Part shown: positions 1 through 10,999 of the stretch, piece by piece
How positions within the stretch are numbered: position 1 is the stretch's first letter
How the letters are laid out: every line of letters starts with the position of its first letter
NCBI RefSeq assembly: GCF_000275845.1
Contig: NW_006766959.1
Span: 1 to 10,999, forward strand
Direction of reading: 5' to 3'
Length of the DNA stretch: 10,999 bases
Origin: Dichomitus squalens LYAD-421 SS1
Taxonomy: Eukaryota > Basidiomycota > Agaricomycetes > Polyporales > Polyporaceae
The notes under the pieces: model-generated
The model's database searches: none
What the model saw: only the letters and a program-made list of their open reading frames with translations
What the model was told of the DNA's origin: nothing
Translations under genes and position numbers: made by a program

Positions 1-736
1 CAGGCGGTGGCGAGCGGTGGGCGGCTGAGTGCGCGCAACGCGATGCGCGGTGGCGTGCTGGCCCGCGAGCGCGTTCTTTGGCGCTGTTTGTACCCGATAT
101 AGCCCATAATACCCATAACCTTCTATATTATTCCATACAAGACTGGCTCGTGAGCTTACATCTGTAGTAGACAAGACCATGTCATATATATCAAGCCTCG
201 AGCCAATCATATGTTCAAGCCTCAAACACGAGACCTATATGACCCCTAGAGGGGCGCATCTACTCGAACCTCAACCCGGAGAGCTATCAACATCTTAATT
301 AGATGATCTAGTTCAACCCCAACCTTTTAACCCAAAGCTATCTATTTACAGGTATCATGATTTGGTCAGAGCGCAACTTTCTCATCAGCTACTACTCCGA
401 CCACTCTGCGAATACACACTTATTTGCAAGCACTCGCCCCTGTACCAGGAGGGTGTAAAACGCGGTGGACAACCCTTCAGCATTCTTTAGCGCACGTCGG
501 CAAAGGGACAAGTTAGGACTGTCTCGAAAACAGACCTCCGTTTCATGCGGAGGGATTCTGAGCGCTGCCCGTCGTGTGGCAGTCCTCACATTGGCTGCTC
601 ATCTGCTGAAGGACATGCGAGGAGGGGTATCAAATATATACATAGCTATAGATTATAACTGATGGTATTGTAAAAAGCGAAGTCGGAAATCTGAAGAGAG
701 TGGAAAGCGTCCTGTCCTGATCGGGGTGCACCGACT
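1..736. other. Gene-poor left flank with short repeats
   Basis: I see no convincing coding region here. The first ~90 bases are GC-rich and contain several GCGC-type words. From about 120 the sequence turns AT-richer, with a repeated TCAAGCCTC (191-199 and 215-223) and two similar stretches reading AACCC..AGCTATC (near 274-288 and 329-342). It may be the worn remains of a transposable element, but no terminal repeats with a target duplication could be shown. The stretch just below 737 should hold the 3' untranslated part of the minus-strand homeodomain gene; no AATAAA signal was seen. Confidence 0.4.
103..120 (-). repeat. Two TATGGG-type motifs, inverted relative to the right-end cluster
   Basis: Read on the minus strand this segment is GGTTATGGGTATTATGGG, which holds two TATGGG units and one GGTTATGGG word. 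The same words occur many times on the plus strand at 10494-10915. The two groups therefore lie in opposite orientation at the two ends of the window. Confidence 0.45.
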
Positions 737-3700
737 CTATGTGCAGAGCCCGATGTTCCGTGTCTCGAGCCAGGCAGCAAATCTGGCGAAGGTAACAGGT
801 TGGTCTTCATGTAACTCCGGCGACCTCGCAAACACGCCCTGCAATTGCGTCGCAAGTTGGAGGATTGTGTTCGCATCATAGTCGACTGCGGGCGAAGTGT
901 CCGGTTCCATCGCTCCAGCTATATGAACATACATCGATGAACAAGATGCTCACTGTCAAACAGGGAATTGCGCATACCGCTTATCGAGTCCTTCATTGAA
1001 GCATAAGTCGAGTCAAACAGAGGAATGACAGACTCTTCTTCACGAACTGCCAGGACCGCTGCGTCTGGGTTCAACAACATTGGAACGTCAGGCTTGCCCG
1101 AGTCTTGCCCCGCTTCGTCCTGGATTGCAGCCTCCGCAGTGCCACCCGGAACGTCTTGCGCCTCGCACGCAATAGAGTCTAGGACGCCAGCCCATCAGCT
1201 CCATACATGACATGGGACAACTTCGATCGCGAGATGAAGACAACTTACCCACTGCCACCTTGACCCCGCCCACTAGAGTTTGCTCCGCGTTTCGCTGTCC
1301 TCCGCTCGCGGTGTCCTCCTTCCGCACCGCGCATCTCCCGTTCTTGAAATACTTGTTTGCTCTGAACCACCGATGCACGTTCCTCGCTGAGAAACTCTCG
1401 CAGCCCGGGATCGCGTTGATCTGGTTCGCAAGCACCACTTCATCGGCCTTGCTGGGCTTAACGCCGACGGTAGCGTAATAGTCTACACGAGTGACACAGT
1501 CAATCAATACGATGTGCGGGGTGCACAAGTTGACAAGATGTGACAACTGACCGGCAAGGATATTATGAGCTTCGGGCGGGAGGTTCCGTGGTTTCTTCTG
1601 CTCGGGGATTGGGTCGGTATCGGGAAGTACGGCACCAGCGCTGTCATTCTCCACGTCCGATCCTGGAGCTGTATCGATCGTCTCCCTAGCAGAGACAGTG
1701 ACACCGAGCTCCCGCGTATGCTTTCCCGCGGCTTGAAATGACCCATGTGGATGGGGCCGCACAGCGTCCAAAACAGACTGCTGATGATGTGATTCAGCGG
1801 GCGCAAATCCAGACCCTTGATCGACTTTTAGTGATAAGAATGACAATAGCCCATCGCTGTCTCAGTACTGCTCATGCAACCGTAGTACATAAACGACGCA
1901 CTATCTGCAAGTTGAACATCCCGTGCGGAGGTGTGGGGGTCCGGAGACATCGAAATGTCAGGTGTATTTCCCTGGGCACCAGCTGCCTCCTCCATCGACA
2001 AAGATCCGGCTTCCTCAGAGGCGGGAACGCCTGGTTCGGAAGCGATAGCAGACCTGAACTCTCGATTCTCGACTGAGGCGGGAGATGACTGCTGCGACTG
2101 GTGCTCCATCCCTATAGCACACCCAGACACAGAGACGACGTCCAAGGCGGAGGCTGATGTTCGTCGGTAAATGTATCAACACAACTAGCGCGTGCAAACA
2201 AATATGCGTAATATTACTCACAGTTTTCAATTTGGGCATCCGTTACAGCGCCGGTCAGATTGTGGGACATAGGAATGTCAGGTGCACGGTCGCCTTCGCA
2301 AGCCCTCCCCACTTGCGACGGAGCCGACGCCACGCCAGCAGCGATAGCAGCGGAGACCCGGCTGGCGAGGGCGGCTTTCTCTGCCTTGCTGGGGTTCATG
2401 CTGACGGTGACGTAGTAGTCTATAAAATCGAGACGGTATCAATGAGCGCAGGTTTGTGGGGAAACACGATAGAGGGAAGGTGGGAAATGACCTTCGAGAA
2501 GTTTGTGAGCCTCAGGCGCCAGATAGGTCCTAGATGATTTGGGTTGCGTCTTCGTTTCGGGGCTCAAGTCGGATTCGGGGGACGGAGGCAGAACACCAGT
2601 ACTAGTGTCTCCTGCAACGTCTGATTCTGAAGGGTGATTGGTCGCCTGGGTGGCAGCGGCGGCAGATCCAGGCTCTGGAGCCTCCGCTGCACCAGGAGGT
2701 AGCTGGCGCAACTCAGGGCGGGGAGCAGGTAATGGCGACTTTTCCTGGGCGACAGGACTGTTAAGGATTGTGTACGAGAATGGGACGAGTGGCGGAGATT
2801 GTAGGGGCAGGCCTGTCAATGGGAACAAAGGAGGTTGTTGAACGAGCGTTGACTGCATGCTTGCAGATGCCGACTGGTGCGTCAATGGTGATTGTTGCGC
2901 GACCGACCATATATGCGTTGAGGACTGTGCGGGACCATCAAAGTCAGAGAGGACTAAGATGGGCGAAGGCAGAGGTGCATCTTGGTCGGGAGATACGGGA
3001 GAGACGAGAAGCGAGTCGTCGTAAGGCTCTTGTTTGACGAGGGCGGCTTGGATGAACAGGAACATGTGCGTTAGCAGTTATATATATATAATTGCCTTTT
3101 ACGTCGATTATGGCAATAACATGACGCATATACCCACCCTTGTTTGACTGGAACTCCGAGTCTGGTTCCTCCGCATTGGCACCGGCACCCGAACGCGGAA
3201 CTCGATGTTTCCGAGTTCTCAGATGATAGAAGTAGGCGGTGAGGCTCTTGAGCGTGTAGTGCTCACACCCTTCTGAATGCCGTACTTTCTCCAGTAGCTC
3301 GAGCCGCTGAGGCCGACTGGGAGTTTTGCTGATGTGTGTGAAGAAGTCTGGTATTTGGCGCATAAACTCCTGATGAGCACGCAGTCTCGCAATGAGTATG
3401 AGTGGTAGACGTGCCGTCCATGAGATTGTAGCCCCCACGGGCGATTTTCTTGTTCGGTTTCCTCTTCTGGTGTGAAGGTGCTGCTTGTGTCGAGAGGAGC
3501 AGAATGTTCTGCGAAGCAGCAGACGGGGAGCTGCTCGAAGCTATTTTCTCCCAAGCAGGTCCCGAAGAAGGCAGTGAGATTTGTGAGATTGAAGCAGAAA
3601 GAGCTTCCTGCTGGATCGAACAACGCTGTCAATAGGGCTACTCACCACATTTACATACGGTGCAGAACGAACACGTACCGCGCCCTGAGGCCCAGTGCCA

Positions 3701-4518
3701 GTCGAGCACGGCGGGTCCTGCGCTCGACCGCTGAGCACATCGCCCGCAGGGGGTCCCACCCTCGACCATACTTTATCTACTCAAATACAGTTAAAACACT
3801 TTCTGCAGCGATCTGGCAGGTGCTCGGATTGTGAGCTCACGGGACAGTGTCAAGGGCGTCTCCACGAGCTCGCGCTTCACCTGGACGTCCAGCGTCACGC
3901 GATGCTTGGCGCGCAACTTCTCAAAGTACTTCTGGACCTGCTTCGCCGTGTGCATCTCGCAGCCCGGGAGGTACTGTACCCTTGCAGCGAGGACAGCGCA
4001 TTCGTTCCTTCGGGGATTCCGATTGACACTGAAGAAGTAGTCTATCCATCATCCCGGTGAGTTTCACGGTATTACACTGATGCTACCGATGGCCTACCGT
4101 TGAAGATTGTATATGCCTCCTGAGGCAGGCGCCGCGAGGTCTTCTTTGGAGTAGAGGCGCTAGTACTCGACTGAAGCTCTTCGGCGGGGGCATCCTGGGA
4201 GACTGGTACCTCTTCAAGGTCAAAGACACTGCCATGCTCGATCAACGAGCTCTTGAGATGCCTGCCCATTGAGAGCTTGGCGAAGGTTATGTATGGGTGG
4301 CTATCAAGTCCGGAATGTTCGGGGATGGAGACGATGGGCGCAAACGACGCAGCCGCAAAATGTGCCTGCCACATCAATACGTCTTCTGAATATGACGTAA
4401 TCATATGCTGTGCGATGATTGGTGGAACGGCTGCGCCGAGGTGCCGAGAATGGTGTATGAGGCGCGCTTCGTAGATGACGATCTCTGCCTTGCTTCGCGT
4501 TTCTTTCAGGTCGCTCAT
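737..4518 (-). CDS. Predicted multi-homeodomain-like protein (four modules, 12 exons)
   Basis: Exons, all phase-compatible: 4518-4098, 4041-3841, 3776-3679, 3610-3415, 3347-3138, 3046-2492, 2419-2222, 2153-1902, 1824-1552, 1482-1249, 1178-978, 918-737. They total 3021 nt, about 1006 residues. From the N-terminus: a ~125-residue region, homeodomain-like modules near residues 128-188, 293-355, 548-582 (cut short) and 788-850, Ser/Pro/Gln-rich linkers, and a C-terminal motif TFARFAAWLETRN. The fit to the homeodomain pattern (helix, loop, helix, V..[WY]F) suggests a nuclear DNA-binding or partner-binding regulator; this is inference. The start chosen is the ATG of MSDLKE at 4518; an in-frame ATG at 4608 is also open. 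Exons 4 and 9, which lead into modules 2 and 4, have no upstream Met of their own, so they need splicing from earlier exons. Alternatives: modules 3-4 could start at ATG 3065 (after a TATATA run) or module 4 at ATG 2109, and module 1 could stop at TAA 3793-3791 if intron 2 is not spliced. Weakest joins: intron 1901-1825 (AAAG acceptor) and the GC donor at 3414. The divergent gene at 4885 is a paralogue. Confidence 0.5.
1334..1588 (-). repeat. Homeodomain-like module 4 (complete)
   Basis: It reads RNLPPEAHNILA, a 69-nt phase-1 intron (1551-1483) whose length is a multiple of three, so the unspliced frame also stays open, then DYYATVGVKPSKADEVVLAN and IPGCESFSARNVHRWFRANK. It is the only copy with the canonical Trp-Phe in helix 3. 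Ala stands at the Asn51 position and Lys at Arg53, with an Asn one residue later. It is followed by a 70-nt intron (1248-1179) with a strong GTAAGT donor. Confidence 0.75.
2257..2352 (-). repeat. Linker segment after module 3, repeated in the next exon
   Basis: This segment encodes SAAIAAGVASAPSQVG ... APDIPMSHN. The next exon (2153-1902) encodes SAIASEPGVPASEEAG ... TPDISMSPD, in the same order. At DNA level the plus strand shares GCGATAGCAG and a GACAT(A/C)G(G/A)AATGTCAGGTG word (near 2266 and 1945). The two were probably duplicated along with a module. The first copy begins exactly where module 3 loses its homeodomain similarity. Confidence 0.5.
2355..2531 (-). repeat. Homeodomain-like module 3 (cut short before helix 3)
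   Basis: It reads RTYLAPEAHKLLE, a 72-nt phase-1 intron (2491-2420), then DYYVTVSMNPSKAEKAALAS and RV. It matches module 4 closely up to that point (DYYATVGVKPSKADEVVLAN). After RV the resemblance stops: there is no GCE loop and no [WY]F recognition helix. The frame stays open for a further ~44 residues, which resemble part of the next exon (SAIA ... PDIxMS). The module is therefore structurally incomplete and is unlikely to bind DNA alone. Confidence 0.65.
3078..3092. repeat. TA dinucleotide run
   Basis: This short TATATA tract lies in the predicted 91-nt intron 3137-3047. In the alternative model it sits about 15-30 nt upstream of the ATG at 3065 on the minus strand, where it could serve as a TATA element for a separate gene carrying modules 3 and 4. 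A CTAAC branch-point-like word lies between the run and the acceptor, which favours the intron reading. Confidence 0.45.
3202..3451 (-). repeat. Homeodomain-like module 2 (complete, GC donor in its intron)
   Basis: The sequence reads KKIARGGYNLMD, then an intron, then DFFTHISKTPSRP..SEGCEHYTLKSLTAYFYHLRTRK. The 67-nt intron (3414-3348) sits at the same codon and phase as in the other copies, but its donor is GC (GCACGT) instead of GT. Helix 3 keeps Tyr-Phe and Arg53, has His for Asn51, and has Leu for the usual Val47-type position. GCE is kept, while the preceding Pro is Glu. No in-frame ATG lies upstream within its exon, so it depends on splicing from the preceding exon (intron 3678-3611). 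Confidence 0.65.
3899..4134 (-). repeat. Homeodomain-like module 1 (complete)
   Basis: The module starts at RRLPQEAYTIFN, is interrupted by a 56-nt phase-1 intron (4097-4042), and continues DYFFSVNRNP..LAARV..LPGCEMHTAKQVQKYFEKLRAK. The last part matches homeodomain helix 3, with Tyr-Phe in place of Trp-Phe, Lys in place of the canonical Asn51, and Arg53 kept. It aligns without gaps to modules 2 and 4 and to the plus-strand gene. About 127 residues precede it, the longest N-terminal region of any copy here. Confidence 0.75.
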
Positions 4519-4884
4519 GTTCAGCCCGTACAACGAGCGTATGCATGAAGCCCCATCCGCATGCCTAACATTCCCTTCATGCCGTGCTTCTGTATGTAAT
4601 ACTGACATAGAGGACGTATGTAAGCGTGACGCCTCTTTCCCACATTTTCGAGCGGTGTCTGTCGACTCCAATTGTCCCACGGTTTGTTTTACGTCTCTCT
4701 CAATCCTACTGGGAGGCTTCCCCTTTCACCAAGATCGACGCTTTTCACGCAGATCGCGACTCAGGGATTCTTATGTAACCAAGGCATTAGCGCTGAAGCG
4801 CTGACGCACCTCCAATGGCTTGCCATCACTACGCCAGCAGAGGACGCAGCAATCGCCCACAGCTCCTCTTCTGAAAGTCCCACA
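4519..4884. promoter_or_regulatory. Divergent intergenic region between the two homeodomain-like genes
   Basis: With the starts chosen, about 366 bases separate the minus-strand ATG (4518) and the plus-strand ATG (4885), so the genes should share a bidirectional control region. I see no clear TATA box. Pyrimidine-rich stretches occur near 4685-4730, and donor-like GTATGT words at 4592 and 4616. Part of this region could be a 5' exon of the plus-strand gene: its reading frame is open from 4630 but has no ATG before 4885. Both transcription start sites are uncertain. Confidence 0.45.
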
Positions 4885-6225
4885 ATGGATCGATCGGAGG
4901 CTCACAAAAAAAGATGGAAGCGCTTGCAACCAGAGGCGTACAATCTCCTTAATGGTGAGTCTGCACCTACGCACGCAGGCTATGGGGTGTGGAAGAGAAC
5001 TCGATGCTGACTTCATGACGTGGACGTTGCGCAGACTACTTTTGCAATGTCTCCCGGCGCCCGGACGACGCTGCACAAAAAGCGCTTGCAGAGAAAGTCA
5101 GGCACATCCCTGGCTGCGAGCATTACACTGCCCATCACGTCAAACAGTATTTCTCGAATACTAGGTCGAAAATGAGGGACCCAGGCGCCAAGCTGCCAAT
5201 GGGACGTGGCCACAAACGACGGAAGGGTGCGAACGGTCTTTCATGTACCCGAGCGCTCTTAGGAATGGTTTCAACAGTCTCCACAGGTGATCTGTACCAA
5301 TCGCCGTCCACGATGCCCCATATCGGTTCGTCTCTCGCGTGTCCTACTATCTCTCCTGCTTACTCTTTGTATACAATGCAGATCCTATATCCGTCGTATC
5401 GAAGTTGGACGTGCTGCTCAAAGAGGACCCGGACCCTTCCATTGAAATGGCGGAGATCTGGGCGGAGAGCCTAGGGGACGATGTCTTTCCCGAACACATA
5501 CTCACATATGCGTTCCTTCGTCGAGCTTCCAGTCGGCAAGGCTCGATAGATGAGGTAACGTCACGCGAGCACTTGGAGCGGCAAGGTTGAGGACTGACCA
5601 CATAATCTACACCACTCCATCAGAAATGGGTCGCAGGGCCTTCGGCTGATATACATACTCCGAGTTTAGCACTAGCTGCCCCCGACATCCTCGCTTCAGG
5701 GTCATCGTCCGGCCCTAGCGACTATCAATCTGTACAGGGTTCGCCGTCATCCCTCTGTCAGTCTCCGCTTCCGTCGTTACCGCTGCATCATCCAAGCGGC
5801 GACTCGACGGGGCACCTGACACCAGCGATGAATCCGTCGTCACTGCTCCTTATTCCAAAGGTGGAAGAGGCCACGCTCGGTGAGGATATCATTGTAGTGT
5901 CTTGCTAGCACCTCAGCACTCACTCTTCCGCAATCATTTCGCCTTTTCGCGTACTTCTATAGAGGGCGCCTCAAACGAGGCTGGATCCCTGTCTCAGACC
6001 GTTCGTCTCTCTGGGCCTGTTCGCCCCTCTGGGCGTGCAGCCTCGCATGCAACGTCGCCTCCCCAACAGCTTGTTATCCTACCCGAGGAATTGGCTCAAG
6101 GGCTCCGAGCCGCACCGCTTGATTCGGTCTCTCGGGACGATAGCGAGATTCCGAAGACATTCGCCGACTTCACCCGCTGGTTGCAACAGCTGAACGCCAG
6201 CGCCGGTATAGGGACGCTGTCGTGA
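4885..6225 (+). CDS. Homeodomain-like protein, single complete module (paralogue of the minus-strand gene)
   Basis: Exons: 4885-4954, 5035-5325, 5382-5554, 5624-5879, 5963-6225 (1053 nt, about 350 residues); introns 80, 56, 69 and 83 nt, all GT-AG and phase-consistent. The N-terminus is basic (HKKRWKR), followed by the module at residues ~12-72 (LQPEAYNLLN, intron, DYFCNVSRRP, LAEKV, IPGCEHYT, HVKQYFSNTRSK). Helix 3 keeps Phe49, Asn51 and Arg53, so this is the most canonical copy in the window. Residues ~125-170 (DPDPS..WAESLG..ILTYAFLRR) faintly recall a second homeodomain. Then come a Ser/Pro-rich stretch and a C-terminal TFADFTRWLQQLN motif shared with the minus-strand gene. It is probably a nuclear transcription regulator, by fold pattern only. 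The start is uncertain: ATG 4885 gives a very short N-terminus compared with ~127 residues in the paralogue, so an upstream exon may exist. It is divergent from the minus-strand gene. Confidence 0.7.
4918..5177 (+). repeat. Homeodomain-like module of the plus-strand gene
   Basis: From KRLQPEAYNLLN through the 80-nt phase-1 intron (4955-5034, GTGAGT donor, CTGAC branch-like word) to QYFSNTRSK. After the intron every landmark falls at the same residue offset as in modules 1, 2 and 4: Pro at 9, Leu at 17, Gly-Cys-Glu at 26-28, aromatic-Phe at 38-39. Asn is at 41 and Arg at 43, which correspond to canonical Asn51 and Arg53. Confidence 0.8.
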
Positions 6226-9174
6226 TCCCAACTGCGACAGGCATCTGCCTTCCGACTCGATACGTGGAAAGTGCAGATGTCGACTTGCTGCGAAGTTGAA
6301 CATTACGCGCCAATTCGTTGGCTTCTGACAGAGTATTGATCGTGTTTGGTCCCTTGTGCCAATAGCTCTGTTCTGCTCTCCGCGTTGTGCCACGTTCATG
6401 CGTCACAGTTATGTATCGCGAGTGGGTGGCGGAAATCCGCAGCATCCACATGGACCTCCAAGAAGGCCTCTAGACGTACTTGCCAAAAAGCTAGGTGTAT
6501 CCGAACCAGTACAAATCTAATACTGCTTAGCACTCGAGTACATGATACCGCCTCGCGAAGGAGGCGTAGTCGACATTGACCACCCCGGCGATCCTCGCGA
6601 TGGCAGAGAGCCCGGTGCGGCCAGCCGGAGCAACCCGGTTTACGCCTAGCGTAGCCGCCACGAAAAATCAAGTACCCCGTGGTATACCAAAAACCCGTCC
6701 GTGCCTACAGCATCGAACGACTCATGGCAATCCGGCTATCTTTCACATACATGTCATGCTTGTCGTGCATGGTACGCGCCGAGTCGCTTCCCCATGTGCG
6801 TCCGGTGTATGTATGGTATGTGTAGCAGGCGTCCGAGGCTCTCCACTAGAGTTGGCGACAGTCCATGTCATGCCCGTCGTTCTGCTAACATCTACGTTCT
6901 CGATCTGTTTCTGCGCACCTGTTCTCTTCACGTCTGTTGAGGGCTCTGCACCTACTCCATCTGAGGTGTACCGTCGCAACCTGCGCGGATTGTGTTGACA
7001 TCTGCCTCGACAGATAGATCCTTCGAGGGGCCGTGGCACCGGGGCGATCTTGTGAGTTGACTTCGCTTGTATCATTTCAGGAAGGACGAAACCCGCATCG
7101 TGCTGTCTGGCAATAGCATAGACTCGTCTCCGGGACTATCACTGTTTGACGTCGGGCGCTGCGCGTGATGGATTGATCGTGTGTGCAGTACGGGCCCGCG
7201 CCGTTAGGGTACTGTACTGTTAGGCCATGCGGCCGTTTTAATCGGTGCGTGCACGCCGCAGCTCGGAGAAAGTTGTTCATACGAATGTCGAGGACGAGTA
7301 GGCTATTCCGCACTAGACCTAAAACTAGGCCTACAGGATCGCGCGCTGGGACCACGCTGGTGGAGACAGGGAGGAAGTAATCCCGCGTGCGCTTGATACA
7401 CGGAGCATGTGCTCAGCAAGGAGTCCCGTGAATGTGCGACGCGAGGTGAACAATTGTCACCCGCTCAAGGCAGGAAAGTGACAGCGAGTGGAAACAGAGA
7501 TAAAAGGTCAGCGTCTACAAATTCCCGTCATGTCAGCGTACCTTGAAACTGTCTTTCTGGAGACGCACAACTCCAATACTTTGAGCCCCACAGAGCGCCA
7601 TCCTGAGCGAACTCGCGGATAATATGGCTTATGGAGGTCGTCTGGGTGAGTGGCGTCGCTCATTCTGTGAACCTGATTGACATTTGCCCCTTACTAGTTC
7701 CGCACCGTGCGCCCAGCTGACCTTGTTCGACCCGGCTTCTAGGTCCCTTGTTTCCCTCTTATGACACGTTCTTCTTCAATACAGGCCACTCAATCGCCGC
7801 CGTTGAAGGTTGAGTGATAGATCTTGATCCATCCGGTCCCCGTAAATGGCATATACGTCCAACGTGCGCTCCAGTGGTTTAGTAACACAACCTTATTTCG
7901 GCCCCGCCTGGGTCGGTGCATCTTGTCGGGTGCATGTGCAGGTATGTGGCACTGAGTTTCTCTTCGCTTCGGCCACTGAAGGGCGTACGTGGCATCCGCT
8001 CCGGAATGGCATCCCAGCCTCTTATTCCAGCCCTGGTGCCCTTGCACAGCCGAATGAATACCGTTGGATGACCGTACAACTATCTTTTGCTCGAAAGTCC
8101 TCTTTTCAGCAGTGATGGTGTGCAGGTCAGTGAGTGTTACTTGACAGCACCCCCCCTAAGTGGTCTTAGCTGCGCCTGTGGAGGTAAGCGTTGACTCACG
8201 CAGACCGCGAGCGAGAGTTAATCCAGAATATCTGAAGTATTCCATGAATTCACGGGATCCTGGACTGCGGTCTGCGTAGAAATAGCGTGACTTTGCCGCA
8301 TTGCATCCTAATTCAATCAGGTTGTGAGCCCATTGTCATCGAGTGCAGACTGGTACCTACTAGACAGCAATCATTTGGCCGCCTTTAACCGGCTCTACGT
8401 CCCATCACGGTGGATTTCCGCACTCATTTCCATGAGGTTCCTAGCTTGAGCAATTGCTTAGCCAGAGGCCGATTACGGTGATCCATGATTCAGCAATCTC
8501 AAGGATCAGCATTCGCGAAATTGTAGGTTGGTCTCAAATGGGCAGCTGCGAAACGCTTGACTGATGTCTTCCAATGGCATATTCGGCAAGACTGCGCACT
8601 CGCCTCCACACATCTGTAGGTACCACAGTAGCTAAAGTGATAGATGGCTTGTATTGATCATTGACAAGTCGGTGCAACATTGAAACGGAAAGTTTGCCGT
8701 AACAGCGGCTCACTCTATTTATGATGCGTTTCGAAAGCCTTTCCATGACGATCTTTGGAAAAGCAATCGTAGCTTTCAGGTCGCGATGGTATAGGGATAA
8801 ACCATAAGAGGTATGTAGCTCATCGATGAGGTGCCTACGTGTATTTAGAGAGTAGCTGCATTACAGGAGACTGTCAGATATCTGGTTGGTGACTCACCGA
8901 CTGTCTTATCGTTATCTGGAATGGGTGTGGAGTCTACACCAGTTCGGGGTAGTCGGTGGCGGGTGAAGCGTCGAAGATCTTCCGGCCCTATGCGAGTTCT
9001 ATCGGACACCGCTTTCGATGCTGTCATAGACAGCGTGTTGCCATGCTAAGTCCAATCATGCAACTGGAAGCACGAACTCGAGCATATTAGGTATTAGTCT
9101 TTTCATATGCACAATACACATTATCACCCAGCGATACGACTATTTATGGGACATACAACAACTCTGTCCTTGAA
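6226..9174. other. Long stretch without a convincing gene
   Basis: Open frames here are short (under ~140 codons). They lack recognisable motifs, and I could not extend them with phase-compatible introns into anything familiar. The stretch should contain the 3' untranslated part of the plus-strand homeodomain gene at its left and the promoter of the secreted-protein gene at its right. I saw no tRNA, rRNA, intact transposon or simple-sequence array. Old, degraded mobile DNA is possible but unproven. Confidence 0.5.
8198..8277. repeat. 11-bp inverted repeat with 58-base spacer
   Basis: ACGCAGACCGC at 8198-8208 is the exact reverse complement of GCGGTCTGCGT at 8267-8277. A smaller inner pair, TCCAG (8222-8226) and CTGGA (near 8260-8264), lies between them, so a branched hairpin could form. 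No flanking target-site duplication is evident, so a miniature transposon is not supported. Confidence 0.6.
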
Positions 9175-9182
9175 TATAAAAG
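9175..9182 (+). promoter_or_regulatory. TATA box of the small secreted protein gene
   Basis: TATAAAAG lies 150 bases before the ATG at 9325. That distance fits a short 5' leader that includes the predicted 63-nt leader intron. An A/C-rich leader (AGCAACACAAGAACACC) follows, as is common in fungal transcripts. Confidence 0.65.
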
Positions 9183-9251
9183 AGGGCGGAAGGCAAGGGA
9201 TTCTGCAGCAATTCCTCGCTGAGCACTAGCAACACAAGAACACCACTCTGA

Positions 9252-9314
9252 GTAAGCATGCATCCGACTCTCTGCTCATAGCCTTGATGCTCACAGTTGT
9301 TTCCCTCCTCGTAG
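9252..9314 (+). other. Predicted 5'UTR intron
   Basis: It has a GTAAGC donor at 9252, a TGCTCAC branch-like word and a pyrimidine-rich tract before CTCGTAG, ending at 9314, ten bases before the ATG at 9325. Splicing would remove an upstream ATG at 9258 that could otherwise capture ribosomes. The length of 63 nt matches the coding introns of the window. Confidence 0.6.
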
Positions 9315-9324
9315 ATCCTACAAC

Positions 9325-9635
9325 ATGCGTTTCACCGCTGCCATTGTCAACCTCGCCGTCGCCCTCTGTGCTATCAACGCCGGAGCCGCCATCGCTGCCG
9401 CTGCTCCTGGGAAGCTCGAGGCTCGCCAGACTGCTTGCGATATCATAAATTGTACTACGGATGCCGAATGCTCAGGGTGCCCCGCTCTCCTTGGTCAGAC
9501 CTGGACGTGCGATCGTGTGGCCGGCCTTCTCGGGGTGAGTCTGCTCTCCAACTCTGATCGCTTAGTGACTATTCGTTTTGACTCTTGGACCATGTATAGG
9601 TGTGCCTCCCAATTCCTCTTCCTTCACCGCTCTAA
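9325..9635 (+). CDS. Small secreted six-cysteine protein
   Basis: Two exons, 9325-9534 and 9600-9635, encode 81 residues. The 65-nt intron (9535-9599) has a GTGAGT donor and a TATAG acceptor. Residues 1 to ~24 form an Ala-rich hydrophobic signal peptide (MRFTAAIVNLAVAL...). A LEARQ sequence at 31-35 resembles the monobasic pro-site frequent in fungal secreted proteins. The mature part has six cysteines (38, 43, 49, 52, 62, 72) spaced C-x4-C-x5-C-x2-C-x9-C-x9-C, the last one supplied by exon 2, and one possible N-glycosylation site (Asn42-Cys-Thr). Six cysteines suggest three disulfides and a stable extracellular mini-protein, possibly effector-like or antimicrobial; I do not recognise the family. 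Unspliced, the frame would run to 9720 and lose Cys72. The TATA box at 9175 and the leader intron support a real gene. Confidence 0.75.
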
Positions 9636-10490
9636 TCTGGGATGGCACAAGGCCCCCAGGTCTCACCGGTCTAAGGGACCAAGGCAGGCACCAATCGCTC
9701 CATCAGAGTGGAGGCATTAAGTTTTGATGAGGTTCACGGTATTACGTCGTATGCGGCAAAGTTATAGTGAGAAAAGGAAAACCCATATGTATGTCTCGTG
9801 ATGTATGACATGTTGGATTGGATTCTGCGCTACCCCCACCGACGCGACTGCCACCTCGACCCTGTTGACCTGAATTGGGTACCTCAATATTGGCAGTTAC
9901 TGAAGTATCGCGGCTCGGGTGAAAGTCATCTTAGAGCCATGATGTCCTCTGACTGCGACTCCATAACCCTCTGTGCCGCCGATGCGGCAAATTGTCAGCG
10001 CTTTCATGGTGTCTCCCTCAGAATATGATTACAAACATGAGGATAGGTGCATGCTGTCTGATGTCTGGGTGATCTGGGTTTACAGACTCTCTTTATCTCC
10101 GTCTCTCCAAAGCTTGGCTTCTACCTTCTTCCACCCCGCACTGGGGGCTCCCTCAGCTGAGCAGGTTCGCGTAGGCGAGGTACTCAAGCATGTTCGAGCA
10201 GATATATATGCACAGAAAATACTCCAGTTATCTTAGCCTCTGTGGGAGTACTTGAGTCGCTCTCTAGCAGTGTGTAAGGGGCCATTCGCTGAAGAGCGTG
10301 GATCTGCGTTGATATGAGCGCCTGACTGGTGACATCACGTGCCCCATATCCACATGCGCGTCGGTAGTCCGGTTATGGGCATACCCGCCCTGTTCCGCCT
10401 CGCAATGTTCTGTTCATTGATGTCCTCATCGCCCGGTTATCGTCGCCGCCGAGATTCATCTCTCCCTGCATCTACTACAGTCGACACCCT
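9636..10490. other. 3' flank of the secreted-protein gene, no further gene seen
   Basis: The first ~150 bases probably hold the 3' untranslated region; no clear AATAAA was seen. Remaining open frames (for example 9798-10028 and 9973-10236) are short, overlap each other and show no motif. An E-box-like CACGTG lies at 10336-10341 without an identifiable target gene. Confidence 0.4.
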
Positions 10491-10493
10491 CTT

Positions 10494-10915
10494 AACCCAT
10501 AGCCCTCGGGACAGGCCCGAATATATGGGTTTTGAGGGGTTATGGGCTGCGAGAACTTAAGCGCCTCATAAGCGCCCCTGATTAGTCCCAGTTAGCGAGC
10601 GCTGGAAAGGCGTCTACTGACCCTTTGAGAGAGCGCTATGAGATTTCGAACAGACTCACCTACCCACAACGTGGTCGGAGCATGGATGGACACTGGGAGG
10701 ACTCTGGGAAGCATGCATCGAGTATTGCAAAGGTTATCGATGAGCGTAATCTCAATGTGAGCCCTATTACCGTATGGGTTTTGGGCCCTAGAAAGCTATG
10801 GGTTATTGGGTACCAGGGGCCTATGGGTTATGGGGTCGAATTCCCCCTATCCCGACTTGGGAAAGCCAAAATCTTATGGGTTTCGGGAGTTTATGGGTTA
10901 CCAGGGGTATGGGTT
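10494..10915 (+). repeat. Cluster of degenerate TATGGGTT motifs
   Basis: Plus-strand TATGGGTT occurs at 10524-10531, 10773-10780, 10797-10804, 10822-10829, 10875-10882, 10892-10899 and 10908-10915. Shorter TATGGG units lie at 10541 and 10829, and one inverted AACCCATA at 10494-10501. Spacing is irregular. A longer word, TACCAGGGG followed by (CC)TATGGGTTA, appears twice (10810-10830 and 10899-10916). It is not a canonical TTAGGG telomere array. It may be a dispersed low-complexity family or part of a mobile element. Confidence 0.6.
10506..10520. repeat. Short inverted repeat inside the motif cluster
   Basis: TCGGG (10506-10510) and CCCGA (10516-10520) form a stem with a five-base loop. This stem is itself flanked by AACCCATA (10494-10501) and TATGGGTT (10524-10531), also inverted, giving a nested two-part hairpin of 38 bases. 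Confidence 0.5.
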
Positions 10916-10999
10916 AGGAGGGTGTCGACTGTACTACTAATCATATCTCATGCTCCTATATCCTTCATGGCTAGCGAATCCCCATCGACCTCGACACCC

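What the first reader, a model, noticed from the sequence alone, without database searches (positions are those of the whole stretch)
737..4518. One continuous frame appears to thread four homeodomain-like modules into a single protein
Twelve minus-strand exons can be joined through eleven introns of 56-91 nt with every phase matching and no stop, giving 3021 nt. The exons leading into modules 2 and 4 contain no usable Met, so they cannot start a gene by themselves. Fungal homeodomain proteins normally carry one homeodomain; a poly-homeodomain protein would be unusual.
Basis: partly seen in the sequence, partly recalled or inferred. Interest (0 to 1): 0.85.

Follow-up and report, generated by a model that had tools for sequence, protein, structure and literature searches.

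The report
Fungal gene with four decaying homeodomains
A wood-rotting fungus appears to carry one gene that strings together four copies of a DNA-binding module, but the copies have lost key DNA-contact features, so it is more likely an unusual offshoot of a small gene family than a four-handed DNA reader.

Summary
Codon usage favours the joined frame over both other same-strand frames in 12 of 12 exons. Inter-module joins with consensus donors arise in only 1 to 24 of 1000 shuffles. A public Dichomitus squalens model (BD309DRAFT_994554, 837 aa, 99% identical) has the same ten downstream junctions but starts inside module 1. One gene is the best reading; transcription is untested.

The modules are homeodomain derivatives: a family profile matches Exd/PBX and module 4 is predicted to fold as a homeodomain. 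Three relatives carry one homeodomain, a middle domain and a tail: the divergent plus-strand gene 4885-6225, the C96 gene and Cerioporus squamosus P0004. The minus gene has four homeodomain units, no detectable middle domain and one tail. None of the four keeps Asn51 in the best alignment, and module 3 has lost helix 3.

So 'poly-homeodomain' holds as anatomy, hardly as four DNA readers. Nor is it unique: this genome also has a canonical, probably three-homeodomain gene.

The parts
4098..4518 (-). exon 1: ATG 4518, 107-aa N-terminus without another match in the genome, first half of module 1 (helix 1)
   Evidence: one match, itself; codon margin reached by 0 of 200 shuffles
3841..4041 (-). exon 2: second half of module 1; the public D. 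squalens model P0001 starts in this exon
3899..4134 (-). module 1 (homeodomain-like; Y48 F49 E50 K51, Asn51 lost)
   Evidence: position numbers by comparison with the Exd alignment
3679..3776 (-). exon 3, linker; weakest exon
   Evidence: (44 of 200 shuffles reach its codon margin)
3415..3610 (-). exon 4, linker and first half of module 2; only in-frame ATG lies inside the homeodomain
3348..3414 (-). intron 4, GC-AG, at the family's homeodomain intron position
   Evidence: same join in P0001
3208..3451 (-). module 2 (Y48 F49 Y50 H51); three helices predicted with moderate confidence
3138..3347 (-). exon 5
2492..3046 (-). exon 6, long Pro/Ser/Ala-rich linker and first half of module 3
2343..2534 (-). 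module 3, degenerate: helices 1-2 recognisable by sequence, IPGCE loop and helix 3 lost
2222..2419 (-). exon 7
1902..2153 (-). exon 8, linker; shares a weak PD[IV]xM repeat with exons 7 and 11
   Evidence: E 0.4 to 4.3, suggestive only
1552..1824 (-). exon 9, linker and first half of module 4; no in-frame ATG
   Evidence: codon margin weak
1313..1591 (-). module 4 (W48 F49 R50 A51); confident homeodomain fold
   Evidence: (pLDDT blocks 84-95)
1249..1482 (-). exon 10
978..1178 (-). exon 11
737..918 (-). exon 12 with the family's C-terminal tail (TFARFAAWLETRN) and stop TAG 739-737
   Evidence: E 0.022-0.051 to the other tails
4885..6225 (+). divergent single-homeodomain paralogue: exons 4885-4954, 5035-5325, 5382-5554, 5624-5879, 5963-6225; homeodomain with N51 and R53, middle domain, tail
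   Evidence: the homeodomain part is missing from public models P0002 and P0003

Best explanation
The stretch is one 12-exon gene of a fast-evolving homeodomain family seen so far only in Dichomitus squalens and Cerioporus squamosus. It most likely arose by repeated internal duplication of the two-exon homeodomain unit, with loss of the middle domain and of all tails but the last. Shown here: the open joined frame, codon bias towards that frame in every exon, the shared homeodomain intron, homology of the modules, a single detectable tail, absence of Asn51 in all four modules in the best alignment and of helix 3 in module 3. Inferred: that it is transcribed as one mRNA. Also inferred: that the protein no longer reads DNA through four sites but works, if at all, by protein contacts or weak non-specific DNA contact. 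The likeliest form is competition or pairing with single-homeodomain paralogues such as its divergent neighbour, whose start lies 366 nt away. I put about 0.75 on one gene and about 0.35 on the protein-contact mechanism given one gene; relaxed, partly decayed function is the main alternative.
Confidence: 0.6

Rival explanations
1. Two to four adjacent small genes or gene remnants, tandem copies of the single-homeodomain gene, that happen to be joinable because the family's introns are mostly phase 1.
For: Introns are phase 1 in 10 of 11 here and the two relatives modelled use 1, 1, 0, 1, so neighbouring copies would be joinable. Decayed copies with stops exist at C79:74687 and upstream of the C28 gene.
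Against: No tail or middle domain detected after modules 1-3. Modules 2 and 4 have no usable start in their own exons. Linker exons lean to the joined frame. Consensus-donor joins are rare in shuffles. The D. squalens annotation joins them.
Confidence: 0.2
2. A single gene on its way to becoming a pseudogene: an expanded homeodomain gene under little or no selection, still open because it is lightly constrained.
For: Module 3 has lost helix 3 and all modules lack Asn51. Seven amino-acid differences from the other strain in 837 residues, two of them in module 2 and none in modules 3-4, so no visible protection of the modules, though the numbers are tiny. The middle domain is not found.
Against: 3021 nt without a stop, splice sites intact, codon bias kept; modules share only 15-33% identity with each other, so the duplications look old, yet the frame has stayed open.
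Confidence: 0.3
3. A true four-site DNA-reading poly-homeodomain transcription factor.
For: Homeodomain fold of module 4 and three predicted helices in module 2; multi-homeodomain proteins exist, up to 12 in C. elegans CEH-100 (PMC4901127, section 24 read), and a probable three-homeodomain gene exists in this genome.
Against: No Asn51 in any module in the best alignment; no helix 3 in module 3; all below the Pfam cut-off.
Confidence: 0.05
4. Mating-type (MAT-A) homeodomain locus, which also shows divergent gene pairs and high allelic divergence (recalled).
For: Divergent pair of homeodomain-type genes; the neighbour is 84% identical in amino acids to its BD311 counterpart.
Against: Peptidase M3 genes (mip flanks MAT-A; recalled) lie on C1 at 1376167-1377665, about 1.5 kb from a homeodomain hit at C1:1374533-1374658, and on C7 at 1059677-1061308; none on C77.
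Confidence: 0.02

Closest known systems
Single-homeodomain relatives: window plus-strand gene (public models P0002, P0003, D. squalens), Cerioporus squamosus C8T65DRAFT_97420 (P0004), own-genome C96 and C28 genes
   Same: Same homeodomain with IPGCE loop-2 insert; same intron inside the homeodomain (phase 1) in my models of the plus, C96 and C28 genes; C-terminal tail in the plus gene, P0004 and C96
   Different: One homeodomain plus a middle domain; the minus gene has four units and no detectable middle domain
D. squalens hypothetical protein BD309DRAFT_994554 (P0001)
   Same: The same gene in another strain, same junctions from exon 2 on
   Different: Annotated from an internal Met, so without exon 1 and the first part of module 1; seven amino-acid differences
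Probable three-homeodomain gene at C1:2518109-2519388 in the same genome
   Same: Several homeodomains in one fungal gene
   Different: Canonical WFQN/WFRN recognition helices, above Pfam cut-off; different family
Animal multi-homeodomain proteins (ZF class, DVE family, CEH-100 with 12; PMC4901127 section 24) and mouse double-homeodomain Crxos (PMC5787275, abstract start in a search listing)
   Same: Several homeodomains in one protein, in Crxos by duplication
   Different: Animal families; no sequence kinship tested
HOPX, homeodomain-only protein that lacks DNA-binding capacity (PMC9179269, abstract start in a search listing)
   Same: Homeodomain fold lacking residues needed for DNA binding
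   Different: Single small domain in animals; analogy only

Membership tests
Homeodomain superfamily | three-helix fold | tested here: met
   Module 4 only with confidence: helices 625-638, 644-655, 665-674 of P0001, pLDDT blocks 84-95, PDB rows nearly all homeodomains. Module 2: three helices at about 58-74. Module 3: one helix. Module 1 is only partly present in P0001, so not tested.
Homeodomain superfamily | aromatic 48 and F49 core signature in helix 3 | tested here: met
   3 of 4: YF, YF and WF in modules 1, 2 and 4; absent in module 3 (signature from PMC4901127 section 5)
Homeodomain superfamily | Asn51 base contact (recalled as near-invariant) | tested here: not met
   K, H, lost, A in modules 1-4; one alternative alignment of module 4 with a 6-residue gap puts an N there
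Homeodomain superfamily | Pfam PF00046 above its cut-off of 22.9 bits | tested here: not met
   15.4 bits module 1; no homeodomain row for modules 2, 3 or 4 alone (module 4's only row is an unrelated family at 13.3 bits); 21.2 for the whole protein; 14.5 for P0001
[quoted passage not shown]
   Best profile match is TALE (Exd/PBX), but in that alignment the family is two residues shorter than Exd in loop 1 and seven longer in loop 2
Window family (homeodomain, middle domain, tail) | homeodomain with an internal phase-1 intron at the same place | tested here: met
Window family (homeodomain, middle domain, tail) | middle domain | tested here: not met
   No tblastn match inside the minus gene better than E 1.1 with three middle-domain queries; a much diverged copy could be missed
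Window family (homeodomain, middle domain, tail) | C-terminal tail | tested here: met
   Weak but reciprocal: E 0.022-0.051, at the C-terminus in both genes
MAT-A homeodomain locus | next to mip (peptidase M3; recalled) | tested here: not met
   Peptidase M3 matches on C1 and C7 only
Single transcription unit | mRNA spanning all modules | not testable with these tools
   no transcript data

The most novel reading that the evidence does not exclude
A fungal lineage has built, by internal duplication, a four-unit homeodomain protein in which every unit lost its DNA-reading asparagine, kept as a dedicated competitor or scaffold for the DNA-reading single-homeodomain protein encoded divergently next to it.
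Probability: 0.15. Interest if true: 0.65.

Novelty: new variant of a known kind. Interest (0 to 1): 0.42.

Why it matters
If transcribed as one mRNA it would be an example of homeodomain multiplication inside a gene in a mushroom-forming fungus, with parallel loss of DNA-contact residues, in a family whose members score below Pfam's cut-off and whose D. squalens public models cut off homeodomain exons. It gives a case for asking how regulators turn into competitors or decay. If it is not one mRNA, it is a local cluster of homeodomain remnants.

Tried and rejected
MAT-A locus: rejected by the position of the peptidase M3 genes, on C1 and C7. Middle domain as a second, degenerate homeodomain: the single-sequence model of P0004 gives three helices there, and among Foldseek's top rows are double domains such as DUX4, but profile-profile comparison found nothing and the sequence search gave no homeodomain among 7 rows. 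Left open. Wider family search with alignment A1 returned nothing, not even known members, so it says nothing about spread; the first search scored only the 7993 candidates sharing most words. NCBIfam, a prokaryotic library, gave no match. Tandem repeats and tRNAs: none reported in the window. Literature: ten paper searches; the listed titles and abstract starts (at most 15 a search, none) name neither this family nor a fungal poly-homeodomain protein; most subscription papers are not held. Codon training used 1157 codons from four ORFs on C1, three of which come from homeodomain genes of other families. The C28 gene model has stops near its 3' end in my splicing; only its homeodomain and middle domain were used.

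Full report
Observation. The window is bases 1-10999 of contig C77 (120,588 bp) of a 40.35-Mb assembly. Its proteins match Dichomitus squalens records at 99-100%, so the organism is most likely that species. Ten introns are GT-AG and one (3414-3348) GC-AG.

More than chance? Phase agreement alone means little, because ten of eleven introns are phase 1 and the two single-module relatives that I modelled use phases 1, 1, 0, 1. I therefore shuffled each inter-module linker 1000 times with dinucleotides kept. With any GTR donor an open join with no more introns than observed appeared in 295 (M1-M2), 9 (M2-M3), 16 (M3-M4) and 104 (M4-tail) of 1000. With a GTRNGY donor the counts were 24, 3, 1 and 10. 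In an earlier run with 300 shuffles and other site rules the strictest rule found no path in the real M2-M3 and M3-M4 linkers, whose acceptors include AAG. Codon usage trained on 1157 codons from four ORFs on C1, outside this family, prefers the joined frame over the other two same-strand frames in 12 of 12 exons, and over all five others in 9 of 12 (an antisense frame wins in exons 3, 8 and 9). Against stop-free shuffles the margin is convincing for exons 1, 2, 4 and 10 (0-1 of 200), moderate for 5, 6, 7, 8, 11 and 12 (6-19 of 200), and absent for 3 and 9 (44 of 200 each). Eleven of twelve exons, exon 3 excepted, score above the best of 14 intergenic 200-nt segments.

Public model. A search of 5.8 billion proteins, in which 7993 candidates were scored, returned one hit, P0001, D. 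squalens BD309DRAFT_994554, 837 aa. Aligned, it matches residues 170-1006 with seven differences and no gap, so the ten junctions after exon 2's Met are the same. It is a prediction on almost the same DNA; whether transcripts supported it I could not learn (the genome paper is not held). It begins inside module 1, so exon 1 and the first join have no outside support.

State of the modules. In the position aligned with homeodomain Asn51, the plus gene, the C28 gene and P0004 have N; C96 and one C79 copy have T; modules 1, 2 and 4 have K, H and A, and module 3 has lost the helix. An alternative alignment with a gap would give module 4 an N. That Asn51 is the near-invariant base contact is recalled. 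Modules are 15-33% identical to each other; in all 15 pairs tested among modules 1-4, the plus gene and P0004 no shuffle of 300 reached the score. They are homologous and look old.

Family architecture. The plus-strand neighbour (4885-6225), the C96 gene and C. squamosus P0004 have homeodomain, middle domain and C-terminal tail; the C28 gene has the first two. The minus gene has a detectable tail only at its end (E 0.022-0.051) and no detectable middle domain. Other own-genome copies lie on C28, C79 (two, one with stops) and C96. Between D. squalens strains the plus gene differs in 6 of 62 columns in the middle part, 4 of 50 in the tail and 28 of 128 in the linker (P0003), as expected if the domains are constrained.

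Not unique. A PF00046 search of the genome gave 11 matches from 19 candidates, none in the window. Three lie within 1.3 kb on C1, and open frames there carry the end of one homeodomain and the start of the next in a single frame (two matched stretches in two of three ORFs), so that gene very likely encodes three canonical homeodomains; I did not splice it. Multi-homeodomain proteins are known in animals (PMC4901127, sections 5 and 24 read; passages). The window is not MAT-A as far as the peptidase M3 marker tells (C1 and C7).

Conclusion. One gene with four homeodomain-derived units is the best reading (about 0.75). Four DNA-reading homeodomains is unlikely (0.05). Protein-contact or competitor function and relaxed decay are both open; dN/dS between strains and cDNA would separate them.

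Noticed in passing
L037 (G000:C1:2516000-2522000), about 2110-3500: A canonical gene, very probably with three homeodomains, whose open frames bridge one homeodomain to the next; contradicts the idea that fungal homeodomain proteins carry only one.
   Followed up: partly
window 4885-6225 (+): Single-homeodomain gene whose public models (P0002, P0003) start at an internal Met and omit the homeodomain.
   Followed up: yes
P0004 residues 129-171; window 5382-5554: Middle domain shared by the plus gene, C28, C96 and P0004, predicted as three helices in P0004; might be a second degenerate homeodomain, not supported by profile comparison.
   Followed up: partly
G000:C79:74687 and L014:3500-3631: Decayed copies of the same homeodomain with in-frame stops.
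   Followed up: partly
window 9325-9533 (+): Short open frame with a signal-peptide-like start and several cysteines, like a small secreted protein.
   Followed up: no
window 95-120 and 10490-10920: Scattered TATGGGTTA-like words near both window ends, not reported as tandem repeats.
   Followed up: no
G000:C1:1374533-1377665: Homeodomain hit beside a peptidase M3 gene, perhaps the MAT-A locus of this genome.
   Followed up: partly
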